From a virus, in the IMG/VR virus record IMGVR_UViG_3300042566_001512, positions 62,001 to 126,000 of that record: a DNA stretch of 64,000 bases, one strand, 5' to 3'. Numbering within the stretch: position 1 is the first letter of the stretch; each line of letters starts with the position of its first letter. Below the pieces are notes generated by a model, which saw only the letters and a list, made by a program, of their open reading frames with translations, was not told the origin of the DNA and ran no database searches. This document shows positions 1 through 64,000 of this stretch, in pieces. The translations under genes and the position numbers were made by a program.

Positions 1-1
1 C

Positions 2-1093
2 GCCGAACCGGTTGCAATGGAAGCACTGCAGCGCGCAGTAAAGCGCTTTGAAAAGCGAACCGGCGTTGCTTGCTCTGTCGGCGCAATGGGCCTGGAATCC
101 TTCTCTTCGAAGGCCAGCCGCATGCAGTCCACAAGCATTGCACTAGAAGGCGCAGTAGAATATATCAAGAAGCTGATCAAGATGCTTACCGAAGCCATGG
201 CGGCTGTCTGGGAAAAGGTCAAGGCTTTCTTTGAAAAGATTATGGTGGGTGCCGAGCGCCTGGCCAAACGCGCAAAACAAGTGGAAGCTGCAGCTAAAGC
301 CGCACAGGGTAAAACCGCTGCGGCAGACGCAAAAGTCACCACTGGATCCGTGCTTGCCTTTGCTCGCAAGGAAAACAAGGTTGTTGAAGGCAAGGCCTTT
401 GCTGACCAGTACGTCAAGCAAACCTCACAGGGTTTTGTATCTAGAAAAGAACTGGCTAAGGAAGTCGATTCCCTAATCAAGGGCGACGATTTCCGCGCCA
501 TCATCACGGCGGCTAAGGTCCCCGATAATACCAAGCAATTGTCGCAGGCTATTTTGGCCGTGGCAAGCGTCGACGGCGGCAAAGAGCAAGAAGGTCTTAT
601 CACCGACAGTATGGCTTCTCCGCTCTTGGGCGATTACGTGGCGACTTTCACTGCGTTTAGCAAGAACGCCACTTGGGAACAGATCTCTGCCGGTTATACC
701 AAGCTCAAGTCTACCCTAAGTATGGCCGAGAACGCCAAGCCCGATCTGGCAAAAGAAGTCTCGCCGCTGTCTCCTGAAGATGCGCGCAAAGTGGCCAGCC
801 ATGCAGCAGGCCACATGATCTCGTATTCGGACATGAGAAAGCAGCAACAAGATCTGGACGCCGGTCTGAAGAAAGTGCTGGCAGAGGCTAAGAAGATTGA
901 AACCGAGAAAGATGCTCCGGTTGATCAGCTGCGGGTCGCTACCGGCGCTCTTCGCTCGGCAGTCAACATGGCTATCCAGGGTATGGTCGCCGACCGCTCT
1001 TACGACGTCAGCCTAACCAAGGCCGCACTGGACTACGCTGCCGCGTCTGTTAAGTTGGCCGGTGGTAAAGGTTCTACCGCCACCGGTAGTTAA
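2..1093 (+). CDS. Internal head-type virion protein, paralogue A (5' end outside window)
   Basis: The reading frame is open from the first bases of the window, so the ATG at 17 is probably internal and the true start lies to the left. Near the visible start it carries a segment of the form RTGVxxxxxxxxGLESF followed by an amphipathic helix with VWEKVKAFFEK. The same layout recurs in the genes at 1199 and 7432, which have 70-100 residues before it. The rest is Ala/Lys-rich, helical and of unknown fold. Such paralogue sets in phiKZ-type phages are internal head proteins cut by the prohead protease at S/A-x-E sites; that role is inferred. Its codon use is richer in G/C at third positions than in the following genes, as in the capsid gene. 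A strong terminator follows at 1131. Confidence 0.6.
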   Translation, partial: AEPVAMEALQRAVKRFEKRTGVACSVGAMGLESFSSKASRMQSTSIALEGAVEYIKKLIKMLTEAMAAVWEKVKAFFEKIMVGAERLAKRAKQVEAAAKAAQGKTAAADAKVTTGSVLAFARKENKVVEGKAFADQYVKQTSQGFVSRKELAKEVDSLIKGDDFRAIITAAKVPDNTKQLSQAILAVASVDGGKEQEGLITDSMASPLLGDYVATFTAFSKNATWEQISAGYTKLKSTLSMAENAKPDLAKEVSPLSPEDARKVASHAAGHMISYSDMRKQQQDLDAGLKKVLAEAKKIETEKDAPVDQLRVATGALRSAVNMAIQGMVADRSYDVSLTKAALDYAAASVKLAGGKGSTATGS

Positions 1094-1130
1094 GTTGCGG
1101 TAGTCTAATAGATTCGTGTGAATCTTATAT

Positions 1131-1165
1131 AAAAAAGCGGCGGGGTAAAAACCCGCCGCTTTTTT
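1131..1165. terminator. Bidirectional intrinsic terminator
   Basis: A perfect 14-bp stem (A6 GCGGCGGG with CCCGCCGC T6) has a 7-base loop. The A-run and T-run let it end transcription from either strand. It is the only hairpin here with a textbook GC stem directly continued by a U-tract. Confidence 0.85.
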
Positions 1166-1198
1166 GATGTAAACTTTTAAAAACAAAGGAATAGTAAA

Positions 1199-2338
1199 AT
1201 GGCGCGTTTAAATATAGCTATGCTGGGCGAACCATCGAACCAGCAGGAAACGATCGATCCGAATAACGAATCGTTGAAATCCGACCAGGACATGGCTCAG
1301 ATTGAACAGCAGGGTTCTGAAATTCAAGAAATTTCTCAAGTGGTTCAAGAGACAATCGATTCGTCGGAGACTATTTCGGCTATGGCTGACAAAATTGAGC
1401 AATCCGAAACAGTCAGTAAAGACACAATAGCTGTCGCACAAGAGGCCATATCCTATTTTGCCAAGCGCACGGGTTTAAAAATGGCCGGCCTTAGTTCCTC
1501 CATGGAATCATTCTGCCTTACTTCAGATAAACAAATCGTGTTAAACGAGATGCGGCTAGCTTCGGATAACCTCAACGACTGCGTGGCCATAGCTCAAGAA
1601 GGCATTATTGATCGTATAAAAAATCGATTTAGTCTTATATTCACTAGCTCGGATAGGCTGCGTAAAGAGCTAAGAGAAGTGTCTGATCAATACGATAAAA
1701 ACGGCCCTAAACAGGGCGTGATTATCAATCCCGCGTTTGCAAGAAGACTCAATCGTGAAGAAAAAACACTTCTAAAAGAAATAGACGTTATAAATCTGGC
1801 TGGCGAGATCGATAAAAAGGTACACGACCCAAAACTAATCGACGCAATAAATGGATTGACTGCGTCTATAAACGGAGTTAGTCGCGCTCTGAGTAAGTCG
1901 GGCATGGTATTTACAGATAAAGAGTCTATAAAAGAGATAAATGCTGAATACGACGTTATCTCCGGGATATACGAAGAAGTGGCAGCCCAATTCGTTGTAG
2001 GTAGACAAAAGAAAAATACAGACATAGAACCGCTGTCTCCGGCTAATAAAGAAAAGATAGTAAAATTGGTTAATTCTCTCTTAGACATTAAAGAGTACGA
2101 AAGATATGAAGACGGACTAACCGATGCCACCGATAGGCTGTACGATATTATTACCAGAAATAGAAATACAAAAATATCGTCTGTTATTATTAAAATGGAT
2201 TCTGCAGACACCGACAGCGCAGTACATGCCGATCGACAAGCACAGAAAGTATACAATATAATTTCTAATTTAATGGGATTGCGATTTACAATTGCTCACG
2301 CGTGCGTGAAATACATTAAAGCGTCTACCGCTGCTTAA
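1199..2338 (+). CDS. Internal head-type virion protein, paralogue B
   Basis: 379 residues with ribosome binding site AAAGGA 8 bases before the ATG. The first 80 residues are acidic and Gln/Ser-rich. Residues about 82-107 read AISYFAKRTG then SSSMESF, matching the RTG...ES segment of the proteins at 2 and 7432. SME at residues 101-103 fits an S/A-x-E prohead protease site, which would remove the acidic leader. The rest is helical without a recognised catalytic motif. It lies between paralogue A and a run of probable tail genes. The function is inferred from the paralogy only. Confidence 0.55.
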   Translation: MARLNIAMLGEPSNQQETIDPNNESLKSDQDMAQIEQQGSEIQEISQVVQETIDSSETISAMADKIEQSETVSKDTIAVAQEAISYFAKRTGLKMAGLSSSMESFCLTSDKQIVLNEMRLASDNLNDCVAIAQEGIIDRIKNRFSLIFTSSDRLRKELREVSDQYDKNGPKQGVIINPAFARRLNREEKTLLKEIDVINLAGEIDKKVHDPKLIDAINGLTASINGVSRALSKSGMVFTDKESIKEINAEYDVISGIYEEVAAQFVVGRQKKNTDIEPLSPANKEKIVKLVNSLLDIKEYERYEDGLTDATDRLYDIITRNRNTKISSVIIKMDSADTDSAVHADRQAQKVYNIISNLMGLRFTIAHACVKYIKASTAA

Positions 2339-2350
2339 TAAGCTATCAGC

Positions 2351-2380
2351 ATAATTGGAGGAGATCGCTCCTCCAATTAT
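2351..2380. terminator. CATA/TATG-type hairpin
   Basis: 13-bp stem ATAATTGGAGGAG with loop ATCG, preceded by GC and followed by G, so the right foot reads TATG. It lies between paralogue B and the next gene and has no U-tract. Confidence 0.7.
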
Positions 2381-2465
2381 GACGTATCGTATAAATGTCG
2401 AAATTAAAACATCATGTGTCAATAATTCTATTTTTCATAATTAATAAACACGAGGACAATTCTCT

Positions 2466-4109
2466 ATGCCTAATATTAGTTTACCACTAGAGGACCTACA
2501 AGACAGCGTAGAAAGGCCCGTTATCTTTTCAGTAGTTAGAGAATTGCTGGAAATAACTGAAATATCCGACAAAACAAACATTTCTTTTTACGACGACGAA
2601 GGTAAATCTGCACAGGTGGGCTCTCTATTAAACGACACTCCGAATAAAACAAACAAATGGCCATTTGACGAAAGGGTCAGAATAGAGGTACAGGAAGACT
2701 TTGACGAAGATTACGCATACAGAATACACACCAAAAAAGCAGAGCACATACCTGTGTTTAAGGACGAGGAACTGGGTGTAATAATAAGACCTATATATTC
2801 TCCTACTAAAGTAAATATAAATTTTACATACAGAGCCAGAGATAGGAATCAGGCAGTTAACTGGAGAAACAATATACGGGCAAAATCGGCAATGTTTAGA
2901 AATATAAATTTGCACGAAATAAGCTATCACTCTCACCTTCAGGAAGAGTTTATAATAATAGTAAAAGAACTGCACCGACTCAGAGAAAATATTGCAGGGT
3001 ACGGAGAAAGCTTTGATACTTACTTTGCCAGCCATTTAAGCGATAAGGCCAGCGTAAAGACTAACCTAGGTGGCAAATCTGTGTTATGGGGCGTAGACGA
3101 GAGACAGATAAGAGTACAGGGGCTGTTTGATTTTGCTGCTGCGCCAGAGAAGGGGGAGAAGAGCGATTCGGCAGATTCCTGGTCGATTTCCTTTTCTTAC
3201 AAATTTGAGTATCAAAAACCTATACTAATGAACATGGTCTACCCCATAGTGGTGCATAACCAGGTATTAAGCAGTAAATTCAGGCCCACCGAAAAGGTTT
3301 ACAGGTTAGAAGATCAAAATAGATCTTTTAGCATGTCCAACAGAGCATATAACGCTTTTGAGTCGGATACCTCTGTACTAACATACAAAGGAAACGACGG
3401 TATATCTATACCTTCTTTTGATGAGTTTGCACCAAAGACTATACTGCCCAGCACAGTAAACGTCATGACGTGCCTAGTAGTGATCGACACGTCAGAAACT
3501 GGCAATCCTAGAAAGCTAATGAATCTAGGTCAGCTAGGAGAAGTTAACTTAAACGGTACCATTCTTGATTTTATAAAGAGATCAGAATATCCTTTCTTGG
3601 GCAAAGATTTTTATTCCATATTCAGTCTATCTCTGTACCGACATGGGGCTCTTTGCGATACCGGCAGCCTTATGGTGGACGAGAACCTTGACATTTATAG
3701 CAATTTGGATTTAGATCTTAGAAGAACTTATAGAATTCGACTGGGATTAGTTACTAATTTTACTTATCTTAGAAAAGAGGCTCTGGATCGAATACGAGCA
3801 TTCAGTGCTACTGCGCCCAGCCTTGGTGATATATTAATAAACTGCATAGATGGCTGCATAGGAAAATACGCCAACCATCCGGACATCGGAAAGGCGGCAA
3901 TGAGTGACGTGGATAGAAAACTTGTATTGGCCAGCCCTATTGCCCAATACGACAGTAGATCAGACAGTACTTTGCCGGGGTATTTACCTAACCTAAAGCT
4001 GCCTGGCAGGAGTACACCTTCCGGACAAATACCCACCTACTACGGTAGAGGAGCAGTCATGTCTAACGTGCAATCCATGTTCGTTAGAGCTAATAGAAAA
4101 GGACATTGA
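2466..4109 (+). CDS. Probable virion structural protein (547 aa)
   Basis: Not recognised by family. It is the first of four closely packed genes (spacings of 2-4 bases) that end at 7430. They sit between internal-head-type genes, so a tail, baseplate or neck role is likely. The N-terminal 200 residues are charged, and the middle holds beta-like stretches (for example SWSISFSYKFEYQKP near residue 240). The C-terminal 60 residues are Pro/Gly/Ser-rich and low in complexity. Codon use is strikingly AT-rich, with frequent ATA, AGA and TTA, unlike the capsid gene. No enzyme motif was seen. Confidence 0.5.
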   Translation: MPNISLPLEDLQDSVERPVIFSVVRELLEITEISDKTNISFYDDEGKSAQVGSLLNDTPNKTNKWPFDERVRIEVQEDFDEDYAYRIHTKKAEHIPVFKDEELGVIIRPIYSPTKVNINFTYRARDRNQAVNWRNNIRAKSAMFRNINLHEISYHSHLQEEFIIIVKELHRLRENIAGYGESFDTYFASHLSDKASVKTNLGGKSVLWGVDERQIRVQGLFDFAAAPEKGEKSDSADSWSISFSYKFEYQKPILMNMVYPIVVHNQVLSSKFRPTEKVYRLEDQNRSFSMSNRAYNAFESDTSVLTYKGNDGISIPSFDEFAPKTILPSTVNVMTCLVVIDTSETGNPRKLMNLGQLGEVNLNGTILDFIKRSEYPFLGKDFYSIFSLSLYRHGALCDTGSLMVDENLDIYSNLDLDLRRTYRIRLGLVTNFTYLRKEALDRIRAFSATAPSLGDILINCIDGCIGKYANHPDIGKAAMSDVDRKLVLASPIAQYDSRSDSTLPGYLPNLKLPGRSTPSGQIPTYYGRGAVMSNVQSMFVRANRKGH

Positions 4110-4111
4110 AA

Positions 4112-5500
4112 ATGCCGCTTGTAACAAACGATCAACACAGCCCTAGTGGTATAACAAACGCATCGCCCGTGCCGATAGTGCCTGCGCCTATTGAGACGGT
4201 AAGAGTATCAACCGACGATATAAAAACGCCAGTTGTAGATACAAAATGGATACCGAGAAGCAGCTTGCTTACGCATATCGGCGGAAGTAGCTGGATAGTG
4301 GATTATTACTCTCAAGTACTAGACACGGACTCCAATTTGTCTGGTCAACAATACACTAAAAACCCAGTATATCAGTCATACAAAAAAATAAACAATCTAG
4401 AAATAAAGGTGCAGACGCCCCTTAGCACCGATCAAGACGACGCAAGCAAAGAAATGAACGTGACAGGTTCGGGGACTCTATATCCCTCTGTTATACCGAA
4501 TGAAGGAGATATGTTTGTCGCCGATATAGGTGAGGGTAAGAATGCCGTATTTAGAATTACGTCGACTAGAAAAAACAGTATATTTAAAGAAGCGTGTTAC
4601 GATATCTCCTATGTTCTAGACACTGATAATTTAGACAAACAGACCGATCTAGATCAAAAAACAATAATCACCTATTATTTCCATAAAGACTTTCTATACG
4701 CCGGAAGCAATCCATTGGTTATAAAGACCGATATGGATACACTTGTCAATATTAAGAAAGTATACGACATAATGCTGTATCAATATTTTAAAAGGTTCTA
4801 CAGCAATGAATTTAAGACACTGGTGGTCCCTTCACAACTAAAGCCAACTTACGACACATACCTATCGAAATACATATTGGACATGTTCTCCACCAGCGAG
4901 GCTAACGAGCTGGCATACATGAAGCTTCTGAATTTAGACGAAGACAGAGTAAGTCGGTGCGATAGTTTATGGGACGCCCTAAAATACAAAGACATTTCCT
5001 TACTCAATACTGCATTTAGAAAGATAGGGCTGGTTTCTTCTCTTACATTTAACAGAACCCCGACGTTTAACGGAGTAAGGTACAGCGGCATTGGCGCCGT
5101 GGTTTACCCAAAGGACCCCTACCTCACTGTTGATCACACTTACGTAAACAACGTAAAAGTAGTAGAAGCCGCAGGTCTTCAGCCATCTGCCGATTCCGAG
5201 TCTTCCAGTAACATTTTAGTCAGAGCAATAAACCTTAGAAACCTAAATAGTGATCTAGGCGATTCTCTTTATCCAGTAACAGTGGATGATTATTACGTAC
5301 TTAGTGAAAATTTTTATAACAATACGCAGCAGCAATCTACCCTGGAGACTGCCGTTAATGCTTACCTAAACAATAGTCAAGTTGACATATACCAACTATA
5401 TAACACAGCAAAGACGTTCCACTCGTGGGGTAGTCTAGAGCAGTTTTACTATGTGCCGATAATAATGACACTAATTAAGTCGGTTCTAAAAGGGATTTGA
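4112..5500 (+). CDS. Probable virion structural protein (462 aa)
   Basis: The start is taken at ATG 4112, which has AAAAGGA about 8 bases upstream, rather than the in-frame TTG at 4106. The first 50 residues are Pro/Thr-rich and probably flexible. The rest is a mixture of beta-like and helical segments with many Tyr and Asp. No catalytic motif is visible. Tight packing with the genes on both sides and the lack of a signal peptide or membrane segment point to a cytoplasmically assembled virion component. Tail tube, baseplate and neck are all possible. Confidence 0.5.
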   Translation: MPLVTNDQHSPSGITNASPVPIVPAPIETVRVSTDDIKTPVVDTKWIPRSSLLTHIGGSSWIVDYYSQVLDTDSNLSGQQYTKNPVYQSYKKINNLEIKVQTPLSTDQDDASKEMNVTGSGTLYPSVIPNEGDMFVADIGEGKNAVFRITSTRKNSIFKEACYDISYVLDTDNLDKQTDLDQKTIITYYFHKDFLYAGSNPLVIKTDMDTLVNIKKVYDIMLYQYFKRFYSNEFKTLVVPSQLKPTYDTYLSKYILDMFSTSEANELAYMKLLNLDEDRVSRCDSLWDALKYKDISLLNTAFRKIGLVSSLTFNRTPTFNGVRYSGIGAVVYPKDPYLTVDHTYVNNVKVVEAAGLQPSADSESSSNILVRAINLRNLNSDLGDSLYPVTVDDYYVLSENFYNNTQQQSTLETAVNAYLNNSQVDIYQLYNTAKTFHSWGSLEQFYYVPIIMTLIKSVLKGI

Positions 5501-5503
5501 AAA

Positions 5504-6073
5504 ATGTACTCCGACGAGCAAGAAAAAGAACATTTACAAATTTTAGATATAATTTTTGATAGAAAATACGAAATTCGCATCAAAAAAATAGACAACGTGA
5601 GTGTGGAGGAAATTGAATTCTACGGAATGTACTCTACTGGCGATAAAGATTACGACGACTCTTTAAATAACGAAATAATAACTCGCTGGATGTCAATAAG
5701 CGAGATGGTGGAGTACTTTAAAAGAGGTAAGCCGTTTAGTATAGCTAACCCGGCTAACACGCAAGAGATATACGACGTAATACATAAATACTTACTTTCA
5801 TGGAAGGCCAGATTAGAAAACTCACTTAACGTGGGTAATGCACCTGTGGACGATTTAATAGCATTAGATGGTCTGGCATCTGCGGTTCACGGCTACGCTT
5901 GCCAGTATATGAAAGTGGAAAGAACGCAGTCTCCTCTACTAAACTTCTTTGACAGTGTGGGTCTTGGAAGAAAAACCGAAGTTATAGAAAGTAAGCCGAA
6001 TGACACCGGTGTAAAAAGACACACGAGCCTGGCAGAGATCTTCTCAGAGGCAGTAATGGGGTACAGGAGGTAA
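5504..6073 (+). CDS. Small probable virion or assembly protein (189 aa)
   Basis: It starts 3 bases after the previous stop with site AAAAGGG. It is strongly acidic in the first 120 residues and helical throughout. The C-terminal 30 residues are basic. The position inside the structural operon suggests a chaperone or minor structural role, but no family is recognised. Confidence 0.45.
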   Translation: MYSDEQEKEHLQILDIIFDRKYEIRIKKIDNVSVEEIEFYGMYSTGDKDYDDSLNNEIITRWMSISEMVEYFKRGKPFSIANPANTQEIYDVIHKYLLSWKARLENSLNVGNAPVDDLIALDGLASAVHGYACQYMKVERTQSPLLNFFDSVGLGRKTEVIESKPNDTGVKRHTSLAEIFSEAVMGYRR

Positions 6074-6077
6074 TCGG

Positions 6078-7430
6078 ATGGAAATAGTCTATACGCCCCT
6101 TTACAGGGAGGCTATCAGCATAATAGAAAACGGGGACACTGGCTCAAACATAAGCTGGAGTGCAATAATACACATGCCCGGCATAAATAGGACATACGTC
6201 CCTTTACAAGTTGTAGCTATTAATATACTTAGCGATTTTATAAAAGGTTACACTGATGAACTCACGTGTACCCTGATGATACCTTTAGGTAAATACGCCA
6301 GGTTAATATACCCTAATCGCACTAACCTTGAAATAACTCTTACAAAGACTCCATTAAAAGAGTCTAGCCAAGAAGTTAAATATAATACAGATCTAGAATC
6401 AGAAAGATACTCCGCTATCCTAATAGACGGTGACAAGTCACCAACTGTAGGTCAGGGTAGAGAAACTAACGATGAAGACGCTTTAGATTTAATGGACATG
6501 TTGCCAGTTAGCTTTCAGCTAACAAATAAGTCTATAGAAAAAATAAGAATGATATCAGTGGGTGGCATATTCAGAAACACCACGGTAAAGGACACCATAT
6601 TGGCAATCCTGACAAAGGAATCACAGTCAGTAAAAGTAAATAATAAAAGAGTGCTGGACGGAGTGGATATAGTAGATCCCAAAAATACAGCCAAGCGAGA
6701 CCACATATTACTTCCACAGGGAATTAAGCTATTTGACGTATGTGATTACATACAAAAGAACATAGGCGTCTATAATGCAGCAATAGGAAGCTACATAAGA
6801 GGCAGCACGTGGTATGTATTTCCTCTATATGACAACACTAGATTTAATCAAACTAAATTAACTTTGAGTTTATTAATTTTACCAAAAAATAAATTTCCGC
6901 AGCTAGAGCGGACATATAAGAAAAAAGGAAACAGCCTAACGGTTCTTATAACGTCGGATACGGGGTTTAAAGACGATAGCGGAACACAGTACCTTAATTA
7001 CGGAAACGGATCTAGATTTGCTGACGCTAATAAGTTTATGGAGGGTTTTAGCCAAACCGTAAACAACGCAACTTTGGTTTCTAGAGCTAAAAACAATAAT
7101 GAATTTAAACTAGAAGATAGACCCAATAAAGCAAATTTAATAAACGTTACTGAAAACAAAATAACGGCAAATCCGTTCTACGAGTATAGCAAAATAGTCG
7201 CAAGAAATGGTGGGGTTTTTAAAACAATATGGGAAAACTCCAACCCAAGCTTACTTGTACCAGGAATGGTTACTAGGATATCTTACTTCGACGACGGGCA
7301 GGTAAAAGAGATATTTGCCACTTTACTAGCAGCAGAGCACTCCAGCATGAGAATGGGTGACTTTGGAAGTAGCAGACACGTTGTAAACAGTCTGCTGCAT
7401 TTCTTCGTAAACCAAAAGAAAGAGAGTTAA
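6078..7430 (+). CDS. Probable baseplate or tail hub-like protein (450 aa)
   Basis: A strong site, AGGAGGT, lies before the ATG. The C-terminal third contains NPSLLVPGMVTRISYFDDG followed by a beta-like tail. This resembles the proline-glycine loop before a strand in phage hub proteins of the gp27 / late-control-D type, where a peptide is positioned for injection. The resemblance is by eye and weak. Together with its place in the structural operon it makes baseplate the best guess; another tail protein is the main alternative. Confidence 0.4.
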   Translation: MEIVYTPLYREAISIIENGDTGSNISWSAIIHMPGINRTYVPLQVVAINILSDFIKGYTDELTCTLMIPLGKYARLIYPNRTNLEITLTKTPLKESSQEVKYNTDLESERYSAILIDGDKSPTVGQGRETNDEDALDLMDMLPVSFQLTNKSIEKIRMISVGGIFRNTTVKDTILAILTKESQSVKVNNKRVLDGVDIVDPKNTAKRDHILLPQGIKLFDVCDYIQKNIGVYNAAIGSYIRGSTWYVFPLYDNTRFNQTKLTLSLLILPKNKFPQLERTYKKKGNSLTVLITSDTGFKDDSGTQYLNYGNGSRFADANKFMEGFSQTVNNATLVSRAKNNNEFKLEDRPNKANLINVTENKITANPFYEYSKIVARNGGVFKTIWENSNPSLLVPGMVTRISYFDDGQVKEIFATLLAAEHSSMRMGDFGSSRHVVNSLLHFFVNQKKES

Positions 7431-7431
7431 A

Positions 7432-8679
7432 ATGGAAAAAATAGACATTTCGAGTTCTATAACGCAATTCAACGACGCGTGTGACGAAGCCACGTCCGTT
7501 TACATTAAAGGTAAAGAATTACAGCAGATAGTATTAGAGGCCCCTGAGAGCGATATTAACTCAACCTCTATGAATCTACTGAACCAAGCAATAGAAAGCC
7601 TTGTAGAGCGTTCTGGGGTCTGCTACAGTACTCTTGCCATGGAGTCAGCTAGTAGTCGTGCAGAGTTGAAACAAATCTCTGTAGAAGGACTAGGTAACTT
7701 CATTCGTGAGGTATGGGAGAAGATTAAACAAGCCTTTTTTGCATTGGTCAAGAAGATCAAAGAATTCTTCACTGGTAACGAACGAAAAGCTGAAGCTATT
7801 AAGGATGAACTAGATAAAGCTAAGGAAGAATCTAAAGAGATTGAGAAAGAAGCAATCAAGAAAGATGTAGAAGGTAAAGAGCTAGAGGTAGTAATTGAGA
7901 ACCCCAGTCCATTCATTTTACACAAAAGCTACTATAAAAACAATCCTAAAGAAGTCACAGTTAAATTCCATGACCTAGTGGAGAATCTAGCTAACTACTG
8001 CATGAAGTCTCGTGAACACCATTTGATGGAATGGGTACGTGACTTTAAAGAAGACGTGATGAAACTCTTGGATAGTGTCGATCCTAAAGCAGCTAATCCA
8101 GATGTGATCAATGAAGTCTATGCTATCTTAAATAACTACATCTCTGAGAAGAAGTTGACTGGTGAACAAGTAGGCGGTATGCGTAAGTTTAAGAGCCTGG
8201 AGACAGTAGAGGAGTTTGACTCTGACTATGGTAACAAACGATACGTAATGAAGTTTGCTCTCAGTAAGGTCGGTGAGAGTAATGGTGCTGAACAACTGAT
8301 GACTGAACAAGCTATTGCTAAAGCATACAAGACTACTGAAGTAGTTAAGCTGACTGTTACTGGTGTAGAGGTGTTGGATATGAAACACCTGATGAACGCA
8401 CTGAGTGATAACTACACTGAGCTTAGTAACTACATCAAGATCTCTAGAGATATTAATTCGTTGAATATCGCAGTAGTGGATATGATTCGTGAGATTGATG
8501 GTAAGGTCACTGGTGAAATGGACGTTAGTCACGTAGTGACATTGTCCTTGATTAACAAGTGCATCAATGCTGTCAGTAAGTTGTTCACTGTGATGCAGAG
8601 CGATGTGATGTCTGTCATGAAAGAGCATACTGCTCTATACATGCTGTTCAACGATAAGTTCAAAGAACAGCTACTTTGA
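7432..8679 (+). CDS. Internal head-type virion protein, paralogue C (415 aa)
   Basis: It starts one base after the previous stop. Residues 50-110 read NQAIESLVERSG, then LAMES, then VWEKIKQAFFALVKKIKEFF, clearly the same segment as in paralogues A and B. AME at 69-71 would be a prohead protease site of the S/A-x-E type. Downstream are a Lys/Glu-rich helix (about 115-155) and a long mixed region without known motifs. From about 7700 onward codon use shifts to more ATT/ATC and CGT with few ATA, unlike the four preceding genes, suggesting high expression. It closes the operon; a terminator follows at once. Confidence 0.6.
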   Translation: MEKIDISSSITQFNDACDEATSVYIKGKELQQIVLEAPESDINSTSMNLLNQAIESLVERSGVCYSTLAMESASSRAELKQISVEGLGNFIREVWEKIKQAFFALVKKIKEFFTGNERKAEAIKDELDKAKEESKEIEKEAIKKDVEGKELEVVIENPSPFILHKSYYKNNPKEVTVKFHDLVENLANYCMKSREHHLMEWVRDFKEDVMKLLDSVDPKAANPDVINEVYAILNNYISEKKLTGEQVGGMRKFKSLETVEEFDSDYGNKRYVMKFALSKVGESNGAEQLMTEQAIAKAYKTTEVVKLTVTGVEVLDMKHLMNALSDNYTELSNYIKISRDINSLNIAVVDMIREIDGKVTGEMDVSHVVTLSLINKCINAVSKLFTVMQSDVMSVMKEHTALYMLFNDKFKEQLL

Positions 8680-8685
8680 GTGTGA

Positions 8686-8724
8686 TTTTACTACCTGGAA
8701 TTAAGGTGATTTTAGGTAGTAAAA
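8686..8724 (+). terminator. Terminator after paralogue C
   Basis: 11-bp stem TTTTACTACCT / AGGTAGTAAAA with a 17-base loop, starting 7 bases after the stop codon. Confidence 0.65.
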
Positions 8725-8846
8725 ACAGTTTATGTAAAAAAATATCAGTTTGGTTTAATGTAAATGACTAAGCAACAGAGCTAGTAACAAGTATATATTA
8801 GACTAAAATCTAGTATATTACCCCGTAGGGTTTATAATCTTTATTT

Positions 8847-8880
8847 ATATTACTACTGGTTACGTAACCAGTAGTAATAT
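8847..8880. repeat. 34-bp perfect palindrome
   Basis: ATATTACTACTGGTTAC is followed directly by its reverse complement with no loop. Its half-site GTAACCAGTA is repeated at 9051, just before tmk, and CAGTAGTA recurs in the next hairpin. It could be a terminator, an operator for a dimeric repressor, or both. Confidence 0.7.
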
Positions 8881-8911
8881 CACTTCGTAAATACATTCAG
8901 ACTAAATAAAC

Positions 8912-8943
8912 ATACCCAGTAGTATCTCAATACTACTGGGTAT
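8912..8943. terminator. CATA/TATG-type hairpin before tmk
   Basis: 14-bp stem ATACCCAGTAGTAT with loop CTCA, preceded by C and followed by TATG. It lies in the 386-base gap between the structural operon and the nucleotide metabolism genes. Confidence 0.7.
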
Positions 8944-9006
8944 TATGCTGTCTATTGAGAAATAAGAAAAATAACCAAAAATAAAAAATTTAGTTTTTAA
9001 TAACTA

Positions 9007-9017
9007 ACACATATGCT
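9007..9017 (+). promoter_or_regulatory. Possible phage promoter box upstream of tmk
   Basis: ACACATATGC lies in AT-rich sequence after TTTTTAATAA, about 50 bases before the tmk start. It is a weaker match to the recurrent ACATATTAC box. Confidence 0.35.
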
Positions 9018-9065
9018 TTTTAATATGTATTATTAAAACGTAACCAGTAAAGGAAAAGTTAAAAA

Positions 9066-9755
9066 ATGTTCATCACAGTAGAAGGACCTGACTTTAGTGG
9101 TAAAACTACTCAGGTAGGCGTAATGAAGAATTACTTTGAATCACTAGGAAGACAAGTGGTAGTTTCCAAGGAGCCAGGTGGCACTGATGTAGGTACGAAG
9201 ATTAGAGAAATACTAGTAAAGGAGGACTATGTAAATGATCCTCTTAGCGTATCTACTCAGATTCTTTTGCTATTGGCATCTAGAATACACCACGTCAATA
9301 AAGTAATATTGCCTGCTTTGAGACAGGGAAAGATAGTAATAAGCGACAGATATATAGATTCCACTTACGTCTACCAGGGTCTGGTTTATAAGCACAAAGA
9401 TTTTATTGAAAAGCTACTTGAAATTGACAAATTAAATTATTTAGCAACTAGACCCGATTATACTTTCTTCTACGACATAGATTACGATACTTCAATAAAA
9501 AGAGCTAATGAAAGAGGCATCTCTAATGATCTTGATAGTAAATATGCAAGTTTAAAAGAAAAACCGCTTAATTGCTTTAAAGAACACTTTATTGGATTGG
9601 ATAAAACCTATCCTAGCCGAATAAAAATGATAGATGGCACCGGTGACATAGACACTGTAAAAAAATGCACTACTGCGGCTTGTAGAGAGGCTGATGAGCA
9701 CTATACTTTGTCCGACGATAGTTATCTTCTTAGCATGCTAAAACACGTACTATAA
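9066..9755 (+). CDS. tmk: Thymidylate kinase
   Basis: It phosphorylates dTMP to dTDP using ATP, feeding the dTTP pool together with the thymidylate synthase encoded at 11084. The P-loop GPDFSGKTT lies at residues 8-16. The DRY-type motif SDRYIDSTYVYQG (about 98-110) matches the family's substrate-binding helix. The length of 229 residues is slightly more than the usual 205-215. The ATG follows AGGAAAAG. It is followed after 12 bases by an uncharacterised membrane-anchored protein. This is a normal member of the family. Confidence 0.92.
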   Translation: MFITVEGPDFSGKTTQVGVMKNYFESLGRQVVVSKEPGGTDVGTKIREILVKEDYVNDPLSVSTQILLLLASRIHHVNKVILPALRQGKIVISDRYIDSTYVYQGLVYKHKDFIEKLLEIDKLNYLATRPDYTFFYDIDYDTSIKRANERGISNDLDSKYASLKEKPLNCFKEHFIGLDKTYPSRIKMIDGTGDIDTVKKCTTAACREADEHYTLSDDSYLLSMLKHVL

Positions 9756-9767
9756 AAATACAAACCC

Positions 9768-10664
9768 ATGAACGAAATAGCCTTTATATCTTATTTTGGA
9801 TTAGCGTTTTTAATTGTTTTTGTTTACCTTAAATCAAGGTGGGATAAAAAACAAGAAAACGAAAATAAAAAACTAAAAAATATTCACAGTACTACTTCTG
9901 GCCTGCTGACTCTAAACAAAGATTACTTTGAGGAAGACGGGTTAGTAAAGTTTGACATAGCCTCAATTACTGAGAGTGAAATATTTAATAAAGTAATATT
10001 GAAAAATTTAGATAAAGAATGGGAAGTAGAGCAGAAAAAGCTTTTGCACGACCACGTGATGAACATGCAATACTACGGCATGGCTGATCTATTTAAAATT
10101 TCTGAGCATTTGAGAAAATACAAAGATCAAACTGGACAAACGGTTTTGCTATATAAGTCTATCATAACCGCTTGCGCTGTGGTATACGACTTTATGATAC
10201 CAAAATCATTAATGAACGCTGACTCACTGGCCCTGCTTTATGTAGCTGCATATTTTCGTGCAAATTCTACCACGTGCGTTTATGAAGAGATTCAAAAACA
10301 CATTAAAAGTAACTTAAAAGAAAAACGATTAGATAACGTTGCAAAAGAGCATGCGCAATTAAAAGCTTTGCTGTTGGATATGGATTTTGCAAATGTATTT
10401 TTTCAAGAGATATTTAAACACAAATCTTATTTAGGTTTGGAGTACCTGCATAAAAAATGGATAAATAGTAATCTGGTTTGTAAAGATAACTTAGACCTTT
10501 ACAAAAATGACATTTCTTGTTTTAAAAAATTACTGACGATTTATTTCGGTATATTGCAAATTCATATACCTGCTAGCTACCTGTACATCGACACTTCGGT
10601 TTGCGAGTACTTACTTCAAATAAAAAGATATGATTTAAATAAACCACACATACGCGCAGTATAA
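9768..10664 (+). CDS. Unknown protein with N-terminal membrane anchor (298 aa)
   Basis: Residues 3-22 form one hydrophobic segment followed by basic and Lys-rich sequence (SRWDKKQENENKK), so it probably sits in the inner membrane with the bulk in the cytoplasm. The rest is helical, with many Lys and Leu, and no known motif. It is cotranscribed with tmk. A palindromic terminator follows directly. Confidence 0.6.
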   Translation: MNEIAFISYFGLAFLIVFVYLKSRWDKKQENENKKLKNIHSTTSGLLTLNKDYFEEDGLVKFDIASITESEIFNKVILKNLDKEWEVEQKKLLHDHVMNMQYYGMADLFKISEHLRKYKDQTGQTVLLYKSIITACAVVYDFMIPKSLMNADSLALLYVAAYFRANSTTCVYEEIQKHIKSNLKEKRLDNVAKEHAQLKALLLDMDFANVFFQEIFKHKSYLGLEYLHKKWINSNLVCKDNLDLYKNDISCFKKLLTIYFGILQIHIPASYLYIDTSVCEYLLQIKRYDLNKPHIRAV

Positions 10665-10668
10665 ATAA

Positions 10669-10700
10669 ATATAGCCCAAAGGGTACCCTTTGGGCTATAT
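10669..10700. terminator. CATA/TATG-type palindromic hairpin
   Basis: A perfect 32-base palindrome ATATAGCCCAAAGGGT and its complement, followed by GAC. It ends the tmk operon; no U-tract follows. Confidence 0.75.
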
Positions 10701-10747
10701 GACATATTCTTTTAAATAAAATAACAGATCTTAATTGTTTTTGATTA

Positions 10748-10755
10748 TATATTAC
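10748..10755 (+). promoter_or_regulatory. Phage promoter box TATATTAC
   Basis: GATTATATATTACTTAATTG lies about 50 bases after a terminator hairpin. TATATTAC is the core reported for early promoters of phiKZ-type phages. Its position argues against a TTG start at 10735 for the next gene. Confidence 0.55.
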
Positions 10756-10827
10756 TTAATTGCAATAGAGCCAATTATTTTTACATACTGGCTATATTAC
10801 TTTATTAGGTTTTATAGGGTTAACAAA

Positions 10828-10989
10828 ATGGACATCTTTTTTTCTGATAGCAAGACTTTCTTTATGGACGCAATGGGCATACTGGCCGGTGCCGGTGTGT
10901 TGTTTTATTTAGTAGCGCCTCTTTTTATTAAATCCGTTGAAAAGGATGAATTTGAACAAGATAAGGAAGACGGCGCAGATTCGGAGTAA
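10828..10989 (+). CDS. Small single-span membrane protein (53 aa)
   Basis: The ATG at 10828 was chosen over an in-frame TTG at 10735 because a promoter box overlaps the longer version. Residues about 14-32 (MGILAGAGVLFYLVAPLFI) form a membrane helix, followed by a Lys/Asp/Glu-rich tail. No family is recognised. If the longer start is right, a second membrane helix would be added. Confidence 0.45.
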   Translation: MDIFFSDSKTFFMDAMGILAGAGVLFYLVAPLFIKSVEKDEFEQDKEDGADSE

Positions 10990-11083
10990 TAAAATAAAAA
11001 ACTAGTTACCGTGTTCACTCAACATAAATAAATTATATTTTTAATAAAGATATATGCGCAGTGATTAACAAAGGAATAACGTA

Positions 11084-12061
11084 ATGAAAACATACATTGA
11101 CGGTTTTAAAGACACAATGGTAAATGGCTTTGATCACTCTGACCGTACCGGAGTGGGGCGCCGTTCAGTATTTGGTAGGCAGTATAGATTTGATTTGACC
11201 AAGGGTTTTCCATTGGTAACCACTAAAAAGGTATCTATTGATAATATTATCAAAGAAACACTGTGGTTTATTTCGGGTAGTCAGAGATCACTGGACCTGG
11301 AGGAGATGGGGGTTAACATTTGGAAGCAGTGGACGCCGACGCAAGAAGACGCCACTATTTTTATAGATAAGATAAAAACAGATTTCCATAAAAACGGCAC
11401 CAAAGCCGGAATCCCTGATTTATCTTTTGACATGATCGATAGCCAGATTCGCTCTCGCGTGGGCACCGTTGGGCCGCTTTACGGGGCAGTGTGGAGAGGA
11501 AAATATTCGGATGGTTACAGGACCAGTCACCCGGATCAGATAGCCAACCTAATAGACGGCCTTATTAAAAGACCTTATCACTCCCGGCACTGTGTTACTG
11601 CGTGGATACCGCATCTTCTTCCTAATCCTGATTATACCCCAAAAGAGAATGTGCTCATGGGACTGGGGGCACTTGCTCCGTGTCACTGCTTTTTCCAGTG
11701 CTTTGTAACGCCTCCTCAAGAAGATACAGATAAGAAGCGTCTGAGTCTAAATATAGTCATTAGATCCAGCGATACTCCGATCGGTCAGCCGTACAACATC
11801 GCACAGTACTCTATATTGCTTATGATGCTCGCCCAAGTAACGGGAATGCAGGCACATGAACTTATAGTAACCGTGGGTGATCAGCACGTTTATTTAGATC
11901 AGCTAGACTTGGCGCTCGAGCAGATAAAAAGAGAACCATATGAGCTACCTACTCTTACATTGAATTCCGATGTTAAAAACATTGACGATTTCAAGTTCGA
12001 GGACTTTAAACTGACAGGGTACAAACACCACCCCTTCATCAAGTATCCCGTGGCAACATAA
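11084..12061 (+). CDS. thyA: Thymidylate synthase (ThyA type)
   Basis: It methylates dUMP to dTMP with methylenetetrahydrofolate. The sequence contains RTGVGRRSVFG (about 22-32), the catalytic Cys in LAPCHCFFQCFV (about 202-213), and the substrate-binding RSSDTPIGQPYNIAQY (about 227-242). The length of 325 residues is longer than the E. coli enzyme (264) because of inserts in the first half, at a size common in phages and some bacteria. The ATG is preceded by AAAGGAATAACGT. With tmk and nrdAB it forms a set for making dNTPs during phage replication. Terminator hairpins follow. Confidence 0.95.
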   Translation: MKTYIDGFKDTMVNGFDHSDRTGVGRRSVFGRQYRFDLTKGFPLVTTKKVSIDNIIKETLWFISGSQRSLDLEEMGVNIWKQWTPTQEDATIFIDKIKTDFHKNGTKAGIPDLSFDMIDSQIRSRVGTVGPLYGAVWRGKYSDGYRTSHPDQIANLIDGLIKRPYHSRHCVTAWIPHLLPNPDYTPKENVLMGLGALAPCHCFFQCFVTPPQEDTDKKRLSLNIVIRSSDTPIGQPYNIAQYSILLMMLAQVTGMQAHELIVTVGDQHVYLDQLDLALEQIKREPYELPTLTLNSDVKNIDDFKFEDFKLTGYKHHPFIKYPVAT

Positions 12062-12068
12062 ATAGAAA

Positions 12069-12102
12069 ATATATGCCGACGTTGATCAACGTCGGCATAT
12101 AT
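12069..12102. terminator. Perfect palindromic hairpin after thyA
   Basis: 34-base palindrome ATATATGCCGACGTTGA and complement, beginning 7 bases after the thyA stop and followed by GCTG. Confidence 0.75.
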
Positions 12103-12134
12103 GCTGTTTATTTTTTAATAAAAAATAAACAGCA
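12101..12134. repeat. Second inverted repeat after thyA
   Basis: The 15-bp arms ATGCTGTTTATTTTT are nearly loopless and directly abut the previous palindrome. It is AT-rich and could act with it as a double terminator. Confidence 0.55.
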
Positions 12135-12161
12135 TTTTTATTTTTCAAACAGAACCAAAAT

Positions 12162-12197
12162 GGTATAGCCAAGAGTAAAACCCAGCTCTTGGCTATA
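12162..12197. terminator. Hairpin upstream of nrdA
   Basis: GTATAGCCAAGAG pairs with CTCTTGGCTATAC around a 10-base loop. It is the third stem-loop in the 179-base gap between thyA and nrdA and may be a terminator or part of the nrdA leader. Confidence 0.55.
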
Positions 12198-12240
12198 CGC
12201 CCCGAATTCCAATAATCCTTAACTCATAAAGAACAAAAGC

Positions 12241-14520
12241 ATGTTAAACACCATCATTAAACGCGACGGATCTAGTGAACCTTTCGACTTCGATAAGATA
12301 GAACGTCTAAATAATTTTGCTACTAGCGGTTTAAATGTAGATTTAAATTTGCTTCGAAGCCAAATCAAATTTCTGGTTTACGATGGAATGTCAACAAAGG
12401 ATATTTTTCAAGCGCAGATAAAAGCGGCATCCGGACTTATCTCGGTTCAAAACCCCGATTTTACATTTGTCGCCGCTCGATATTTGTTGGCCGACACTTA
12501 CAAACAAGTAACAGGTACAGCAAAATATCAGCATCTTCGTGAATGTATCACTAAAGGAGTAGACGCAGGAAGATATACGCCTGCTCTTCTTTCTGTTTTT
12601 GATTTAGATAAGCTAAATTCAAGCCTGGATTATAGTCGCGATTTTCTTTTTGACTACTACGGTTTGCAAAACGTGGTGGATAGATACCTGATGAGGGACA
12701 ATAGTAACAAGATCATTGAGCTACCTCAGCATTTCATCATGAGAGTTGCTATGGGGGTTTCTCTTAACGAAAAAGACCCTACTGAATCCGCTATTGAATT
12801 TTATGATATTCTTTCAAACTTTGACTACATGTCAAGCACGCCTACTTTGTTCAACTCCGGAACTATACGAAGCCAGCTCTCTAGCTGTTATGTAAATACG
12901 GTGAATGATCAGATCAGTTCTGATATAGATGAAGGAGAGCATCGTTTCGCTTCCATTTTTGGAACTATTGAGGAGTCTGCTAGGCTATCCAAGTACGCAG
13001 GTGGTATTGGCACCGACTGGACACGCGTTCGCGGACCAGGAAGCCACATACGCTCTACAAATGGAAAAAGTTCTGGTGTCATCCCCTATATTAAGGTTTA
13101 CAACGACACCGCAGTTGGCGTAAATCAGGGCGGTCGTCGTAAAGGTAGTTTTGCCCCATACCTTGAAGTTTGGCATCCCGATTTCTGGGACTTTTGCGAA
13201 ATCAAAAAAGAATTTGGCGATGATCGCCTACGCGCACACGACGTGTTCCCTGCGGCGTGGATATCGGATCTTTTCATGGAGCGCGTAGAAAGCAAAGGGG
13301 TTTGGAGTGAATTTGACCCTCACGACTACCCGGAACTTCATGAGCTTTACGGCGAGTCATTTAAGCGCCGGTATGAAGAACTAGAGGCAGATGGTAAATT
13401 CCTTAAACAGCGCCCAGCCACAGAAGTTTGGAAACGCATCTTGGCCAGTCTATTTGAAACGGGCCACCCGTGGATAACTTTTAAGGACGAATTTAATAGA
13501 CGCAACCCCCAGGACCATGCCGGCGTCATACATTCGTCTAATTTGTGCACAGAAATTGCCCTGAATACGTCCGATACAGAAACGGCCGTGTGTAACCTAG
13601 GGTCTGTTAATTTGGCGAAACACGTAAAAGACGGAAAGATAGACAAAAAGAAGTTAAAGAAGACGATAACGACGGCAATTCGCATGCTAGATAACGTTAT
13701 CGATATTAACTTCTACCCTTCCGATCGTGCTAAAAACTCTAACCTTAAGCATCGACCGATAGGAATGGGTATAATGGGAGAGACAGAAGCTAAGGTAGCG
13801 TGCGGGATTAGTTTTGACTCGCACGAGGGTGTTGCTTTTTCTGATGAAGTAATGGAGTTAATCACGTATTATGGTTTTGTTGCCTCACATGAACTTGTAA
13901 CCGTACACGGTCGTAAACCATACGAATCGTTTAATGGTTCTAAGCTGTCTAAGGGCATATTGCCTATACACACTTCCAGGGATAAAAACACTTCCCTTGG
14001 AATGGATACGTGGAATAGCTTAAGTAAAGCTATATCGGAGGGCGGCATTAGAAACAGCAATTTGTTTGCCATTGCTCCCACCGCTACAATATCGTCTATA
14101 GTGGGCACTACGCCGTGCAACGAACCTATTTTTGAGATTGAAAGAACCGAGAAAAACATAAGTGGTCTTTTCAAGGTAGTTGACCCCTGTGTTAAATATA
14201 TGCGTCCAGATCTGCTTAAAACGGCCATGGACATTGAACCGGTTTGGGTTATTCTATCTGGTGCCAGTCGTCAAAAATGGATAGACCAGGCACAGTCTCT
14301 TAACATTTTTGTTAAGCACGGGACGAGGGGGCGAGAGCTTTCCGAAATATACCTTCTAGCGTGGCGAAAGGGCTTAAAGTCCACATATTACCTGCGCTCC
14401 CAGACCAAGGTCAAAGATACAGCGAAACCCAACAATATTGCCAATTCAGCAATCCCTGGAAACAATCGAGAGGCAGTTTTTTGTTCAATTGACAACCCTA
14501 ATTGCGAGTCCTGTCAATAA
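12241..14520 (+). CDS. nrdA: Ribonucleoside-diphosphate reductase, large (alpha) subunit, class Ia-like
   Basis: It reduces NDPs to dNDPs with the beta subunit encoded next. An N-terminal ATP-cone-like region occupies about residues 1-90. Catalytic features are visible: the first redox Cys in SQLSSCYVN, the thiyl site SNLCTEI, the second redox Cys in TAVCNLGSVNL, and the Tyr pair YYLRS near the C-terminus. The C-terminal CESC can pass electrons from thioredoxin or glutaredoxin. The length of 759 matches the E. coli protein (761). An intergenic hairpin separates it from nrdB. All key residues are present. Confidence 0.95.
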   Translation: MLNTIIKRDGSSEPFDFDKIERLNNFATSGLNVDLNLLRSQIKFLVYDGMSTKDIFQAQIKAASGLISVQNPDFTFVAARYLLADTYKQVTGTAKYQHLRECITKGVDAGRYTPALLSVFDLDKLNSSLDYSRDFLFDYYGLQNVVDRYLMRDNSNKIIELPQHFIMRVAMGVSLNEKDPTESAIEFYDILSNFDYMSSTPTLFNSGTIRSQLSSCYVNTVNDQISSDIDEGEHRFASIFGTIEESARLSKYAGGIGTDWTRVRGPGSHIRSTNGKSSGVIPYIKVYNDTAVGVNQGGRRKGSFAPYLEVWHPDFWDFCEIKKEFGDDRLRAHDVFPAAWISDLFMERVESKGVWSEFDPHDYPELHELYGESFKRRYEELEADGKFLKQRPATEVWKRILASLFETGHPWITFKDEFNRRNPQDHAGVIHSSNLCTEIALNTSDTETAVCNLGSVNLAKHVKDGKIDKKKLKKTITTAIRMLDNVIDINFYPSDRAKNSNLKHRPIGMGIMGETEAKVACGISFDSHEGVAFSDEVMELITYYGFVASHELVTVHGRKPYESFNGSKLSKGILPIHTSRDKNTSLGMDTWNSLSKAISEGGIRNSNLFAIAPTATISSIVGTTPCNEPIFEIERTEKNISGLFKVVDPCVKYMRPDLLKTAMDIEPVWVILSGASRQKWIDQAQSLNIFVKHGTRGRELSEIYLLAWRKGLKSTYYLRSQTKVKDTAKPNNIANSAIPGNNREAVFCSIDNPNCESCQ

Positions 14521-14535
14521 GTATAGTTAAGCATC

Positions 14536-14563
14536 ATAATAGCGGGCACGTGCCCGCTATTAT
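14536..14563. terminator. Palindromic CATA-type hairpin between nrdA and nrdB
   Basis: ATAATAGCGGGCAC plus its complement, loopless, preceded by C (CATAAT). Because nrdB follows within 26 bases, it may act as an attenuating or processing element rather than a full stop. Confidence 0.65.
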
Positions 14564-14588
14564 TCTTTAACCCAAAGAAAAATACAAC

Positions 14589-15593
14589 ATGTCTAACAGT
14601 AGCACAAAAATCACAAACGGTCGTCGTCTTGCATTCGGTGTAAAAGACGAACTAATGAACATGTCTCGCATTCGCTATCCCTGGGCCATTGAAATATACG
14701 ATAGGCAAGAAGCAAATACGTGGTTCCCAAAATCAATACCCCTTGGGGACGATAAAGTAGCTTACCGAAGTGGAGCCCTAAGCGATCAAGAACGAAACGC
14801 GTACGATAAAGCTTTAGCTTTTGTGTCAAATTTAGATGGAATACAATTTAATAATTTAATTCACAACATCGGACAGCATATAACAGCCCCGGAAGTTAGT
14901 TTGGCTATTGCCAGACAGGCCTCCGAAGAAGGAGTGCACGTTCGTAGCTACCAAATGATGATAGAGGCCGTGTCGCTTGATCCCGAGAAGGTGTATATGG
15001 CATTCGAGACCGACGGAATGTTGGCAAAGAAAAACGAATACATCATGAGGCAATCGCGTATCCTTAAAGACGACCCCAGTCCTGCAAACTTTGCAAGAGC
15101 CATTGTGGGCAACATTGTTCTAGAGGGTATTTATTTCTATTCCGCTTTTCTAGTGTTTTATGTAATGGCAAGATACGGAAAAATGCTAGGCAGCGCAGAC
15201 ATGATAAAATATATACATCGAGATGAGGGCGAGACTCACTTGGATTTATTTACCAATATGCACAAAACGTATAGAGAAGAAAACCCAGAAATATACGATG
15301 ATCAGTTTTATAAAGACGCCAAGGATATAATCGTCGGCGGTGTTGAGATGGAAATTGAGTGGGGAAAGTACATCATAGGAAAAGGTATTCCTGGATTAAC
15401 CCCGGATATTGTAGAGAATTTTATGAAGTACCTGGCAAATGAAAGAGCTGTCAGAGTAGGTGTTCCCGAGCCGTACCCCGGGACAAATAACCCGGTCCCT
15501 TGGTTTGATGATTTTAGTAAACCAAACGGCACACGCAGTAACTTTTTTGAAAGCAAACCTACCGACTATGCTGTAGACGGCCTGGTGTGGTGA
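14589..15593 (+). CDS. nrdB: Ribonucleoside-diphosphate reductase, small (beta) subunit
   Basis: It carries the di-iron centre and tyrosyl radical needed by NrdA. Visible features are the Asp in SNLDGIQF, the EExxH plus Tyr pattern in SEEGVHVRSY (radical Tyr), the Glu in LEGIYFYS, and the last ligand helix YIHRDEGETHLDLF. In that helix relatives have DExxH spacing (RDE-x-x-H), while this protein has one extra residue between Glu and His. The length of 334 is close to the family norm. The function is secure from the partner gene and other motifs; the helix variation deserves a check. Confidence 0.92.
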   Translation: MSNSSTKITNGRRLAFGVKDELMNMSRIRYPWAIEIYDRQEANTWFPKSIPLGDDKVAYRSGALSDQERNAYDKALAFVSNLDGIQFNNLIHNIGQHITAPEVSLAIARQASEEGVHVRSYQMMIEAVSLDPEKVYMAFETDGMLAKKNEYIMRQSRILKDDPSPANFARAIVGNIVLEGIYFYSAFLVFYVMARYGKMLGSADMIKYIHRDEGETHLDLFTNMHKTYREENPEIYDDQFYKDAKDIIVGGVEMEIEWGKYIIGKGIPGLTPDIVENFMKYLANERAVRVGVPEPYPGTNNPVPWFDDFSKPNGTRSNFFESKPTDYAVDGLVW

Positions 15594-15601
15594 TATTAAA
15601 T

Positions 15602-15646
15602 TTATAGCTGTATGCTCGTAAACAAAAAAATGCAAGCATAAGCTAT
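15602..15646 (+). promoter_or_regulatory. Leader hairpin before the gene at 15662
   Basis: ATAGCTGTATGCT pairs imperfectly (single-base bulges) with AGCATAAGCTAT around a 19-base A-rich loop. It lies between the nrdB stop and the ribosome binding site at 15652. Confidence 0.45.
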
Positions 15647-15661
15647 CGCCAAAGGGGTAGT

Positions 15662-15952
15662 ATGGCGACTTTAATTACCGATCACGTATGTAAGAGCATT
15701 CTTTATAAAAATTTAAATAGCCCAGAATTTAAAGACTACTACACTCTAGATGATATTAATAAAGAATTAATGAATTACGAAAAAATGGAAATACAACCGT
15801 GCGATAAAAACGGAAAAGTACTTAAAGACGTAAGGTTTCATCTTAATTATAGATCTTTTCTGTTTACATTAAACAGAGCTCTAGAAGACACAAGTGATGC
15901 GTCTAGTTGCCAGAGGATCTATAGGTTTATGGAACTATCTATGGTAAAATAG
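15662..15952 (+). CDS. Unknown small protein (96 aa)
   Basis: A good site, AAAGGGG, lies 5 bases before the ATG. The protein is soluble, helical and rich in Lys, Asp and Leu, with no recognised domain. It follows nrdB by about 70 bases and is ended by a perfect palindromic terminator. Confidence 0.6.
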   Translation: MATLITDHVCKSILYKNLNSPEFKDYYTLDDINKELMNYEKMEIQPCDKNGKVLKDVRFHLNYRSFLFTLNRALEDTSDASSCQRIYRFMELSMVK

Positions 15953-15988
15953 CATATAGCCCCCGGTAAATTTACCGGGGGCTATATG
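15953..15988. terminator. Perfect 36-base CATA/TATG palindrome
   Basis: CATATAGCCCCCGGTAAA followed by its exact complement ending in TATG. It starts at the base after the stop codon. Confidence 0.8.
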
Positions 15989-16017
15989 ACTCTAAAGTCG
16001 ATCCTAAACTTTTTCGG

Positions 16018-16030
16018 TCACATATACTAC
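16018..16030 (+). promoter_or_regulatory. Phage promoter box
   Basis: TCACATATACTACAATTG, 30 bases after the preceding hairpin and about 46 bases before the next gene. Confidence 0.5.
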
Positions 16031-16075
16031 AATTGAATACCTGCAATAGTGTTAGGTACAACCGGAGTCATTCGC

Positions 16076-16330
16076 ATGTCCGTTAATTACGAGCAAACCT
16101 ATCAAGATCTTTTGATCAAAACCATGCAGCTGCAAAAGGATCTGCGCATGTCTCGCGTTAAACGTGTCCTCGTGGCCCTTGCCAAGATGAAGAATAAGTC
16201 ACGATACGTAAAGACGGTTGAGGAGCGCCTGTCAATTGAGTTGCAGTCACACAACCGATGTGATCGCGTACAAGTCTTGTTGGAGCTTCTGGAGTGTGAC
16301 GAAGATGTGATGGCTCATCTTTATAAATGA
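16076..16330 (+). CDS. Unknown small basic protein (84 aa)
   Basis: ATG 16076, with CCGGAG about 9 bases upstream, is preferred over an in-frame GTG at 16049 that lies only about 20 bases after a promoter box. The protein is helical, with a basic first half (KDLRMSRVKRVLVALAK) and an acidic end. It is flanked by its own promoter box and terminator, so it is probably a monocistronic early gene. The function is unknown. Confidence 0.55.
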   Translation: MSVNYEQTYQDLLIKTMQLQKDLRMSRVKRVLVALAKMKNKSRYVKTVEERLSIELQSHNRCDRVQVLLELLECDEDVMAHLYK

Positions 16331-16332
16331 TC

Positions 16333-16361
16333 ATACAGGGTGGCATTTAGCCACCCTGTAT
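16333..16361 (+). terminator. Terminator with U-rich tail
   Basis: ATACAGGGTGG / CCACCCTGTAT with a 7-base loop, followed by ATTTTTTATTTTTAA. Confidence 0.8.
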
Positions 16362-16387
16362 ATTTTTTATTTTTAATTATTTACAAA

Positions 16388-16397
16388 CGCATATAAC
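16388..16397 (+). promoter_or_regulatory. Possible phage promoter box before the DHH gene
   Basis: CGCATATAACTGTATA, 27 bases after a terminator and about 65 bases before the gene. It closely resembles ACATATAACTTGTATG at 38643. Confidence 0.45.
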
Positions 16398-16459
16398 TGT
16401 ATAGTGCAATAGATAAATAAGTCTATTGTAAATACATTTATTTTAAAAGTAAACGAAAT

Positions 16460-17494
16460 ATGAAAACTGTAGTATTGTATCACAAATCTTGCACAGACGG
16501 TTACGTTAGCGCACTTAACTTCTACGCTTATTATAAGGAAAAAGGCACATTAGAAGACGTTGTTTTCATTCCTGTTCAATATGGCGAGAGGTTGCCCGAT
16601 ATTAAAATCCTCGAAGGAAACATGATCTATGTTCTTGACTTTTCTTTTAGCAAAGAAGACACGATCGAGTTATTGAGAGTGGCCGGTTCTGTTAGCATGC
16701 TTGATCATCATAAAAAGGCAATTGACACACTGTTTACAGGTGAGAAGTTTATCTCGAATTCCGTGGTGGAAAACGACGATTGTGCCGGTGTTTACTTAAT
16801 GCATACAAAAACAGCGACTCTTTATATAAACAATAAAGAATCCGGTGCCACTCTGGCTTATAATGAAATTGGTATCTTGATACAAAACGATCAAATTCGA
16901 GGTAGGCTTCAGTATTTGTCTGACCACACAAAAGATCGTGATCTGTGGATATTCTCACTCAAAGACACATTAGCTGTATACGAGTACATAAATACTTTTA
17001 ATAATAACTTGCAATTAGGATACGAGCATCTGCTCTCTAACGACTCTGTTGTGTTTTTTCAAATGCTGGAAAAGTCACAAACTCGTGTAGACATGAGAAA
17101 TGAGCTGGCTAAAAAATACGCCAACAGACATCAAATAGTCGATTTTTTGGGATACAAAATACCCATGGTAAACGTGACATCTGACTTCTCAAGTATTGTG
17201 GGCGACATACTCAATAAAAACAACAGTTTTGCTTTGACGTACGCCACAAGTGCTGATAAAGTATACGTTTCACTGCGCAGCGATAAGAATGCAATTGATG
17301 TCAACGAAATCGCTAAATTGTTCGGTGGAGGCGGTCATGTAAATGCGGCGGGTTTTTCACTACCTATAAAAGAATTGCCCGATCTTCTCGGTGGAAAATA
17401 CACCAAAGAGCATTTGCAAAAAAACAAAACAATTGTAACGAATTCAAAAGAGAAAAAGAATCGCATATTTCAATTTCTAAATATATGGTTTTGA
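16460..17494 (+). CDS. DHH/DHHA1 family phosphoesterase
   Basis: Motifs in order are HKSCTDGYVSA (Asp at residue 13, the metal-binding first motif), VLDFSFSKED (about 58-67), LDHHKKA (DHH at 82-84), and a DHHA1 substrate-binding end FGGGGHVNAAGFSLP (about 290-304). This family includes RecJ-like nucleases, nanoRNases that cut short oligonucleotides, and cyclic-di-AMP phosphodiesterases. The size of 344 residues fits the oligo- or cyclic-dinucleotide group better than RecJ. The substrate cannot be told from the sequence. Roles could be recycling short RNA or DNA to nucleotides, or degrading host signalling cyclic dinucleotides. Confidence 0.85.
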   Translation: MKTVVLYHKSCTDGYVSALNFYAYYKEKGTLEDVVFIPVQYGERLPDIKILEGNMIYVLDFSFSKEDTIELLRVAGSVSMLDHHKKAIDTLFTGEKFISNSVVENDDCAGVYLMHTKTATLYINNKESGATLAYNEIGILIQNDQIRGRLQYLSDHTKDRDLWIFSLKDTLAVYEYINTFNNNLQLGYEHLLSNDSVVFFQMLEKSQTRVDMRNELAKKYANRHQIVDFLGYKIPMVNVTSDFSSIVGDILNKNNSFALTYATSADKVYVSLRSDKNAIDVNEIAKLFGGGGHVNAAGFSLPIKELPDLLGGKYTKEHLQKNKTIVTNSKEKKNRIFQFLNIWF

Positions 17495-17600
17495 TTACTG
17501 TGTTTTTAGATATTCTGTGACATACGTTCAAACTTAAGAATCCCCAAAATTTAGAAATATATATTTCTAAAATGTCTTTTATTAAATAAGGAATTGAAAA

Positions 17601-17750
17601 ATGCCATTCAAATCAAGTAAGCAAAAGAAACTTATGGAAATCGTGGCTCACGATAAAGAGTTTGCTGACAAAGTAAACATAAAACAGTCTGTAGCTAAAA
17701 AGATGCTAAAAGATGACGAGAAAGAAAAACAGAAAAAATCTAAAAAATAA
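17601..17750 (+). CDS. Very small Lys-rich phage protein (49 aa)
   Basis: Site AAGGAATTGAAAA precedes the ATG. The start MPFKSSKQKKLMEIVAHDKEF resembles short phage proteins with MPFKSxxQ...F-A-K layouts. About 40 percent of residues are Lys or Asp/Glu, so it is probably nucleic acid- or ribosome-associated. It ends 4 bases before the macro domain gene, so the two are translated from one message. Confidence 0.6.
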   Translation: MPFKSSKQKKLMEIVAHDKEFADKVNIKQSVAKKMLKDDEKEKQKKSKK

Positions 17751-17754
17751 AATC

Positions 17755-18210
17755 ATGCTTGAGGTAATCGAGGGCGATATACTTAAAGAAAAGTCGGGCA
17801 TTATAGTGCACGGTGTTAATTGCAGGGGCAAGATGGGCACCGGTATTGCACTTATGATTAGAAAGCTATACCCCCAAGTATATATAGATTACACCGAACA
17901 CTGGGGTAAATACTTCAGAGAACCGGCCAGGTTACTGGGTGATGTGGTTTACACGCAAGTCAATAAGAATTTAATTATTGCCAGCGCTTTTACTCAGCTT
18001 AATTATAGCAAATACGATGTTAGGAGCGTTAGCTACGATGCAATTGCTGTAGCTTTTAAGAACATAAGCGATACAGCAAAAGAAAATAGAATGGTTATAA
18101 AGTATCCAACAATAGGCGCAGGATACGGGGGCGGGGACTGGAGAATAATCTCAAACATAATAGATTGTGTAGTCGACGATAAAGTCCAAAGAATTTTATT
18201 TAAATTTTAA
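17755..18210 (+). CDS. Macro domain protein (ADP-ribose-binding / ADP-ribose phosphatase type)
   Basis: Start ATG 17755, giving 151 residues beginning MLEVIEGDILKEKSGIIVHGVNC. The Asn of HGVNCRGKMGTGIA (about 18-31) and the Gly-rich loop PTIGAGYGGGDW (about 120-131) are the ADP-ribose-binding loops of the family. Members hydrolyse ADP-ribose 1''-phosphate or remove ADP-ribose from proteins or nucleic acids. In a phage it could deal with products of NAD-based defence or of its own tRNA repair. The paired small Lys-rich gene upstream has no known link. Confidence 0.85.
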   Translation: MLEVIEGDILKEKSGIIVHGVNCRGKMGTGIALMIRKLYPQVYIDYTEHWGKYFREPARLLGDVVYTQVNKNLIIASAFTQLNYSKYDVRSVSYDAIAVAFKNISDTAKENRMVIKYPTIGAGYGGGDWRIISNIIDCVVDDKVQRILFKF

Positions 18211-18330
18211 TTTTGTTTTATTATACTTAGAATTTTTTATAGAAAAAACTAAACTACGGGCATAAAGAGCCTTTTCCTAATATTTATTTTTATTTTTAAA
18301 TGTTATGTTTAAGCATTTAATAAATTTTTA

Positions 18331-18340
18331 ACATATAAAT
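18331..18340 (+). promoter_or_regulatory. Weak promoter-like box before helicase gene
   Basis: TTTTTAACATATAAATAAATAG, 20 bases upstream of the ATG. It matches only the ACATAT half of the recurrent box. Confidence 0.3.
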
Positions 18341-18359
18341 AAATAGGAAGTAATCTACC

Positions 18360-20399
18360 ATGTTTGGATCAATACGCGCAATTGCCGGCGTTATAAATGT
18401 ACGGGTTAGATCAGACGAAATAACCGTCTCTGGGGTATCTGCATACAGCATGCAAAGGGATATAAAACGGCTGTGGGGTACTGACAGGGTTAGCAAATAC
18501 ATGTTCACCGATATAAGTGGATATTCGTTTACGTTCAAGAGTTTCTTCTTGCCCGATGTAGTTTTTACTGTTAACAAGATGCTCAGTAATAAATCTACCG
18601 TGACTTCGCTGAGAACTCTAACTAAGATAAGAGATGCTTTATTTGAACATACCTGGCTAGCAGATACGGTACAGACTAAACCTGGCAGACTAAATCGCGA
18701 GTATCTGAGTGAGTTCTATCTCACTCCTTTAGACTTCCAAGAAGAACTCTTTAATATCTACGATCAAAATACTCAAAAGTATAGCCTAAGAGGCTTCTTG
18801 TTTGCCGGAAGCGTAGGATCCGGTAAGACTTTTACTTCTCTTGCCCTTGCTTACTGCCTAGGGAAAAAGAAAATAATCATTGTCTGCCCTAAGAATACTA
18901 TCTATAGAGTATGGGAAGCTAACCTAAAAGAAAAAATAAAAGTTACTCCCGAATACTGGATTTCTGCTGAGAATAAGCCCATGACTGGGGATGAGAGATT
19001 TCTAATCTATCATTACGAGGATATGGGTAAGCTGCAAAAATACGTCACTGGTAATACGGGAACGCATCCTAAAGATTTGATGATTATCTTAGATGAGAGC
19101 CACAACTTAAATGAGACAACCAGCGAACGATCTAATCAATTTAACATCGTTTGTAAGACTTCAGGGTGCAACGACATCCTCTGGCTCTCTGGTACTCCTA
19201 TAAAGGCCCTCAGTAAGGAATCTATACCGCTACTAAGATCAATTGATCCACTATTCACGCCGGAAGTAGAAGAACTCTTCAAAAAGATCTTCCGCGGTGA
19301 TGCAGGTAGAGCCACTGAGATCCTCAATCAGCGACTAGGCCTGATTATGTTTACAGTGGAAAAGGAGAGACTGAAGCTACCTGAGCCTATCACTAAGCAG
19401 ATTAAGGTCAAGTCTCCAATTGGTGATAGGTTTACTCTGGAGTCCATTGCTGCGCAGATGCAGGAATTCATCCAGCAACGGATGCTGTATTACAAGCACA
19501 GGCAATCTGAAGACGAGAAATTCTACGAATATTGTTTATCCAAATACGAGTCCACTCTAAAGGATAGTAAACAAAAAGCACAACTCAATCAATACAAAGG
19601 CTACGTCAAACGAATCATTGACGCTAACGCCAGAGACGTAAACGACGAGATGACCTTCTGTAATCGATTCGAGAAAGATGAGATTATGCCTGTTTTGTCT
19701 AATGAAGACAAAATTAGATTTAAAGATGTAAAATCCATAATTAAGTATTTGCATCTAAAGATAAAGGGCGAATGCTTGGGCACTGTAGTGGGAGGCGCAC
19801 GCATTGCCTGTACAGTAGAAATTGCTAAGAATATTAATTACAATCTAGTTTGTGAATCCGTAGAAAAGAAAACTTTAGTTTTCACTAGCTACGTCGATGC
19901 ACTTAGGCAGGCCAGCGTCACGTGCTCCCAACAGGGACTCAAGCCAATTGAGATCTATGCTAAAACTAATAAACACCTACCGGAGCTAATTAAGCGTCTC
20001 ATGGATGACGAATCAATTAATCCACTAATAGCCACTTTTGATTCTTTGTCCACCGGCGTACCCATGACCATGTGCAACGCTCTTTTGATGCTAAATCTAC
20101 CTTTTCGAGATTACGAGCTACAGCAGGCCATCGGGCGTATCTCTAGATTAGATTCTAATACCGACACCTACGTATACACCGCATTCCTGGATACTGGAGA
20201 TAAACCAAATATATCCACCAGGACTAAGGATATTTTAGAGTGGAGCCAGAAACAAGTAGAGGCCATAGTGGGTATCACTACCCCGTACGATCTCTCTAAG
20301 GCTAACGACGTTACTGACTTCAATGCCTCCATGGAATCTTTTAAAGAGTTCTATGATGGTTTTTCAATTTGTGATAAACCCGGTTACAGTTCTTGGTAA
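18360..20399 (+). CDS. SF2 helicase, SNF2/VETF-like
   Basis: A superfamily 2 ATPase of 679 residues. A unique region of about 120 residues precedes the motor. Motif I is AGSVGSGKT (149-157), motif II LDESH (244-248), motif III SGTPIKA (about 279-285), motif V-like TFDSLSTG (about 560), and motif VI QAIGRISRLD (about 592-601). It probably moves on double-stranded DNA, remodelling or unwinding it during phage replication or transcription. No accessory nuclease domain is visible. It is followed by a CATA/TATG hairpin. Confidence 0.85.
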   Translation: MFGSIRAIAGVINVRVRSDEITVSGVSAYSMQRDIKRLWGTDRVSKYMFTDISGYSFTFKSFFLPDVVFTVNKMLSNKSTVTSLRTLTKIRDALFEHTWLADTVQTKPGRLNREYLSEFYLTPLDFQEELFNIYDQNTQKYSLRGFLFAGSVGSGKTFTSLALAYCLGKKKIIIVCPKNTIYRVWEANLKEKIKVTPEYWISAENKPMTGDERFLIYHYEDMGKLQKYVTGNTGTHPKDLMIILDESHNLNETTSERSNQFNIVCKTSGCNDILWLSGTPIKALSKESIPLLRSIDPLFTPEVEELFKKIFRGDAGRATEILNQRLGLIMFTVEKERLKLPEPITKQIKVKSPIGDRFTLESIAAQMQEFIQQRMLYYKHRQSEDEKFYEYCLSKYESTLKDSKQKAQLNQYKGYVKRIIDANARDVNDEMTFCNRFEKDEIMPVLSNEDKIRFKDVKSIIKYLHLKIKGECLGTVVGGARIACTVEIAKNINYNLVCESVEKKTLVFTSYVDALRQASVTCSQQGLKPIEIYAKTNKHLPELIKRLMDDESINPLIATFDSLSTGVPMTMCNALLMLNLPFRDYELQQAIGRISRLDSNTDTYVYTAFLDTGDKPNISTRTKDILEWSQKQVEAIVGITTPYDLSKANDVTDFNASMESFKEFYDGFSICDKPGYSSW

Positions 20400-20413
20400 T
20401 CTTATTTATATGT

Positions 20414-20446
20414 CATAATAGCCAGGATAGTATCCTGGCTATTATG
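20414..20446. terminator. CATA/TATG-type hairpin
   Basis: CATAATAGCCAGGAT, loop AGT, then ATCCTGGCTATTATG: a perfect 15-bp stem right after the helicase gene. Confidence 0.8.
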
Positions 20447-20476
20447 ATTTAAATTGAATTCTATTTGTTTTTAATT

Positions 20477-20485
20477 ACATATCAC
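20477..20485 (+). promoter_or_regulatory. Phage promoter box
   Basis: TTAATTACATATCACTTTATTGAATAA (core ACATATCAC), 30 bases after the hairpin and 55 bases before the next gene. Confidence 0.55.
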
Positions 20486-20539
20486 TTTATTGAATAAGGT
20501 ATTGTTATTCATCACTCAATCAACCCCAAAGGAATAACT

Positions 20540-20818
20540 ATGTCCAGAGAAGACGACCGCATCAACGACAGAACCAGTCCCTTGTACAGATTCACTTACG
20601 AGGAAGTACTGAAAGCAGTAAAGCGACGTGGGTGTGTTCTACAATACGTAAAAGACCAAACACCAGAACTATGTTTAGAGGCGGTGAAACAAAATGGCCA
20701 CGCCCTTCAATTCGTAAAAGAACAAACCCCGGAAATCTGCCTAGCAGCAGTGGAACGAAACGTACATGCTATCTATTGCGTTAAATACGAATACCTCGAC
20801 GTAGTAAAACTATTCTGA
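20540..20818 (+). CDS. DUF4116 repeat protein (92 aa)
   Basis: It contains two to three copies of the short repeat with pattern AVKxxGxxLQxVKxQTPExCLxAV (about residues 25-45, 47-67 and a partial third). This is typical of DUF4116 domains, which occur in long arrays in large viruses and some bacteria. Function is unknown. AAAGGAATAACT is a good ribosome binding site. It has its own promoter box, suggesting early expression. Confidence 0.75.
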   Translation: MSREDDRINDRTSPLYRFTYEEVLKAVKRRGCVLQYVKDQTPELCLEAVKQNGHALQFVKEQTPEICLAAVERNVHAIYCVKYEYLDVVKLF

Positions 20819-21287
20819 ATGTAAAGCTAATAGCAAAACATGATAAATATTGTTTGATTTATAAAAACGGTAAATACATGGCCTCTTGTGGTGGTCCTTG
20901 GACCGCGACTGGAAGCACTTGATCACTGGAATGAACGACACGTTAATCGGGAAAGATCTACGTTGTTTAGGAATGCTATTATAAATAACGTAGAATGAAT
21001 AAAACTCATTGAAATTTATTATATACACATATTACATTGATACAATAGAGAGTTTAAAGACTTAATTATTTTCTTTTAATACATGAACTGTAATTAAAAT
21101 AATAAATATAGGGTTTTTTTGATAATTATATATCTATGATTTTTATAGAAAGGAAATAATAACTGAAAAGAAAAATCAGTAGACTGCGCACTCGGTAAGA
21201 TAATACAAATACCGATATAAGGAACTTAACGGTTTACTTAACTGTGAAGCAGCTAAAACTCATCAAACTTTATTTTGAAAGACAAAA
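20819..21287 (+). other. Gap with decayed ORF and strong promoter box
   Basis: At 20821-20925 one frame reads VKLIAKHDKYCLIYKNGKY and then a Gly/Trp-containing end with a stop. It looks protein-like but lacks a normal start, so it may be the remnant of a gene. From 21027 the sequence carries a very good promoter box, followed by about 250 bases without an open frame before the transglycosylase. That leader could hold a small RNA. Confidence 0.35.
21027..21035 (+). promoter_or_regulatory. Strong phage promoter box
   Basis: ATACACATATTACATTGATA contains the exact core ACATATTAC. The next coding start is 253 bases away. Confidence 0.55.
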
Positions 21288-21788
21288 ATGAAAAAGATAG
21301 TTACGTTTCTAATGTTGCTCATCATCAGCAGCTACACTTATGCATTCAGTGCAGACTGGATCGTTCAGCACACCAAGGGCAAGGTCAGATACGACCAAGC
21401 TGTAAAAATCGTTAATGCGGTATACAAGCACAGCTTTATTAACGAAGTGGACCCAGGCATTATCTTTAAGATAATCCAAACAGAATCAACTTACAACCCA
21501 AACGCAAAAGCAAGAACATCTAACGCCACTGGGTTGATGCAGATTATTCCTTATTGGCACAGGGATAAAATCAAAGGTCGTAACTTAAAAAATATCGATG
21601 TGAATGTTGAAGTGGGAGTAAAGATTTACAAAGAGTATCTGAATAAGTCAAACGGGAATGTGAGGAAGGCGCTTTGGAGGTATAATGCATCAACTGTCAA
21701 AAAACAGTACGCAAACAAAGTGTTGAGTATAAACGACACGGAAGTTTACGCTTTTGTAAAGCCACAAAGTAGAACAAAGGATGTCTAA
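21288..21788 (+). CDS. Secreted lytic transglycosylase (SLT fold)
   Basis: Residues 1-22 form a signal peptide (MKK, a hydrophobic core, then YAFSA). The catalytic Glu is E66 in IIQTESTYNP, followed by the family segment NATGLMQIIPYW (79-90) and the Tyr/Asn-containing ALWRYNAS (about 125-132). It cleaves peptidoglycan between MurNAc and GlcNAc in the periplasm. A signal peptide distinguishes it from virion-borne murein hydrolases, so it may act in lysis, or in superinfection control from inside the cell. Family assignment is confident. Confidence 0.88.
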   Translation: MKKIVTFLMLLIISSYTYAFSADWIVQHTKGKVRYDQAVKIVNAVYKHSFINEVDPGIIFKIIQTESTYNPNAKARTSNATGLMQIIPYWHRDKIKGRNLKNIDVNVEVGVKIYKEYLNKSNGNVRKALWRYNASTVKKQYANKVLSINDTEVYAFVKPQSRTKDV

Positions 21789-21854
21789 GTTATAACTTAG
21801 ACATTAGTACAAAGGCGTAGTAATTAAAAAATCCCATTGTATTTATTTTCAAAC

Positions 21855-21863
21855 ACATATTCT
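21855..21863 (+). promoter_or_regulatory. Phage promoter box (ACATATTCT variant)
   Basis: ACACATATTCTAAATGTGG. The same ACATATTCTAAATGNG form recurs at 22634 and, as ATATATTCT, at 25661. Confidence 0.5.
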
Positions 21864-21897
21864 AAATGTGGTCCTGGTAAATATATCATCTACATTT

Positions 21898-22059
21898 ATG
21901 AAAAAAGTAAAGAAAGAAAAAGCACCGTCTCAATCTGAACATCAGCAAGTAGGCGTTATTGACATGAGCACCAAGGTTTATGAAATAACCCTCAACGAGG
22001 CAGGCAAGAAACTGCCGCCCGGTCGGTACGCTCTGTTTGCTTTGCCAAAGGAAAAATAA
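21898..22059 (+). CDS. Unknown small protein (53 aa)
   Basis: ATG 21898 is used because an in-frame GTG at 21868 lies next to the promoter box. The N-terminal 15 residues are Lys-rich. The second half (VYEITLNEAGKKLPPGRYAL) is beta-like. Its stop overlaps the next ATG by one base, giving translational coupling. No clear ribosome binding site; an internal ATG at 21964 is an alternative. Confidence 0.45.
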   Translation: MKKVKKEKAPSQSEHQQVGVIDMSTKVYEITLNEAGKKLPPGRYALFALPKEK

Positions 22060-22433
22060 TGGAACACATTCAATTCATCGCCAGCCACGTTATCGCTGCA
22101 TTTTTCGGTGCGGCGGTGTGCTTATTTGCAATGGTTCTGGACACCGCCTCAAAAGTAGAACCTGCCGACTTTTTCAATGAGGCTCCTAATGTGGAGTCTG
22201 AAAACCAATCCGTCACCGTAAAAGTGCTAGAAACAATCCGTTTGGATTCCAATAGCGAGATCAAAGAAGATCCAAACGGATTAACGGGGTGGAATCTATA
22301 CACAAACGGCGTGCATGTCAGAAGCCTAACAGATTTTGAGGAATCACTCGTGAAAGCTTCTATCTTGCAAACATGGAAGTTCACGCTACCGGAGCTTATG
22401 AGTGCTGAAAAAAAAGATAGCGTTATCTCATGA
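22059..22433 (+). CDS. Unknown membrane-anchored protein (124 aa)
   Basis: Residues about 8-28 (ASHVIAAFFGAAVCLFAMVL) are one membrane helix. The rest is acidic and probably periplasmic. It overlaps the stop of the preceding gene. No family is recognised. It is followed after a duplicated 17-base unit by a tRNA gene. Confidence 0.55.
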   Translation: MEHIQFIASHVIAAFFGAAVCLFAMVLDTASKVEPADFFNEAPNVESENQSVTVKVLETIRLDSNSEIKEDPNGLTGWNLYTNGVHVRSLTDFEESLVKASILQTWKFTLPELMSAEKKDSVIS

Positions 22434-22436
22434 ATT

Positions 22437-22470
22437 GAGAGAAAGTAAGTAAGGAGAGAAAGTAAGTAAG
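22437..22470 (+). repeat. 17-bp tandem direct repeat before the CAU tRNA
   Basis: Two exact copies of GAGAGAAAGTAAGTAAG, end to end, finish 6 bases before the tRNA. This may be a slippage product or a processing or recombination site. Confidence 0.7.
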
Positions 22471-22476
22471 TTTAAC

Positions 22477-22552
22477 GGGACGTTAGCTCAGCGGTTAGAG
22501 CAGAGGACTCATAATCCTTTGGTCAGGTGTTCAAATCACCTACGTCCCACCA
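22477..22552 (+). tRNA. tRNA with CAU anticodon, probably tRNA-Ile2 (AUA-decoding)
   Basis: The cloverleaf has acceptor GGGACGT/ACGTCCC, D-arm GCTC/GAGC, anticodon stem GAGGA/TCCTT with loop CTCATAA, T-arm AGGTG/CACCT, and an encoded CCA. A CAU anticodon may be Met or Ile2. The 8-base D loop AGCGGTTA, the weak closing G-T pair of the anticodon stem and the TTGGTC segment resemble E. coli tRNA-Ile2 more than elongator Met. A TilS-like gene lies 800 bases downstream and AUA is abundant in phage genes, both favouring Ile2. The Met alternative remains open. Confidence 0.9.
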
Positions 22553-22556
22553 TTTT

Positions 22557-22592
22557 CATAATACCCAGGAAATAAATTTCCTGGGTATTATG
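22557..22592. terminator. CATA/TATG-type hairpin after the tRNA
   Basis: CATAATACCCAGGAAAT, loop AA, then its complement ending TATTATG. It starts 5 bases after the tRNA CCA. Confidence 0.8.
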
Positions 22593-22633
22593 CCTATTAC
22601 TATTTTTTTGCCAGATTATAATTATTTTTAGTA

Positions 22634-22642
22634 ACATATTCT
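22634..22642 (+). promoter_or_regulatory. Phage promoter box with leader hairpin
   Basis: AACATATTCTAAATGCGA is followed at 22653-22672 by the hairpin AGAAGC-AAAAGC-GCTTCT. A promoter box followed by a GAAGC/GCTTC stem also occurs at 35085 and 63088. Confidence 0.55.
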
Positions 22643-22704
22643 AAATGCGAACAGAAGCAAAAGCGCTTCTATTTCGACAGTAAAATATCAGAAAGGTTCT
22701 AACC

Positions 22705-22950
22705 GTGTCTCTAGTTTGCTCTGGTCAGAGTTTTACCGTATACGTAGATGTCAAAATTGAAGGCATTTGTACTATCCCCAACATTAACATCTACACAAAG
22801 GACCCAAGTATAGATGGCACCAAAGCGGCTTTCCTGAAGAGCATGGAGCAGTTTGCCAACTCTGAGCACTTTGCAAAAATTGTTTATGAGCTTGAGAATG
22901 GCTTTTGTATACATGTAATTCATACCGCTCACCTGGATATGCCAGGTTAA
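22705..22950 (+). CDS. Unknown small protein (81 aa)
   Basis: GTG start with AAAGG 8 bases upstream. Soluble, with mixed composition and Cys at about 5, 22 and 72. No domain recognised. It is the first gene of a short operon that ends with the TilS-like gene. Confidence 0.55.
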   Translation: MSLVCSGQSFTVYVDVKIEGICTIPNINIYTKDPSIDGTKAAFLKSMEQFANSEHFAKIVYELENGFCIHVIHTAHLDMPG

Positions 22951-22977
22951 ACAATAGTTTCAATAAAAGGAAAAAAC

Positions 22978-23334
22978 GTGGCCATTAAACCGCAAGACGT
23001 CGACAAATGCTTTGTCGACCTACCATGCATCCCCAGTGTCGATGAGTTGGAAAACTACATTGATAACAAGTTGTGCGATCCATTGTTTTTGAAAAAGTGC
23101 TATCAGCACACCCGGCTTAAACAACCTATCGAGCATACTCAAACGGTAAGTTACGAAATCAGACTGCCTGATGCAACCACGCCAGATTCTAAGACACTGA
23201 AGTTACTAGAGCAACGATACGTGGCAGCCGGATGGAACCAGCTTGCACTCGTATACGGATCGACTGAAAAAGACTTTTACGAAGTTAATCTGGTTCTCAT
23301 TCGGATTGTGGAGCCCGGCAAATACCGTATTTAA
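22978..23334 (+). CDS. Unknown small protein (118 aa)
   Basis: GTG start with a strong AAAGGA site. The second half (TLKLLEQRYVAAGWNQLALVYGSTEKDFYEVNLVLI) looks like a compact alpha/beta fold of the kind seen in small phage proteins. It lies 27 bases after the preceding gene and 10 before the TilS-like gene, so it belongs to the same message. Confidence 0.55.
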   Translation: MAIKPQDVDKCFVDLPCIPSVDELENYIDNKLCDPLFLKKCYQHTRLKQPIEHTQTVSYEIRLPDATTPDSKTLKLLEQRYVAAGWNQLALVYGSTEKDFYEVNLVLIRIVEPGKYRI

Positions 23335-23344
23335 TAGTTAAAGT

Positions 23345-23980
23345 ATGTCAAAAATTCATTTCCTGAGCAAACCCAACAAAGAAATCTATCTTGCGTTCTC
23401 CGGTGGCGTAGACTCGGTTGTTCTGCTACATACACTAATTCGTAGAAATTACAGTGTAGCACTACTTACCGTCGACCACGGTAATGAATTTGCTAAACAA
23501 GAAGTAGAGTTTTGTAAGAAGACCGCAAAGGAATTGGGATTAGAGTACAAGATATTTACTATTCCTGATTTTGATAAATCCACGTCACTTGAGGCGTTTT
23601 GGTCGAATCACAGGAACGACATTTTCCAAAAAATGGACAAGATGGTCGTGAGCGGGCATCATCTGAACGACGCCTGTGAATGGTACCTGATGTCCACTTT
23701 TCAAGGTACGCCAAAGCTTCTAGAGCACACCAACAGGAACGTGCACCGACCAATGATTACCAATACAAAGAAAGTCATCATTGAGTATGCTAATAAATAC
23801 AACTTGACGTACCTGACTGACCCCACTAACGCAGATACTACTTACAATCTAAGAAACAAAGTAAGAGCCGAGCTAATGGGAAGTGTAAAGAGTTGTTTTC
23901 CTGGTATTGAAACTACCGTGAAGAGACTCATCGTTAGAAAATATTTAAATAAAATGAAGTCGGTAGAAAATAGCATTTAA
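23345..23980 (+). CDS. tilS: TilS-like tRNA(Ile)-lysidine synthase, catalytic domain only
   Basis: An N-type ATP pyrophosphatase with PP-loop SGGVDS at 19-24. The TilS-specific elements are SGHHLNDACEWYLM (103-116), corresponding to HHxDDQAET in bacterial TilS, and TDPTNADTTYNLRNKVR (158-174), corresponding to the DPSN...RN.(I/L)R segment. TilS converts C34 of tRNA-Ile2(CAU) to lysidine so that it reads AUA. At 211 residues it lacks the C-terminal domains of the E. coli enzyme (432). Its proximity to a CAU tRNA gives a clear candidate substrate. Another PP-loop function is less likely given the specific motifs. Confidence 0.8.
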   Translation: MSKIHFLSKPNKEIYLAFSGGVDSVVLLHTLIRRNYSVALLTVDHGNEFAKQEVEFCKKTAKELGLEYKIFTIPDFDKSTSLEAFWSNHRNDIFQKMDKMVVSGHHLNDACEWYLMSTFQGTPKLLEHTNRNVHRPMITNTKKVIIEYANKYNLTYLTDPTNADTTYNLRNKVRAELMGSVKSCFPGIETTVKRLIVRKYLNKMKSVENSI

Positions 23981-24090
23981 TTTAAATACTATTTTCTTTA
24001 GGACTCGGTGTTGAGGTAAAAAATATCTAGTTCAACATTGTTATGCGAGATAGTAAACGCAGGCACTGTCGTAATAACAGATCACAATAA

Positions 24091-24333
24091 ATGCTCACCA
24101 ATAAAGCGCGGTTAAGTAAGTCACAAGCGAGCTTTATAACCATTACTACGTGTAATCGATTGTATTGCATGAGCGCTTTTTGGATCGTGGACAAATACTG
24201 TTGTGACTATGAAGACGGCATCCCATTTTTAATGGGGCAGCAAGTAATAGTGGAAAATTGTGGAAGTGCTGTCAAAAAACAGTATATAGGGCAACCAATC
24301 CCAGTCCCCGGGTTTAACCGTGCTTTAAAATAA
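24091..24333 (+). CDS. Doubtful small ORF (80 aa)
   Basis: Cys-rich with five Cys residues and no recognisable domain. No ribosome binding site is apparent before the ATG. It stands alone between the TilS-like gene and a hairpin-rich non-coding stretch, so it may not be translated. Confidence 0.3.
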   Translation: MLTNKARLSKSQASFITITTCNRLYCMSAFWIVDKYCCDYEDGIPFLMGQQVIVENCGSAVKKQYIGQPIPVPGFNRALK

Positions 24334-24487
24334 AAAGCTAACTGGGGAACAGCTTGCTGTGTGAATTCTCCTAAAATTGATATGCTAAAAACGTATCAAG
24401 CCAAATACAAAGCAATTTGTAGAGGTAGTGAAATACAATAGGAGAGACCCATCTATACGTAACTAAGATCGGGTTGTAAGTATTTCA

Positions 24488-24562
24488 AGTCATGCTAGCA
24501 TGACTGTCCCTCTAGTGATAGAGGGTATCCTAATACATATTTAGAAAAGTATGTATTAGGAT
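24488..24562. repeat. Three consecutive stem-loops
   Basis: Palindrome AGTCATGCTAGCATGACT (24488-24505), stem CCCTCTA-GTGA-TAGAGGG (24508-24525), and stem CCTAATACATA / TATGTATTAGG (24529-24560) lie in series, ending 8 bases before a tRNA half. The array could be a small structured RNA or multiple terminators. Confidence 0.6.
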
Positions 24563-24569
24563 GCTTTGT

Positions 24570-24604
24570 GCGGGGGTGGTGAAATTGGTAGACACAACCT
24601 CACT
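24570..24604 (+). pseudogene. 5' half of a disrupted tRNA-Leu-like gene
   Basis: GCGGGGG acceptor strand, TG, then a Leu/Ser-type D arm GTGAAATTGGTAGACAC and part of the anticodon arm (ACCTC ACT). The matching acceptor strand TCCCCGC plus A-CCA is found only at 25618-25628. The 970 bases in between hold an HNH nuclease gene and a complete split tRNA. The anticodon stem strands do not pair, so the gene is probably broken. Confidence 0.55.
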
Positions 24605-24674
24605 ATTTCTTTTTCTATTTGATTTCAATCGCTTATCACTATAATGGTAGTATAAAATAGTGATTGGAGTTAAT

Positions 24675-25226
24675 ATGAAAAATGAATTACAAGAGAAGTG
24701 TAGTGTAAACGATAATGTTGCTTTAGATAAGAAAACTCTTCTGGGGTTATATCCAGAATACACATCTGTTCTTGGTCCCTACTTTAGACCGGACGGAAGA
24801 CAACACGTTATTTTAAATAATGCTAAAGCACCTAAAGGCACTAAAGATAAAACAAAAACTATATCTTACCCTAAGGCACTTAAAGAAGTTGAGTTAAAAG
24901 AAAAATTAAAACCTGATGAAACTGTAGATCATCATGATAGAGATTTTACTAATGACAAATTAAGTAATCTTAAGGTAAAATCTAAATCAATTCACGCGTC
25001 GCAGGATGCGCTTAGAGTTACTGTAAAGCCTATTAATTGTCCAGAATGTTCAAACCTTTTTACGCCTAACGTAAATCAAAGAAACAAACAACATGCCGGT
25101 AAAGGACAAGCTGGTCCTTTTTGTAGTAAAGTGTGTGTCGGTAAATACGGCGCAAGAGTACGAAATGAAGGCGTTATCTTAGAGAGAACGTCATTAGAAA
25201 AAACATATTATCGCATAGATAAGTAA
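24675..25226 (+). CDS. HNH homing-type endonuclease (183 aa)
   Basis: ATG 24675, with GGAG 6 bases upstream, is used rather than an in-frame GTG at 24660. The HNH signature is in TVDHHDRDFTNDKLSNLKV (about residues 83-101), with the His pair, central Asn and distal NLKV. A zinc ribbon follows with CPEC (about 121-124) and FCSKVC (about 149-154). The RPDGRQHVILNN stretch near residue 40 resembles the N-terminal part of phage homing HNH proteins. It lies between a tRNA half and an intron-bearing tRNA gene that starts 9 bases after its stop, consistent with a mobile endonuclease that spreads with, or next to, the intron. Confidence 0.8.
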   Translation: MKNELQEKCSVNDNVALDKKTLLGLYPEYTSVLGPYFRPDGRQHVILNNAKAPKGTKDKTKTISYPKALKEVELKEKLKPDETVDHHDRDFTNDKLSNLKVKSKSIHASQDALRVTVKPINCPECSNLFTPNVNQRNKQHAGKGQAGPFCSKVCVGKYGARVRNEGVILERTSLEKTYYRIDK

Positions 25227-25234
25227 TAAGCTAT

Positions 25235-25552
25235 CCGACTGTGACGGAACTGGTATACGTAGCAGACTTTGACTAATTTGAGTGCCTTTGAGGAAACTCT
25301 TAGAGTAGAACGCTTCAAATTCGGTGGAACTCCTACTTAACTTATGTTAAGGGACAATACCGAGCCAAGCTTTAGTTGTTAATAAACAACTATCGAAGGT
25401 GTAGAGACTAGACGGGGCGAACCTAATACAAAAGTAATGGTTAAGGTATAGTCCAGACTACAACATTTTTAAAATGGCTTAGGTAACTAAGAGTAGTAAG
25501 AAAATCTGCCGAAGGAAACTTCATGTGGGTTCAAATCCCACCAGTCGGACCA
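25235..25552 (+). tRNA. tRNA-Leu(UAA), interrupted by a group I intron
   Basis: Exons are 25235-25269 and 25501-25552. The acceptor CCGACTG pairs exactly with CAGTCGG before A-CCA. The anticodon stem GCAGA/TCTGC closes loop CT-TAA-AA only after splicing. There is a long variable arm CGAAGGAAACTTC and T-arm GTGGG/CCCAC. UAA reads UUA (and UUG). The joined tRNA is 87 nt, normal for class II. The 5' exon ends in U34 and the last intron base is G, as group I splicing requires. Confidence 0.88.
25270..25500 (+). ncRNA. Group I self-splicing intron in tRNA-Leu(UAA)
   Basis: About 231 nt, ending in G. The core shows P7-type strands GTAGAGACTAGACGG (about 25401-25415) and AAGGTATAGTCC (about 25443-25454), the familiar group I pairing around AGACTA / TAGTCC. 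It is inserted between anticodon bases U34 and A35, the same site as the classic cyanobacterial and plastid tRNA-Leu(UAA) intron. It carries no ORF of its own. Confidence 0.85.
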
Positions 25553-25574
25553 ATATATTAAGAAAACAAAACAT

Positions 25575-25628
25575 AAAATCTGTCGGAGAGCAATCTCCAT
25601 ACGGGTTCGATCCCCGTTCCCCGCACCA
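25575..25628 (+). pseudogene. 3' half of the disrupted tRNA-Leu-like gene
   Basis: AAAATCTGTC, variable arm GGAGA-GCAA-TCTCC, T-arm ACGGG-TTCGATC-CCCGT, then TCCCCGC-A-CCA. The acceptor strand pairs with GCGGGGG at 24570 (six Watson-Crick pairs and one G-T). Its anticodon-arm strand resembles the 3' exon of the neighbouring tRNA-Leu(UAA). Confidence 0.55.
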
Positions 25629-25660
25629 TTTAAAAAATCTGATTTTAATTTATTTCAATT

Positions 25661-25669
25661 ATATATTCT
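25661..25669 (+). promoter_or_regulatory. Phage promoter box (ATATATTCT variant)
   Basis: TTATATATTCTAAATGTGAG, 44 bases before the next ATG. It shares TTCTAAATG with boxes at 21855 and 22634. Confidence 0.55.
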
Positions 25670-25712
25670 AAATGTGAGTAATAACTACTCAAGTTTTAAA
25701 AGGAAACACAAA

Positions 25713-26147
25713 ATGTCTTTCAATGCAAATGTCCTTGTGCAACTCGCTGGTGCTGAGATCAATGACGAATACAGCAGCAATCTCAACAGCATGCCCGTGG
25801 AACTCAAGCAAGCTCTGCAAGAACAACGTGAAGCTGAACGCAAAGCACTGTACGCTGAAGCCGCAAAACTCATCATGGGTATCTTCAAGCGCACCGAAGA
25901 AAAGATTGCCCAAGAAGTGCAAGAGATCCGTGAGGCTCGTCAGCGTGAAGCTAAGGCCAAGGCGCGGATTGCGGATATTGAGCGTGCCAAGCAGTACGCT
26001 GAAGAAACCAACAACTATTTGCCACTGGCTCTGTTGTGCGGAACCATGGTCATCCCTTCCGGAACTGTGAATCGTGAAAAGTTCAGTGTCCCGGTGGAAT
26101 GGAAACCCAAGTCCGAATCGGTCAAAAAAACGCCAGCTAAGAAGTAA
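25713..26147 (+). CDS. Unknown helical protein (144 aa)
   Basis: ATG 25713 with AAAGGA 8 bases upstream. An in-frame GTG at 25674 is too close to the promoter box. Residues about 35-100 form a highly charged coiled coil (EQREAERKALYAE to ADIERAK). The C-terminus ends in a Lys-rich tail. Codon use is richer in CTG, GAA and AAG than in its neighbours, suggesting strong expression. The function is unknown. Confidence 0.6.
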   Translation: MSFNANVLVQLAGAEINDEYSSNLNSMPVELKQALQEQREAERKALYAEAAKLIMGIFKRTEEKIAQEVQEIREARQREAKAKARIADIERAKQYAEETNNYLPLALLCGTMVIPSGTVNREKFSVPVEWKPKSESVKKTPAKK

Positions 26148-26272
26148 GTAGTAGCTAGGTCCAGTCTCGTGAAGGCCGAGACCGATGACGGTGCATAATC
26201 GTCATCGCGACGCTTTAAAACTACTTTGTCAAGGCACTAGCGCCTTTTGATTTATTCAAAAAGCTAGCTTTC

Positions 26273-26304
26273 ATCAATTACATTCTTTAAGAGGTAATTG
26301 ATGG
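26273..26304. repeat. Hairpin in non-coding region
   Basis: CATCAATTAC / GTAATTGATG with a 12-base loop, between the 25713 gene and the promoter box at 26393. Confidence 0.5.
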
Positions 26305-26392
26305 TGGTGTATCATGGATCTGCCAATCAAACCGCTTTTTATTTAGAACGATTTAGAATCATTTAAATTATTACTTTACTTAAATGGTTCTA

Positions 26393-26400
26393 TATATTAC
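26393..26400 (+). promoter_or_regulatory. Strong phage promoter box TATATTAC driving a non-coding region
   Basis: GTTCTATATATTACAATACG contains the exact TATATTAC core. No coding gene follows for more than 1.3 kb. A stem GTGGTG/CACCAC lies at 26422-26447. Confidence 0.6.
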
Positions 26401-27331
26401 AATACGTTCCAAAATAATCAGTGGTGCGTAGAACATGCAACACCACGTGAGTAACTGGACTCAAACCAAACTCAGTAAAACTTTCTCTGTAATAGTCCTC
26501 AGGATAGCTGCGAGACAACGAATCCGGCTCTCAGGGGTCGGTGGAGTCACTCTTGAGATAGCAGCGATGAAAAGGAGAAAGTAAAAAAGGCTATATGTGA
26601 AACATCGCCGTGGCACGTATAGATAAACTACACAAGCGGTATAGAAATATACAGCAGCCGGATGCTCCGGTATGGTCAATGTGTAGAATTTGAATCGCCC
26701 TTGTGACGAGTAATCAAATTAATGGCCTATAACTCATAAGCTGCGTTGGTGGTGTAGATGGTATCGTACGCGAAGCTTCTATTGAGTTCAATTCCCTTTC
26801 GTGAGAAAGGGTACCTTTAAATACATTTACCCTAGTGTATTTAAAAGTATTTCAAGAACACACGGCAACACCATGTCGTTAGCTTACACAAACCTCTTAT
26901 GAGTTAGGTGAATGCGGTGCGTCGTAGACCTATACCTAGCCCCAAAACGCTTTTAAACGTCACAAGGTAACGACCTAGGCGGTGGACTTTGATTAAAGCG
27001 AGTATATCAGAGTTTACCGGGTATTAAATGGTGCTCGTCATCAGTTGCAATGACTCAAGCTGTTTTAACTAAAAATAGCTTGGAATAGATTGCAGGTGGA
27101 GAGTCTTTCCCAAGAGACTCATAGAAGCCCAGTGATGCCAACTTAAAGTGTTAAGTTCTAACCTCGCAAACTGATCTGTGGTTATTAAATCAAAAAGGCA
27201 AGCTATTGCCTCGATCAGTAAATAGAAGTAAGTAGCGCTGCTTGCCTGATAAAAATCTTTCTCTAGACTTGGTTGTGCTTGTCGAGTGTTGAGGTTTTTA
27301 TTGGAGAGGTAGTTCCTTTAAACTAATAAAT
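26401..27331 (+). ncRNA. Structured non-coding transcript region upstream of tRNA-Arg
   Basis: About 930 bases without a credible ORF on either strand, starting at a strong promoter box and running into tRNA-Arg. It contains several stems: GTGGTG/CACCAC (26422-26447), CCGG-ATGCT-CCGG (near 26660), and CCCTTTC-GTGA-GAAAGGG (about 26801-26818). Around 26745-26795 a degenerate tRNA-like segment appears, ending in GAGTTCAATTCCC. Base composition is more balanced than in typical AT-rich gaps here, as expected for structured RNA. No known RNA family is recognised. Confidence 0.45.
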
Positions 27332-27408
27332 CTGTCTGTAGCTCAACTGGATAGAGCAGCTGCCTTCTAAGCAGCAGGTCGGGGGTTCGAGTCCCTCCAG
27401 ACAGGCCA
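27332..27408 (+). tRNA. tRNA-Arg (UCU anticodon)
   Basis: Acceptor CTGTCTG/CAGACAG, D-arm GCTC/GAGC, anticodon stem GCTGC/GCAGC with loop CTTCTAA, T-arm GGGGG/TCCCT-like with TTCGAGT, discriminator G and encoded CCA. It reads AGA, a codon frequent in the phage structural and replication genes. Intact and 77 nt long. Confidence 0.93.
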
Positions 27409-27762
27409 TATATAAACTAAATAAAACAAGAAGATAAACACGGCAACTGGGTATTTTCAAAATAAACTAAAACTGTAGATATTTCACGTTTTTTTTCCAA
27501 AAAGCCCAAAACTAGAAAACCAAGTGTTGAGTTACCGATAAGTTTCTTCGGTGCTCGGTTTTCAAGGCCACTATAGAAGCGTCCCCGTGACCGGCCCGGG
27601 GCAGAGAATAGGGCTACTTAAGCCAACAAATAATCCAAATAACCGTAAGACCGGAATAAAATAAAAAGATAGTTTGCGTATTGTTTTATTACTAATAAAA
27701 TCCCAGGGTAGACTTGGGATTTTATGAAAATTTTTTTCAATTAGATCTATAGTGGAAATGAC
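27409..27762 (+). other. Gap between tRNA-Arg and the gene at 27763
   Basis: No open frame of note is present. GGTCACGGGGACGC-like GC-rich segments near 27580-27600 stand out from the AT-rich surroundings. A CATA/TATG-type hairpin closes the region at 27695. Nothing else is recognised. Confidence 0.4.
27695..27725. terminator. CATA/TATG-type hairpin
   Basis: ATAAAATCCCA / TGGGATTTTAT with a 9-base loop, followed by G and then AAAATTTTTTT. Confidence 0.7.
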
Positions 27763-28065
27763 ATGAAACACGATATTCAAGCGGGCGATGATTGCAAAGT
27801 TATTAACGGTTTCACTGGATCAAAGAGTCCAAATGTGGGAAAAATAGTTAAAGTGGGCCACATCGTACTGGGTGCCCACGGTGAACCACATTCGCGCTTT
27901 GGGAGAATTGTACGCGTTACCGGATCAGAGGTTTATCAGATGAACGATTCTGGTAACTACGTAAATATGGGCTGGGCTGACATTCCTGTTATTTGGCTGG
28001 AGAAATTGCCTCCAGAAAAATCACCAGATAAAGAAATGGTAGCCGACAAAGAAATCGCCTCCTAG
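27763..28065 (+). CDS. Unknown small protein (100 aa)
   Basis: A Gly- and Val-rich first 80 residues with alternating hydrophobics (VGKIVKVGHIVLG, RIVRVTGSEVYQM) suggests a small beta barrel. The C-terminus is Lys/Glu/Pro-rich. It lies 14 bases before the Panacea-type gene, so the two are probably co-expressed. No family assigned. Confidence 0.55.
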   Translation: MKHDIQAGDDCKVINGFTGSKSPNVGKIVKVGHIVLGAHGEPHSRFGRIVRVTGSEVYQMNDSGNYVNMGWADIPVIWLEKLPPEKSPDKEMVADKEIAS

Positions 28066-28079
28066 ATATATTAAATAAA

Positions 28080-28553
28080 ATGGTTGAAAAGACTCACGCT
28101 GTTGCAAAAAACATAATTGAACATTTTGCAAGTGAACACCAGAAGATTTCAATCAGAAAACTTAACATATTGACATACATTTGTAATGGGTTTTTTCTAG
28201 CCAAACACAATAGTTGTCTGTTACAGGAACCCGTATTGCTCGATTGGACAGGGCCTAAGTTAAATGGATTATATTTAGAAAACCCAGACGGTTTTCTTGT
28301 TTTTAATAATAAACCAATAAATAAATTGTGCACAAAGGAAATCGCAGTAATATCTAAAGTAATTGAAAAATACGGCGATTTAGCTACTGTCGGCCTAGTG
28401 CAGGAAGCTAGACTGCCTCGCACTCCTTGGTCTATTACTTGGAATTTCTACAAAAACAGAAAAATACAAGCGACCAATATCTCCATATCAAACGATTTGA
28501 TTAAACATCATTACGAACAAATGGCGTCAAAAAGACACCATTGCGGTTTTTAA
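28080..28553 (+). CDS. Panacea-domain (SocA/DUF4065-like) protein
   Basis: 157 residues. The diagnostic layout is KISIRKLNILTYICNGFFLA (22-41, cf. KLQKLLYYAQGWHLA), then PVLLDWTGPKLNGLY (51-65, cf. the A..GPV...LY motif), then KYGDLATVGLVQEAR..PRTPW (97-117, cf. YG..SA..L...TH...PW). Panacea domains form the antitoxin in many toxin-antitoxin pairs and act as chaperone-like toxin inhibitors. No toxin gene is adjacent. A phage-borne solitary copy could neutralise host toxin-antitoxin defence, which is an inference. Confidence 0.65.
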   Translation: MVEKTHAVAKNIIEHFASEHQKISIRKLNILTYICNGFFLAKHNSCLLQEPVLLDWTGPKLNGLYLENPDGFLVFNNKPINKLCTKEIAVISKVIEKYGDLATVGLVQEARLPRTPWSITWNFYKNRKIQATNISISNDLIKHHYEQMASKRHHCGF

Positions 28554-28595
28554 TAAAACCGCAAATTATAGCAATAAACTCAATAGAGGTAATTC

Positions 28596-28928
28596 ATGAA
28601 TACGGATAACAGCATTTACGTTCCACTGCGCAGCGTGGAGAGAAACAAAAATCGCTTAAATGGCGACTACGGTAACTGTACAAAATTAAATTTCCACGGA
28701 TATGAGATTTCCATATCGAGTGATCAGTCGCTTTGCCAGAATAACGATCTAATCCGCTCAGAAATTCGAGTATACACTGGCCAAGGATATAATGAGGACG
28801 TTACTGACGATTTTGTAAAACGTTATAACGAAATCACCAAATCGGACTTGTTTATTTTCACCAGTACAGACGACCTAATGTTCATCATGTCCAGCATCCT
28901 TGCGCTAATCAATCAGCCAACCGGTTAG
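28596..28928 (+). CDS. Unknown small protein (110 aa)
   Basis: AGAGGTAATTC precedes the ATG. Residues 1-60 are polar, and the end (DLFIFTSTDDLMFIMSSILALIN) is hydrophobic but interrupted by Asp, so not a clear membrane helix. No recognised domain. Confidence 0.5.
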   Translation: MNTDNSIYVPLRSVERNKNRLNGDYGNCTKLNFHGYEISISSDQSLCQNNDLIRSEIRVYTGQGYNEDVTDDFVKRYNEITKSDLFIFTSTDDLMFIMSSILALINQPTG

Positions 28929-29163
28929 AATATTCTTAAAGACACTAATCAAAAAGAACGTTCATGGGCTGAAGACACCTCTCATGAAAATGGGCTATAA
29001 GCATGTGAGTGCGTAGTTTGCCTTAGGTCTTTCAATGGACACAATCGGCGAGTTGTCTGCAGGTCTTGTGGTTCGTAGCCAACCAATATACTGATTTTTG
29101 TTTTCTTTTAAGTGTAGTTAGGCATTAACCTACTTCATGTTCATGGCTTTTTAGGACTTCATC
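28929..29163 (+). other. Non-coding gap with possible structured RNA
   Basis: 235 bases with balanced composition, unlike the AT-rich spacers. No open frame or clear cloverleaf was found, although the tail GTGGTTCGTAGCCAACC looks faintly like a T-arm. Nothing can be assigned. Confidence 0.3.
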
Positions 29164-29649
29164 ATGTGTGCTATTAATTTTACCGTTGCGCAGCTATTTG
29201 CCATTGCGGCGGGTGTTTCGTTTTCGGTCATCTGCGCCATCTCTCTAATCATTATCGTTTTCTTGAACATCGATAATCTTCGAAATCCTGTTAATAATAA
29301 ACTTGAATTTGATGACTGGTTTGTTAGACAATTCATCTCGCTATTTAACCGGCAGTGTGGTAATCGCTGGTACGAATCAAGGGCCCATTTGCGCCGAGGC
29401 GTATTCGTATCTCTGCTGTGCGCATTTAGCTTGATCGATATTGTGCGTTATGAATTCGAGACTGGAGAATACGGCCGGTTTGTAACAGGTGCCAAGTTTT
29501 ATTTGGGGTTTAGGTCCTACCGTGCACTTCTGAAGAAAGTAATATCGGACAAAAACAAGGTACAGTCTTCTATCAAGGAAGCACAATACTTTTCCCAAGT
29601 GTTTATTGCCGGTCATAACGTGGCTTATTCCATCTACGATGAAAACTAA
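29164..29649 (+). CDS. Membrane protein, paralogue of the gene at 35895 (161 aa)
   Basis: Residues about 8-35 form a membrane helix (LFAIAAGVSFSVICAISLIIIVFLNI). A conserved NRQCGNRWYESR block lies near 65-76 and another hydrophobic stretch near 80-95 (RRGVFVSLLCAFSLIDIVRYEFE). About half of all positions match the protein at 35895, including the C-terminal F(I/V)AGHNV. Probably in the inner membrane. Function unknown. A bidirectional hairpin separates it from the convergent minus-strand cluster. Confidence 0.65.
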   Translation: MCAINFTVAQLFAIAAGVSFSVICAISLIIIVFLNIDNLRNPVNNKLEFDDWFVRQFISLFNRQCGNRWYESRAHLRRGVFVSLLCAFSLIDIVRYEFETGEYGRFVTGAKFYLGFRSYRALLKKVISDKNKVQSSIKEAQYFSQVFIAGHNVAYSIYDEN

Positions 29650-29660
29650 TTAATAGAAAT

Positions 29661-29700
29661 CATAAACCCCACCATGGCAATAGACCATGGTGGGGTTTAT
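29661..29700. terminator. Bidirectional hairpin between convergent genes
   Basis: ATAAACCCCACCATGG / CCATGGTGGGGTTTAT with a 7-base loop, between the plus-strand gene ending at 29649 and the minus-strand gene ending at 29708. Confidence 0.85.
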
Positions 29701-29707
29701 TCTGTAT

Positions 29708-29890
29708 TTATTTTTTTAAACAGTGCACGGCGCTTGCATTCCTGTTGCAATAATCTATCCAGCCCACTGGCGCGGGAGCCTCATCTAGCGGTTTAAATTC
29801 CTCCGGTTTAGGTGAACAACTAATAAGAAGTGCAGTTAAAGTGGCTATTACAATTTGTACCATTTGTTTTTTATTTGAATTTTGTCCCAC
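29708..29890 (-). CDS. Small lipoprotein (60 aa)
   Basis: N-terminal NKK, then a hydrophobic stretch QIVIATLTALLISC with lipobox LISC (Cys 25), then a Pro-rich tail (KPEEFKPLDEAPAPVG). It would be an outer-membrane lipoprotein. It overlaps the end of the cysteine protease-like gene by 43 bases in another frame. The size and Pro-rich tail are compatible with an outer-membrane spanin (Rz1-like), but no inner-membrane spanin partner is evident. GTG start; the internal ATG at 29863 is an alternative. Confidence 0.55.
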   Translation of the reverse strand: MGQNSNKKQMVQIVIATLTALLISCSPKPEEFKPLDEAPAPVGWIDYCNRNASAVHCLKK

Positions 29891-30210
29891 TTATATGGAA
29901 GATCCTGTTTAATCATTGGGTTTTTGTATCTGTTATCCAGAACATAGTCCCCTGCTGGCAAAGTGACAATAAGCACAGCGTGATATCCTTGAGTTTCAAC
30001 CCAGCAGGTTGCTAATTTTAAATTGTCGGGGTTTAAACCTTTTTCTATTAAGAGTTTCCTCTTCTTCAAAGCGTAATCTTCACAGTCTCCATATTTCAAT
30101 GGAATTTCCCAATACTCGGTTTTTCCATGAACATTTATATCTGATCTATAAACGATTTCTGTATTAACCTTTTGGTTAATTTCAATCAAATCTTTAAGCG
30201 TCAGGCTCAT
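29848..30210 (-). CDS. Bacterial-type transglutaminase-like cysteine peptidase (120 aa)
   Basis: A small papain-fold enzyme with catalytic Cys43 in GDCEDYAL, His77 in GYHAVL and Asp92 in VLDN, matching the transglutaminase-like cysteine proteinase (DUF920) family. Residues between them (LLIEKGLNPDNLKLATCWVE) fit that family closely. It has no signal peptide. The overlap with its neighbours on both sides indicates one minus-strand message with tail and endolysin genes. The target is unknown: processing of a virion protein, or cleavage of a host target. Confidence 0.78.
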   Translation of the reverse strand: MSLTLKDLIEINQKVNTEIVYRSDINVHGKTEYWEIPLKYGDCEDYALKKRKLLIEKGLNPDNLKLATCWVETQGYHAVLIVTLPAGDYVLDNRYKNPMIKQDLPYKWDKIQIKNKWYKL

Positions 30211-30478
30211 CTTGAATAACTTCTTGAACAGGATGAAGATTCAATTCTGATAGAACTGCTTGAAGATCCCCAAATTTAATGATTCTTGTCCAATCAACTT
30301 GGTTAGAAATGGATTCTAACTCGGAATTGTAAAAATAGCCAGAAGTTAGGCAGTGAGTAGCTGGTGCGTTTTCTTCTGTGCTAGTGGTAAACTTCGTAGA
30401 AAAATAATCAGGAAAGTCTTGCTTAGCACGTTCCTGGAATTCAATTGGGACAATGACTGTAGCAAAAGTGGATTGCAT
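30194..30478 (-). CDS. Unknown small protein (94 aa), possible tail-fibre chaperone
   Basis: ATG 30478 with AAGGAAT before it is preferred to a longer frame from 30532. It lies directly downstream of the tail-fibre-like gene, where small assembly chaperones often sit. It has no recognised domain. It overlaps the next gene by 17 bases. Confidence 0.5.
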   Translation of the reverse strand: MQSTFATVIVPIEFQERAKQDFPDYFSTKFTTSTEENAPATHCLTSGYFYNSELESISNQVDWTRIIKFGDLQAVLSELNLHPVQEVIQDEPDA

Positions 30479-30491
30479 TTTAGATTCCTTG

Positions 30492-32291
30492 TTAGATAGG
30501 TGTTTTTTGTTGTACGTACTTTTCGGTAGCAATAATCTGCTCGGTTGAGCTTTGTGCGCCGCGGACGATCAGGCTGTAGATGCGGCCGTTGAGCCAAAGC
30601 GAAGAGCCAGCGCGAGCGCCGATGTAGAGCGGGTTGTTTGCAAACTTTGTCTTTGTATTTATGCCACCTGATGCGTCTGTAAGCGTCTCTTGCGCTCCAT
30701 TAACATTTAATCTCATGGCGCTGGAAAAATTACCTGCATCTGAATCTGCTATATAAGTCAAAACTGAACTGTTCGGAGCGTTCTTATTTGTTGTACGGCC
30801 AGACCAAAATGCAGCGTTGCTTGTACCAATTCCGACAGCATAGCCAGTCAATGAGCTAGATACGCTAGAGTGCACGCTAAATGAAGCCCACGTTGATCCG
30901 TTGAAACTCTCAACAATTACGGGGAAAGTAGCATCACTCAACTTCCGCACCCCAGCCCACACCGTCATCTTGTCGGTGCTGGTGAAGTTGATGCTGTTCG
31001 TCTGCATCCAGCTATTCGTGCCGTTGAAGCGCAGGTACATCGGGAACGCTGTTGTGTCATAGTCCCCAACTAAACTCCCAACGCGCTGATAGGGTGGTAA
31101 ATTTGCCCCCTCATTGGTAACGCGTAAATCAAATTCACTTACATCATAAGATTCCCCACCAGTACACGTCAGATTGCCGTTGCCTGACGCACCGCGAATA
31201 AAAATATGCGGTGCTGTAAATGCGTGCGTACTGACTACTGACAAAAACAGCCTGTAACTATTGCTTTCGCCTTGAATAGCAACCAATGACGCAGTACCGC
31301 CCAATGAGTTAGCATTACTGCTGCCTATTTGACCAGTCCCAAGATTTACGTAAGCATTGACCGCAAAAGTTGCATTGATGTTATATACTTGAACGTAAAC
31401 CCAATCAACATTTACTTTTTTTATCTTAACACTAAAAGTGTGTAGCGTATTATTAGCTTGGGACCCAACACTAATGACACGACTGACGTTTGCGGTTCCT
31501 GGGGTTGAAACAGTAAAAATAGACCCAGAAATTACGGCATTTGTGGGCGTAAATGTTGAAATGTTATTGGTAGCTGTTAACAAGTTGTACCGAGCCGACA
31601 GCACAGGCCGATTGGCCGCGGTGGACTGCGTGGCGTGGTTGCCGGGGAGTTCTTTTGCTGTAATGTTGTCGTAATCAACCGTTGCTGTAGCCGATGTGTT
31701 GAAAATACGGCAGTGCAGGTAGAGCGTGGTTGTCGCTGTTGCGGTGTAAATGAATGACTTTTCTCCGTCAGTTGAAGAGATGTCACTACCAGCAATAAGT
31801 GTGGAAGACGCTGCGTCAGCTCCATTACGCAAAGCAAGTTGTACTGTTGTAAACGACCCATTAACCAGAGTCACCCCACAGCTTATTTTGTAGGTCTTGC
31901 CAGAAATAACAGGAAACGCTTGGTATGCAGATTTACCTTGTGATTCGGCAATTGTTGTCGAAACTCGCAGCTTCCCAGAAACCCAAGAAATATTCGAAGC
32001 AGCACTGCCAGCAGTCCACCCATTGATATTTGTATCAAACGTGCCGTTCGTCACCAACTCAGGACCAAGCACCAGCCCCATTCTCTTGTCCAGCATCAGC
32101 CCAACTGGTTTCTCCACTGTAGTAATCGGAATAGTACCGGCGCTATCCTCAAATAGAGTACTCATGTCGCTAGGGTCCCACCATGCGCCCGGCTCTCCAG
32201 AAGAAAAAAGATTTTTTACATAAAGCTCTTCGCTCATTAATGTTGCAACGGCCTGAGCGATTGCCGTTAGTCTAGTGGACCTAAGTAGCAT
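30492..32291 (-). CDS. Tail fibre or receptor-binding protein with carbohydrate-binding-like domains (599 aa)
   Basis: The first 60 residues contain GEPGAWWDPSDMSTLFED, a motif seen at the start of proteins with lectin-like (LamG/concanavalin-type) ends. Residues about 75-215 read ELVTNGTFDTNINGWT... with beta strands, typical of a CBM4/9-like jelly roll. A second similar unit occupies about 235-395. The C-terminal 190 residues resemble a LamG-like domain (MYLRFNGTNSWMQTNSI, LWLNGRIYSLIV). This would bind host surface polysaccharide at the fibre tip. G+C content and codon use are clearly higher than in neighbours, pointing to acquisition from another phage or a bacterium. Confidence 0.75.
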   Translation of the reverse strand: MLLRSTRLTAIAQAVATLMSEELYVKNLFSSGEPGAWWDPSDMSTLFEDSAGTIPITTVEKPVGLMLDKRMGLVLGPELVTNGTFDTNINGWTAGSAASNISWVSGKLRVSTTIAESQGKSAYQAFPVISGKTYKISCGVTLVNGSFTTVQLALRNGADAASSTLIAGSDISSTDGEKSFIYTATATTTLYLHCRIFNTSATATVDYDNITAKELPGNHATQSTAANRPVLSARYNLLTATNNISTFTPTNAVISGSIFTVSTPGTANVSRVISVGSQANNTLHTFSVKIKKVNVDWVYVQVYNINATFAVNAYVNLGTGQIGSSNANSLGGTASLVAIQGESNSYRLFLSVVSTHAFTAPHIFIRGASGNGNLTCTGGESYDVSEFDLRVTNEGANLPPYQRVGSLVGDYDTTAFPMYLRFNGTNSWMQTNSINFTSTDKMTVWAGVRKLSDATFPVIVESFNGSTWASFSVHSSVSSSLTGYAVGIGTSNAAFWSGRTTNKNAPNSSVLTYIADSDAGNFSSAMRLNVNGAQETLTDASGGINTKTKFANNPLYIGARAGSSLWLNGRIYSLIVRGAQSSTEQIIATEKYVQQKTPI

Positions 32292-32294
32292 TTA

Positions 32295-33410
32295 TCACCC
32301 CAGTTCTGTTATTTCTAATATACCGTTTACGCTGCTGGCGGAGTCTCTGATAGCTGCTATAGAGGAACCAGCGACCACTCCTAAATCTAGGCGCTCATCT
32401 TGACCTATAAAGTGACTACTGGATGAATTGGCTGATAAATTACCCACGCCCACCACATAGCGAATGTTGCTGTTTCTTGCTCTTATAGATATTCTTTTAC
32501 ACGTCTCGGTCAATGTAGACTGAGAAGTAGTTGCGTTTGCTGCCAACTGACGAGCTACCAATGGAACACTTAACGGCTCTACCGGTATTCTTTGTAAACC
32601 GGGATCTATCTCTTCCAAGGATATCTTCAAATTCCCGCCAGCTGTGGCGTGTATATTAGTGTAATTGCCATTAGGCATAGCTGCAGCCAATACAGCCTTT
32701 ATTAGTTCGGCATCATTTTCGCCAGTTATGTTGTCGCCCACCCTGTGGCTCGATGGTTTTACATAACCTTGTTTATATATAGTGTTTATGAAAAAGCCTT
32801 CGGTTCCCTGTGTTCCGTTTATGTATTTTATACGAAAATATTTTCCACCCGGCGCCATGGAGTAAATACTAATACCCGCTGATTGATTATAACTATAACT
32901 CTCTAAATCATACCAGCTTTGTTGATTATTAGAGGCTTGAAATAATATTCCGTTGTTAGCAGACGGGACATTAGATCTTAAAGATACCAATATAGTTCCA
33001 TATTGGCTAACTTCGTCTGGCTGACCTGTAAAGGTGCCATTTGCCAATAGTTGCGCAACGGTGCTGTTGTTTGTGCTACTAAAAGAACTTATCTTTACGG
33101 GTACAGGCGTTGATTCGTCGTTATTTATAGTGGTAATGGTAGACGAAGCCGCATGAACGGTTACTACGGCGGTGTATACGTTACCAAGGCCTCTGACATA
33201 CAGGCTCTCTTGATTTGAATTTACTACAGTGGTCTCACCTATCTTAAGGTGCTGACCGTCTGTTTCGTTATCAGGAACTTCACTTTTTGGCCATATGTAG
33301 ACGGAACCTTTAGATTTATTTTGTATGAATACGTCCTTGTCGTTAGTTACGCCCAACTCAGCATAAAGGTCGACCCATTCGTTATTTAGTTGTATTTCTT
33401 TAGCGATCAT
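32295..33410 (-). CDS. Probable tail or fibre-associated structural protein (371 aa)
   Basis: Beta-rich, with many Ser, Thr and Asn and small repeats (for example SNNQQSWYDLESYSYNQSAGI). It ends 4 bases before the fibre gene. The C-terminal segment RIPVEPLSVPLVARQLAANATTSQSTLTET may be a trimer or attachment region. No enzyme motif. Order and composition suggest it connects to, or forms part of, the fibre. Confidence 0.5.
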   Translation of the reverse strand: MIAKEIQLNNEWVDLYAELGVTNDKDVFIQNKSKGSVYIWPKSEVPDNETDGQHLKIGETTVVNSNQESLYVRGLGNVYTAVVTVHAASSTITTINNDESTPVPVKISSFSSTNNSTVAQLLANGTFTGQPDEVSQYGTILVSLRSNVPSANNGILFQASNNQQSWYDLESYSYNQSAGISIYSMAPGGKYFRIKYINGTQGTEGFFINTIYKQGYVKPSSHRVGDNITGENDAELIKAVLAAAMPNGNYTNIHATAGGNLKISLEEIDPGLQRIPVEPLSVPLVARQLAANATTSQSTLTETCKRISIRARNSNIRYVVGVGNLSANSSSSHFIGQDERLDLGVVAGSSIAAIRDSASSVNGILEITELG

Positions 33411-33439
33411 TTCTTTTCCTTTTATAAACAGACAAATTG

Positions 33440-33925
33440 TTAAGCTTCGTTAGTGGAAACAGTTCCAGAATTTGACACAATATTGAGTTTACCGTTGGAC
33501 GGCATAGACACTTCCTTTGGCCAATAGTAACCCACTACGCGACCTTTGTCGAATTTAGCAACAGTTACGGAGTTACCTTGATTACCACCTAATACAGATA
33601 GGAAGCCGTCGGTGGTCTGACCCATTACAAAACCAACATGACCGCCTCCGGCCCGTTTAAATACTACTACGCAGCCATTTACTGGAGAACTCAATTTAAC
33701 GCCCCATTCGGCCCAGGCCAGAGCCCTCATCCAGTTATTAGGTACAGAAATATTGCAAGTCTTCATGCAATGTGCTACAAATGTGCCGCACCAAGGAGTC
33801 TCGTCCTCACTCCACCATGCTTTTAAAGATTTCAACCAGCCAAGGATAACAGAGTTGTGTTTAGGTCCCGGTATCTCTTTTAGCCCGATGTGCTTCTTGG
33901 CTTCTACAATCCATGGATAGTCCAT
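33440..33925 (-). CDS. Endolysin-like amidase/peptidase (NlpC/P60-CHAP type, TIGR02594-like)
   Basis: ATG 33925 is chosen because AAAGGTG lies 5 bases before it; an in-frame GTG is at 33934. It has 161 residues with catalytic Cys46 in ETPWCGTFVAHC, His96 in GGGHVGFV, and GGNQGN (113-118) for the third residue. The pattern IVEAKKHIGLKEIPGPKHN at the start is typical of this cell-wall hydrolase family. It cleaves peptidoglycan peptides. There is no signal peptide, so release needs a holin or a virion route. It opens the minus-strand cluster of tail and lysis genes. Confidence 0.82.
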   Translation of the reverse strand: MDYPWIVEAKKHIGLKEIPGPKHNSVILGWLKSLKAWWSEDETPWCGTFVAHCMKTCNISVPNNWMRALAWAEWGVKLSSPVNGCVVVFKRAGGGHVGFVMGQTTDGFLSVLGGNQGNSVTVAKFDKGRVVGYYWPKEVSMPSNGKLNIVSNSGTVSTNEA

Positions 33926-34027
33926 TTTAATCACCTTTAAAAAATATCAATATACCAAACAAACCAGTCACTCCATTATTAATAAAATAAAATGCTTTTA
34001 TTTTTTGGAATGAAATAAATATCAATT

Positions 34028-34036
34028 ACATATTAC
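34028..34036 (+). promoter_or_regulatory. Strong phage promoter box
   Basis: CAATTACATATTACTCACC contains the exact core ACATATTAC. It lies 135 bases before the HTH gene and just upstream of the divergent endolysin cluster. Confidence 0.55.
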
Positions 34037-34101
34037 TCACCTGCGGCAATGCTAATAAGGGCCACGCAAATGCAAACTACCAGGATAGCAATAAAATACA
34101 T
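34033..34101 (-). CDS. Possible hydrophobic micropeptide (22 aa)
   Basis: On the minus strand a 22-residue frame reads MYFIAILVVCICVALISIAAGE, almost entirely a membrane helix. An AAAG sequence lies 10 bases before the ATG. It sits just upstream of the endolysin gene, where a holin or small membrane peptide would make sense. No homologue is known to me. Confidence 0.35.
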   Translation of the reverse strand: MYFIAILVVCICVALISIAAGE

Positions 34102-34170
34102 AGAATCAAACTTTCATTAAGTTTATTGTTAGCAGCCATTTTTTTGATACCAAATTTAATTAAATAAATT

Positions 34171-34680
34171 ATGCCAAAAAGAATCTCTAAAAACCAACTC
34201 GCGCTCATTCGTGAACGCTATCACGGTGCCTATATCGGCAGGGCCTTTACTATCTTGGCACTCAATCTACAAATACTTAGGAATAAAAAGAAGCTCACAG
34301 CTCTGGAGGCCAGTGAGAAATCCGGAGTATCTCTACGAGTCATAGATGCACTAGAGAGTGCTAGACCCGTTAATATTAATCCAATCCATATTGACGATTT
34401 GATTGCCCTTGTTGTGTTCTACGACGCAGGATTGGTCGAGAGGTTCGTATCTTTGCTTAGCGGTACCTGTAAAGAAGAAACCGTGATTCGGGAACTGGTA
34501 GATTCCATAAGTGGCATCATTCAGGATAACGAAACTATCTCAAAAGTAGAGCATTACAAGATCCTGGCTGAGAAAGATCTGCAAATCCACCAACTCGAAC
34601 AACGCCTCAAGGGCGCAAACAACATGACTAAGTCCTACATGGGCGAATTCGAGAAACGTGGCCTGGTGTACATTCCGTAA
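34171..34680 (+). CDS. Putative HTH (XRE-type) DNA-binding regulator (169 aa)
   Basis: Residues about 28-70 match a Cro/CI helix-turn-helix: LNLQILRNKKKLTALEASEKSGVSLRVIDALESAR. Helix 2 (TALEASEKSGVS) and recognition helix (LRVIDALES) are both clear. The C-terminal half is helical with a coiled-coil end (KDLQIHQLEQRLKGAN), which could mediate dimerisation. It is first in a small operon and transcribed from a strong phage promoter box. It may regulate phage or host genes. The operator is unknown. Confidence 0.65.
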   Translation: MPKRISKNQLALIRERYHGAYIGRAFTILALNLQILRNKKKLTALEASEKSGVSLRVIDALESARPVNINPIHIDDLIALVVFYDAGLVERFVSLLSGTCKEETVIRELVDSISGIIQDNETISKVEHYKILAEKDLQIHQLEQRLKGANNMTKSYMGEFEKRGLVYIP

Positions 34681-34710
34681 TCTACTACACTCTACCCAAG
34701 AAAGCCAAAC

Positions 34711-35046
34711 ATGTCAACAAATTCTAAACTCGATAACACAATCGGTTACGTAGTGCCAGAAGAAGAATTCGGTAAAACGATAGATGGCTTTGGGGCTGTA
34801 GTAGGTAAGACTAAAACAGGGCACAGGCTCGTCGTGGCCGATACTGGTATTTGGGTAGCCGATGAGCAGCGGGTCTTCTTTAACTATGCCTATATCGATC
34901 GTGAAGATAACCAAGTGACTCTTACAGATGCAGAGGTAGTAAATCTAGTTACACGCATCGTAGAGAATCAATATGATCTAACCATCGAATCCATCGAGAA
35001 AGAACTCTTCCCTACGCTGCGCCTGATGCAAAAAGAACAGGCGTGA
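34711..35046 (+). CDS. Unknown small acidic protein (111 aa)
   Basis: It lies 30 bases after the regulator gene. Mostly beta-like in the first 60 residues (GAVVGKTKTGHRLVVADTGIWVADEQRVF), helical after. No recognised family. Confidence 0.5.
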   Translation: MSTNSKLDNTIGYVVPEEEFGKTIDGFGAVVGKTKTGHRLVVADTGIWVADEQRVFFNYAYIDREDNQVTLTDAEVVNLVTRIVENQYDLTIESIEKELFPTLRLMQKEQA

Positions 35047-35084
35047 AGCAGCGGTCGTTTATTCGATTCCAGTTAGTTTCAGTC

Positions 35085-35119
35085 ACATATATCTAAGGTG
35101 AATAGAAGCACTATTGCTT
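35085..35119 (+). promoter_or_regulatory. Promoter box plus leader hairpin
   Basis: TCACATATATCTAAGGTG is followed at 35104-35121 by GAAGCA-CTAT-TGCTTC. Nearly the same 40 bases recur at 63086-63125. Confidence 0.6.
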
Positions 35120-35144
35120 CTACCCATTCATTAAAGGAACTATA

Positions 35145-35519
35145 ATGTCCGATAAAACTCTTCACGGTGCACAGATCCCGTTTCGAGGCGCATGTAACAC
35201 CGGTCTTCACACTGACTCTTTTGGTGTCGGTGACATGCATCTTTCTCTCCATCGGCCACATGCAAAATACCAGTGGCTAGATTTGGGTAGGATTAACTTC
35301 TCTAATCCTACGCCGGATCAGCTACTGGATGCAGCTACTGCACCTGCGTATAGCCCAGGTGCAAAGGCGTATTCGGACATTTGTAGACGTCCGTCGTTCA
35401 AACAAGCACAGGTCATCAGCGCCATGATCATCATTATGCTAAACAAGTCCTTTAATGGTACTGTCCCCGCTGACGATGAAATTGATGAGTTTCTCATCGA
35501 TTGGAAAAGCAAGCAGTAG
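35145..35519 (+). CDS. Unknown protein (124 aa)
   Basis: AAAGGAAC site before the ATG, with its own promoter box and leader hairpin 30-60 bases upstream. The N-terminal half is His/Gly/Leu-rich, followed by helices (KQAQVISAMIIIMLNKSF). Independent early-type expression is suggested. Function unknown. Confidence 0.5.
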   Translation: MSDKTLHGAQIPFRGACNTGLHTDSFGVGDMHLSLHRPHAKYQWLDLGRINFSNPTPDQLLDAATAPAYSPGAKAYSDICRRPSFKQAQVISAMIIIMLNKSFNGTVPADDEIDEFLIDWKSKQ

Positions 35520-35648
35520 TTTGCAGAACCCTAACTTTCGATAATGAGTGCCTGTCTAAAACAGTTATTCATTAGTGATCTTCAAACGATCCCAATTTCA
35601 ATAAGGAGAATCACTATGTTACGTTCGTAACTATTGTAAAGGATCGAT

Positions 35649-35816
35649 ATGCAAGGTAAAGGCTTCTACCGTAAAACCAATACACCTGGCCCAGGTGGGT
35701 GGAGGTGCCCGTGCTGTGCTCCAGCATCTGGACAGCCTAAAAAGAAAGCCAAAAGAAAAGCTAGGAAAATCTTCACTCGTTTGATCGATAAGATCGAACA
35801 CCCCGGCGATGAGTAA
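35649..35816 (+). CDS. Very small basic protein with zinc-ribbon-like CPCC (55 aa)
   Basis: AAAGGA lies 8 bases before the ATG. Pro/Gly-rich start, then WRCPCCAPAS, then a run of Lys/Arg (KKKAKRKARK). Probably binds nucleic acid. The short length and composition make a regulator or ribosome-associated factor plausible, but nothing is known. Confidence 0.5.
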   Translation: MQGKGFYRKTNTPGPGGWRCPCCAPASGQPKKKAKRKARKIFTRLIDKIEHPGDE

Positions 35817-35839
35817 ATAGCGGATTCATTCCTGTAAAT

Positions 35840-35869
35840 ATATAGCCCCGGATAATTCCGGGGCTATAT
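35840..35869. terminator. CATA/TATG-type hairpin
   Basis: ATATAGCCCCGG / CCGGGGCTATAT, 6-base loop, followed by GAC. The ATG at its right foot (35868) is part of the hairpin, not the start of the next gene. Confidence 0.75.
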
Positions 35870-35894
35870 GACCACACATTCAAGGATAACCATC

Positions 35895-36389
35895 ATGAGC
35901 CTTCACAATTTCACTACCACCGAGCTGTTTGCAATTGCAGCCGGTATTACATTTGCACTCATTTGCGCATCCATCCCGGTGATCATTGTAATCTCGAATA
36001 TTGATGAGCCGCGTAGCCCTGTCGACAATAAACTCCGTTTTGACAATTGGTTTGTCAGGAATTTCTTATCTTTGTTCAACAAACAGTGCGGTAATCGCTG
36101 GTACGAATCAAGAGCACTTTTGTATCGCGGCGTTTTCGTATCTCTGCTGTGTACATTTGGCCTGATTGATATCGTGCGATACGAGTTCGAAAGAGAAGGT
36201 CACGATAACTGGTTTGTCTATGAAGTCAAATACTACGTCGGTTTTAGGACCTACAGCAGCCTCCTGAAGAAGACGCAGATCGACATTCCGAAGGTGCAAG
36301 AAAAGACAAAAGAAGCCGGATACTTCTACCAGGTGTTCATAGCTGGACATAACGTCGTGTACGATTACACGGATTCGTGGGGAGAGTAA
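35895..36389 (+). CDS. Membrane protein, paralogue of the gene at 29164 (164 aa)
   Basis: ATG 35895 with AAGGATAACC upstream; the earlier in-frame ATG at 35868 overlaps the terminator. Membrane helix about 9-36 (ELFAIAAGITFALICASIPVIIVIS). It shares NKQCGNRWYESR, RGVFVSLLCTFGLIDIVRYEFE and F(I)AGHNVVYDY with its paralogue. Two diverged copies 6.7 kb apart show an old duplication. Function unknown. Confidence 0.65.
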   Translation: MSLHNFTTTELFAIAAGITFALICASIPVIIVISNIDEPRSPVDNKLRFDNWFVRNFLSLFNKQCGNRWYESRALLYRGVFVSLLCTFGLIDIVRYEFEREGHDNWFVYEVKYYVGFRTYSSLLKKTQIDIPKVQEKTKEAGYFYQVFIAGHNVVYDYTDSWGE

Positions 36390-36402
36390 AGTAGTGAGCG
36401 TA

Positions 36403-36426
36403 CCAGAGTAACTTTCGTTACTCTGG
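36403..36426 (+). terminator. Terminator
   Basis: CCAGAGTAAC-TTTC-GTTACTCTGG, followed by a T-rich stretch (AATTTTTCTTTTTG). Confidence 0.75.
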
Positions 36427-36490
36427 CGCTACGACTAATTTTTCTTTTTGTTTGAAATCCTGTGTACATTTACTCTATAAAGGAATATTG

Positions 36491-37075
36491 ATGGCAAAAG
36501 AGATTACATGGGACCCTAGGTTTGCTCCTAGTTATACACCTGAGGAAATGCTAAAATTAGGTGTATTTGAGGGCAAGTATATTAACAATATAAAGAGCAT
36601 TCCTGCTAGCTGGAAGAAGATACCAAAGGTGCTAGGTCCTAACGATGAACCAGATCCCACAATCAATAAGTACGGAGTAAAGTCACGGCAAGGACTCTCC
36701 GTATGGAAGAAGAATGGCTGGATAAAAACTGATAAAAATGGTTGGTTTTCTTGGTTTATAAATTATTATTTAGGACGAAGGCTAGGGCAGGAAGATGATT
36801 GGCAAATCGGTAGATGGAACTCTTTCGTAGCCAGACATCAGGGGCAAATAAATGCTGATCCTAAGAGTAAAAATAAAGACCATAGGCTAGCCCAAAAGCA
36901 GGCCTTGCTCCAGTGGGGTGTCGAGTGGAGCACCTCAATGACCTATGAACAGCGTCTTAGAAACGCAAAGCGTGTTGCTAAGTTGGCAGGTGTTTCGCTA
37001 GGCGAAGTCCTTGATAAGAAATCTATTTCTCAAGAAACTATTGTTATTGTTCCAAAATACACTGAATGGTTATAA
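36491..37075 (+). CDS. Unknown phage protein (194 aa), source copy of a truncated gene at 38410
   Basis: ATG 36491 with AAAGGAAT is preferred to a longer frame from 36452. Trp-rich: WDPRFAPSYTPEEM at the start, then GLSVWKKNGWIKTDKNGWFSWFINYYLGRR and QIGRWNSFVARHQGQI in the middle. This is a compact conserved phage protein type with unknown function. Its C-terminal 55 residues are repeated in a diverged fragment 1.3 kb downstream, after an endonuclease gene. It has its own terminator. Confidence 0.6.
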   Translation: MAKEITWDPRFAPSYTPEEMLKLGVFEGKYINNIKSIPASWKKIPKVLGPNDEPDPTINKYGVKSRQGLSVWKKNGWIKTDKNGWFSWFINYYLGRRLGQEDDWQIGRWNSFVARHQGQINADPKSKNKDHRLAQKQALLQWGVEWSTSMTYEQRLRNAKRVAKLAGVSLGEVLDKKSISQETIVIVPKYTEWL

Positions 37076-37106
37076 ATAATACCACGAATAATATTCGTGG
37101 TATTAT
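37076..37106. terminator. CATA/TATG-type hairpin
   Basis: ATAATACCACGAAT / ATTCGTGGTATTAT with a 3-base loop, directly followed by G (TATG). It sits right at the gene end. Confidence 0.75.
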
Positions 37107-37138
37107 GCTGTTACTTGTTTTTGTATTAATAAACAACT

Positions 37139-37147
37139 ACATATTAC
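37139..37147 (+). promoter_or_regulatory. Strong phage promoter box before the endonuclease gene
   Basis: CAACTACATATTACTTATTTG contains the exact core ACATATTAC, 30 bases after a hairpin and 31 before the ATG. Confidence 0.6.
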
Positions 37148-37177
37148 TTATTTGATTTAACTTTAAATAGATGTAAC

Positions 37178-38404
37178 ATGTTAAAAGACACTTTTTTAAA
37201 TAAGCTAAAAGAAAATAACCTTACTCATCTTGAAAAATATGATTATTCCCTAGTACCAAATGAGTTTACCACTACCAGATATAGTAATAAAATTAAGATA
37301 ATTTGCCCTGAACACGGTATATTTGAACAAAATACACGCGCTCACCTGGCTGGCGCTGATTGCAGGCTATGTATAAGAAAACGCATTACCGATACCGCCG
37401 AGTCGTTTATTACCAAAGCCAAAATAAAACACGCTAACCGTTACGATTACTCTAAAGTCATTTATAAAAACAGTTCAACACATGTAATTATTGTTTGTCC
37501 TAAACATGGCGCGTTCATTCAGGTTCCAGGTGCCCACTTAAGCGGTAAAGGGTGTGCGGAGTGCGGAAAAGAAATTATGATGAGTAAGCTTAAGTCAACT
37601 AATGAGGAATTTATTTCAAAGGCCAAATCAAAGCACAGTGATAAATATAGTTATGATCTTGTAGACTATAAAAATAATGTTAAAAAGATAACTATTACTT
37701 GTCCCGATCATGGTAACTTTTTACAGATACCATCTGATCATTTAAGCGGTAGAGGTTGCCCGCAGTGTGCAAAAAATAGTTTTGCAGCTAAAATGAAATA
37801 CACCAATCAAGATTTTATAGAAAAAGCAAATTGTAAACATAATTTTAAATACGCTTATAATAAAGTAAACTATATAAACGACAAAATCAAAGTAATAATT
37901 TCTTGCCCAGTAAGAAACCACGGGGATTTTAGTCAAGTGCCTAATCAGCACCTGCATGGTCAGGGTTGCCCAAAGTGTAGAGAATCTTTTGGTGAAAGGT
38001 TTATTTCTCAAATTTTAGATAACTATAAAATCGATTATAAAAGAGAATATAAAATAAATGGATATAAGTACAAGTATGATTTTTACTTACCTAAATACGA
38101 TATCTATATTGAATATCATGGTAGACAGCACTATCACGCGATTAAGTATTTTGGTGGCGTTAAAGCCTTAAAATATATAAAAAGAAACGATAAAATAAAA
38201 GAAGAATTAATAAAGCGATCAACTGGAATGTTAATAGTTATTAAACACACGTTCAACACTTTTGGAAAAATCGAAGATGAGATACTAAGATTAATATCAG
38301 TAATACATCCTCCGTTTTTAAGTGATTTAAGCACGCTAGGGGCTTCTGTTGCTAATTCAAAAATATATTTAATTAATAATGGAATTGTGTATTTTAGAAA
38401 ATAA
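37178..38404 (+). CDS. Homing-type endonuclease with four CxxHG zinc-like repeats and EDxHD/Vsr-like nuclease end (408 aa)
   Basis: Four tandem repeats of about 60 residues carry the pattern CPxHG-x-F-x-Q-x(5)-HL-x-G-x-x-C-x-x-C (near residues 45-70, 110-135, 170-195 and 230-260; the fourth has CPVRNHG). Each has spacing fit for a small zinc-binding DNA recognition unit. The C-terminal domain (about 275-345) reads ERFISQILDNYKIDYKRE...YKYDFYLPKYDIYIEYHGRQHYH, matching the Vsr-like EDxHD endonuclease core with D...E...H residues. Such enzymes are mobile in phages. It replaced the front of a second copy of the gene at 36491. Confidence 0.8.
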   Translation: MLKDTFLNKLKENNLTHLEKYDYSLVPNEFTTTRYSNKIKIICPEHGIFEQNTRAHLAGADCRLCIRKRITDTAESFITKAKIKHANRYDYSKVIYKNSSTHVIIVCPKHGAFIQVPGAHLSGKGCAECGKEIMMSKLKSTNEEFISKAKSKHSDKYSYDLVDYKNNVKKITITCPDHGNFLQIPSDHLSGRGCPQCAKNSFAAKMKYTNQDFIEKANCKHNFKYAYNKVNYINDKIKVIISCPVRNHGDFSQVPNQHLHGQGCPKCRESFGERFISQILDNYKIDYKREYKINGYKYKYDFYLPKYDIYIEYHGRQHYHAIKYFGGVKALKYIKRNDKIKEELIKRSTGMLIVIKHTFNTFGKIEDEILRLISVIHPPFLSDLSTLGASVANSKIYLINNGIVYFRK

Positions 38405-38409
38405 TTTAA

Positions 38410-38580
38410 TCCTTGCTCCAGTGGGGATGGGATTGGAAAGATTCTTTCACAGATGAACAGCTAGAAAAAAATGCTAAAAGAATATCTAAAATAGCAAATG
38501 TTACTTTGGATACTAAAACAGACAAGCTAGCAGTGGCAAAAGAATCATCTATAATTCTACCTAGTTATTTTAACTGGTAA
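38410..38580 (+). pseudogene. Orphan C-terminal fragment of a second copy of the 36491 gene
   Basis: 56 codons open only from 38410, reading LLQWGWDWKDSFTDEQLEKNAKR and ending in SIILPSYFNW. The 36491 protein ends ALLQWGVEWSTSMTYEQRLRNAKR...TIVIVPKYTEWL. The DNA identity CCTTGCTCCAGTGGGG marks the breakpoint right after the endonuclease stop. No start codon or ribosome site is left, so it is not expressed on its own. Confidence 0.8.
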
Positions 38581-38588
38581 TTACTTAT

Positions 38589-38621
38589 CATAAATGGACA
38601 GTGCTACACTGTCCATTTATG
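38589..38621. terminator. CATA/TATG-type hairpin
   Basis: CATAAATGGACAG / CTGTCCATTTATG with a 7-base loop, right after the remnant's stop codon. Confidence 0.8.
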
Positions 38622-38642
38622 CCTTCCTATTAAAATACAACA

Positions 38643-38651
38643 ACATATAAC
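38643..38651 (+). promoter_or_regulatory. Phage promoter box (ACATATAAC variant)
   Basis: CAACATATAACTTGTATG, 22 bases after the hairpin and 28 before the ATG at 38679. Confidence 0.5.
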
Positions 38652-38678
38652 TTGTATGTAACAAAAGACGGATAAGTC

Positions 38679-39062
38679 ATGTCTACTACTTTTAAATGGG
38701 CCAGACGAGCTAATCCTGGCTATGAGGTATCTAGCAAGGGCGATATTAGATTCTCTGCTTTTTATGCTATTCTTCCAAATGCAAACAGCATAGAGTGGAC
38801 TTACCAGACTCAAGTAAAAGGCTATCCCAGTATTCGTGAGGGCAAAGGTAAACCCCCGTTAGATAAAACCGTTGACCTGTGGAAAGAATATTTGCAATTA
38901 TGGAGAATCTGGGCAAACAGCAACATACCGCTAATGAGAGAACTATACAAGTCGGCATCGGCCAACGGATACACACTAACCGACATGTTTGCCACATCTG
39001 AGGTAAATCAGGCCAGAGCACTAGCTACAGTCCTCAATGAGCTGTGCGGATACACGTCTTAG
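38679..39062 (+). CDS. Conserved-type phage protein of unknown function (127 aa)
   Basis: The segment SSKGDIRFSAFYAILPNANSIEWTYQTQVKGY looks like a phage protein family I have seen in large phages with SxKGDxRFSAxxAxL...SIExxYQxxVKGY, but I know no function for it. The C-terminal half is helical. It opens a short operon followed at 39078 by the next gene. Confidence 0.55.
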   Translation: MSTTFKWARRANPGYEVSSKGDIRFSAFYAILPNANSIEWTYQTQVKGYPSIREGKGKPPLDKTVDLWKEYLQLWRIWANSNIPLMRELYKSASANGYTLTDMFATSEVNQARALATVLNELCGYTS

Positions 39063-39077
39063 TAAAAAGGAATTAAA

Positions 39078-39521
39078 ATGTATTTACAGACTGATTTTTG
39101 GTCAAACGTAAAGATTCGGTTTGACCATATTCTTTTTATTGATAATAGAGACAAAAGCGTAATTTTCCAAGTGTCTTTGAATCACAATAGACTTGATATT
39201 AAGTGCTTCTTTAGAAAAGTAATAAAATACAGCCTCAAAGAAAGAAACGAGAACGCGCAGTTTGCCGTAATTCATAATGGCGAAATTATGCCCATTTGCT
39301 GGTTTGATTTGGTACTTGATAACGCGGATGTAATCGGTAGAGACTTTGCATTTGGTACAAATTTGATACGGCTAAACGGAGTCATTGTGCCTCTTGGTAA
39401 TTTCCCTCCATTTGGTGAGAAAAAGGGAATGTCGTCTAAAAGATATTTGTATCTGTGGTCTAGTAACCGAAAATACAAAGTATTTAAGAGAGCGATCAAG
39501 TTCATAGCTAACAGGGTATAA
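39078..39521 (+). CDS. Unknown protein (147 aa)
   Basis: AAAGGAATTAAA before the ATG. Mixed alpha/beta with basic C-terminal half. No motif recognised. The spacing of 15 and 8 bases to its neighbours puts it in one operon with them. Confidence 0.5.
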   Translation: MYLQTDFWSNVKIRFDHILFIDNRDKSVIFQVSLNHNRLDIKCFFRKVIKYSLKERNENAQFAVIHNGEIMPICWFDLVLDNADVIGRDFAFGTNLIRLNGVIVPLGNFPPFGEKKGMSSKRYLYLWSSNRKYKVFKRAIKFIANRV

Positions 39522-39529
39522 TTGAAATC

Positions 39530-40009
39530 ATGAGTAATCAAACACAGGCAACTAATGCTATTGGCTTCGCAGTCAAGCCTCTAGTTTGGAGCGAAAATCA
39601 AAATCCAAACAGCGAATGCCCTTACCACCACTGTACAGCACAGACTCCCTTTGGTAGTTTTCTACTAACGTGGAAAGGGTTTAAAAAGTACTATTTTGTT
39701 ACTGCCGACGAAACGCCCTGGAACGAATGGTTTGGATCTTGGGATAGTGTTGAAATGGCAAAATCTGCATGTCAGGCCGAATACTCTCGTAGAGTCCTGG
39801 TTTGCCTCGTTACTAAAAATGATGAGAGTCAAGTAGATTGTGATCTACAAATTCTAGAGATACAAACAAAAAAGCGTCGCGGCAACATAATCACCGAAAC
39901 ATCACCTATCAAGTTTGGCGGATGCCCTTTCTGTGGCAGCCAGTCGTGCGTAGATGGCGAATGCCGCCACAATGGTAAAACTCCACTCATCCCCGATATG
40001 AAGAAATGA
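39530..40009 (+). CDS. Unknown protein with C-terminal zinc ribbon (159 aa)
   Basis: N-terminal about 90 residues with several Trp (VKPLVWSENQN, WNEWFGSWDSVEMA) form a domain often found at the start of phage proteins with a Lar-type C-terminus. Near residue 130 GGCPFCGSQSC gives a CxxC...C zinc knuckle. This layout resembles Lar-like restriction-alleviation or related phage proteins, but the match is partial. Confidence 0.55.
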   Translation: MSNQTQATNAIGFAVKPLVWSENQNPNSECPYHHCTAQTPFGSFLLTWKGFKKYYFVTADETPWNEWFGSWDSVEMAKSACQAEYSRRVLVCLVTKNDESQVDCDLQILEIQTKKRRGNIITETSPIKFGGCPFCGSQSCVDGECRHNGKTPLIPDMKK

Positions 40010-40012
40010 TTT

Positions 40013-40051
40013 CATATTACCCACTAGGAATGAGACCTAGTGGGTAATATG
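40013..40051. terminator. CATA/TATG-type hairpin
   Basis: CATATTACCCACTAGG / CCTAGTGGGTAATATG with a 7-base loop, starting 4 bases after the stop. Confidence 0.8.
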
Positions 40052-40130
40052 CCGCATCTTTAAATAATGAAAGAAAAATATAATACACAATCATCAATTG
40101 AAAAAGAAAAAACGTCATGAACATCGAGCA

Positions 40131-40445
40131 ATGCAAACAAACCCCCCTCTGTTTGAAATTAAAGTAGTCAAGGTATCTGATGCATTAGCCACTAACGTAG
40201 GTAGACCTACTCCACTGGGTAACCCCTTCATAATGAGGAAGGAGTCAGAGAGGGACTCAGTCTGTGATTACTACGATAGATGGTTTAATGACAAGATATC
40301 AGATCAAGATCCAATAGTACTCAATGAACTCAGAAAACTCTGGCTTCTAGGCAAACAACAAGGCTATCTGTACCTAGGATGCTATTGCGCCCCTAGAAGA
40401 TGCCATGCAGATACAATAGCTAGATTCTTAAAGCACTATACATGA
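40131..40445 (+). CDS. DUF4326-family protein (104 aa)
   Basis: The start is taken at ATG 40131; an in-frame TTG at 40098 lacks a binding site. The family pattern is evident: GRPTPLGNPF (about 24-33), then a helix with CDYYDRWF, and C-terminal LYLGCYCAPRRCHADTIARFL, including the paired Cys and the CHxD motif. Members are found in phages and bacteria with unknown activity. It overlaps the next gene by 4 bases. Confidence 0.8.
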   Translation: MQTNPPLFEIKVVKVSDALATNVGRPTPLGNPFIMRKESERDSVCDYYDRWFNDKISDQDPIVLNELRKLWLLGKQQGYLYLGCYCAPRRCHADTIARFLKHYT

Positions 40446-40930
40446 CCACGAAAAACCGACCTATTCGCAAGAAACCAAAGTCAAACACCCCGATTGTGTT
40501 TAGACTCAGTAAAGAGATGCAAGAAGCCATTAAGCGACCTCCTCGTGTATCTCTTAGTCGATTTAAAACCAATCAGGCGGACGCTACAGATTGGTTTAAT
40601 ATCGCATTTCGTATTCGTGTAGGTGTTCAGATAGCTAAAGAGGAATATACGCAAGACACCATTGACGACATGGTAAAAGCGTTCTCCTTCTGTGACGCTC
40701 TGTATAATCGCGCTAAACGAGATACTGGGCCCGACTGGTCGGTCTGTACGCAAGAAGAGCAATACATTCAAAACGCACTCGATGCAGTAGACGTCATGCA
40801 AGATGAGACTACTCGTAAAACACAACTAAATGCGCATCATATCGCTCAGAAGTTTATGCGTATCTTTGTAAAGGGATTCGACGAATACTTAGCTAAGGTA
40901 AATCAGAATGCCTCAAAAGCAATTTCCTAG
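40442..40930 (+). CDS. Unknown helical protein (162 aa)
   Basis: Starts within the previous stop (ATGA overlap). The first 50 residues are basic, the rest helical, with SLSRFKTNQADATDWFNIAFRIRVGVQIA near residue 37. No family recognised. The coupled translation with a DUF4326 protein suggests related work. Confidence 0.5.
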   Translation: MTTKNRPIRKKPKSNTPIVFRLSKEMQEAIKRPPRVSLSRFKTNQADATDWFNIAFRIRVGVQIAKEEYTQDTIDDMVKAFSFCDALYNRAKRDTGPDWSVCTQEEQYIQNALDAVDVMQDETTRKTQLNAHHIAQKFMRIFVKGFDEYLAKVNQNASKAIS

Positions 40931-40952
40931 AAGTGACTAACGAAATCTCCAA

Positions 40953-41291
40953 ATGAAACTCTCAAAAGACCTGATAGATTATCCACGTGACGTGTTTACG
41001 GAATTGATCGACAACGATAGCCCGTATGCATTTTATCTTTTTCAATGGGTACTGTACCAAACGGAGGCAAAGCGATGGCGACTGAAGATGTGTCACGACG
41101 TGCGCACCTTTGACGGGCGCGAAGAGTACGGAGTGTGGCCCAACGGCACGCACTGCGGATCTTTCAAGGACGAAGAAGTGGAGTTCATCCGAATTAGTAA
41201 GGTCCAGCACGGGCGCGAATGGAAAGATCCTCGAAAAGATCCCGCTGCACCAACGATGTTTACCGCGGCCACCGGAAATAAACAGGGCTAA
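40953..41291 (+). CDS. Unknown small protein (112 aa)
   Basis: Charged, with several Trp (FQWVLYQTEAKRWRLKM, GVWPNGTHCGSF). Composition and codon use shift toward higher G+C in this and the next gene, implying a later arrival than their neighbours. No domain recognised. Confidence 0.45.
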   Translation: MKLSKDLIDYPRDVFTELIDNDSPYAFYLFQWVLYQTEAKRWRLKMCHDVRTFDGREEYGVWPNGTHCGSFKDEEVEFIRISKVQHGREWKDPRKDPAAPTMFTAATGNKQG

Positions 41292-41436
41292 CATGCTACA
41301 TATGCACAGAAAGCGACATGGCTCTTTCTGGTAATTGCCGTCTTTATATTGCTTCTCGTTCTTTCACATAGCTGCCATTTAACGGCAGTGTAAAATTTTT
41401 GAACAAAACGAGCCCCGTCAAACAACAGGAAAACAA

Positions 41437-42669
41437 ATGAGCATTCTGACATCTGCAAGCGGTGATGAGCAGGGCGACGAAATATCTAGGCTGCGCGCCG
41501 AGAACCTAAAGCTGGCATTGATTCCCGAGCTAGAGGCGACTGTACAAAGTCTTCGGGAGAGAATTGCCGAGCTGACGACATCACCAAGACAAAGGTTCTT
41601 TCGTATGTCCGGTAAGCTGGTTTATCTGAGAGTTAGTAATCCTGGAGACAATAAAGTGGTTCACCGAATCGGCGCCGTAAATGATCAAGAAGTTTACGGC
41701 ATCATGAAAGATTATCAAAAGAGAGAACTTGTAAACGAGCTCACCGCCGCAGCTACTCGGTTTTCTGGTACTCAACAACTTCGGGAAAGGATCTCGCGTG
41801 TTGAGCTTCAGGATTATTTGGATACGATCAAAAAGGAGATTGATGTTCTGGCAAATGCCGATCGGATGTCAACGGGCGAGCGGTTTAACAGGGGACAGAA
41901 CTTGAAAACACTTATCGAAAAGCTCTATGCCCCACCGCAGTCTGAGCATCACCCGGATGATGTTGCAGTGGATCGCTTTTCCGAAGCCATGAAACAAAAG
42001 CTGGGGATGGCTCGCTCCAAAGGTCGTGGCGACTGGCAGACTTGCAACAAGGAAGACCTGAGCCGGATGCTACGTGAACACGTGGAGAAAGGCGATCCTC
42101 GTGACGTGGCGAACTTCTGCATGTTCCTGTGGTCGCTTGGGCACGGGATCGCGCAGTCCGAGGAGCCGGCGGCTAGGGGTGATTCGGTTGCGTGGTACTA
42201 CGAGGTAAATGGCAAAGTTCATCTTGAGACAAGGCAACTCGACCACTACCATTTATCCGATGGAGAATACGTAAAGGGCCGTCCACTGGTGTTTGGTGAC
42301 ACCCTGCCGTCTCAGTCGAAATCTTCTTCCGAGGCAAACCAGCCTTTGACGAATATGTTAGATTACGAGTTGCTGCGTCAGTACGCTCAATATTCAAACA
42401 TCTCTTATTCGGGACTTTGTCAGGCTATCCTGGATGCGGCCCAGTGCGCATCAGCAAATACCAATAGACCTGCACTAGGACTAGACCGTTTGCGCCCATT
42501 CGTCCACGGACTTGGAAAGGCGATTCTGGCCGAACTTGAAGAAGAAGAAGCCAGTATTATTAAAGGAGCAGTCAAGTGTCAACATGTTTGGTCAGAAGAG
42601 TCCAAACAAAACGGCTGGCGATCTACCTGCAATATTTGCGGAAAAGAAGCGGCGGGAGGTGGACAATGA
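41437..42669 (+). CDS. Ea22-like/temperate-phage-type accessory protein with zinc ribbon (410 aa)
   Basis: N-terminal coiled coil (about 15-50, EISRLRAENLKLALIPELEATVQSLRERI). The middle contains the pattern MKQKLGMARSKGRGDWQTCNKEDLSRMLREHVEKGDPRDVANFCMFLWSLG, which recurs in Ea22-type and similar accessory proteins of temperate phages. The C-terminus is a zinc ribbon (CQHVWSEES...STCNICGKE). G+C and codon use are higher than in surrounding genes, consistent with transfer from another phage. Function unknown. Confidence 0.6.
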   Translation: MSILTSASGDEQGDEISRLRAENLKLALIPELEATVQSLRERIAELTTSPRQRFFRMSGKLVYLRVSNPGDNKVVHRIGAVNDQEVYGIMKDYQKRELVNELTAAATRFSGTQQLRERISRVELQDYLDTIKKEIDVLANADRMSTGERFNRGQNLKTLIEKLYAPPQSEHHPDDVAVDRFSEAMKQKLGMARSKGRGDWQTCNKEDLSRMLREHVEKGDPRDVANFCMFLWSLGHGIAQSEEPAARGDSVAWYYEVNGKVHLETRQLDHYHLSDGEYVKGRPLVFGDTLPSQSKSSSEANQPLTNMLDYELLRQYAQYSNISYSGLCQAILDAAQCASANTNRPALGLDRLRPFVHGLGKAILAELEEEEASIIKGAVKCQHVWSEESKQNGWRSTCNICGKEAAGGGQ

Positions 42670-42839
42670 GTCCAATTATGGCATTTATCTGGATGGTTTC
42701 TGGCTTAGTAGCACTTGCTATTGTTGGATTACTCTGTCCCTTTGAGTTTGTAGGTCGAGTTACAACGCTGATGATTTTGTGGGGAATTGCGACTTTGATT
42801 GCTTTTTGCTATTTTATACCGGATATCTTAATGACCTAG
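42666..42839 (+). CDS. Small membrane protein with two helices (57 aa)
   Basis: Starts in the ATGA overlap with the previous gene, so it is translated with it. Two membrane helices, about 4-24 (IMAFIWMVSGLVALAIVGLL) and 31-54 (VTTLMILWGIATLIAFCYFIPDI). A holin-like size, but no evidence for that role. Confidence 0.55.
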   Translation: MSPIMAFIWMVSGLVALAIVGLLCPFEFVGRVTTLMILWGIATLIAFCYFIPDILMT

Positions 42840-43159
42840 AAGAATTCACCACCGTTGGGATTGTCGCGGCTGGCCTTAACTGACCATGTGTGTTTGTGTG
42901 CCGGCTCACCGATAAGGTTTGTGTCCCCACAGAGACATACGTATCGGGGGTGAAACGCGTAGGCAATTTTATAAAATTCAAAAATGAAAACATGGCCTTT
43001 CCCCCCACCTACCGGCCCTATTCCTTGGACTCCGGAGCAATTGGCTAAATATAAAAAAGATAAACAAAACAGTTTACCTTCTTCGCCTATTTTTAAAAAA
43101 TAGTTACTGTGGCTAAATAACACGTTATAAACCTCAACACGTTTTAAAAGGAAATTTAA
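42840..43159 (+). other. Gap with uncertain small ORFs and no clear signals
   Basis: 320 bases. The plus strand holds a 39-codon Pro-rich frame (42984-43103). On the minus strand a frame ending at 42836 reads CLCGDTNLIGEPAHKHTWSV, protein-like but lacking a normal start codon. It may be a decayed gene. No promoter box or hairpin is obvious. Confidence 0.35.
42984..43103 (+). CDS. Possible Pro-rich micro-protein (39 aa)
   Basis: MKTWPFPPPTGPIPWTPEQL then a Lys-rich end and stop. There is no good ribosome binding site, which makes it doubtful, but the composition is coherent. Confidence 0.3.
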   Translation: MKTWPFPPPTGPIPWTPEQLAKYKKDKQNSLPSSPIFKK

Positions 43160-43780
43160 ATGTCTAAACACGCACTGGTAGTATCGGTTGAAGATTTTGA
43201 GAATAAACCAAAAATCGAATGGAACACCTTTATGATGTCTCGTGATATATGCGAGACAGACGAGCGCTACTTGCAGATCATTCCGTACGTTACGGTGGTT
43301 AACGAAAAAGGCGATTATTTGGTATACGAAAGGGGCTCTTCTGGTCAAGAAGAGCGACTTCGTAAGAAGCTATCGATTGGCTTGGGTGGTCACATTGACA
43401 ACCCCGTAACTGCCACGCTAGATGAACTAATTGCGCTAGAAGCGGCCCGTGAAATCGAAGAAGAAGTGGGTGTGTCGGTAGACGTAGCCGTCATTAAAGA
43501 AGCGCTTCGCTATGCATATTTCATTAGACTGCAAGGCTCCAGTGTTGACCGCGTACATCTTGGCGTGTCTATTAAGATCACTATGGACTCCAGCCAAACG
43601 TTTAACCTAGAGGAAGGCGTTATCCTTAACCCAATGTGGATGCCCGCTGCCGAGGTCTCTCTTTATTTGTCACTAAAAGCCATGATAAAGCCAGAGGCTC
43701 TTTCGTGGGAATTTGAACCGTGGTCAGAATACGTGCTACATAAGGAACTCCTGGATCTTGTAAAGAAAACAGCTAGCTGA
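43160..43780 (+). CDS. Nudix hydrolase-like protein (206 aa)
   Basis: AAAGGAAATTTAA site. The central part holds a Nudix box with an insertion: GLGGHID...ALEAAREIEEEVGVSVD (about 77-108), containing the REIEEEVG core that binds Mg2+ at the pyrophosphate. Nudix enzymes cleave nucleoside diphosphates linked to another moiety (for example ADP-ribose, NADH, dNTPs or RNA caps). The N-terminal 55 and C-terminal 60 residues are unique. Substrate unknown. Possible partners are the macro domain and DHH proteins. Confidence 0.78.
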   Translation: MSKHALVVSVEDFENKPKIEWNTFMMSRDICETDERYLQIIPYVTVVNEKGDYLVYERGSSGQEERLRKKLSIGLGGHIDNPVTATLDELIALEAAREIEEEVGVSVDVAVIKEALRYAYFIRLQGSSVDRVHLGVSIKITMDSSQTFNLEEGVILNPMWMPAAEVSLYLSLKAMIKPEALSWEFEPWSEYVLHKELLDLVKKTAS

Positions 43781-43801
43781 CGGCATAGAAAGTTTCTTTG
43801 A

Positions 43802-43833
43802 CATAAATAGGCGACACGTGTCGCCTATTTATG
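43802..43833. terminator. Perfect 32-base CATA/TATG palindrome
   Basis: CATAAATAGGCGACAC plus its exact complement; 22 bases after the Nudix gene. Confidence 0.8.
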
Positions 43834-43864
43834 AGTATTAACTGCTTTTTTTAATGAGATTAAA

Positions 43865-44653
43865 ATGGCTAATGAAAATTCTAAAAAATTGATGAAAATC
43901 AAAAACAAGGAACTCAAGGATCTAGTTGCCAGTTCTATAAATTCCATGACGCTTAGCCATCACAAAGAGCTTTTGCCGTTTATATTCCATCAATACGATC
44001 TAATTGAATATTACCAGTATTTTGATAAATTAAGTGATTTCTTTGTTAACCCGTTAAGTTCAGATAATCGCAGCTATCACAATAAGCTACACTCCCAGGC
44101 CGTATCGCTTAACTGCTACGAGGCCATCCATCATACGGAGTTGCCTATTAGTAAAGAGGATAAAAAGGCCATCCTACTAGCCTCGCTTTTTCACGACGCA
44201 AACCATTCTTACGGTCTATTGCAGGATTCCGCAAATATTAGCAACGCAATAACCGCGTTTAATAACGCTCACGATTGCGCAAAACACCAAGTTACTCAAG
44301 AAATAATCAAAAAGGCCAAAAAGCTAATTAAATACACACAGTACCCATACGTGGCCATGTCAAGGCACATAACCTGGCACTGCGCACTGGTTATTAGAGA
44401 CGCAGACATGATGATGGCGTACGAGCAGGACAGAGTTTGTGCCGACCTACATATTGGTTTATTTAACGAAATAAATAACTCTAGAGATCATTATTTTGAA
44501 CCAATAATGAAATTTAATTATTTTCTAGAAAACAATGAGCAATTTTTACAGAGAATTGTTTGGAACACTAGATGGGCAAAGAAAAAAGCGTTCAATCATA
44601 ATTTTCCACAGCGCGTTAAAAACATGAAAGCTTTGATCGAGTCGGCAAAATAA
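43865..44653 (+). CDS. HD-domain phosphohydrolase-like protein (262 aa)
   Basis: The metal-binding HD pattern is seen as YHNKLHSQAV (about 76-85), LASLFHDANHS (about 108-118, the HD pair) and IRDADMMMAY (about 177-186). This arrangement matches small HD phosphohydrolases and cyclic nucleotide phosphodiesterase-like domains. The substrate could be (d)NTPs or a cyclic nucleotide. No other domain. The function in nucleotide turnover is inferred. Confidence 0.75.
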   Translation: MANENSKKLMKIKNKELKDLVASSINSMTLSHHKELLPFIFHQYDLIEYYQYFDKLSDFFVNPLSSDNRSYHNKLHSQAVSLNCYEAIHHTELPISKEDKKAILLASLFHDANHSYGLLQDSANISNAITAFNNAHDCAKHQVTQEIIKKAKKLIKYTQYPYVAMSRHITWHCALVIRDADMMMAYEQDRVCADLHIGLFNEINNSRDHYFEPIMKFNYFLENNEQFLQRIVWNTRWAKKKAFNHNFPQRVKNMKALIESAK

Positions 44654-44667
44654 ATAAAACGTTATAG

Positions 44668-44701
44668 GGTGCACGTTAAGGGTCAACCCTTAACGTGCAC
44701 C
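44668..44701. terminator. Hairpin with TATG foot
   Basis: GGTGCACGTTAAGGG-TCAA-CCCTTAACGTGCACC, then AATTATG. It ends the HD gene message. Confidence 0.75.
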
Positions 44702-44799
44702 AATTATGTTTTCAATAAAATATTTATTTATAAAACAGCAATGCTGCTTTTAATATTCATTTATTTTAAATGAAAAAATCATAAGTTTATATATCAAAA

Positions 44800-45123
44800 A
44801 TGACTCAAATAACCAAAATTCGTACTTCAAAAAACTCTTTGCGAAAAAGCGGTAAATTTAACTATTGGTCAGCTGAGCAGGTCCTTGAAGATTTGCCTAA
44901 TTTCAACAATAGTGAATTTGTAAACAGGAATTTAAAATATTTGCTGACCAAGGCACAAGATCACAATGTGACAGTATACGCCGAGAAAGGGCTTTTTTAC
45001 CGCTTAGTATTTCCAGCAAAAAATATTTTACCACGTGAGAGCCTACGTGAAGGAAACGAAGTAATTGTCATCACCCAAAACCAACTCAAGGTTCTAGAGA
45101 TTAACATTGTTAGATTGAATTGA
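44800..45123 (+). CDS. Unknown protein (107 aa), possibly leaderless
   Basis: TTTATATATCAAAAATG places an AT-rich box 6-12 bases before the ATG and no ribosome binding site is visible, so translation may be leaderless. Basic first 20 residues, then helix and a beta-like end (YRLVFPAKNILPRESLREGNEVIVI). No recognised domain. Confidence 0.5.
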   Translation: MTQITKIRTSKNSLRKSGKFNYWSAEQVLEDLPNFNNSEFVNRNLKYLLTKAQDHNVTVYAEKGLFYRLVFPAKNILPRESLREGNEVIVITQNQLKVLEINIVRLN

Positions 45124-45137
45124 AAAGGAATAACTAT

Positions 45138-45683
45138 ATGGGCGATTATTACGCAATAGCCACCAGGTTTAAACTGAAAAAAGATACACCAAAAACTATA
45201 GAAAGTTTTTTTGACGTTTTGTATGGTGCGGGAGGACAGTCGCGCGATATCGAACTACGCTCTAACGTGTTTTCTGAACAGCTAACAAGCATTGGAATTG
45301 ATATCGATAGCTTAGCGTCGTCCGTAAGACTCGTTAGCCTTTGTCACGATGCACACTGTGTGCGAGGTAAAGAAAATGACGTTTACTATTCATTTGCCTC
45401 AACAAAATACCCTCGTAAAGAATTATATCAAAAACTATTTACACAGATTCTCGATTATTTGGATGTATCGCAGGGCGACGTTTTATACACCCAAGTGTGG
45501 GAAGATAGTTCTGTAGAAGTGTTTTTGTATGTCGACCCTTCGCTAGAAGCCATAAGTTGCGCTGAGGCTAAACTTTACAAATACGAAGATGGGTATATGT
45601 TAGATGACACACACCCTTACAATCTTGAAAAAGGTGTAGATAAGCCTAAAATGAAAATAAACAATTTCTTTGATTTAGTCTAA
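45138..45683 (+). CDS. Unknown protein (181 aa)
   Basis: ATG 45138 with AAAAGGAATAACT; the in-frame TTG at 45120 is upstream of that site. Alpha/beta with two parts: YYAIATRFKLKKDTPKTIESFFDVLYG at the start and SSVEVFLYVDPSL later. No family recognised. Confidence 0.5.
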   Translation: MGDYYAIATRFKLKKDTPKTIESFFDVLYGAGGQSRDIELRSNVFSEQLTSIGIDIDSLASSVRLVSLCHDAHCVRGKENDVYYSFASTKYPRKELYQKLFTQILDYLDVSQGDVLYTQVWEDSSVEVFLYVDPSLEAISCAEAKLYKYEDGYMLDDTHPYNLEKGVDKPKMKINNFFDLV

Positions 45684-45700
45684 ACAATAGTAAATTCATC

Positions 45701-45814
45701 ATGGACGAGTTGTCAATTAAAGAGGCTTTATTTTTCCGGGAAATAGACGAATATCAGGCAAGTAGACTATACCGGATATTGTCTATATCTTTTTTACTGG
45801 ACAGGTTTACCTAA
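45701..45814 (+). CDS. Small protein (37 aa)
   Basis: Begins 18 bases after the previous stop. MDELSIKEALFFREI, then a hydrophobic end SISFLLDRF. Weak ribosome site (ATTCATC). Could be an operon member or noise. Confidence 0.35.
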   Translation: MDELSIKEALFFREIDEYQASRLYRILSISFLLDRFT

Positions 45815-45855
45815 TTAAATAAACAAATAATGTTATTTTTTATTTATTTTTAATC

Positions 45856-45864
45856 ACATATTAC
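45856..45864 (+). promoter_or_regulatory. Strong phage promoter box right before an ATG
   Basis: TTTTTAATCACATATTACAAATGAGAC; the exact core ACATATTAC ends 3 bases before the ATG at 45867. Confidence 0.6.
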
Positions 45865-45866
45865 AA

Positions 45867-46136
45867 ATGAGACATTCAGATAAAAACGCATTAGACTCTG
45901 AGCCCTGTTCAAAAATAATGGTAACGACCAAACTGTTTGACATTCATGCTACTAGTGTAAATAAGTTAAACGAAACACACTTCACGTATCCTGTCGAATC
46001 AAAACACACGCCCTTGCTTTATATGTTAAACCCGGTTGCCAGACTTTACAGATCTAATAAAATCTATTATTTAAAAAAGGTGCCCATTTACCGTAGTAGA
46101 CTTCCCTTTACGGGGTTTATTTTGGATGAGCTGTGA
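45867..46136 (+). CDS. Unknown small protein (89 aa), start uncertain
   Basis: The promoter box ends immediately before the ATG, so the message would be leaderless if this start is used. ATG 45918 (MVTTKLFDIHATSV) is the alternative, also without a clear binding site. Basic overall, no known domain. It lies just upstream of ligA. Confidence 0.4.
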   Translation: MRHSDKNALDSEPCSKIMVTTKLFDIHATSVNKLNETHFTYPVESKHTPLLYMLNPVARLYRSNKIYYLKKVPIYRSRLPFTGFILDEL

Positions 46137-46163
46137 ATGTTATCAAGTGACATGGATATATAA

Positions 46164-48185
46164 ATGATAAACGCAAAACAGGAAATTGATAAGCTCAGAA
46201 AGCTTATTAAGTATCATAATAAGAAATATTACGTCGAGTCCGACTCCGTAATATCCGATGAAGAATACGATAAACTGTTTAGAAAACTACAGACTCTAGA
46301 GAAACAGTACCCAGAGCTCATAACAAAGAACTCGCCAACGCAGACAGTGGGCGCTAAAGCGTCTAAGACGTTCAAAACGGCCAAGCACACAGTGCCCATG
46401 CTCAGTCTGAAGACGGAAACGGATTATACGCAAGCTGGTGTTGATAATTTCATAACCAGACTAAGTCAAGAGTTAGGAGCGAACGATATGGCCTTTGTGA
46501 GCTATGTTGCCGAGCCTAAGTACGATGGCCTTGGCCTGGACATCACGTATTCTAACGGATCACTTACCCTGGCCTTGACCCGCGGCGACGGAGACACAGG
46601 TGAGGTGGTAACAGAAAACGCCAAGATGATACAGTGCGTGCCAGCGCTCATTAAGAGTCACGATAGACTGCCTATTAATCACCTACAGTTGCGCGGAGAG
46701 GTAGTCATGAGCAAGTACTCTTTCAATGAAGTAAACCAAGCGCTGCTAAAAAAAGGTTATAAAACCTATGTAAACCCACGCAACGCCGCATCTGGTGCAC
46801 TCAGGCAACTAGATCCTCTAGTAACCAAATCAAGAAAATTGAGTTTTTACGCATATAGCTTAATATCAGTAAAGCCCGATAGAAACTTCAAATCTCATTC
46901 TGAGCAACTGTCTTTCCTGGAGTCATTGGGGTTTACCTTATCTGAGGAGATACGAAAAGCTCAAAACGCAGAAGATCTTAAACAATACCACGAAAAGCTA
47001 TATTCAATACGGAAAGATTTGCCGTATGAGATAGACGGCGTCGTGTATAAGGTAGATTCTTTAGATCACCAGAAAAGGCTAGGTTTTGTTTCCCGTGAAC
47101 CAAAGTGGGCGGTGGCGCATAAGTTCTTGGCTCCTGAGGAAAAAACCAAACTTATAGCAATAGACGTACAGGTGGGCAGAACGGGAAAGCTCACTCCTGT
47201 TGCTAGACTGGACCCCGTGTTTGTATCTGGTACGACAATAACCAATGTAACTCTGCACAATGTTTTTGATCTAAGGTCCAGAAAAGTTCGAGTCGGCGAT
47301 GAAGTATACGTCAGAAGAGCCGGCGACGTTATTCCGGAGATCACGGGCCACGTGCAAGACGCACGTATGGGCTACTATCGCAATTTTAGTATGCCGAGTA
47401 CCTGCCCGGTTTGTAGTGGTCCTGTAGAGCGTCAGAAGGGCTCCAGAGAGTACCGCTGCACCAATAAACTATCCTGCCCTGCTCAGTTAATAGGCTCTAT
47501 AACGCATTACGCCAGTAAGAAAGCAATGAACATAGAGGGTCTTGGCGACAGGACAGTGGAGTGTTTAGTAAACAATAATCTTCTTTTTAACATAACCGAC
47601 ATTTATCGCCTTTTCGATAAAAGACAAGAACTCTCTAAGCTCGAAGGGTTCGGTACTAAAACAATAGAGAATCTGTTTGGCGCCATACAGAAAACAAGAT
47701 CTTGTTCATTCTCTAAATTTCTTTATTCACTGGGTATCCCAAATGTGGGGGAGAACACGTCAAAGATATTGGCAAGTCGATTCGCCGACCTTAACGACCT
47801 AAAGGCTGCTAGTTTAGACGAACTAAAACAAATACCTGATATAGGACCCATTTGTGCAAAAAGCATAATTGGTTTTATGTCTAGCAAAGGCTTTGAGGTG
47901 GCCCGCCAGTTATATTTTTCCGAATTAAATATCGAAAAAAATATTAAAATAATTACAAACAAACTACAAGGTAAAACTTTCGTAATAACCGGTAGCTTTG
48001 CGCAAGTTGATCGGGAAAAATTAAAATTGGAAATAGAGAAAAACGGCGGAAAAGTTTCTGGTACAGTAAATAAAAACACCGATTATCTTGTGGCCGGAGA
48101 GAATGCCGGATCTAAGTTAAATAAATCAAAAGAGCTGAATGTAAAAATAATAGATTATTACTTTCTAAAAGGAATGTTGGAATGA
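46164..48185 (+). CDS. ligA: NAD-dependent DNA ligase
   Basis: Seals nicks in duplex DNA, using NAD+. Domain order is as in bacterial LigA: Ia region (about 1-60), adenylation domain with active-site Lys119 in EPKYDGLG, OB fold, zinc finger CPVCSG...CTNKLSCPAQ (about 414-440), helix-hairpin-helix repeats (about 445-585) and BRCT domain (about 593-673, LQGKTFVITGSFAQVDREKLKL). At 673 residues it is full length (E. coli has 671). It would join Okazaki fragments made by the phage replisome. All major domains are intact. Confidence 0.96.
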   Translation: MINAKQEIDKLRKLIKYHNKKYYVESDSVISDEEYDKLFRKLQTLEKQYPELITKNSPTQTVGAKASKTFKTAKHTVPMLSLKTETDYTQAGVDNFITRLSQELGANDMAFVSYVAEPKYDGLGLDITYSNGSLTLALTRGDGDTGEVVTENAKMIQCVPALIKSHDRLPINHLQLRGEVVMSKYSFNEVNQALLKKGYKTYVNPRNAASGALRQLDPLVTKSRKLSFYAYSLISVKPDRNFKSHSEQLSFLESLGFTLSEEIRKAQNAEDLKQYHEKLYSIRKDLPYEIDGVVYKVDSLDHQKRLGFVSREPKWAVAHKFLAPEEKTKLIAIDVQVGRTGKLTPVARLDPVFVSGTTITNVTLHNVFDLRSRKVRVGDEVYVRRAGDVIPEITGHVQDARMGYYRNFSMPSTCPVCSGPVERQKGSREYRCTNKLSCPAQLIGSITHYASKKAMNIEGLGDRTVECLVNNNLLFNITDIYRLFDKRQELSKLEGFGTKTIENLFGAIQKTRSCSFSKFLYSLGIPNVGENTSKILASRFADLNDLKAASLDELKQIPDIGPICAKSIIGFMSSKGFEVARQLYFSELNIEKNIKIITNKLQGKTFVITGSFAQVDREKLKLEIEKNGGKVSGTVNKNTDYLVAGENAGSKLNKSKELNVKIIDYYFLKGMLE

Positions 48186-48571
48186 AACTGCAAATCAAAA
48201 CACTTAGAGCTGCAATTGTTGGTTACTTTCTTAATTTAATTTATTATTTTAAGAAAAGCAATAATCACGAATCTGTAAAAATGGAAGATCCTCCGTTAGT
48301 GGAATATAACCAGAGTGAACCGGAGGTTATGCAAGAGACTAATCAATCGGAAAATCCCATAATGATTGATATTAAACAGATAGTGCGTATCACATCGGTG
48401 AGAACCGTTAAAGTCGTGGAGCACCATTATCTAGCTGTTAGTTTTGATGGACAGCCACCGACGATGCTGCAGGTACCTAAAGACGATCTATCTGATTTTA
48501 CGATAGGCAAAGAGTTGATAGTATTGCCCGGTGGACTGCATCCCCTGAATCGAGCACCGGTTGTCCATTGA
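48182..48571 (+). CDS. Unknown small protein coupled to ligA (129 aa)
   Basis: ATGA overlap with the ligA stop, so coupled translation. An N-terminal membrane-like stretch (AAIVGYFLNLIYYF), acidic middle and a beta-rich end (HHYLAVSFDGQPPTMLQVP). Function unknown. Confidence 0.55.
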   Translation: MKLQIKTLRAAIVGYFLNLIYYFKKSNNHESVKMEDPPLVEYNQSEPEVMQETNQSENPIMIDIKQIVRITSVRTVKVVEHHYLAVSFDGQPPTMLQVPKDDLSDFTIGKELIVLPGGLHPLNRAPVVH

Positions 48572-48580
48572 CGCAGTGAC

Positions 48581-48614
48581 AAAATAAATACGGGGGGTTG
48601 CTCCCCCCTATTTT
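48581..48614. terminator. GC-rich hairpin
   Basis: GGGGGG-TTGCT-CCCCCC with flanking AAAATA/TATTTT arms. It lies between the gene ending at 48571 and the next ATG. Confidence 0.6.
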
Positions 48615-48633
48615 GACCAATAGGAGTATTCTA

Positions 48634-48822
48634 ATGGGCAAGCTTTTAATAAATCTTATTTTGATCTTTTTGTTTGTTTGGGTTGTAATTATCGCATTTG
48701 TTCCAATAGTAAAGGTCATATTTGCGGTAATTGTGGCCATACTGAGTGCGGTATTTTCAATCTTTTTCTACGTGCTTATATTTGCGATGGTGGTGGGTAT
48801 TGTTTTGTCATTGCTAAAATGA
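48634..48822 (+). CDS. Small hydrophobic membrane protein (62 aa)
   Basis: TAGGAG site before ATG 48634. Almost the whole chain is hydrophobic, forming two membrane helices (LINLILIFLFVWVVIIAFVPIV and VFSIFFYVLIFAMVVGIVLSL). Size and topology would fit a class II-type holin; that is only a suggestion. It overlaps the next ATG. Confidence 0.55.
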   Translation: MGKLLINLILIFLFVWVVIIAFVPIVKVIFAVIVAILSAVFSIFFYVLIFAMVVGIVLSLLK

Positions 48823-49109
48823 TGGAAAAATATACACCCCGCGCCTATTCCTTTGGCGGTACTGCTGCTCTAAACGTTGATTCTGTGGTATTGCTAAAAA
48901 ACGCGTACAAAAGAAGGCTACTTAAGATTAATGAAGATATACGAAAATGCAGGAAAGAAAATAGAGAAACAAAGACATTAAATGCTAAGAGAAAAATTGT
49001 TAATAGACAATTTAATCTGTTAGATCAGATGCAAAAGAAGTTCAACCCAGAATGCGTTGGTCAAAAAAACGCATACTTTAAACTGTTAGACCTTTACAAA
49101 AATGACTGA
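48819..49109 (+). CDS. Unknown basic helical protein (97 aa)
   Basis: ATGATG overlaps the preceding stop. Strongly Lys/Arg/Asn-rich helix (KNAYKRRLLKINEDIRKCRKENRETKTLNAKRK). Likely to bind nucleic acid. Overlaps the next gene by 8 bases. Confidence 0.5.
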   Translation: MMEKYTPRAYSFGGTAALNVDSVVLLKNAYKRRLLKINEDIRKCRKENRETKTLNAKRKIVNRQFNLLDQMQKKFNPECVGQKNAYFKLLDLYKND

Positions 49110-49413
49110 AAAAATTTACTCGCACCTTCCTGCAGATCGGACCATAGTTTACACCGATAGGGAACTGGCCGTTTTTAAATACACTGTGGACGACGCACTG
49201 GAGGCGGCAAGGTCCATTCAAATGGACCGGACAGGTTCGCAGCTCAAGTTTGCTGATCGACATAAGAAACGGTATTCTCTGGTAAGCGGTTCTAAACTGA
49301 ACATCTCTCAGCACAACGCCGTCATTGCTGACGTCCTTCATCACGAAGCAGAGTATTCGCGTAGAGCTCAACATCTAGAGCCGGTAAACCGATTTCATTC
49401 CCCCAGGTATTGA
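49102..49413 (+). CDS. Unknown protein (103 aa)
   Basis: Overlaps the previous gene. Charged, helical in the middle (VDDALEAARSIQMDRTGSQLKFADRHKKRYSLVS), with His-containing end. Last gene before a convergent minus-strand gene. Confidence 0.5.
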   Translation: MTEKIYSHLPADRTIVYTDRELAVFKYTVDDALEAARSIQMDRTGSQLKFADRHKKRYSLVSGSKLNISQHNAVIADVLHHEAEYSRRAQHLEPVNRFHSPRY

Positions 49414-49448
49414 TATCTAGATAATCTTTTTAATTAAAGATTAAACGT

Positions 49449-49480
49449 CATATAGCCCCTGGTACACCAGGGGCTATATG
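49449..49480. terminator. Bidirectional CATA/TATG hairpin between convergent genes
   Basis: CATATAGCCCCTGG-TACA-CCAGGGGCTATATG; it lies between the plus-strand stop at 49413 and the minus-strand stop at 49492. Confidence 0.85.
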
Positions 49481-49491
49481 ACAATCAACAT

Positions 49492-50805
49492 TTACCAGCC
49501 GGCATAGTTAGGGATACTTTTGCCGTAACTCAGTAAAGCGGCGCAGAGCCGTTTTTGCTTATTGTACTCAACGGGATCTATTTTGTTTACTGTGAAGTTT
49601 TTTTCTTGATCAACAGATCCTTTGTGTTTGTCTCTGTCGAACTTTACAACCGCAAAATAAAAACCTTTTTCTAAATAAATATTTGGGCTAAATTTAATGC
49701 CTTCTTGTTTGTGTATTTCGATATATAATTCAAAAGTAGGAGAAGGTAAACTGCCGGATACTGACTCGTATGTTATTTTCGAAACAAATAGTTTACCTAT
49801 TTTTCTAGGAACATATTCCGCTGTTTCTTTGTTGTAGTACACTAACCAATGTTCTTGACTTCTCTGTGAATCGAACACTAGCTTTTCGTTTGGAAACAAG
49901 CAGTGGTTAAAAGACATTTCGCAAATGTCGTAACCTCCCCTAAATCCTGTTTTATCTAAAGTATTTTGTTTTGTTCCGGAAATCAAATCGTCCTCTGCTC
50001 TGGCGTAGCCTATCAGACATCCGATTATATTTGGTGATACTGTAATTCTGGCAGTGGTGTTATTTTCATTTTGCGCTGCAGAACGAGGCATCATTGGTAT
50101 GAATTTATCTGGAGTTTGTTTGTCTATATGTAGCATATAGTCCTGACCCAGTTCCTGGGAGCTTACTATTTTACTATTAGACTGAACTTCTTTAGACTGT
50201 AGACTAAACCATTTGTAAAAATCATCTCTATCTGCATCTGGCAACTGCTCCTGCGATTGAGTGGGGTGCTCTAACCCGAATTGATAACTTTCTTGAGAGA
50301 CGCTAGTAGTTGGTTTTTGTTTATAACTATACATTATCTTCTGTTTCCAAGTTGTGGGAACTTCGTTTAGAGTTATGTCAACTACTTGTACCGTATCCCA
50401 CATTTGCAAGAATTTATCTAGCGAATAAACTACTGGCAGCCCAAACTGTGCAGAAGTCACGTCGTATACGGTGTCACCTACCAGCACCACAACGTGACCG
50501 CCCCTGTTGGATAACTTATTTCCGTTATTAATGAATTGCTTTTTTACTTTACCGTGAAAATCGTTCGACGTTGGAAAGTTTTCAACTAGCTTCTTAAAAT
50601 GTAATTTAGACGAGTTACCCATAGCGTTGTCGCTTAGGTATTTTCCGTACAGAAGTTTATATTCTATTTTAAGTTGTTTTAATTTCTCTGTTAAAAGAAT
50701 ACTGGCAGCAGCGCAATATCCAAGACCGGAGTTTTTGACAAAGCGCTCGTCGTTTTTCTTTAGCGAAAAAATTAAATTTGTAATAGTTGTTTTATGGTTT
50801 CTCAT
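49492..50805 (-). CDS. Papain/transglutaminase-fold protein with unknown C-terminal domain (437 aa)
   Basis: Residues 1-130 carry a Cys-His-Asp triad in the order of a papain or transglutaminase fold: Cys31 in GLGYCAAASILL, His104 in NRGGHVVVLVGD and Asp115 in VYDVTSAQF. No signal peptide. A spacer rich in Gln/Ser (about 165-215) leads to a C-terminal region of over 200 residues with beta-like strands (GYDICEMSFNHCLF, YVPRKIGKLFVSKITYES) that I do not recognise. It stands alone on the minus strand between two plus-strand operons. Could be a host-directed protease, deamidase or acyltransferase effector. Confidence 0.55.
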   Translation of the reverse strand: MRNHKTTITNLIFSLKKNDERFVKNSGLGYCAAASILLTEKLKQLKIEYKLLYGKYLSDNAMGNSSKLHFKKLVENFPTSNDFHGKVKKQFINNGNKLSNRGGHVVVLVGDTVYDVTSAQFGLPVVYSLDKFLQMWDTVQVVDITLNEVPTTWKQKIMYSYKQKPTTSVSQESYQFGLEHPTQSQEQLPDADRDDFYKWFSLQSKEVQSNSKIVSSQELGQDYMLHIDKQTPDKFIPMMPRSAAQNENNTTARITVSPNIIGCLIGYARAEDDLISGTKQNTLDKTGFRGGYDICEMSFNHCLFPNEKLVFDSQRSQEHWLVYYNKETAEYVPRKIGKLFVSKITYESVSGSLPSPTFELYIEIHKQEGIKFSPNIYLEKGFYFAVVKFDRDKHKGSVDQEKNFTVNKIDPVEYNKQKRLCAALLSYGKSIPNYAGW

Positions 50806-50868
50806 TTGCTTTCTCTTACTCTTTTGTAAAAAAGATTATTCATAGGATTCCAAAGAATAAAGTCTATT

Positions 50869-51591
50869 GTGGGTGAAGTTAATATATATTTGAAAACAAG
50901 CTCAGATATAATCAAAAGGAATAAAGTGTACAAAACTAACGAACACGAATCGCCGAATACCCAAGAAAACGGACAGGTTTGCAGGGTGCTGATAAAAGAA
51001 GGAAGTTCAATCTCACAAGATCGTTATTTTGGAAAATGGCCAAGCCAAGCAAACGGAAAACCGGTAGATGCCAATGTCGTATTTAACGCAAAATGGTCAG
51101 GCGATCACTGGGAGTGCACCCGTTATGGCTTTGGCCAAATAAAAGGAGGGATGGATAGTTATGGCAACGGAGCCATTTACTGCTATGGATTAGAGAGCGT
51201 TCGGATTATTGAAAATACACAAACTACACTACCGTCTAAACACGATAAACATGCTCCGGTAGTGAACTACATATACACCCTAAAAGAAGTAACAGAATTA
51301 CTCCTAAGGGATAATCCGGCTCTCATCATAAGCAACGAAGGGGTAGTGCAAAGTAGCCACGTAACGGATCAGGAACTCCTTAGTGTACCCGGTATACAGG
51401 AAACCAAATGGAGGTTCATAAGAGAGACCAAAGAATGGATTCCTGTTTTTAAATATTGCTCAGAGCAGCCATGGCGAGATTTCTTTGATTGTGAACCTTA
51501 TGTAGATCCGTATCAAAAATATGATTGCGACGGACAAGAAAGATCCCTGCTTTGGATCACCCCAAAAGGATTTCCTAGAGATCAATCCTGA
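50869..51591 (+). CDS. Unknown protein (240 aa)
   Basis: GTG start. Divergent from the papain-fold gene, with 63 bases between starts. Several Trp/Gly-rich blocks (YFGKWPSQANGKPV, SGDHWECTRYGFGQIKG), suggesting a beta-rich fold. No domain recognised. Possibly a companion of the divergent gene. Confidence 0.45.
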   Translation: MGEVNIYLKTSSDIIKRNKVYKTNEHESPNTQENGQVCRVLIKEGSSISQDRYFGKWPSQANGKPVDANVVFNAKWSGDHWECTRYGFGQIKGGMDSYGNGAIYCYGLESVRIIENTQTTLPSKHDKHAPVVNYIYTLKEVTELLLRDNPALIISNEGVVQSSHVTDQELLSVPGIQETKWRFIRETKEWIPVFKYCSEQPWRDFFDCEPYVDPYQKYDCDGQERSLLWITPKGFPRDQS

Positions 51592-51630
51592 TTTTGAAAT
51601 TATTTAAATTTTTAAACACGATAAACAGCC

Positions 51631-52128
51631 ATGAACTTTATTAAAAGAATGCTTATTTCTTTCCTTAACAAAGAGATCGAAGCAATTAAAGAAGATTATC
51701 TCAATTCTTCGCTGTCTGTTAAAATTAGAGAACGAGACCATAATAAAGAAGTAGAAAAGCAGGCCACTCAGCGATCTATCATGATTGACGAAATTGGTCA
51801 AAAGGTCATTTACTGCAGCAACGAATGGGAGGATCCTCTATTTGGTACAATCGTGGGAGTCACTGAGTTAGAGTCGTATTGCCAGCAAATGTACATCGTT
51901 GAAAACGCGCTAACTAAAACTCATCACCGTTGTTTTTATCGCACTTTACTCACCGCTGACGAAAAGATGGTTGATGCGGTTCTCAAGCTCAATCCGTTTG
52001 AGAGGTGGAACATGGGATTTAAAAACTACCTAAGAAGCAATCTCTGGTCTAAGAGCTATCCTCCACATTCGGAGATTACTGATCCGCATATTCTAAAACA
52101 AATGCTAAAAGAAGTTCATTTTATTTAA
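51631..52128 (+). CDS. Unknown protein (165 aa)
   Basis: Coiled-coil-like N-terminus (KEIEAIKEDYLNSSLSVKIRERDHNKEVEKQ), then a more globular part with Cys/Trp/His. No known motif. Confidence 0.5.
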   Translation: MNFIKRMLISFLNKEIEAIKEDYLNSSLSVKIRERDHNKEVEKQATQRSIMIDEIGQKVIYCSNEWEDPLFGTIVGVTELESYCQQMYIVENALTKTHHRCFYRTLLTADEKMVDAVLKLNPFERWNMGFKNYLRSNLWSKSYPPHSEITDPHILKQMLKEVHFI

Positions 52129-52166
52129 TCTCGTATATCTGGTTCTCAATTAAAAACATTTTTATA

Positions 52167-52204
52167 AATAGATAGGTGGTGGCAAACGCCACCACCTATC
52201 TATT
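52167..52204 (+). terminator. Terminator
   Basis: AATAGATAGGTGGTGGC-AAAC-GCCACCACCTATCTATT, then ATTTTTTATTATT. It stops readthrough ahead of the helicase-capsid group. Confidence 0.8.
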
Positions 52205-52313
52205 ATTTTTTATTATTAAGATTAATTTACCAGAGTTCTGTATTATGTGCCAAAATCAGACCAACAGAGTCTGGTTCTACCGTATTTAAACAAATTAAAC
52301 AGGAACTTCGCCC

Positions 52314-53852
52314 ATGGATGACAGACTCATACTGGTAAAGTGCGTTACATTGCTGTACAGAGAAAGTCTTATACCAGAGAAGACAGAAAATAGCTCAGAT
52401 CTTGTGCGCACTATACTGGAGGAGATTAAGTTACCGGAATATAACTTATCTATAAACCACGACAGAGATCTTCTTTCTTCTTTGAAGGACACAGCTCTGT
52501 ACATGTGCGCTAATCCGGTGGACTATATCTACGAAAAAGAAGAACTGCTTCAGAGACTTAAAGTAAACTGCTCTACAGATATCAAGATATACGAAGCCCT
52601 AGAGCAGGGAATTAAGAAGGACATGGATGAGGGCAGTTTAAAAAGAACTATTTTAAATATACGCAAATACATCAATGACGTATTTAGAGAAAACGAAATA
52701 GTAAAGATAGTAAAAGACGCTTCAGTCTCTGTTAACTTTAACAGGGACAAGATAAAGAGCATGCGTACTTTTGTTAGTGACCTTTGCTCTCGTCTAGAGC
52801 CGTATCAGATAGAGGCCAATAGAACGGACCCGGCCATCGTTTCATCGGTGGACGTAGGCGATACCGGCTCCTTGTCGAATGTGTTTAACGAAATCAAGGA
52901 AATGGCGGATTCCTCTGGTTTATTGGTTACTGGTTGGCAGGGTCTAAATGAAATGCTGCAGGGCGGAATTAGGCCCGGCGAGCAGATAGTATTGCCTGCC
53001 CTTCAGCACAAGTACAAGACGGGCTTTACGCTTTCTTTGTTTAAACAGCTATGCATTTACAATAAACCCAAATTAAGAGACCCTAAGAAGAAACCTTGCT
53101 TAATTAGAATTTCTTTTGAGGACTCTCTTGCAAACAACCTACAGTTTCTTTACAATAACCTACACTTCAATGAAACTGGGCGGTTGGCCGATATAAAGAA
53201 CACCAGCATTGGCGCCATGGCTTCTTACGTTAGAGAAAAGCTCAGCGTAAATGGCTGGTCAATTAAGATGCTTCGGGTCAACGCAAGCGAGTGGACGTAT
53301 AAAGACTTGCATAATTACATCCTAGAGCTCGAAGCCGAAGGATACGAGATACATGCTTGCATAGTAGACTATCTTCCTATGATGCCAACCACCGGATGCG
53401 AAGAAGGCCCTGCTGGTCATTCACTAAGAGATCTTTATAGAAGAACACGAAACTTTTTCTCCGCAAGACGCATTGCTCTTATAACCCCTCACCAGCTATC
53501 CACGGACGCAAAACAGCTCATCAGAGACGGAAGACAAGACTTTGTCAAACTTCTTCCTGGCATGGGATACTACGCAGGTAGTAAACAAATAGATCAAGAA
53601 GTCGATGTGGAAGTGTTTCTGCATATTGAGAAATTTAACAATATGTCGTTCCTTACATTGCAAAGAGGAAAACACCGTGGACTCGAAGCGCTGGAAGAAA
53701 CAGCAAAATACATGGTTCTGCCATTTCCAAAGGTTGGTCCTATACCTGATGATCTTGGTAAACCAGCAATACATTCACGAAAGTTAGGCGGTGGACCGGT
53801 GGGCTCAGGAGAAGAGACCCCGTTTTTCATGTTCGATGACTCCGCTAAATAA
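52314..53852 (+). CDS. DnaB-like replicative helicase with degenerate Walker A (512 aa)
   Basis: RecA-fold helicase of the DnaB/Twinkle type. An N-terminal helical region (1-195) precedes a DnaB-like linker and motor: GLLVTGWQGLNEMLQGGIRPGEQIVL (202-227), P-loop ALQHKYKTG (229-237), ISFEDSLANN (about 266-275), Walker B-like IVDYLPMM (350-357), and a Gln finger region ITPHQL (about 392-397). The P-loop keeps Lys-Thr but lacks the usual GxxxxGKT glycines. It unwinds DNA at the fork. It lies immediately before the capsid cluster. Confidence 0.75.
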   Translation: MDDRLILVKCVTLLYRESLIPEKTENSSDLVRTILEEIKLPEYNLSINHDRDLLSSLKDTALYMCANPVDYIYEKEELLQRLKVNCSTDIKIYEALEQGIKKDMDEGSLKRTILNIRKYINDVFRENEIVKIVKDASVSVNFNRDKIKSMRTFVSDLCSRLEPYQIEANRTDPAIVSSVDVGDTGSLSNVFNEIKEMADSSGLLVTGWQGLNEMLQGGIRPGEQIVLPALQHKYKTGFTLSLFKQLCIYNKPKLRDPKKKPCLIRISFEDSLANNLQFLYNNLHFNETGRLADIKNTSIGAMASYVREKLSVNGWSIKMLRVNASEWTYKDLHNYILELEAEGYEIHACIVDYLPMMPTTGCEEGPAGHSLRDLYRRTRNFFSARRIALITPHQLSTDAKQLIRDGRQDFVKLLPGMGYYAGSKQIDQEVDVEVFLHIEKFNNMSFLTLQRGKHRGLEALEETAKYMVLPFPKVGPIPDDLGKPAIHSRKLGGGPVGSGEETPFFMFDDSAK

Positions 53853-53992
53853 GTCAGTTTGGTTCAATATCGCAGAGGAAAGCTATTATTTGTATGATAG
53901 CCGGTTCCTAAAAACTATACCGTTATGGGGCTGAGATATTATGTAGTTGTTATAAACGATAGTTCTTCTCTATTATAGAGAAAGGTTAATGT

Positions 53993-54538
53993 ATGAGTCA
54001 CTCGAGAGACAAGTTTGTATTATTTGTGCCGCACTGGATAGCCAGGATACTGGATCGTGAAAAAATAAGTTATACAAAGTTGCTGAATCTGAGCCAGCTC
54101 AGAAGTCACTTATCCGTAGAGGATATAAGTATACTTTATTGGCTAAATATTAACCATCCTTTATTCTCTGGGTCAGATGGCCAAGAATATGGCGACATGA
54201 TGTTGTCCAGAGTGTGGAAAAGAATAGAAGACAGAGAGTACGTTATAAATAAAATAGTTCCTATGGAAATCATCGCCAAGGACGCTATTGCCTCTCGACT
54301 TCGCACGGTTAATGAATCTAGCACTGACCAGCCAGCATTTAAGATAAATGTGGTGAGCGAAGTGGACATCGTAATAGTAGTAACTGTGTTTCCTGGAGGA
54401 GATTCTAATAATTTAACAGCGCTGAGTTCCGAATTGCTGAAACTATTGTATGCACATACTGGATATGATGATATGGCGCGCAGTCATTTGTTTAAAGGCT
54501 ACATTGAGCGATTAGCCTTGGCTAACAATGCGCTATAA
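53993..54538 (+). CDS. Unknown protein upstream of the capsid gene (181 aa)
   Basis: AGAGAAAGGTTAATGT site. Helical, with a Val/Ile-rich strand near 120-135 (VVSEVDIVIVVTVFPGGDSNN). The position between helicase and capsid genes makes a head-assembly or structural role likely. No match known to me. Confidence 0.5.
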   Translation: MSHSRDKFVLFVPHWIARILDREKISYTKLLNLSQLRSHLSVEDISILYWLNINHPLFSGSDGQEYGDMMLSRVWKRIEDREYVINKIVPMEIIAKDAIASRLRTVNESSTDQPAFKINVVSEVDIVIVVTVFPGGDSNNLTALSSELLKLLYAHTGYDDMARSHLFKGYIERLALANNAL

Positions 54539-54608
54539 ATGTGTATTTTTCTTTTTCGTTTGTCAATAGTCCCCAACCGTTTTTAATTTTTAATAGAAGG
54601 ATAAAGTC

Positions 54609-56804
54609 ATGAATTTCCGTGATATGCTGTCTAGCAAGCCTCAAGAGCAGTCTCCACTTAGTATCATTATTAGTGCGCTGCGTAACGACCTAAGCAACGT
54701 CCCAGGCCGGCAAGTCGTCCCCGAGCAAGTCGCCTCTTCGATGATCTCGATGGAGAGCATGAGCTTCTCGGTTCAAAACGAAGCCCAAGCCGCTTTCGAC
54801 ACGCTCAAGACTATCCAGCGCAGTGTTGCCCAAGCAGCCGGCCTGGGTAACCTCAGCGTTTCTCAAGAGCAAGCCTCTAACCTGGCTGCCGTTTACGCCA
54901 CCAACCCTCGCGCATACGCCGGCTCCAAGCTTCGTGTAGGCGCCGATGCAATGCGTTCGATGGCTGACACCTTCACCACTGTGTCCATCAGCAGTGAAGG
55001 TTCGGCTCCCGTCGTTAGCATGGAGGCATACGACAACAAAGCCAACGACAACATCGCCGCTTTCTCGTACGCATACAACATGCAAGCCGCTCGCCAAGAC
55101 GAAGCAGGTGAGCTGTTCTTCCCGACCATCGTCCAAACCCCTGACATGGCCGGCCTTTCGATCGCCACCCGACTATTTAACGTTCAGGACGATGCCAAAC
55201 GAAACATCAATGGCTCGCTGACCAACTTTAACCGTACCAACATTCTAAAGGCAGTTGTTGACGCAACCGTTCTTCGCAACGACCAGACCGAAATCGTTCC
55301 GGTTGTTCGCACTGGCGGCGGTGCCTCTGACACTACCGCATATTTCGTTAACTCTGCCGACGTTGCTCCCTATGCTCGTATAGTTGACAACACCTCGGTT
55401 ACCACCGCTCCTCTGGCTGTCGGTAAGAGCTTCTCGCTTCTGGGCGTTTCCCAGCGCGATGCACTGATCGCTAACGGCGCCCTGGATTACACCGACTCGA
55501 TCGACACCGCTAGACTGAGCGCAGTCTACATCAAGATCGCCGCTGGCGCTGACCCCGTCGCCGTTCCTGCTGCGGTTATTCGCGTGGACGTTTCGGATCT
55601 CGCAACCAGCGATTTCGAGTACACCATTCAGGGTAACACCCGTAAGCTGAACCTGAACTTCTCGACCAAGTCGATCAAGATCTCGTCGGCCACCACTAAC
55701 ACCGCTGGCGCCGTACCTGCACAATTCACCGCCCTGGGCACTAACGTTGCTCGTCTGGGCCTGTCGATGTTTGGCTCGATCGTGCAAGATCTGGGCGATA
55801 CCGAACTTACCGCTGGCGCCATCGCCGTGGCTAAGGTCTCTAACGCCGCTGGCCAGGTCCTGGATCTGACTACTGGCACTGGTGCTACTGTGGCTGGCGT
55901 GTTTGCTGGTGCCACCGTTATCGGCTACGATCTGAAGTCCTACTTCAGCAACACCAACAAGCGTCAGCGCGGCCAGCTTCTGGATACCCAAGAAGTTCGT
56001 CAACTGTACAACATTCCTCTGCTGCCCCCGATTTCTGTTCTGCGTCCCCTGAGCGAGTCGGAGTCCAACGATGCTGCAATGCTGAACGGCCTGGTCACCA
56101 CCACCCGCATTCGTTGCAGTAACTCGGCAGTTACCGCTCTTCTGGCTGCTCGACAGTCCCTGAAGAATTACGTTAACGCCGCTGACAGCTACACCCAAGC
56201 CCCTGATGCTTTCGGCATTGGTCGCCACATTGTCAACGCCGCTTACGAAGAAGACTCGGTCGACGTTGCTGCTCTGATTGACAGCATCAAAACCAGCGAT
56301 CGCGTGGAAGACCTGCGTGCCCTGCTGATCAACAAGATCCGCGACATGGCAGCCACCCTCTACGTCAAGTCTTCGTATAAGGCTGCTTCTGACGCAATGC
56401 ATGACGGTGCCGATGTCAAACCCACCGTGATCATTGTCACCACTACCTACATCGCTACCTACCTGAACCTGGTTGGCGACACCCGTATGCTGGGCGACCT
56501 GTTCGACGTTAAGCTGGCTATCACTCTCGACAGCCGCATGGAAGGCAAGCTGATCTTCAGCTTTGGCCAGGAAGCGGCACTCAATAGCGGTGTTCCTAAC
56601 CCGCTGCACTTCGGCATGATGGGCTATCGCCCTGAACTGACCGTCATGATGCCCGTTACCCGCGGTGGCTCCACCAGCATGGAACTGACTGTTCAACCGT
56701 CGTTCCGTCACGTGGTGAACTGCCCCATCATGGGCTATCTGGAGATCTCTAACATCGACGCAGTCGTCGCATCCAAGGTCGCCATCAATACTAACGCCGT
56801 TTAA
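54609..56804 (+). CDS. Major capsid protein (731 aa)
   Basis: AGAAGGATAAAGTC precedes the ATG. The N-terminal 40-50 residues form a helical leader ending in SSMISMESM (SME at 47-49); a second site, VVSMEAYDN (SME at 137-139), also fits the S/A-x-E prohead protease rule. The remaining Ala/Thr/Val/Gly-rich beta sheets are compatible with the HK97-type capsid fold of large phages, including an Ala- and Asp-rich middle and a Gly/Phe-containing end. Codon use is heavily G/C at third positions with almost no ATA, unlike most neighbours, as for a very highly expressed gene. The capsid call is by size, position, composition and motifs. Confidence 0.8.
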   Translation: MNFRDMLSSKPQEQSPLSIIISALRNDLSNVPGRQVVPEQVASSMISMESMSFSVQNEAQAAFDTLKTIQRSVAQAAGLGNLSVSQEQASNLAAVYATNPRAYAGSKLRVGADAMRSMADTFTTVSISSEGSAPVVSMEAYDNKANDNIAAFSYAYNMQAARQDEAGELFFPTIVQTPDMAGLSIATRLFNVQDDAKRNINGSLTNFNRTNILKAVVDATVLRNDQTEIVPVVRTGGGASDTTAYFVNSADVAPYARIVDNTSVTTAPLAVGKSFSLLGVSQRDALIANGALDYTDSIDTARLSAVYIKIAAGADPVAVPAAVIRVDVSDLATSDFEYTIQGNTRKLNLNFSTKSIKISSATTNTAGAVPAQFTALGTNVARLGLSMFGSIVQDLGDTELTAGAIAVAKVSNAAGQVLDLTTGTGATVAGVFAGATVIGYDLKSYFSNTNKRQRGQLLDTQEVRQLYNIPLLPPISVLRPLSESESNDAAMLNGLVTTTRIRCSNSAVTALLAARQSLKNYVNAADSYTQAPDAFGIGRHIVNAAYEEDSVDVAALIDSIKTSDRVEDLRALLINKIRDMAATLYVKSSYKAASDAMHDGADVKPTVIIVTTTYIATYLNLVGDTRMLGDLFDVKLAITLDSRMEGKLIFSFGQEAALNSGVPNPLHFGMMGYRPELTVMMPVTRGGSTSMELTVQPSFRHVVNCPIMGYLEISNIDAVVASKVAINTNAV

Positions 56805-56859
56805 ACGCAGCGTTAAATCGACATGGGCGGGTGCTTAAGTCACCCATCTAATCGGTTGA

Positions 56860-56893
56860 ATAAATCCCGGGAGACTTGTCTCCCGGGATTTAT
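56860..56893. terminator. Terminator after the capsid gene
   Basis: ATAAATCCCGGGAGA-CTTG-TCTCCCGGGATTTAT, followed by G (TATG). It probably ends the capsid message. Confidence 0.8.
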
Positions 56894-56976
56894 GATGTCG
56901 TATATTAATATACACGCCGAACATTTTGTAGTTAAAACATTAGTTTGTTATCTTTGTTAAATAAAATTTTAAACCC

Positions 56977-57201
56977 ATGGAAAACCTAAACGTAACAATT
57001 TACTTGCTTGCAATGTTAATAGTTTCTTCTTTCGGTGCCAACGAGTACAGAAATAAACCGCATGACTACGGTGGAAGAGTAGAGCTGTTTGCGTGGTGCC
57101 TAGTTGCCAGTATACCTTACTTGAATGTATTGCTTGCTTTGGCATGTACTCTGTTTATTGTAAGTACTTTTATATTAAATCTGATAAGAGACTATAGATA
57201 A
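56977..57201 (+). CDS. Small membrane protein (74 aa)
   Basis: Two membrane helices (about 5-22, VTIYLLAMLIVSSFGANE; about 40-66, LVASIPYLNVLLALACTLFIVSTFIL) with a polar loop between (YRNKPHDYGGRVE). Not recognised. No clear ribosome binding site (AAACCC). Confidence 0.5.
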   Translation: MENLNVTIYLLAMLIVSSFGANEYRNKPHDYGGRVELFAWCLVASIPYLNVLLALACTLFIVSTFILNLIRDYR

Positions 57202-57230
57202 AATGGAATTTAAAGAGTTTTTAATATAAA

Positions 57231-57270
57231 CAGCATAAATGCCACGGAGAACACCGTGGCATTTATGCTG
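57231..57270. terminator. CATA/TATG-type hairpin
   Basis: CAGCATAAATGCCACGG / CCGTGGCATTTATGCTG with a 6-base loop. Confidence 0.8.
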
Positions 57271-57294
57271 AATATTTTCTATTTATTTTTAGTC

Positions 57295-57303
57295 ACATAT
57301 CAC
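57295..57303 (+). promoter_or_regulatory. Phage promoter box
   Basis: TTAGTCACATATCACTACACTG (core ACATATCAC), 25 bases after the hairpin and 30 before the next ATG. Confidence 0.55.
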
Positions 57304-57332
57304 TACACTGTATCAATAAAAAAGGGGTGACA

Positions 57333-58718
57333 ATGATTGATAAAGAAGTAGTTCCTCCGCTTTACGATAAAAAGAACATCAGAATAAGTTTGCATGTAGA
57401 AAATCCACATACCTACTTTGGAGTTCCGCACAACACGTCTAGTTCAATAGAGTTAATATCTCAGATGAACGAGTGCGACTATAAAGAAGAAATATACTAC
57501 ATGAATTATAGTCACAGACCAGTAACTATAATAAACAGAAACGGTCTAGCGGTTACGGTTCAGGAAAAAACCAGCCTGGCTACACGAGACGTTATAATTC
57601 GTAAAGTAATACATTTCAATAACTATAGTCTAAAATCTGCAATCTCTGCAATACAAATAAACACAGAGATAGACGACGTAGAGCTACTCGAGGTGAGAAA
57701 TGCTTTCCTTAATCTGGATAATCCCAGCACAAGAAAAGCTAGCGTTTTGATAGATTACAGGATATGCTCAGAATCCATCAAGAGCAAAGGCAATACGATA
57801 TATCACTATCAGACAGATTTATTGCTAACCTATAACGGTAACCTTACACACGCTGACCATCCGTATTGTGCACGGTTTTTAAATATAGGTGCTTTTGGTA
57901 TAACTAATTATTATCCAAAACAAAAAGAACTGAACTTTAAAATCAGATATGTCAATCATGACAGAAACGCCCAGCCTTTGTACATGAACATACTGGGTAA
58001 GATACACCTTATAAAGCCGCAAAAGGACTCTCCTGTAAGAAACATGAGGGTAAAGGACTCGTCTGGAAAATGGACTGATCGGACTTTTCATAATTACATA
58101 CAGCTGTTTTACAATTCAGAAAGCGACCCAGACATAATAGAGCCCACTGGCGTTACCCACGTAAAGTATAGTCTAGAGGAAGCTAAGCTAAAGTTTGGTT
58201 TGTACGATTCTTATTCTGAAGCCAGCAATAGCAAAACAACAGACTCTCTGAGAAAAGAAGAACTAATTAAACTTTCTCATGAGTTAGAGGTAATGAGACA
58301 CAGTAATTCGTTGGAGAGGCTTCAGGAAGAATCTAAACTAGAATCGATAAAGAACGATAATGCATTAAAAAAGCAAGAACTGGACAGACAATCTCTAGAA
58401 CTTAAATCCAAGCAAACTCAGCTGGAAACCGATCTATTGTCTTTAGATAATCAAAAGAGAATATTGGATATGTCAAGAAAACAAATGGAGGACTCTTTAG
58501 ATAGAGACAACAAGCGTTTTGACGAGACAATCAGAAGGATGAGGGCCGAGCACGAAGAATCGTTAAGGAACGAGGCTCAGCGCGCAAAGGAAATTTACGA
58601 GTCCAGATCGCAGGCAAGAAAAGATGCAGTGGACTTTATTAAATTTATACCGACGACCATTATAGGTATAGGTGCGATAGCTGCCCTTTATTTGAAAATG
58701 AGGGAAAAGAAAGCTTAG
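57333..58718 (+). CDS. Probable membrane-anchored coiled-coil protein (461 aa)
   Basis: ATG 57333 with AAGGGG 6 bases upstream is preferred over GTG 57327. Residues 1-300 are globular, beta-rich and unrecognised. Residues about 305-425 form a long coiled coil (HELEVMRHSNSLERLQEESKLES...), followed at 440-457 by a membrane helix (TTIIGIGAIAALYLKM) and a short Lys/Glu tail. A tail-anchored protein next to the polymerase beta and capsid genes could organise membrane-attached or virion assemblies. No homology known to me. Confidence 0.55.
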   Translation: MIDKEVVPPLYDKKNIRISLHVENPHTYFGVPHNTSSSIELISQMNECDYKEEIYYMNYSHRPVTIINRNGLAVTVQEKTSLATRDVIIRKVIHFNNYSLKSAISAIQINTEIDDVELLEVRNAFLNLDNPSTRKASVLIDYRICSESIKSKGNTIYHYQTDLLLTYNGNLTHADHPYCARFLNIGAFGITNYYPKQKELNFKIRYVNHDRNAQPLYMNILGKIHLIKPQKDSPVRNMRVKDSSGKWTDRTFHNYIQLFYNSESDPDIIEPTGVTHVKYSLEEAKLKFGLYDSYSEASNSKTTDSLRKEELIKLSHELEVMRHSNSLERLQEESKLESIKNDNALKKQELDRQSLELKSKQTQLETDLLSLDNQKRILDMSRKQMEDSLDRDNKRFDETIRRMRAEHEESLRNEAQRAKEIYESRSQARKDAVDFIKFIPTTIIGIGAIAALYLKMREKKA

Positions 58719-58755
58719 TACCGCCTATGAACTGTACCAAATACAAGGAATTTTA

Positions 58756-60396
58756 ATGTTCCCCAGGTCAATCCGAGATAGAATCAAAGAAGACACACCA
58801 AAGCTAAATCCGCTTTTGGCCAACGGTGTGGCAATAGAGCACATAAACGCAACAACAAACGGTTACACCAGAAACGTAGAGCACTACATAGACACAATTA
58901 TGCGAAGTGCCTTTAACGGGTTCTTACCGGGATTCCAATATGTAGGCTTTAGAAGAACAACGCCGGTTGAGGAGTTCAGGGAAGTTACAAAGAAGAGAAA
59001 CTCTTCTAAGGCCACAATTGACGTTGCCAGACATGACGCCTATATGGTGGAATACATGTTCAGGTATAACGGGGTTCCTATAAGCAGATTTATGTATCTT
59101 CCATTTGTCGGTGACGCCGGAACGATACATATAAGCGGCAGCAGATTCGTAGTAACCCCTATTCTGTCGGATAGAGTAATATCCGTAGGACTAAATAACG
59201 TCTTTGTCAGACTGCTTAAAGCAAAACTTACGTTCAATAGACTTCCCCACTATTACCTGGCTAACGATGTCAGAGAGAACGTTCAAGTTGCTTGGTCTGA
59301 GATTTATAACGACAAATCCACTGGAGTAATGAAGGTAAAGAAAACGGTGAATGCCGAATGTGCATTGGCGCATTACCTTTTCTGTAAGTACGGGTTTGAA
59401 GAAACATTCAAAAGGTTCGCTAATTGTAGTCCGGTGGTAGGAAATGCCGAAACTATAAATGAAAACAAATACCCGAGGGAGCAATGGGTTATCTGCTCTA
59501 GTAGCGGTGTAAAGCCAAAGGGATATGGTAAGACATATTACGAAACCAACTATGTAAAGGTCGCAATCCCTAGAGACAAATACACGCCAATGGTAAAGAA
59601 TCTACTAGGCGGTTTCTTTTATTGCGTTGACCACTTCCCCTCCAGAATAAAATCCGAATACGTAAACAGCACTAGACTGTGGATGATACTATTGGGTCAC
59701 CTTATCTGGTCGGGAAATATCGGAGAGGGCAAGCTGTATAACGACGTGGCTGATCACATAGCGTCTTTGGATGAATATATCGATACTCTGCTTACATCAA
59801 ATTTAAAGGACATCGGCTATGACTGTCCAGACTTCTATCAATTACTGGCAATCATAATCGATAACTTCAACGAGTGGTTGCTGACCTCAGACGATCGTGT
59901 AAACACGATGTACAATAAAGAGCTTTCTGTATTGTATTACGTTTGTTACGACATCACTAGTGCTATTTTTAAGCTATACTTTAAACTAAAGGCAGCCCAA
60001 AAGAAACCACTGAACGAGAAAAAAATCGTCAAAATAATGACGACTATCTTAAAACCGGGTCTGATTTTTAGACTATCTAAGGACCATGGAGAAATATCCA
60101 CCACTACAGCATCGGGGGATAACAAGGCTCTTAAGATAACAACGATGCTAGTGCCTCAAAGCGGCAGTAGTAGAAACAGGTCCAGAAAAGATAAGAAGGC
60201 AATATCCGACCCCACAAACAGACTACACGCATCGGTAGCCGAAGTGGGAGGCTATGCTAATTTACCAAAGTCAGACCCAACAGGACACTCAAGGTTAAAT
60301 CTGTGTTTGCAAATAGAACCAAACGGAGTAGTTAAACGAGACCATCGTTTTGTAGAACTGCTAGATAGCGTCCAAGCATCATTTAAACGAACATAA
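58756..60396 (+). CDS. RNA polymerase beta subunit, N-terminal fragment (phage multisubunit RNAP)
   Basis: Two segments look like the RNA polymerase beta protrusion and fork. Residues 122-141, GTIHISGSRFVVTPILSDRV, follow the bacterial pattern GTFIINGTERVIVSQL. Residues about 487-525, SDPTNRLHASVAEVGG...SDPTGHSRLNLCLQIEPNGVV, follow the pattern around the rifampicin region (RRLSALGPGG...[20 protein letters not shown]). Jumbo phages of the phiKZ group encode beta and beta' split into several proteins, and one beta fragment lies close to the capsid gene. Length 546 fits such a fragment. The remaining subunits must lie outside this window. The match is by eye. Confidence 0.6.
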   Translation: MFPRSIRDRIKEDTPKLNPLLANGVAIEHINATTNGYTRNVEHYIDTIMRSAFNGFLPGFQYVGFRRTTPVEEFREVTKKRNSSKATIDVARHDAYMVEYMFRYNGVPISRFMYLPFVGDAGTIHISGSRFVVTPILSDRVISVGLNNVFVRLLKAKLTFNRLPHYYLANDVRENVQVAWSEIYNDKSTGVMKVKKTVNAECALAHYLFCKYGFEETFKRFANCSPVVGNAETINENKYPREQWVICSSSGVKPKGYGKTYYETNYVKVAIPRDKYTPMVKNLLGGFFYCVDHFPSRIKSEYVNSTRLWMILLGHLIWSGNIGEGKLYNDVADHIASLDEYIDTLLTSNLKDIGYDCPDFYQLLAIIIDNFNEWLLTSDDRVNTMYNKELSVLYYVCYDITSAIFKLYFKLKAAQKKPLNEKKIVKIMTTILKPGLIFRLSKDHGEISTTTASGDNKALKITTMLVPQSGSSRNRSRKDKKAISDPTNRLHASVAEVGGYANLPKSDPTGHSRLNLCLQIEPNGVVKRDHRFVELLDSVQASFKRT

Positions 60397-60403
60397 TCAA
60401 CCC

Positions 60404-62500
60404 ATGATTAACACCAACCAACAATTCCAAGCACTTCCGCATAGCCCCGTACAGCCACAGTATCAGTTTGTTCAAATAAATGTAAACAACTGTCCAGTAA
60501 ACTTGGCGCCCCTGCAAACACAGATTCATCCCGGCCTGGTAAACTATCTTGTCCCTATCGCCGTAACGTGTATCAATGAATTGCAGAATAAGGCCACACA
60601 GAACAGCCTTCGGTTGTTTCTGTTTAATCAGATGGCCGCAAACACTTTCAATAACCAGCTGTTTTTGCAGCTAATGAAATCGGTGTTAGAGTTGGTCGAA
60701 TGCACGGCCGAGCAGGGAGTTCAGCTAGAGAGCGCAATTGAGTACTCGGTGGAAATGACCATTCAGTTGTATGCGCTCAATAACTTGTATACCTACCCAT
60801 CGCTCAACCAGTATGTAGACCCCAACACACAGGCAGGCCTTCAACGTCTTCAGAAAAAGCAGTCTGAGGTGCTTTATGTTCTTAGTCAACACCAGCAGCA
60901 GAAAGCAATGCGTCAACAGCAGATGAGCCCATACGGGTTTCAGCGACCGCAAATGCTTCAGCAAAATGGTATCAGCGACGCTTTTCAACAGCAAAGCAAT
61001 CAATCGTGGCAGACAAAGAGCACGGGTCTATTCTCCTCGCCCATTCAAACTCCAGCCGTCAGTGAGCCTCAAAACGGGACAATGGTAGACGGGTGGGCCG
61101 CTGCAGCTCAGAATTCTCTAAGTCAGATCAACCAGCAGTCACTACCCACCTTGCAGCAGGCCTACCCTTTTCATCAAGAACAAACGCCTTTTAAGTTCAA
61201 CACATCAAATAACGCAGTGCCTGCCGCTCAAGCCGAATCTGCTAAGGTAAACTCTAACCCAGTTCATCAGCAATATGAGAAGTTTTACCATCATCCCGAT
61301 GGCAAACTGATGGTAAAGCATGGAGATCCTGGGGTAAAGTTTAAAATGACAAAGAAGTGGCCGTTTGCACCCAGCCCATCAAACCTAGCCGACGTTTATT
61401 ACGTACTCCACGAAGACGGATCCATGGAGCCGATTATTAAGAAACTCACAAAGGAACAGCAAATGGAAAAATCTCGACATTATGCAATTACAAGCACTCC
61501 CACTGCCCACAGTAAGATCTGGGGTAGCGTCTTGGCCCACGGCGCCGCTGAGCGCCGAGAGGAAGCCGACAACATGTTCGAATCTGGAGAATTTGAAAAA
61601 GGCATTAAGACTGATCTAGATTTCAAGAAATCATCAGTAAATAAGGACGAAATCGTGAAAGACGAAGTGTTTGTTGCCGTTATTTCGGAAGGGGACGCGT
61701 GGAGTCAGACTGACATTAGCCTATCTATTGCCGACCGCGACGATAAGAAATGTACGGCATACGTCAAACCCGTACTTCGTGTTAAGCCAATCGTTTCAAA
61801 GTGCGACACAAAAGATCTAGTGGACAGCCTGAAGGAATGCACCACTTTAGAGCAATGCGCCAGTAAACTAAAAGCGGAAAACTACAGCATAAAGAGTCTC
61901 TCTGACGTGAATCAGCGTCGTCAGCGGCAAACCGTTTTTGGTAAAATTAACAGAACTCTCACGGAGTCGCTTAATCATTATCTCAAATATAAACTGGCCC
62001 TTGGCGGCGTACAAGTAGGGTCGTTTGAAGACGATGGCGGAGAGCTAATTCAGTATTTGAAAGATGAATATCCTGAGCAGTATGCTGCGGCTCTTTCTGA
62101 TAATCAGGCCGTCATTATCAGGACGGTGCTTTCTACCACGTCCGACGACTTTGTTGGATCCGAGTTTGAAGAGTCGCTAAAAGAACAGTATCTATCCGAA
62201 CTGGATATCGGTCAGAACAATTCTCTTTTCTTGTATAGAAAAGAGTTCTTTATGTCCATCAACATGTTTTCAGCGGAGATAAATGAACACGTAGATGATC
62301 AGGCCGATACGATTAGCGTATTCTCTGATAGCTTCCCTCGATTGTATTCTCTGTGTGAACATCTATCATCGTGTGCAAAATCCCTTGATGAGAACGAGGA
62401 TTACGTATATAGCTACTACATGAAAACCCTGGACGACGTGGTGTACGTTGTAAATAGAAGTGCACTTCGCCCAACCACTTTCATTGTTGGACTAAAGTGA
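60404..62500 (+). CDS. Unknown Gln-rich protein (698 aa)
   Basis: Starts 7 bases after the previous stop. Residues 1-280 are Gln/Asn/Pro-rich with runs of QQ and low complexity; 130-260 are probably disordered. Residues 300-698 are more globular (KHGDPGVKFKMTKKWPFAPSP, VVISEGDAWSQTDISLSIADRDDKKC-like stretch). No enzyme motif. The position after the polymerase beta fragment and capsid suggests a structural or transcription-linked role. Ends with a CATA/TATG hairpin. Confidence 0.5.
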   Translation: MINTNQQFQALPHSPVQPQYQFVQINVNNCPVNLAPLQTQIHPGLVNYLVPIAVTCINELQNKATQNSLRLFLFNQMAANTFNNQLFLQLMKSVLELVECTAEQGVQLESAIEYSVEMTIQLYALNNLYTYPSLNQYVDPNTQAGLQRLQKKQSEVLYVLSQHQQQKAMRQQQMSPYGFQRPQMLQQNGISDAFQQQSNQSWQTKSTGLFSSPIQTPAVSEPQNGTMVDGWAAAAQNSLSQINQQSLPTLQQAYPFHQEQTPFKFNTSNNAVPAAQAESAKVNSNPVHQQYEKFYHHPDGKLMVKHGDPGVKFKMTKKWPFAPSPSNLADVYYVLHEDGSMEPIIKKLTKEQQMEKSRHYAITSTPTAHSKIWGSVLAHGAAERREEADNMFESGEFEKGIKTDLDFKKSSVNKDEIVKDEVFVAVISEGDAWSQTDISLSIADRDDKKCTAYVKPVLRVKPIVSKCDTKDLVDSLKECTTLEQCASKLKAENYSIKSLSDVNQRRQRQTVFGKINRTLTESLNHYLKYKLALGGVQVGSFEDDGGELIQYLKDEYPEQYAAALSDNQAVIIRTVLSTTSDDFVGSEFEESLKEQYLSELDIGQNNSLFLYRKEFFMSINMFSAEINEHVDDQADTISVFSDSFPRLYSLCEHLSSCAKSLDENEDYVYSYYMKTLDDVVYVVNRSALRPTTFIVGLK

Positions 62501-62506
62501 TTTAAG

Positions 62507-62539
62507 CATATAGCCCCTGGAGTCTCCAGGGGCTATATG
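62507..62539. terminator. CATA/TATG-type hairpin
   Basis: CATATAGCCCCTGGA-GTC-TCCAGGGGCTATATG, 7 bases after the stop. The stem is nearly identical to the hairpin at 49449. Confidence 0.85.
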
Positions 62540-63022
62540 ACGTTAACCTCTATTAAAAGAAAGGCCCTAATAATTAAACTGAATAAATATTTAAAAATGA
62601 AAGGAAATATATAAATAAAACTAATTATTAATTTAATCCCCAGAAAACAAGTAAAGGATTATTATAGAATTTATTGTCTACAGTTTCCCCCTAGTTAACT
62701 TATCCGTCATAAACAGTGAACGTCTACTTTATTAAAGAGTAGACAAAATAATAGCTATTTACTACTTAGCCGCTATTATTTTGTAAGCTAATTTAAATCA
62801 ATATCAAAAAACCTGTAAGTTTAAACAAAAAGACAAAACCCCGGCAGAGAGTAAAAACACAAATGGACCAACTAATTATAAACCATTGGAGGTAGAGTAT
62901 AAAGGTTTCTACGCGCCAAAGTGAGTTAAGCACCAAGCGCACAACCTAGTACATAGGTAGTAAACAGAATAAAGACCATTTAAAAAATAGAAGTATAGTA
63001 TTTGAAATACATATAAACGCGA
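62540..63022 (+). other. AT-rich gap without genes
   Basis: No credible coding frame. It contains hairpin GTCTACT...AGTAGAC (62722-62744) and stem CAAAATAATAGC / GCTATTATTTTG (62744-62783) with a 16-base loop. The rest (62810-63010) has no recognisable element. Confidence 0.4.
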
Positions 63023-63057
63023 CATAATAGCCCAGGAGAAAATCCTGGGCTATTATG
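63023..63057. terminator. CATA/TATG-type hairpin
   Basis: CATAATAGCCCAGGA / TCCTGGGCTATTATG with a 5-base loop. Confidence 0.8.
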
Positions 63058-63087
63058 CAAAAAGTCTCATTTTATTTTTTTTCAGTC

Positions 63088-63125
63088 ACATATATCTAAG
63101 CTGAATAGAAGCAATAGTGTTTCTA
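63088..63125 (+). promoter_or_regulatory. Promoter box plus leader hairpin (copy of 35085)
   Basis: TCACATATATCTAAGCTG, then AGAAGCA-ATAG-TGTTTCT. It differs from the 35085 element at only a few positions over 40 bases. Confidence 0.6.
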
Positions 63126-63150
63126 AAATTTTATTTTTAAGGCTTTTAAA

Positions 63151-63297
63151 ATGGTCTTCCGTGTTTGCGTGTGCAAAGCACTTTCTGTGGCGCCGGCCCT
63201 AGTCTCCAGGTGCTACTACAAGCTGGGTGGGTATCGCCCAGAATCCACTATTATTGCCTGTATTGCAAGATGCGCATTTCAGTTCTTTTCGTCATAA
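63151..63297 (+). CDS. Small Cys-rich protein (48 aa)
   Basis: AAGG about 10 bases before the ATG, 55 bases after a promoter box. Hydrophobic with Cys pairs (RVCVCKAL, CIARCAFQFF). G+C higher than the flanks. Its stop is at the foot of the next hairpin. Short, but transcription signals support it. Confidence 0.45.
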   Translation: MVFRVCVCKALSVAPALVSRCYYKLGGYRPESTIIACIARCAFQFFSS

Positions 63298-63336
63298 ATA
63301 ATACACCCTTGGACTTTTTGTCCAAGGGTGTATTAT
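63298..63336. terminator. Bidirectional CATA/TATG hairpin between convergent genes
   Basis: ATAATACACCCTTGGAC / GTCCAAGGGTGTATTAT with a 5-base loop; preceded by CATAA and followed by G. It serves both the 63151 gene and the minus-strand gene ending at 63353. Confidence 0.85.
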
Positions 63337-63352
63337 GCCTTTTATTTTTTAT

Positions 63353-64000
63353 TTATAATGTTCCGGTTTGGTCTTCCGGTTCAGAATCTGGAGAGCCTTG
63401 GTCGGCCTGACCAGGTGCCACCTGTTGCTGATTTTCAGTGGTCTGTGATTGAGCTTCTAAATTGCCCTGCTGATTAACTTCTCCAAGCTGATCGGCCCCA
63501 CCTCCTAACTCGTCACCTCCACCAAATACATCACCGCCTTCGGGCTCTTCACTTGGGGGAGGCACATCCTCTGGAGGCTTAAAGCCTAGTTCGTCTGAAG
63601 CCTCTTCCATTTTTTTCTTGATGGTGTTCATTACGGCCACCGTGGGCACCATGGACCTTATAAGAGATAACAGATGAGACTCCGTATCCGCAGGCATATC
63701 TATCGATGCTCGACCTTCTTCATTTAGGCTAGTTATGTCAGCCAGCTCAGTGAGTATACCCTTTTCAGTAAGGTACTTTCGAATAAAGTGAGCTTTGTAA
63801 AGAGCCTTTAAAGTTTCAATGTTTTGCGAAAACTCGCCCATTGAATTTTCGTTTATGATCTGGTCATTCATGTACGCCAAATCAATAGCTTTGTCTACTG
63901 CCGAAGAGTACGATTCTAAATCTGTCATCTGCTGCTCAAGAGTGACAGAAGTCGGTTTAGGTAACTCAACACAAAAGTTATCGACGAAATGATTAAGTAA
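63353..64000 (-). CDS. 3' part of a large minus-strand virion gene, possibly the portal (5' end outside window)
   Basis: On the minus strand the frame is open through the right edge: before the ATG at 63928 it reads ...NFCVELPKPTSVTLEQQ without a stop, so the gene begins beyond 64000. The visible 215 residues comprise a helical region (LESYSSAVDKAIDLAYMN) and an acidic Gly/Pro/Gln tail from about residue 115 of the visible ATG onward. A (V/I)xLPKPxxxxLEQQ segment followed by helices is reminiscent of the C-terminal end of phage portal proteins, and portal genes lie near the capsid gene in related phages. This identification is tentative. Confidence 0.4.
   Translation of the reverse strand, partial: LLNHFVDNFCVELPKPTSVTLEQQMTDLESYSSAVDKAIDLAYMNDQIINENSMGEFSQNIETLKALYKAHFIRKYLTEKGILTELADITSLNEEGRASIDMPADTESHLLSLIRSMVPTVAVMNTIKKKMEEASDELGFKPPEDVPPPSEEPEGGDVFGGGDELGGGADQLGEVNQQGNLEAQSQTTENQQQVAPGQADQGSPDSEPEDQTGTL

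Follow-up and report, generated by a model that had tools for sequence, protein, structure and literature searches.

Bacterial tRNA(Ile)-lysidine synthetases (TilS) occur as type I, in which the N-terminal domain (NTD) is followed by the two C-terminal domains CTD1 and CTD2, and as type II, which lacks CTD2. The enzymes from E. coli (MesJ/TilS, 1ni5), A. aeolicus (1wy5, 2e21, 2e89) and G. kaustaphilus (3a2k) share the same PP-loop N domain and the same conserved residues with the phage protein described here, and they provide its best profile and fold matches. Bacterial relatives are mostly 267-475 aa long, with one exception of 219 aa, and carry C-terminal sequence, including TilS_C and substrate-binding domains in some of them, whereas the phage proteins are of about 200 aa and comprise the N domain only; moreover, bacterial tilS genes do not avoid the AUA codon, while the phage genes do.

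In phages, tilS was reported as new to these viruses in the Pseudomonas jumbo phages MIJ3 and PA5oct, where a role in the support of host viability was proposed; the accessible part of that report draws no connection between the gene and AUA use or a tRNA-Ile2 of the phage (PMC6892783). The MIJ3/PA5oct enzyme is a 203-aa N-domain protein with 26% identity to the protein described here and belongs to the same phage clade. A second phage TilS, ORF84 of Ralstonia phage RsoM2USA, is 349 aa long and was proposed to mature tRNAs (PMC8504454); it is not among the tblastn matches of our protein. As for the substrate, T4-like phages (PMC1524935) and Latilactobacillus prophages (PMC10688831) are known to carry tRNA-Ile2(CAU), and lysidine has been demonstrated in a vibriophage tRNA(CAU), as stated in a review (PMC13191261). 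These phage tRNAs are often annotated as Met and are probably or demonstrably modified with lysidine for AUA reading, as proposed here; the accessible portions of these papers draw no link to a phage TilS, and they attribute the modification to the host enzyme or are consistent with its action. Both a phage TilS and a phage tRNA-Ile2 were therefore known before. No report of a coupling between the two genes, of an N-domain-only phage clade or of AUA self-avoidance was found among the openly available papers searched.

The stretch of DNA analysed here, hereafter the window, is 64,000 nucleotides long and corresponds to bases 62001-126000 of a virus record of 208,807 bases. The record is that of a giant phage and is assigned to the phiKZ-like group because its DnaB, its major head protein and a subunit of its RNA polymerase match PHROG families of this group, and the polymerase has 51% identity to that of Burkholderia phage FLC9; the record also encodes chimallin, the shell protein of the phage nucleus (PF25677, 3.7e-27; L003:14427-16286, which is 14427-16286 of the record). 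The features of the window are listed in Table 1, with ORFs called mechanically. The CAU tRNA and tilS lie on the same strand, 792 bases apart from the end of the former to the start of the latter, with two small family-less ORFs in between. The tRNA is followed by a terminator-like hairpin and by this gap, so that co-transcription with tilS is not claimed in the window; a stricter terminator scan does not list the hairpin, whose role as a terminator is only suggestive. ARAGORN finds three tRNA genes in the whole record, CAU, Leu(UAA) and Arg(UCU), and this trio reads AUA (if the CAU tRNA is Ile2), UUA and AGA, all of them AU-rich codons.

Table 1. Features of the window around tilS and elsewhere; positions refer to the first base of the window.
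Feature	Position	Strand	Basis
tRNA(CAU), probable tRNA-Ile2, CCA encoded	22477..22552	+	ARAGORN, Rfam; isotype covariance models
10-bp hairpin with a T run some distance after, possible terminator of the tRNA transcript	22563..22586	+	fold -15.2 kcal/mol
small ORF, 81 aa, between tRNA and tilS	22705..22950	+	no family match
small ORF, 118 aa, immediately 5' of tilS	22978..23334	+	no family match
tilS, 211 aa, ATG start, predicted N-domain-only tRNA(Ile)-lysidine synthetase	23345..23980	+	TIGR02432, conserved residues, AlphaFold, PDB folds
tRNA-Leu(UAA), 231-nt intron of group I type in the anticodon loop	25235..25552	+	ARAGORN intron mode; Rfam Intron_gpI
tRNA-Arg(UCU), decodes AGA	27332..27408	+	tRNA calls, ARAGORN + Rfam
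major head protein gene	54609..56804	+	phrog_3231 7.4e-173; 1 AUA/42 Ile codons

The region downstream of tilS has further peculiarities. In the UUA-decoding tRNA-Leu, Rfam Intron_gpI matches 25260-25472 (51.3 bits, E 2e-11), and the intron is apparently inserted between U34 and A35, the insertion site of the group I intron in the tRNA-Leu(UAA) of cyanobacteria and plastids. A second pair of tRNA-like halves at 24570-25628 (GCGGGGGTGGTGAAATTGGTAGACAC... and ...CGGGTTCGATCCCCGTTCCCCGCACCA), with complementary acceptor stems, encloses an ORF resembling HNH endonucleases (24660-25226) together with the entire intron-bearing tRNA-Leu; the arrangement is suggestive of a tRNA-Leu that a mobile insertion has split in two. 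Further on, a match resembling the Twister-sister ribozyme at 26147-26227 (31.7 bits, gathering threshold 34, E 2.6e-4) sits at the start of 26150-27330, a long stretch devoid of convincing ORFs.

The original prediction held that a TilS-like PP-loop gene accompanies the tRNA, and this is borne out by several lines of evidence. The 211-aa protein matches the NCBIfam model TIGR02432 (lysidine_TilS_N) with 99.1 bits, above the curated cut-off of 93.6, and Pfam PF01171 (ATP_bind_3) with 2.2e-27; the best non-TilS family is QueC, with 37.1 bits, 62 bits behind. A PDB search with the single sequence returns E. coli and Aquifex TilS only, while a profile of 34 phage homologues places the three solved TilS first (4e-37 to 4e-28), the next family following at 1e-7; TilS models match 34 of the 34 phage family members scanned. 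Conserved in these members are SGGVDS, H45, R90, H105, D109, E112, D159, N162, R170 and R174; D23, R90, H105, D109 and E112 are invariant, and by alignment to 1wy5 they correspond to A. aeolicus D36, R113, H133, D137 and E140, presumably the PP-loop and catalytic residues of that enzyme. The AlphaFold model has a pLDDT of 95.8, and a fold search with it finds E. coli and Aquifex TilS as the nearest solved folds. TtuA sulfurtransferases come second in this search and the protein consists of the N domain only, two points in favour of a PP-loop enzyme of another activity, such as thiolation as in TtcA/TtuA or the addition of a different amine to C34; this reading is very improbable, as the TilS models are far ahead, the signature D-x-(T/S)-N...R-N-x-(I/V)-R is retained in the phage family, and the single codon depleted in viral tilS genes (see below) is exactly the one that TilS serves. 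QueC, TtcA and TtuA were rejected as identities. By profile, fold and conserved residues, the predicted enzyme thus groups with TilS, not with the other PP-loop ATPases.

The protein had also been guessed to be a minimal TilS, and this proves to apply not only to it but to a whole phage family. Only the catalytic N domain is present in the window protein, which ends at 211 aa: a Pfam scan for the C-terminal TilS domains PF09179 and PF11734 finds neither in it nor in L020, L067 and PA5oct, while among the bacterial relatives L201 has both and L199 has PF11734. As predicted from sequence, the protein fits neither type I nor type II, being devoid of the C-terminal domain(s). When the window protein was used as a single query sequence, no match was obtained in viral contigs, and an alignment query was required; alignment-based scans of IMG/VR gave more than 500 relatives among the matches listed, which is a lower bound. 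Nearly all complete viral tilS ORFs among the fetched matches encode 195-216 aa, and a few reach 240 aa; full-length phage TilS may be under-sampled because the viral loci were found with N-domain-only queries, among the matches listed. In a maximum-likelihood tree of 62 viral and 40 bacterial N domains (quick search, SH-aLRT support, no bootstrap), one branch splits the two groups with a support of 100. The window protein pairs with L020 and L021 (support 99), the record behind L020 being also phiKZ-like, and the proteins of PA5oct and of two 640-kb phages sit on the viral side. The window protein is a member of a widespread, phage-only TilS clade. A recent derivation of tilS from a host was rejected, given that the phage clade stands apart from bacterial TilS in the tree.

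The identity of the CAU tRNA, which had been described as Ile2-like, needed a separate test, because annotation tools read only the anticodon and name such a tRNA 'Met'. Rfam scores it at 71.6 bits (E 1.1e-13) and ARAGORN agrees; its top BLAST matches in E. coli are tRNA-Lys, so that plain similarity cannot assign the isotype. Reference CAU tRNAs, drawn from some 90 bacterial genomes in three phyla, were clustered as Ile2, elongator Met (eMet) and initiator Met, with labels from E. coli ileX and metT, and covariance models were used for Ile2 (R1) and eMet (R2), the score being Ile2 minus eMet bits. Held-out bacterial tRNAs split without overlap: the ten Ile2 range from +10 to +21 bits and the ten eMet from -6 to -20. 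For comparison, the tRNA of the window reaches 81.5 bits with the Ile2 model and 75.3 with the eMet model, i.e., +6.2, below the held-out Ile2 range; among other phages, L020 has +6.9 and Vibrio phage 2.275.O +15.6. A cruder column-by-column score (naive Bayes) is ambiguous, leaning to eMet (-6.8); this classifier was demoted from primary evidence because both sides of stem pairs are counted and arbitrary T-stem pairs sway it.

All six bacterial tRNAs closest to that of the window are Ile2, and the anticodon arm AGAGGACTCATAATCCTT is identical in several Pseudomonadota Ile2 tRNAs (e.g., L261, L270, L271 and L272); the anticodon loop is CUCAUAA, and its C32 occurs in 100% of the bacterial Ile2 set. 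E. coli TilS recognizes C4:G69 and C5:G68 as determinants, while G3:C70 is important for Burkholderia TilS (PMC12514573). The window tRNA has C5:G68 and G3:C70, the latter in place of the C3:G70 that marks 98% of the bacterial eMet set; position 4:69 is A:U, where 99% of the bacterial Ile2 set have C4:G69, and the acceptor stem GGGACG is common to the related phage L020. Initiator Met was rejected, as the 1:72 pairs and the arms differ. The window tRNA is thus probably a tRNA-Ile2. Similar questions of naming arise in other phages: public annotations, e.g., NC_071039.1 (L002) and MG592671.1 (L018), label phage tRNA-Ile2(CAU) genes as tRNA-Met on the strength of the anticodon alone, and the three 'Met' tRNAs of PA5oct differ, with +7.9, +2.9 and -14.9 bits, so that this phage likewise has CAU tRNAs of which the best is Ile2-like. 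An initiator-type CAU tRNA (TGCGGG...), unusual for phages, is present in the TilS-positive viral contigs L052, L057, L100, L103 and L113.

The pairing of tilS with a CAU tRNA extends beyond the window phage. At 117 distinct viral tilS loci, 25 of the 33 tRNAs lying no more than 100 bp from tilS have a CAU anticodon, against 16 of 325 at more than 3 kb, and the enrichment within versus beyond 300 bp is significant (Fisher p 1.9e-16); no other tRNA is nearly as common as CAU directly next to viral tilS. The loci are phylogenetically non-independent, which was countered by a 72% similarity filter, by random-gene draws and by a replication set less than 72% similar to the first: at 36 new loci, the proportions are 10/18 and 7/66 (p 1.5e-4), every CAU tRNA lying on the tilS strand. 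When scored, nearly all tilS-adjacent phage tRNAs favour Ile2, up to +19.6 bits, the exceptions being L051 and L024. Among 31 TilS-positive viral records of at least 100 kb, a tRNA with the CUCAUAA loop is present in 21, and a matching CAU tRNA was not detected in the other 10, which may rely on the host tRNA or be fragmentary; the phage enzyme may therefore often act on a host tRNA. These ten records, together with the ambiguity of the window tRNA in one classifier and its lack of the E. coli-type C4:G69, would fit a true TilS that acts mainly on host tRNA-Ile2 and boosts host lysidine capacity, the phage CAU tRNA being an elongator Met or decorative. For the window phage this is unlikely: the isotype models favour Ile2, also for L020 with the same acceptor stem, and the CAU tRNAs so common beside viral tilS mostly score as Ile2. 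Having both an Ile2-type tRNA and a TilS N domain of a phage-specific clade, the phage probably carries its own kit for AUA decoding.

AUA had been noticed as a frequent Ile codon in many genes of the window, and over the 200 predicted ORFs of the whole record it is indeed the commonest: 1987 AUA, 1487 AUU and 851 AUC, i.e., 46% of Ile and about 33 per 1000 codons. For comparison, E. coli uses AUA at 4.9 and B. cenocepacia at 0.6 per 1000 codons (PMC12514573). A contig scan for TilS-less phiKZ-like contigs with a single DnaB sequence gave no match, and annotated phages were compared instead: in TilS-less phiKZ-like relatives, defined as giving no tblastn match to the window protein, the AUA share of Ile codons is 4-12%. 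Relative to the expectation from third bases at fourfold sites, the AUA log-odds is +0.55 in the window phage and +0.43 in PA5oct, versus -1.61 in FLC9, -1.34 in PhiPA3, -1.15 in FLC6 and -1.10 in Eowyn, all TilS-less. L020, the closest relative with both genes, shows no over-use (-1.06), as do many other TilS-positive loci; thus, tilS permits rather than dictates AUA richness. Two codon regimes coexist within the window phage genome: AUA accounts for 0 of 33 Ile codons in the chimallin gene and for 1 of 42 in the major head gene, and for more than 60% in many other genes. The chimallin and head genes likewise avoid AGA and UUA in favour of CUG and CGY, and such a shortage of AU-rich codons usually marks highly expressed genes. 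AUA is thus avoided for the most abundant proteins even in this phage, and the tRNA/TilS kit does not make it an optimal codon.

A more specific avoidance was found in tilS itself. The window gene has AUA/AUU/AUC counts of 1/8/3, one AUA in 12 Ile codons (binomial p 0.007). Over 100 loci, viral tilS genes contain 144 AUA versus 373.8 expected from the neighbouring genes (ratio 0.39, p ~1e-16), while 11 other A-ending codons are at 0.95-1.07 of expectation, and bacterial tilS is not depleted (1.11). In 20,000 draws of random genes of similar size from the same loci, none was as low as 0.39 (mean 1.01, sd 0.07, minimum 0.68); with a background of long ORFs only, the ratio is still 0.40-0.48. The depletion is present at loci of both low and high AUA use, with a nearby CAU tRNA (0.45) and without it (0.36), and it was replicated at 33 new loci, with 37 AUA versus 151.4 expected (ratio 0.24, p 2e-9) and other codons at 0.90-1.09. 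An avoidance limited to AUA and to viruses, which have to produce the enzyme afresh in every cell that they infect, provides independent support that the products act on AUA decoding; it supports a predicted protein that is a real lysidine synthetase and whose mRNA is read before the phage capacity for AUA exists. We infer that AUA would be limiting when viral tilS is first translated.

The same depletion might come from early timing or high expression rather than from a need for AUA capacity, as the highly expressed chimallin and head genes avoid AUA too; this is rather improbable, since those genes also shun AGA and UUA, while viral tilS does not (UUA 0.99, AGA 1.07), and random genes of similar size from the same loci average 1.01. 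A different role for the same chemistry is counter-defence, in which tRNA and TilS would rebuild an AUA-decoding tRNA after an anticodon nuclease or phage-induced decay has destroyed host Ile2. The specific depletion in tilS, suggesting that AUA reading is limiting during its translation, suits this reading, and there are published examples, according to the abstracts, of phage tRNAs which escape or counteract defences aimed at tRNAs (PMC10264068, PMC11555353); no gene for a defence that cuts tRNA-Ile2 was identified here, however, and ordinary codon supply accounts equally for an AUA-rich genome, so that counter-defence is a possible but somewhat doubtful explanation.

In the mechanism that we propose, which is built on codon supply, phage TilS would adenylate C34 of the CAU tRNA with ATP and attach lysine, forming lysidine, and the host IleRS would then charge the lysidine-bearing tRNA with Ile, so that AUA is read. 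Because the phage enzyme lacks CTD1 and CTD2, selection of the tRNA would occur mainly through the anticodon arm, aided by the fact that the same genome supplies the cognate tRNA. The kit would let most phage genes drift to AUA, while the genes of the nuclear shell and major head protein would retain host-like Ile codons; tilS would be kept almost AUA-free, most simply because it has to be translated at a stage when the phage has not yet made any lysidine and the decoding of AUA is limiting. In its widest form, to which we give about even chances, the large phage-only clade of single-domain TilS, often encoded beside a phage tRNA-Ile2, would be a self-starting switch of codon capacity: AUA decoding would be so scarce during infection that AUA codons have been purged from the tilS message, and much of the remaining genome could turn AUA-rich, being translated well only after the switch.

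The phage family suggests that one catalytic domain may be sufficient for lysidine formation, despite the CTD2 residues that are essential in type I TilS (PMC12514573). These results also indicate that phages can bring, beyond a tRNA alone, an enzyme that alters both the codon and the amino-acid meaning of a tRNA. The AUA-poor tilS genes may be regarded as a sequence fossil of the time at which AUA decoding limits infection, and the old question of why phages carry tRNAs is made directly testable with one codon and one modification.

Follow-up and report, generated by a model that had tools for sequence, protein, structure and literature searches.

Why a phage tRNA gene should carry an intron in its anticodon, and whether that intron has anything to do with the genes around it, is the question raised by the tRNA-Leu(UAA) gene at positions 25,235–25,552 of the window, by which we mean the whole 64,000-nt stretch of DNA analyzed here (positions 62,001–126,000 of IMG/VR record IMGVR_UViG_3300042566_001512). 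The gene comprises a 5′ exon ending at U34 (25,235–25,269), a 231-nt intron that lacks an open reading frame (ORF) and ends in G (25,270–25,500) and a 3′ exon running from A35 to the CCA (25,501–25,552), all on the + strand. With introns allowed, ARAGORN called a single tRNA-Leu(taa) with 87 exon nucleotides and the intron between nucleotides 35 and 36, which corresponds to U34 and A35; it recognized the spliced exons as well and made no tRNA call at 25,235–25,552 without the intron option. Moving the 5′ intron boundary by −2, −1, +1 or +2 nt abolished the tRNA-Leu(UAA), and the minimum free energy z-score of the entire intron-bearing gene was −4.07. The initial annotation had described a 231-nt intron ending in G between U34 and A35 of an otherwise perfect 87-nt tRNA-Leu(UAA), and all of this proved exact to the nucleotide. 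It had also assigned the DNA to a phage, which agrees with a phiKZ-like major head protein, 40% identical to its counterpart in Burkholderia phage FLC9 and matching those of many such phages. Its term 'ORF-less' is right for the intron itself, but an HNH endonuclease gene 8 nt upstream of the tRNA and a second, split tRNA-Leu gene had been overlooked.

Judged by its sequence and predicted fold, the intron almost certainly belongs to group I and would be expected to splice. An independent covariance model, trained on 12 other tRNA-Leu introns with the window intron and its nearest relative (L002) left out, gave the window intron 170.4 bits (E = 1.7e-45 in a search of 234 kb). The Rfam group I model (RF00028) missed it in a 64-kb scan at the gathering threshold; applied to 0.9 kb around the intron, the same model gave 51.3 bits (E = 5.8e-12), just over its gathering score of 50. 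We then aligned 26 tRNA-Leu(UAA) introns located at U34/A35, 16 of them phage-side (including the window intron) and 10 from bacterial genomes. RNAalifold returned 45 pairs, with compensatory changes in 34, and addition of P1 and the P7 pseudoknot brought the structure to 53 pairs, with 96.4% of cells paired and compensatory changes in 35 pairs; none of 500 shuffles reached as high, and slid versions of the structure came nowhere near. These changes back P3, P4, P6, P7, P8 and P9. P1 of the window intron is ACUU/GAGU, in which the U at the 5′ splice site pairs with a G of the guide sequence, and this terminal U·G is present in all 26 introns. P7, GACUA/UAGUC in the window, is likewise complementary in 26 of 26, its variable pair being A-U, U-A, C-G or G-C. 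The initial annotation had proposed group I from a P7-like pairing and suggested a covariance model search; both the pairing and the class were borne out.

The endonuclease gene overlooked earlier is free-standing, encodes 183 amino acids (24,675–25,226, + strand) and stops 8 nt before the tRNA. It matches PHROG 14913 (HNH endonuclease; E = 5.5e-16) over residues 43–163 of a 188-residue reading, and its match to Pfam HNH_3 fell below the cut-off (E = 0.0049). Together, the endonuclease gene and the intron-bearing tRNA gene are enclosed by another tRNA-Leu(UAA) gene, one half of which lies on each side. The outer 5′ part (24,570–24,598, + strand) covers about positions 1–28, begins with the acceptor strand GCGGGGG and is matched by phage DNA annotated as tRNA-Leu; the outer 3′ part (25,574–25,628, + strand) runs from the U34/A35 intron site to the CCA, retains its T-loop and pairs 7/7 through its acceptor with 24,570–24,576. 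About five anticodon-arm nucleotides (29–33) are absent from the outer gene. Its halves match both ends of a single intact tRNA-Leu in Klebsiella phage KpCHEMY26, and intact tRNA-Leu(UAA) 5′ parts of the outer kind were present in five of five IMG/VR matches to a search pattern that required them, one of the five (L273) being without a clear 3′ half. Rfam did not recognize the outer 5′ half and gave a weak tRNA-Sec match alone for the 3′ half (E = 0.85). We consider it likely that the enclosed genes sit as a cassette inside a broken tRNA-Leu gene. When relatives were sought in IMG/VR by means of the flanking tilS and helicase genes, none with an empty site was found. A reading of the halves as an attachment site was dropped, since no integrase was found among the subset of proteins examined.

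Several other features of this region were recorded. The endonuclease leader contains a 9-bp inverted repeat, TCACTATTT/AAATAGTGA, read by eye (24,610–24,663, + strand). Directly upstream of the outer tRNA half, positions 24,320–24,570 hold a second, divergent group I-like RNA, which scored 21.5 bits on a model from which the window was left out (E = 4.7e-4 in a 234-kb search), has a fold z-score of −7.2 and includes an 8-bp P7-like pseudoknot, equally long in 32 of 20,000 shuffles; it had no Rfam match. A tilS gene lies at 23,345–23,980 (TIGR02432, above cut-off), with similar genes in large Pseudomonas phages, and near it is a CAU-anticodon tRNA (22,477–22,552) that in our reading resembles tRNA-Ile2, the substrate of TilS.

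We propose that the free-standing HNH endonuclease gene and the intron-bearing tRNA-Leu(UAA) gene form a mobile cassette. The group I intron would splice from the transcript to leave a normal tRNA-Leu(UAA), while the endonuclease would cut intronless tRNA-Leu(UAA) genes, its presumed target, in the anticodon arm; by splitting the cut site in the cassette's own tRNA, the intron would protect that copy. On entry, the cassette would fill the break made in a resident copy of tRNA-Leu(UAA); the resident gene would remain as two dead halves (24,570–24,598 and 25,574–25,628) that represent the scar, and the incoming copy would take over its tRNA function. As a whole explanation, a collaborative-homing cassette within a broken resident tRNA-Leu(UAA) gene has in our estimate a probability of roughly 0.6; taken as a claim of its own, that the endonuclease and the intron act together has about an even chance. 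Collaboration is favored because the same layout recurs at a second locus with an unrelated intron, because related HNH genes occur at tRNAs and because endonuclease genes are enriched at intron loci.

The second locus (L015) holds the sole relative of the endonuclease found in IMG/VR, at 64% identity. Here a truncated tRNA-Leu 5′ part is fused to the endonuclease gene, followed by an intron-bearing tRNA-Leu(UAA), a tRNA 3′ end and tRNA-Arg(UCU). The intron belongs to group I (Rfam, 62.4 bits), lies at 31/32 by sequence reading and was unrelated to the window intron in a quick tree. Although the acceptor of the tRNA 3′ end pairs 7/7 with the 5′ part of the same locus, this 3′ half is less certain because its T-stem is non-complementary and it is preceded by the remains of another tRNA. 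An automatic test for the layout gave no positive among 120 viral loci with an intronless tRNA-Leu(UAA) or among 29 further phage loci with a tRNA-Leu intron. The same L015 cluster also includes, at 4,072–4,737, another tRNA 5′ half followed by an HNH-like gene.

To survey the family, we used the endonuclease in a tblastn search that yielded 32 phage records, of which 15 were read; with the window and L015 these made 17 HNH genes, the near-copy L144 being left out. In 13 of the 17, ARAGORN placed a tRNA that overlapped the 3′ end of the HNH gene or lay no more than about 20 nt from it (tRNA-Leu(UAA) in seven), and a tRNA 5′ fragment, identified by eye, stood directly upstream of or ran into the HNH start in ten. 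At some of the other HNH loci the 5′ fragment occurs alone, without a 3′ half to match. HNH relatives (38–42% identical) adjoin an intronless tRNA-Leu(UAA) in Seunavirus and in two Klebsiella phages, and therefore the partnership needs no intron; more generally, the survey indicates that both the tRNA linkage and the 5′ fragment are independent of the intron. In phage PVP-SE1 (L136, 1,460–1,575) we also observed a tRNA-like sequence whose T-arm is preceded by an unusual insert.

We next compared intron-bearing with intronless loci. We classed as homing-endonuclease-type any ORF that matched a homing endonuclease family, whether HNH, GIY-YIG or another. Such an ORF adjoined the tRNA at 12 of 24 distinct phage loci with a tRNA-Leu(UAA) intron, where 29 of 45 candidate ORFs were scanned and one partial match 0.4 kb away at L003 was counted, versus 1 of 16 intronless control loci, where the scan covered all 39 ORFs (Fisher P = 0.0038, with controls unmatched for phage type). 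With five integrase-adjacent controls and two ORF-free ones removed, the control figure was 1 of 9 (P = 0.047). In the huge phage LR756511 (L005), an HNH ORF lies within the tRNA-Leu(UAA) intron itself and is 48% identical to a free-standing HNH at L086 (E = 7e-55).

The same survey provides an argument for the most serious alternative, in which an ordinary phage tRNA intron happens to have an unrelated, selfish HNH gene as its neighbor and either insertion of that gene or plain recombination disrupted the outer tRNA. In this reading tRNA clusters simply gather endonuclease genes; HNH relatives do occur beside intronless tRNAs of several kinds, and many of them have an upstream tRNA 5′ fragment without any intron. 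Against this account, the related endonucleases of two phages accompany introns that are unrelated and interrupt the anticodon arm of the same tRNA at different points, and endonuclease genes are commoner beside intron-bearing than beside intronless tRNA-Leu genes. We regard it as a real possibility, if a distinctly less probable one than the collaborative cassette.

The initial annotation had linked the intron to the well-known tRNA-Leu intron of cyanobacteria and plastids, which occupies the same tRNA at the same U34/A35 site. That part stands; the site itself, however, is widespread. A core-pattern scan of IMG/VR gave at least 120 viral loci, with the group I core inside an ARAGORN-called tRNA in 50 of 120 among the matches listed, and a scan of one-per-species genomes gave at least 117 loci, 102 of 117 inside tRNAs among the matches listed. 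ARAGORN anticodon names are unreliable at some of these loci, and those labeled 'Tyr-ata' were Leu(UAA) by inspection. Strict tRNA-Leu(UAA) introns numbered at least 23 on the phage side (window, L002 and L003 included) and at least 29 in bacteria, one of which (L223) was later removed because its boundary was unsure; relaxing one pair raised the number of tRNA-Leu(UAA) introns to at least 65. The U34/A35 site is also occupied in Proteobacteria, Acidobacteriota, Bacteroidota and others, as well as in many phages, and is therefore not special to cyanobacteria.

Phylogeny of the intron core, which the initial annotation had suggested, placed the window intron among phages. In a quick tree of 146 rows it fell within a starred set of 18 phage rows. 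In a more careful tree of 93 rows, whose bootstrap had not settled and whose sample leaves out plastid introns, it paired with L002 from the 735-kb phage LR756501 (support 100/94) inside a phage-only set of 15 rows (90/99), and the cyanobacterial tRNA-Leu introns lay beyond a 100/100 branch of length 0.56. Approximately unbiased (AU) tests gave P = 0.117 for a grouping of the window intron with four cyanobacterial introns, P = 0.11 for all phage tRNA-Leu introns together and P = 0.035 for all tRNA-Leu introns together, and a single origin for all tRNA-Leu introns is disfavored on the last of these values. A cyanobacterial source of the window intron also appears disfavored. Transfer of the cyanobacterial or plastid intron into the phage would account for the shared tRNA, site and general fold, including the P3–P9 core and the P1 U·G at the splice site, and is compatible with the AU value of 0.117, but the window intron differs in the P7 variable pair and one P1 pair, occupies another branch of the tree, is phage-borne and resides within an endonuclease cassette. 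We judge such a transfer very improbable.

About equally improbable is an assembly artifact fusing two tRNA loci: the record is an IMG/VR virus contig from a metagenome, known from a single assembly, but the independent L015 record has the same layout, and tRNA-Leu is followed by tRNA-Arg(UCU) in both. That the outer halves work as a split tRNA, brought together in trans or by excision of the 1 kb between them, is hardly credible and was dropped, because, despite their 7/7 acceptor pairing, positions of about 29–33 are absent, the junctions show nothing resembling a splice site and ARAGORN built no tRNA from the halves joined by 0–9 N. The same phage record contains six more group I introns (L013, 290–6,698; L008, 6,511–6,836), of which five lie among RNA polymerase beta gene pieces and the sixth separates pieces of a DNA polymerase gene; spread from these to the tRNA was also dropped as scarcely plausible, since in the quick tree a 100% branch of length 0.79 sets the six, as a single set, apart from the tRNA introns.

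The cassette we favor has a partial precedent in cyanophage S-PM2, where the free-standing endonuclease F-CphI attacks intronless psbA alleles and the psbA intron protects its own, an arrangement known as collaborative homing (PMC6083498, as far as the accessible text describes it). There, as in the window, a free-standing endonuclease gene adjoins an intron that would block self-cleavage; the window differs in that the host gene is a tRNA, the endonuclease is of HNH rather than Endo VII type, the resident gene is left in two halves and the case is known from sequence alone. SegB of T-even phages is also a free-standing homing endonuclease located in a phage tRNA cluster, and it cuts tRNA-containing DNA, but it belongs to the GIY-YIG family and neither an intron nor a split tRNA figures in the portion of its account available to us (PMC13096335). 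Closest in the kind of gene interrupted are the Lak megaphages, whose tRNA introns were reported in 2019 by Devoto et al. as new and 'enigmatic' after Rfam had been tried, together with a tRNA intron possibly encoding a tRNA itself (PMC6784885). Unlike the introns described here, they were neither called group I nor tied to endonucleases in the accessible parts of that study and of Crisci et al. (2021; PMC8346664).

At least one Lak intron does match group I: on the group I model, the Lak-C1 tRNA-Leu(UAA) intron scored 53.5 bits, with a second match upstream at 33.4 bits, in a search that gave a weak match (E = 0.06) at 1 of 26 intronless control loci. The Lak-C1 gene (L004, 1,507–2,069) appears to be interrupted twice by group I introns, in the D-loop region and again at U34/A35. 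Rfam at E = 0.01 reported no group I intron at L002–L005, although our own covariance models find them there, and this may explain the earlier silence on group I.

A 2014 review, in the text accessible to us, stated that all phage introns then seen were in protein-coding genes, despite the many phage tRNA genes (PMC3984707). Our literature search, with most subscription journals outside its reach, found no description of group I introns in phage tRNA-Leu and none of tRNA halves flanking an endonuclease gene. As far as these searches show, the group I assignment of phage tRNA-Leu introns, their phage lineage and the endonuclease–tRNA cassette in a split tRNA-Leu are new. Rfam misses may account for phage tRNA introns having been called enigmatic. 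More tentatively, and with the odds somewhat against it, endonuclease–tRNA cassettes may remodel phage tRNA clusters, with the HNH enzyme destroying a resident tRNA gene and the cassette supplying an intron-shielded replacement of the same kind, so that the intron would serve as the immunity device of a tRNA-replacing gene drive. The cassette reading would offer a testable account of why phage tRNA introns persist and how phage tRNA genes get swapped.
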